DNA of 5,341 nucleotides from Candidatus Eiseniibacteriota bacterium (GTDB lineage: Bacteria > JAFGKV01), in NCBI GenBank assembly GCA_025453925.1, contig JALOPK010000250.1:1-5341 (forward strand). Direction: 5' to 3'. Positions 1 through 5,341 of the stretch are shown here, piece by piece (the first letter of the stretch is position 1; every line of letters begins with the position of its first letter). The notes below the pieces were generated by a model that saw only the letters and a program-made list of their open reading frames with translations, was not told the DNA's origin and ran no database searches. The position numbers and the translations under genes are program-made.

Positions 1-255
1 ACCGGAAAAATCACCCGAGTCAACCAGCAAGAAATCTCCCTCAGCCCTGATCCGATTCAGATAGGTGGCCCGCCGGGCCAGCCCGCCCTGTTGGGCGGAC
101 TTTCAGCCGCAGGGTTCGATCTTGCCTACCACGTCTCCGGTGTACACCACGGTGAAGTCCGCCTTGCGAGATCCGGCATCTCCATCTCCCGGCCAGAGCA
201 GGGCGGTGCCCAAAACAGCGGTGATCAGGACTCCAGGAACAAGATAACGAGTCAC
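1..255 (-). CDS. Exported metallophosphoesterase/5'-nucleotidase-like protein, probable selenoprotein (3' end outside window)
   Basis: The first 85 codons are present; the rest lies beyond the left edge. I chose the GTG start at 253-255 because GGGAGG sits 7 bases before it and it places a signal peptide at the N-terminus (MTR, then hydrophobic residues about 4-21, then a D-G-D-A-G region suited to cleavage near residue 27). The mature part opens with a beta strand ending in Y-T-G-D (D41), then I-E-P-C-G (46-50), an in-frame TGA as codon 51, then Q-G-G-L-A-R-R (56-62) and L-V-D-S-G-D (77-82). This order matches the N-terminal metal-binding part of UshA-like phosphoesterases, specifically the branch I know from memory with an E-P-C-G-C motif. 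The His of the usual D-x-H metal motif is Val43. Substrate is unknown; the likely location is periplasm or cell surface. A nonsense mutation or sequencing error is the alternative, but the open frame and conserved motifs after the TGA favour Sec readthrough. Family call is fairly confident. Confidence 0.8.
66..102 (-). promoter_or_regulatory. Candidate bacterial SECIS structure directly after the TGA
   Basis: The mRNA after the UGA folds strongly in more than one way. Fold 1 is a 9-bp stem over 80-101 (one G-U pair, loop AACA) beside a 6-bp stem over 66-80 (loop GGC, starting 28 bases after the UGA). Fold 2 spans 68-100: a 7-bp lower stem (one G-U pair), a five-base CAACA bulge, a 4-bp upper stem and the loop GGGCUG, starting 18 bases after the UGA. 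As I recall them, bacterial SECIS rules ask for a small apical loop about 16-37 bases after the UGA with a G among its first two bases. Fold 2 and the second stem of fold 1 meet this; the 80-101 stem alone does not. The GGGCU of fold 2 resembles the GGUCU loop of E. coli fdhF. No energies were calculated, and GC-rich sequence forms stems easily. Confidence 0.5.
103..105 (-). other. In-frame TGA codon, probable selenocysteine (Sec51)
   Basis: On the minus strand the codons read Ile-Glu-Pro-Cys-Gly-TGA-Lys-Ser-Ala-Gln-Gln-Gly-Gly-Leu-Ala-Arg-Arg. TGA falls at the second Cys of the E-P-C-G-C motif that I recall in homologues, and it differs from Cys codons only at the third base. No frame change is needed, and all 34 codons from the TGA to the window edge are open and family-like. 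The acetyltransferase and fhs in this window end with TGA at family-typical C-termini, so a general reassignment of UGA is unlikely. With Cys49 this would form a Cys-Gly-Sec pair. Sec insertion is inferred; it requires selA, selB, selC and selD elsewhere in the genome. Confidence 0.75.
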
Positions 256-652
256 GTCATGTCCTCCCGCGGCCCTTTGATGCTTCGCGAAAACGCTCTC
301 CGACAGGCGGAAGTTGCCGGCCGGGGAGCATTCGTCAAGTCCCTGCACAGCAATACGCGTGCCAGGCTCACCGGGTTTCCGCGCTGAAGAACACCGGGAC
401 GGTGTCCGGCACTTGCCCACGCCGCCTCGTCCGGCCATCATGGTGCCCTTTGACGACGAACGCGCCGGCGAGTATGCCGCGAGGGCACAGCCCGCGGGCG
501 GAATGCCGATGGCATGCGACATGAAGCGGTGTTCATGACGCTCCGCAAGGGTCGGAACGACCTCACGCCTTCGGGCTGGTCGGGAAGGCCCGTTCGCTTC
601 AGGCCAGGCTGCCCGCCGTGCGCTCCCCCCACGTCAACGGGGAGGAGGCATC
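256..652. other. Divergent intergenic region, no gene recognised
   Basis: This 397-base gap separates the divergent phosphoesterase and acetyltransferase genes, so it should hold both promoters. Open frames are present but none gives a protein-like composition, a good ribosome site and a recognisable motif together. Small inverted repeats are visible: ACACCG/CGGTGT with a three-base loop at 391-405, ATGCC/GGCAT around 502-514, and GGTCG/CGACC with a GAA loop at 550-562. None is followed by a T-run. I find no tRNA, including no tRNA-Sec, and no clear sigma-70 promoter. Confidence 0.5.
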
Positions 653-1144
653 ATGACGGAATCGGCCCCACGGGCTCCGGGCATCGAGATCACCCAAGCG
701 GATGTGGGAGAAGACCTGCGGGAGGCGAGAAGCCTCATCCTTGAGTATGCGGCCTCGTTGGGATTCGACCTCGGTTTCCAGCAGTTCGATGAGGAAATCG
801 CATCCCTCCCCGGCGAGTACGCGTCGCCGTCGGGCTGCCTGCTCCTGGCTCGCCTGGAAGGCAAAGCCGCCGGATGCGTCGGGGTTCGCGCGTTCGCTGA
901 GCGGATCTGTGAAATGAAGCGAATGTACGTCAGGCCCACGCTCCAACACCGCGGGGTCGGACGCGCCCTGGCGCAGGGAGCATTGCATGAGGCCCGCGCA
1001 ATGGGCTATCGGGTCATGCGTCTGGACACGCTGGCCTCCATGGAGGCCGCGCGGGCGCTGTATCGATCACTGGGTTTCCGGGAGATCGAGGCCTACCGGC
1101 ACAATCCTCTGCCCGATGCCGTCTACATGGAATGCGACCTGTGA
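653..1144 (+). CDS. GNAT family N-acetyltransferase
   Basis: A complete 163-residue protein of usual size for a single-domain GNAT enzyme, which transfers an acetyl group from acetyl-CoA to an amine. The ATG is preceded by GGAGGAGG at 641-648. The acetyl-CoA pyrophosphate-binding motif is Q-H-R-G-V-G at residues 98-103, preceded by the beta-4 strand E-M-K-R-M-Y-V-R-P (87-95) and followed by the helix carrying A-L-A-Q-G-A-L. The C-terminal half has M-R-L-D-T (122-126), A-L-Y-R-S-L-G-F (135-142) and a final Y-M-E-C-D-L, typical of the GNAT group with a conserved L-P-G-E-Y segment (52-56). The substrate cannot be read from sequence. It lies 114 bases upstream of fhs on the same strand with no obvious terminator between, so co-transcription is possible, but nothing shows a functional link. 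The protein is cytoplasmic, without signal peptide or membrane segment. Family confidence is high. Confidence 0.93.
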   Translation: MTESAPRAPGIEITQADVGEDLREARSLILEYAASLGFDLGFQQFDEEIASLPGEYASPSGCLLLARLEGKAAGCVGVRAFAERICEMKRMYVRPTLQHRGVGRALAQGALHEARAMGYRVMRLDTLASMEAARALYRSLGFREIEAYRHNPLPDAVYMECDL

Positions 1145-1245
1145 TACCGCTCGGGCCATCCGGTCGCCGCGCCTGCCGTCTTGTGGAACCAGTCTCCATG
1201 CCGCACCTTGCCGTCAGATGGATCCCCCGATGTCCCCTTCCGCCT

Positions 1246-1254
1246 GAGAGGGAG
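1246..1254 (+). promoter_or_regulatory. Ribosome binding site that decides the fhs start
   Basis: GAGAGGGAG ends 4 bases before ATG 1259; its GAGGG core is 6 bases away. The upstream ATG at 1181 has no comparable site. The 114-base stretch between the acetyltransferase and fhs shows no recognisable riboswitch. Confidence 0.7.
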
Positions 1255-1258
1255 CCCT

Positions 1259-2929
1259 ATGTACGCGACCACCTCAAAAGCCCGCCCCATCGAAGAAATC
1301 GCCGGTCTGCTCGGCCTTAACCGGGACGACCTGATCCCCTTCGGCCATGACAAGGCCAAGGTGAGAATGCAGGCCGTTTCCCGCATTCTCGGTGCGCAGC
1401 AGGATCCACGCTGCGGGTGCGGCAAGCTGGTTCTGGTGAGTGCCATGACTCCCACGCCCGCCGGGGAGGGAAAGACCACCACCAGTATCGGTCTGACACA
1501 GGCGATGCGCAGAATCGGTAAGGCGGCGACGGTATGCCTTCGGGAGCCCTCCCTGGGACCTTGCCTTGGCAAGAAGGGGGGGGCGACCGGCGGCGGCCGT
1601 GCGCAGGTCATCCCCGCCCATGACATCAACCTCCACTTCACTGGCGATCTTCACGCGGTCACTACGGCCCACAACCTCATCGCCGCGACCATCGACAACC
1701 ATATTCACTTCGGCAATGACCTGGGGTTTGCTCCCGGCGAGGCGCTGTGGAGACGGGTGCTCGACATGAACGACCGCTCACTGCGGGAGATGGTGTTCGG
1801 GCTGGGACGCGTGAACCACCCCATCCGCCAGGGAGGCTTTGATATCACCGCGGCCTCAGAGATCATGGCTGCGCTGTGCCTCTCGCTTTCGTATGCGGAA
1901 CTGAAGGAGCGGGTGGGCCGCATGCTGGTCGGGTTCACGACAAAGGGCGCTCCCATCATCCTGTCGCAGCTCGGCATCCGGGGTGCGGTGGTCGCCCTTC
2001 TTCGGGATGCGATGCTTCCCAATCTGGTCCAGACCCTCGAGGGAGGCCCGGCGTTCGTGCACGGAGGGCCGTTCGCCAACATCGCGCAAGGCACCAGCAG
2101 CATTCTGGCCACAAGGCTGGCGCTGGCAACCAGCGACTACGTGGTGACCGAAGCGGGCTTCGGGTTCGACCTTGGCGCCGAGAAGTTCTTCGACATCGTG
2201 TGCCAGTACGGGAAGTTCGCCCCATGTGCGGTGGTCCTCGTGGCCACAGTGCGGGCGCTCAAGCTGCACGGCGGCGTGCCGGGCAAAGCCGTGAACCAGC
2301 CGAACCCGGAGGCCGTGGAGCGGGGCCGGCCCAACCTGGAGAAGCACATCGAGAACATCAGGAAGTTCGGGATGCGCTCGGTGGTGGCGTTGAATCGCTT
2401 CCCGTCGGATACCGATGAGGAGCTGGCAGTGGCCACCAGGATCTGCGCCGAGGCGGGGGAAGACAGCTCGGTGGTGACCTTCTTCACCGACGGGGGCGAA
2501 GGAGGCCTGGATCTGGCGGAGAAGGTCGTAACCCTGATGAATGCCGGTGCATGCAACTACCGCCCGCTCTATGATTGGAGACTGCCGGTCAAAGACAAGA
2601 TCGCCAGCGTGGCAAAGGCGATGTACGGCGCGGAAGCGGTGGACTATCGGCCCGAGGCCGAGCGGGCACTCGAACGGATCGACAAGCTGGGGTTCAGCGG
2701 GCTTCCGGTATGCATCGCCAAGACCCAGCAGTCCCTCTCCGACAACCCCGAGCTCCTGGGAAGGCCGAAGGACTTCCTGGTGACGGTGCGGGATATCGTG
2801 GTGTGCTCCGGAGCAGGATTCCTCGTGCCTCTCACGGGTGAGATCGTGCGTATGCCGGGGCTCCCGCGAACACCTGCGGCCGAGTCCATCGATATCGATG
2901 ACGAAGGGGTGATCTCGGGTCTGACCTGA
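1259..2929 (+). CDS. fhs: Formate-tetrahydrofolate ligase (10-formyl-THF synthetase)
   Basis: This cytoplasmic enzyme makes 10-formyl-tetrahydrofolate from formate, tetrahydrofolate and ATP, feeding purine and one-carbon metabolism or the methyl branch of the Wood-Ljungdahl pathway. The 556 residues match the usual length of about 557. Visible landmarks are the N-terminal I-E-E-I-A (11-15) and A-K-V (33-35), the nucleotide-binding T-P-T-P-A-G-E-G-K-T-T-T (64-75), the signature K-G-G-A-T-G-G-G (106-113), D-I-N-L-H-F-T-G-D (122-130), V-A-T-V-R-A-L-K-L-H-G-G (328-339) and the C-terminal M-P-G-L-P...A-A-E-S-I-D-I-D. I chose ATG 1259 over the in-frame ATG at 1181 because GAGGGAG lies just upstream, it gives the family length, and the 26 extra residues do not look like the family. 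Around the first signature, Thr110, Arg114, Ala120 and His121 stand where I recall Ala, Tyr, Met and Glu/Asp. No folD or other folate gene is adjacent, so its pathway cannot be decided here. Confidence 0.97.
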   Translation: MYATTSKARPIEEIAGLLGLNRDDLIPFGHDKAKVRMQAVSRILGAQQDPRCGCGKLVLVSAMTPTPAGEGKTTTSIGLTQAMRRIGKAATVCLREPSLGPCLGKKGGATGGGRAQVIPAHDINLHFTGDLHAVTTAHNLIAATIDNHIHFGNDLGFAPGEALWRRVLDMNDRSLREMVFGLGRVNHPIRQGGFDITAASEIMAALCLSLSYAELKERVGRMLVGFTTKGAPIILSQLGIRGAVVALLRDAMLPNLVQTLEGGPAFVHGGPFANIAQGTSSILATRLALATSDYVVTEAGFGFDLGAEKFFDIVCQYGKFAPCAVVLVATVRALKLHGGVPGKAVNQPNPEAVERGRPNLEKHIENIRKFGMRSVVALNRFPSDTDEELAVATRICAEAGEDSSVVTFFTDGGEGGLDLAEKVVTLMNAGACNYRPLYDWRLPVKDKIASVAKAMYGAEAVDYRPEAERALERIDKLGFSGLPVCIAKTQQSLSDNPELLGRPKDFLVTVRDIVVCSGAGFLVPLTGEIVRMPGLPRTPAAESIDIDDEGVISGLT

Positions 2930-2976
2930 CGACCCGGGAGACATATGCAGGTCGGCAGGCCGTGGTACCCGTGAGG

Positions 2977-3003
2977 GGCAAGGGCTGCCACGCCACCCTT
3001 GCC
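2977..3003 (+). terminator. Stem-loop downstream of fhs, possible 3' end element
   Basis: GGCAAGGG at 2977-2984 pairs perfectly with CCCTTGCC at 2996-3003 across an 11-base loop, starting 47 bases after the fhs stop. It could stop transcription or protect the 3' end of the fhs mRNA. There is no T-tract after it, so it is not a canonical intrinsic terminator. Confidence 0.35.
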
Positions 3004-3092
3004 ATGATGGAGATTGCCGCGAGGGATCCGGCCGAGGAGACAAGTTTGTCGAAGGCTGACTGAGCCGAATCCGTTCGTCGTCGAGCAGATTG

Positions 3093-3128
3093 ATATAGGA
3101 CGTGTCCCATATTGGGCGCATCCTATAT
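3093..3128. repeat. Long imperfect palindrome in an AT-rich patch between convergent genes
   Basis: ATATAGGA (3093-3100) and TCCTATAT (3121-3128) are perfect 8-base arms. Inside them GTG/CGC (one G-U pair) and CCCA/TGGG extend the stem, with one C-A mismatch, one bulged T and a three-base TAT loop, giving about 15 pairs in 36 bases. The A+T-rich arms contrast with the GC-rich surroundings. It could be a shared terminator for the two convergent genes, an operator or a mobile-repeat relic. It lacks a T-run, and its function is unknown. Confidence 0.4.
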
Positions 3129-3320
3129 GCTCATGCGCGCCTGGGATGCAGGGTCAAAGATGCCTGGGGCCACTCACCCGATAGCCTCCCCGCAGCTTCC
3201 CGCGCGATTGGCCTGGCCGTGACATGGCAGGCGCCCGCCAGGCCGCGTCCGCGCCGTTGCCATCGGGCGTATGGATCGCGCTCCGGTCGCGTCCGGGACT
3301 CCGCGCCGAACTACGCCGGC

Positions 3321-3833
3321 CTAGTCGAGGGGCGGGATGCGCAGGACCTGACCCGGGAAGATCTTGTTGGGATCTTTCAACATTGGCTGGTTCGCCTCAA
3401 AGATCACCATGTACTTGCTCGCGTCGCCATAGTGCGCCTTGGCGATCTTCGAGAGGGTTTCGCCGGCCTTCACCGTATGGGAGGTCCCTGCGGGCTCTGC
3501 GACTTCGGCCTCTGGCGTCACTCCCGGCTTGGGAGCCGTCGGGGTCACGCCGATTGCAGGCCCTGTGGGCTGCAGCGGAGCCGCCGGCTTCGGCGCCACG
3601 CGAAGCGAATCGTTCACCTGCTTGACGTCCTCTGCACCCTTCAGGGCGAGGACGATCCTCTTCTTGTCTTCCTCTGACTGGGCCATGCCGAAGATCGCGG
3701 CGGTGGAGTCGAAGTAGTCGATCCTGAGACCCTCGACCTTAAAGCCGCGGTCGGTGATCATTGTGGTCAGCAGTCGCGCCTTCTCGCGGTTCTCCTGCTC
3801 CTTCTGTGCAGCGCTCTTGCCAAAGAGACCCAT
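3321..3833 (-). CDS. kbp: BON and LysM domain protein, Kbp/YgaU-like
   Basis: A complete 170-residue protein resembling E. coli Kbp (YgaU, 149 residues), a small cytoplasmic potassium-binding protein with the same domain order. It starts M-G-L-F as Kbp does. A BON domain covers about residues 18-80, a Pro/Ala/Thr-rich linker about 81-117, and a LysM domain 119-167 with H-T-V-K-A-G-E-T-L-S-K-I-A and the closing F-E-A-N-Q-P-M-L-K...P-G-Q-V-L-R-I-P that is nearly the Kbp C-terminus. There is no signal peptide, which fits a cytoplasmic Kbp role better than a cell-wall anchor. The linker is longer than in Kbp. The ATG at 3831-3833 is supported by AAAGGAG 7 bases upstream. The gene stands alone, convergent with fhs and divergent from the metallopeptidase. 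Potassium binding is transferred from the family and not shown here; a general peptidoglycan-binding label is the fallback. Confidence 0.9.
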   Translation of the reverse strand: MGLFGKSAAQKEQENREKARLLTTMITDRGFKVEGLRIDYFDSTAAIFGMAQSEEDKKRIVLALKGAEDVKQVNDSLRVAPKPAAPLQPTGPAIGVTPTAPKPGVTPEAEVAEPAGTSHTVKAGETLSKIAKAHYGDASKYMVIFEANQPMLKDPNKIFPGQVLRIPPLD

Positions 3834-4173
3834 TGCTCCGCTCCTTTCCCCGTCAGGGATGGTGTGTAGCGCGATTCGGCGGTCGGCGTGCCGAAGGCCC
3901 TCTCAGCGCCCACGGCTGTCGTCCGAAACGGTTCGACGGCATGGGCCCAGCTCCCGAGAGGTCGAGCCGCCGGAAGTTTCATTCAGGCCGAAACAAACCG
4001 ATGATCGTCCTTCGACCCGAGGTCAATATGCCGGTGAGCGGTCCGAACGCAAACCATCGTGATCCGCTGCCTGCCTTCTGCAGAGATACGCGCCAAAGAC
4101 CGGTCATGCCCGCGCAAGGGGAGGCACGGCTACCAAGAGTGGATCGCAGGTCCCGATGCGCTTCCCAGGGAGG

Positions 4174-4277
4174 CCGATGCCCCACGTCCGTGGCCATCGG
4201 ATTCCGGCGGTCGCCCGAGAGGGCCGCCGGGCTCTATTTGAGCGCGCCTGCCCAATCCCCATGCGCGGGCACTGGGG
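4174..4277 (+). ncRNA. Run of adjacent hairpins, possible structured RNA
   Basis: Consecutive stems are packed with almost no space between them. At 4174-4200 CCGATG/CATCGG encloses CCAC/GTGG with loop GTCC. At 4204-4230 CCGGCG/CGCCGG encloses GCCC/GGGC closed by GAGA, a GNRA-type tetraloop on the plus strand, with a three-base bulge. At 4231-4243 GCTC/GAGC closes on TATTT. At 4257-4277 CCCCA/TGGGG closes on 11 bases. A noncoding RNA or regulatory leader is possible, but no known RNA family is recognised, and chance pairing is common at this GC content. The strand was chosen only from the GNRA loop. Confidence 0.2.
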
Positions 4278-4340
4278 TGAATCGAGCAGAGGGTTTCTCG
4301 GGGCGATTCTTGCGCATGGCGTGAGCGCTTGCCGCCGGGA

Positions 4341-4368
4341 CTCCGGGAGCCTACCCTACCTCCCGGGG
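4341..4368 (+). promoter_or_regulatory. Stem-loop upstream of the metallopeptidase gene
   Basis: CCGGGAG (4343-4349) pairs with CTCCCGG (4360-4366), extended by a T-G and a C-G pair to nine pairs, with a 10-base loop. It ends 94 bases before the metallopeptidase start. It could belong to the mRNA leader or to the end of a preceding transcript; there is no T-run. Function is unknown. Confidence 0.25.
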
Positions 4369-4450
4369 TGATGGGCAATGGGGCATCGGGTGAGGCGCGC
4401 GGATGCGGCGTGGCACCTGCGCACCCGCCGACAGGAACACGACGAGCGAA

Positions 4451-4455
4451 AGGAG
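4451..4455 (+). promoter_or_regulatory. Ribosome binding site that decides the metallopeptidase start
   Basis: AGGAG, within AAAGGAG, lies 7 bases before ATG 4463 and selects it over the in-frame ATG 60 bases upstream, which has no such site and would add 20 residues unlike the family. Confidence 0.8.
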
Positions 4456-4462
4456 AACTCCA

Positions 4463-5320
4463 ATGCGCTGGCAGATGGGTCGCAGGAGCACCAATGTGGA
4501 GGACCGCCGCGGCATGCGGGGCCGCGGCATCGCGGGGTTGGGAGGCGGCGCCATTCTCATCCTGGCGCTGTTCGCCCTCCTCACCGGCAGAAATCCCGTG
4601 GAGTTGCTGGAACAGGTAACTCCCACCGAAAGCATGGTCGGGCCGTCAGTTTCATCGGAGCAGTTCAGCGCCGAGGAACAGGAGCTGGCGGAGTTCTCCT
4701 CTGTCGTACTCGCCGACACGGAGGATACCTGGCGTGTCCTGTTCGAGGAGATGGGCAGGGTGTATCAGGAACCCAGGCTGGTGCTCTTCACGGGTGCGGT
4801 GCAGTCAGCATGCGGGTTCGCACAGTCGGCCGTTGGGCCGTTCTACTGCCCGCCCGATCAGAAGGTGTATCTGGATCTCAGCTTCTTCGAAGACCTCCGC
4901 GCACGGCACGGCGTCTCAGGTGACTTCGCCCAGGCCTACGTGATCGCCCATGAGATCGGCCATCACGTGCAGGAGCTGCTTGGCATCATAGACCAGGCGG
5001 ATGCGCTGCGGGCGCGTGCCGACCAGGCGGAAGCCAATGAGATCTCCGTGAGGCTGGAGCTACAGGCCGACTTCTTCGCCGGTGTCTGGGCCCATCATGC
5101 GCAGCGGGCTCGGCAGATCCTTGAGGAAGGCGACTTAGAGGAAGCACTGAACGCGGCGAGCCAAATCGGCGACGACCGCCTGCAGATGAAGTCCCAGGGA
5201 TACGTGGTGCCCGATGCCTTCACCCACGGAACCGCCGCCCAGAGAGCACGATGGTTTCTCCGAGGGTTCAAGACAGTCGACATCTCACAGGGAGACACCT
5301 TCAGCGCGCCATCACTGTAG
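4463..5320 (+). CDS. ypfJ: YpfJ/KPN_02809-type neutral zinc metallopeptidase, membrane-anchored
   Basis: A complete 285-residue protein, the usual size for this family of predicted zinc proteases whose substrates are largely unknown. It begins M-R-W-Q...R-R-S-T-N-V-E-D-R-R-G, the characteristic family start, followed by a Gly-rich stretch and one membrane segment at about 22-41, so the catalytic part probably faces the periplasm. The zinc site is H-E-I-G-H at 163-167 (HExxH, with another His at 168), and the downstream L-E-L-Q-A-D (198-203) probably supplies the third ligand. Also visible are S-A-C-G-F-A (115-120), G-P-F-Y-C-P (125-130, with Cys117 and Cys129 able to form a disulfide) and D-A-F-T-H-G-T-A-A-Q-R-A-R-W-F near the C-terminus. 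Family members often have C-D-T-F near the end; here the Cys is not present. I chose ATG 4463 over the in-frame ATG at 4403 because AGGAG lies 7 bases upstream and the family start follows. It stands alone in this window. Confidence 0.95.
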   Translation: MRWQMGRRSTNVEDRRGMRGRGIAGLGGGAILILALFALLTGRNPVELLEQVTPTESMVGPSVSSEQFSAEEQELAEFSSVVLADTEDTWRVLFEEMGRVYQEPRLVLFTGAVQSACGFAQSAVGPFYCPPDQKVYLDLSFFEDLRARHGVSGDFAQAYVIAHEIGHHVQELLGIIDQADALRARADQAEANEISVRLELQADFFAGVWAHHAQRARQILEEGDLEEALNAASQIGDDRLQMKSQGYVVPDAFTHGTAAQRARWFLRGFKTVDISQGDTFSAPSL

Positions 5321-5341
5321 ACCCCTCGCTGAGAGATCTGA

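Follow-up and report, generated by a model that had tools for sequence, protein, structure and literature searches.

Does the in-frame TGA of a minus-strand reading frame at the left edge of this contig encode selenocysteine (Sec), and if so, what kind of protein does the frame specify? The window, by which we mean the whole stretch of 5,341 nucleotides that was analysed, is the entire contig C278 of a draft genome of 502 contigs that is estimated to be 82% complete. An earlier note on this DNA had described a minus-strand frame with a GTG start at position 255 behind a ribosome-site-like GGGAGGA, a TGA at 103-105, and an open frame from there to base 1, and all of these elements are present as described. 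Translation from GTG(255) yields VTRYLVPGVLITAVLGTALLWPGDGDAGSRKADFTVVYTGDVVGKIEPCG, then the TGA at 103-105, then KSAQQGGLARRATYLNRIRAEGDFLLVDSGDFSG down to base 1; the readthrough around the TGA, IEPCG-TGA(103-105)-KSAQQGGLARR, stays open as far as the window edge, where the frame leaves the contig at base 1 and resumes on contig G000:C280. The features of the window are as follows.

1..255, minus strand: first 85 of the 459 codons of a predicted UshA-like selenoprotein gene, from translation, the NF041198 match, the contig overlap and the joined product.
1..74, no strand: exact overlap, 74 bases long, with the end of contig G000:C280; codons 61-459 are read from that contig; from contig-end comparison.
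62..101, minus strand: putative bacterial SECIS region, short hairpins 3′ of the UGA, from folding and comparison; suggestive only.
103..105, minus strand: in-frame TGA, the probable Sec51 in place of the second EPCGC Cys, from translation, homologue codons and codon comparison with homologue L061.
169..255, minus strand: signal-peptide-like hydrophobic N-terminus, residues 1 to about 29, by inspection of the translation.
260..266, minus strand: GGGAGGA, ribosome-site-like, a few bases 5′ of the GTG, by inspection.
653-1144, plus strand: ordinary GNAT acetyltransferase, an open reading frame with a TGA stop at 1142-1144.
1259-2929, plus strand: ordinary formate-tetrahydrofolate ligase (PF01268, E=2.6e-231).
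3321-3833, minus strand: BON-LysM protein close to PRK11198 (125.5 bits, cut-off 134).
4463-5320, plus strand: neutral zinc metallopeptidase of the KPN_02809/YpfJ family, over the cut-off.

A family search of the genome's contigs located the remaining codons at the extreme end of contig C280. Extension past position 1, which the earlier note had proposed as a check, ran in an open frame onto that contig and gave a product of 459 residues; the reading frame is unbroken over the C278/C280 overlap, the TGA at codon 51 is the single internal one, and no second stop was found beyond the left edge in the joined frame before a TAA/TAG-type termination after residue 459. The joined product consists of a domain of the UshA/5′-nucleotidase fold followed by four CxxCH haem sites. 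It matches the NCBIfam model NF041198 (UshA_like_PCGU) with 319.2 bits (E=4.4e-95; cut-off 275); the TGA at codon 51 falls at the PCG[U/C] position of this family, and C280 matches profile positions 352-518, in the multihaem part of the model (about 346-518). The translated window piece by itself matches NF041198 across the TGA in a profile search (E=1.5e-18), and the two matches together indicate that the readthrough frame is not a product of chance.

On these profile matches, the window gene is a member of an already catalogued family, NF041198 'UshA-like (seleno)protein'. A CxU selenoprotein family designated 'COG0737, UshA-like' was reported with 76 sequences in a 2008 Global Ocean Sampling survey, where it was one of a small number of major families whose homologues have no conserved Cys-based redox motif (PMC2398784), and it appears again in later reviews (PMC9312934, PMC13188914). 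The window protein shares with this family a full-length match, the PCGU motif and the C-terminal haem region, and there is no categorical difference between them. The surveys label the family by its fold alone, and the loss of the nucleotidase active site is not stressed in them.

That loss is central to what the protein may do. Residues about 33-310 have the 5′-nucleotidase (UshA, CD73) fold, as judged by sequence profile and by Foldseek on an AlphaFold2 model built from 32 sequences (pLDDT 77, with low confidence in the haem part; an earlier 4-sequence model had a pLDDT of 61). The UshA and CD73 5′-nucleotidases (PDB 1ush, 5h7w, 2z1a) share this fold over the same residues; unlike them, the window protein has no GNH[ED] motif, no DxH His and no nucleotidase C-terminal domain, and instead carries the CxU pair and a tetrahaem domain. 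The dimetal and catalytic motifs DxH and GNH[ED] of UshA/5′-nucleotidases were looked for in the window protein and were absent, with the sequence reading G-E-R-E at the catalytic-His position of GNH[ED] and D-V-V in place of DxH. Across the 32 aligned members the former position is never His (0/32), the DxH His is kept in 2/31 (L072, L075), the Asp position of DAGD holds Asp in 16 members and Asn in 14, and His remains at the two later His-ligand positions in 15/32 and 14/32; invariant or nearly so in the same members are P48, C49, G50, C/U51, both Gly and the Arg of GG.AR, and each of the four haem motifs. Three ordinary UshA-like paralogues in the same genome all keep GNH[ED], and two of them also keep T[NT]DxH. 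The C-terminal tail, with its four CxxCH motifs, matches Cytochrome_C554 (Pfam PF13435) over residues 326-424; this is the same tetrahaem domain as in cytochrome c554 (PDB 1bvb), here fused to a Sec-containing domain, while the solved multihaem cytochrome c selenoprotein MccSep gives a weak match through the haem motifs. The description of the protein as phosphoesterase-like applies to its fold alone: the fold is that of the nucleotidases, but key catalytic and metal-binding residues are gone and a tetrahaem cytochrome domain stands at the end of the protein that lies beyond the window.

We consider it highly probable (roughly 0.9) that the gene encodes an exported selenoprotein of the NF041198 family, with Sec51 inserted by SelA/SelB/SelC/SelD, a tetrahaem tail, and a redox function on an impaired metallophosphatase scaffold. 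In this scheme the UGA at codon 51 would be decoded as Sec by SelA, SelB, SelC and SelD to yield a C-G-Sec pair, and the product would be exported to the periplasm. The pair would lie on a loop adjoining the former active site of the 5′-nucleotidase-type (calcineurin-like) domain, with the c554-type tetrahaem cytochrome domain following at the C-terminus. It would then serve as the catalytic redox centre and exchange electrons both with a substrate and with the four haems, making the protein a periplasmic oxidoreductase that has inherited a metallophosphatase scaffold of impaired hydrolytic capacity. Since the nucleotidase ligands have eroded while PCG(U/C), GG.AR and the haem sites are fixed, we infer a redox protein derived from a former phosphatase, that is, a periplasmic redox enzyme rather than a phosphoesterase. 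We lean only slightly towards the view that NF041198 comprises non-hydrolase periplasmic seleno-oxidoreductases in which the CxU pair, on a decayed dimetal scaffold, has a direct electron connection to a tetrahaem cytochrome. If that is true, the CxU-tetrahaem oxidoreductase would be a type of selenoenzyme so far uncharacterised. Annotation of the 'UshA-like' selenoprotein as a phosphoesterase appears unwarranted, as the conserved CxU/CxC pair and the four haem sites suggest electron transfer, a reading that gives this uncharacterised selenoprotein family a function that can be tested. Gene neighbourhoods gave no operon hint of the substrate; the adjacent genes serve housekeeping or secretion and are unlinked, with T2SSE/T2SSF in Fermentibacteria and LptD upstream in others.

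One may postulate instead that the Sec protein continues to act as a metal-dependent phosphoesterase or as a SoxB-like (thiosulfohydrolase-like) hydrolase to which the Sec and the haems are accessory. The 5′-nucleotidase fold is compatible with this, SoxB ranks second among the NCBIfam matches (95.6 bits, although far under its cut-off of 550), and the window protein retains D41, D82, H210 and H233 of the metal site; as a partial metal site of this kind is kept in some members, the window protein included, metal binding or weak hydrolysis is possible. The Asn-His of GNHE is replaced by E-R here, however, with no member retaining the His, the DxH His is Val in the window protein, and the Cys-form members have lost nearly all ligands while retaining PCGC and the haems, so that we regard a surviving hydrolase as unlikely and favour the redox protein.

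The haem tail and most of the nucleotidase-type domain are read from C280, and a false join, in which the two halves come from different paralogues, would separate them from the TGA. The join is made over 74 bases at two contig ends of a metagenome-assembled genome, yet these bases match perfectly, lie at the very tip of each contig, and the frame runs on through them. The joined protein also aligns without gaps over 459 residues with its nearest homologue, L061, a gene in another assembly (G001, Candidatus Fermentibacteria bacterium isolate Zod_Metabat.355); identity is about 73% on the C280 part and 74% in a second comparison, and both genomes continue downstream into the beginning of a gene for a T2SS ATPase-like protein. 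A chimaera of paralogues is accordingly very improbable, and the Sec call is in any case independent of the C278/C280 join.

For the TGA itself, the genome was searched for selA, selB, selC and selD, as the earlier note had suggested, and the full set was found. Profile searches recovered SelA on C390 (523.6 bits, cut-off 267.9), SelB on C170 (333.9 bits, cut-off 242.25) and two different selD genes over the cut-off (G000:C92:500-1435 and G000:C389:17296-18228; L040, L041), and a tRNA-Sec gene (selC) with anticodon TCA is present. Both selD genes themselves contain Sec: in each, an in-frame TGA falls on match residue 11, a position which we take to be SelD's usual Sec site. Relatives that share the TGA were also found: of 38 homologue rows with the four-haem tail, two of which (L010 and L073) are identical proteins, 27 have TGA in this column and 11 have TGC or TGT, so that every row without TGA has a Cys codon. 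The Sec form occurs in records labelled Fermentibacteria, Eisenbacteria, Krumholzibacteriota, Rokuibacteriota, Gemmatimonadota, Acidobacteriota and a handful of other groups, and the Cys rows are mostly from Nitrospirota and Deltaproteobacteria, these phylum labels being those of the metagenome-bin records, which may be mistaken; on the homologue tree the Sec/Cys label switches at least two times. L061 has the same TGA, and over codons 52-459 it differs from the window gene at 89, 60 and 222 first, second and third positions, respectively, a pattern of purifying selection downstream of the TGA, as expected of translated sequence.

The central proposal of the earlier note, which puts Sec in the place of the second Cys in EPCGC, is upheld by the Sec machinery, the open frame, the relatives with TGA and the Cys in the others, and these comparisons support the TGA at codon 51 as probably genuine Sec coding. 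Code reassignment was ruled out: the note had also recorded TGA as an ordinary stop in two other genes of the window, it does terminate the GNAT (1142-1144) and formate-tetrahydrofolate ligase (2927-2929) genes, and TGA is therefore not a reassigned codon here. That same use as a stop, and the draft state of the assembly, could be taken to suggest that the TGA at codon 51 is a true stop, a decaying pseudogene or a sequencing error, but the identical TGA in independent assemblies from several phyla, the strong constraint downstream of it and the full Sec machinery of the genome leave this hardly credible, and the shared TGA and downstream constraint led us to reject it. Ordinary gene calling would cut the gene at codon 51 and lose the selenoprotein.

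Eight of the Cys-form homologues, from Nitrospirota and Deltaproteobacteria (L065, L069, L080, L081, L083, L084, L092, L098), have an extra residue between CGC and GG (CGCSPKTDFGG, vs CGUKSKQRGG in the Sec form); nearly all metal ligands are lost in the same eight, with PCGC and the haems kept.

The region 3′ of the UGA was also compared for a SECIS element. In the window gene a GGGCUG loop begins 19 nt past the UGA, and in 26/26 compared sequences the loop starts with GG at this distance, atop a short stem; a UGA-to-loop distance of about 19 nt fits the published rule for bacterial SECIS elements. Stem pair cells were paired in 83% of cases as against 17-75% in shifted registers (26 sequences), a comparison confounded by Gly codons and a competing fold, and the lowest-energy fold of the window's sequence is another, more stable hairpin, UCCGCCC/GGGCGGG. 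The folding energy of the 45-nt region had a mean z of -0.83 over 26 Sec genes; the window gene gave -3.63 in the same run and -2.6 with an independent tool on 50 nt. Because the loop GG also opens a Gly codon, the hairpin is only suggestive: it appears compatible with the Sec reading and is no independent proof of it. We make no stronger SECIS claim in view of the weak mean z and the coincidence of the loop G's with the Gly codon.

Judging by its relationship to L061, the window's genome would be Fermentibacteria-like. A joint text search of the open literature for Fermentibacteria and selenocysteine returned no paper, and what is new here is the host genome in a Fermentibacteria-like lineage, the protein family itself being known. 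A second catalogued family, NF049981 (UshA-like (seleno)protein family 2), has a related N-terminal domain and Sec position and matches the window protein with 73.7 bits, under its cut-off of 140. Two further PCGU proteins, L004 and L006, have TGA at the same motif and no haem tail; by their length they may be members of this family 2.
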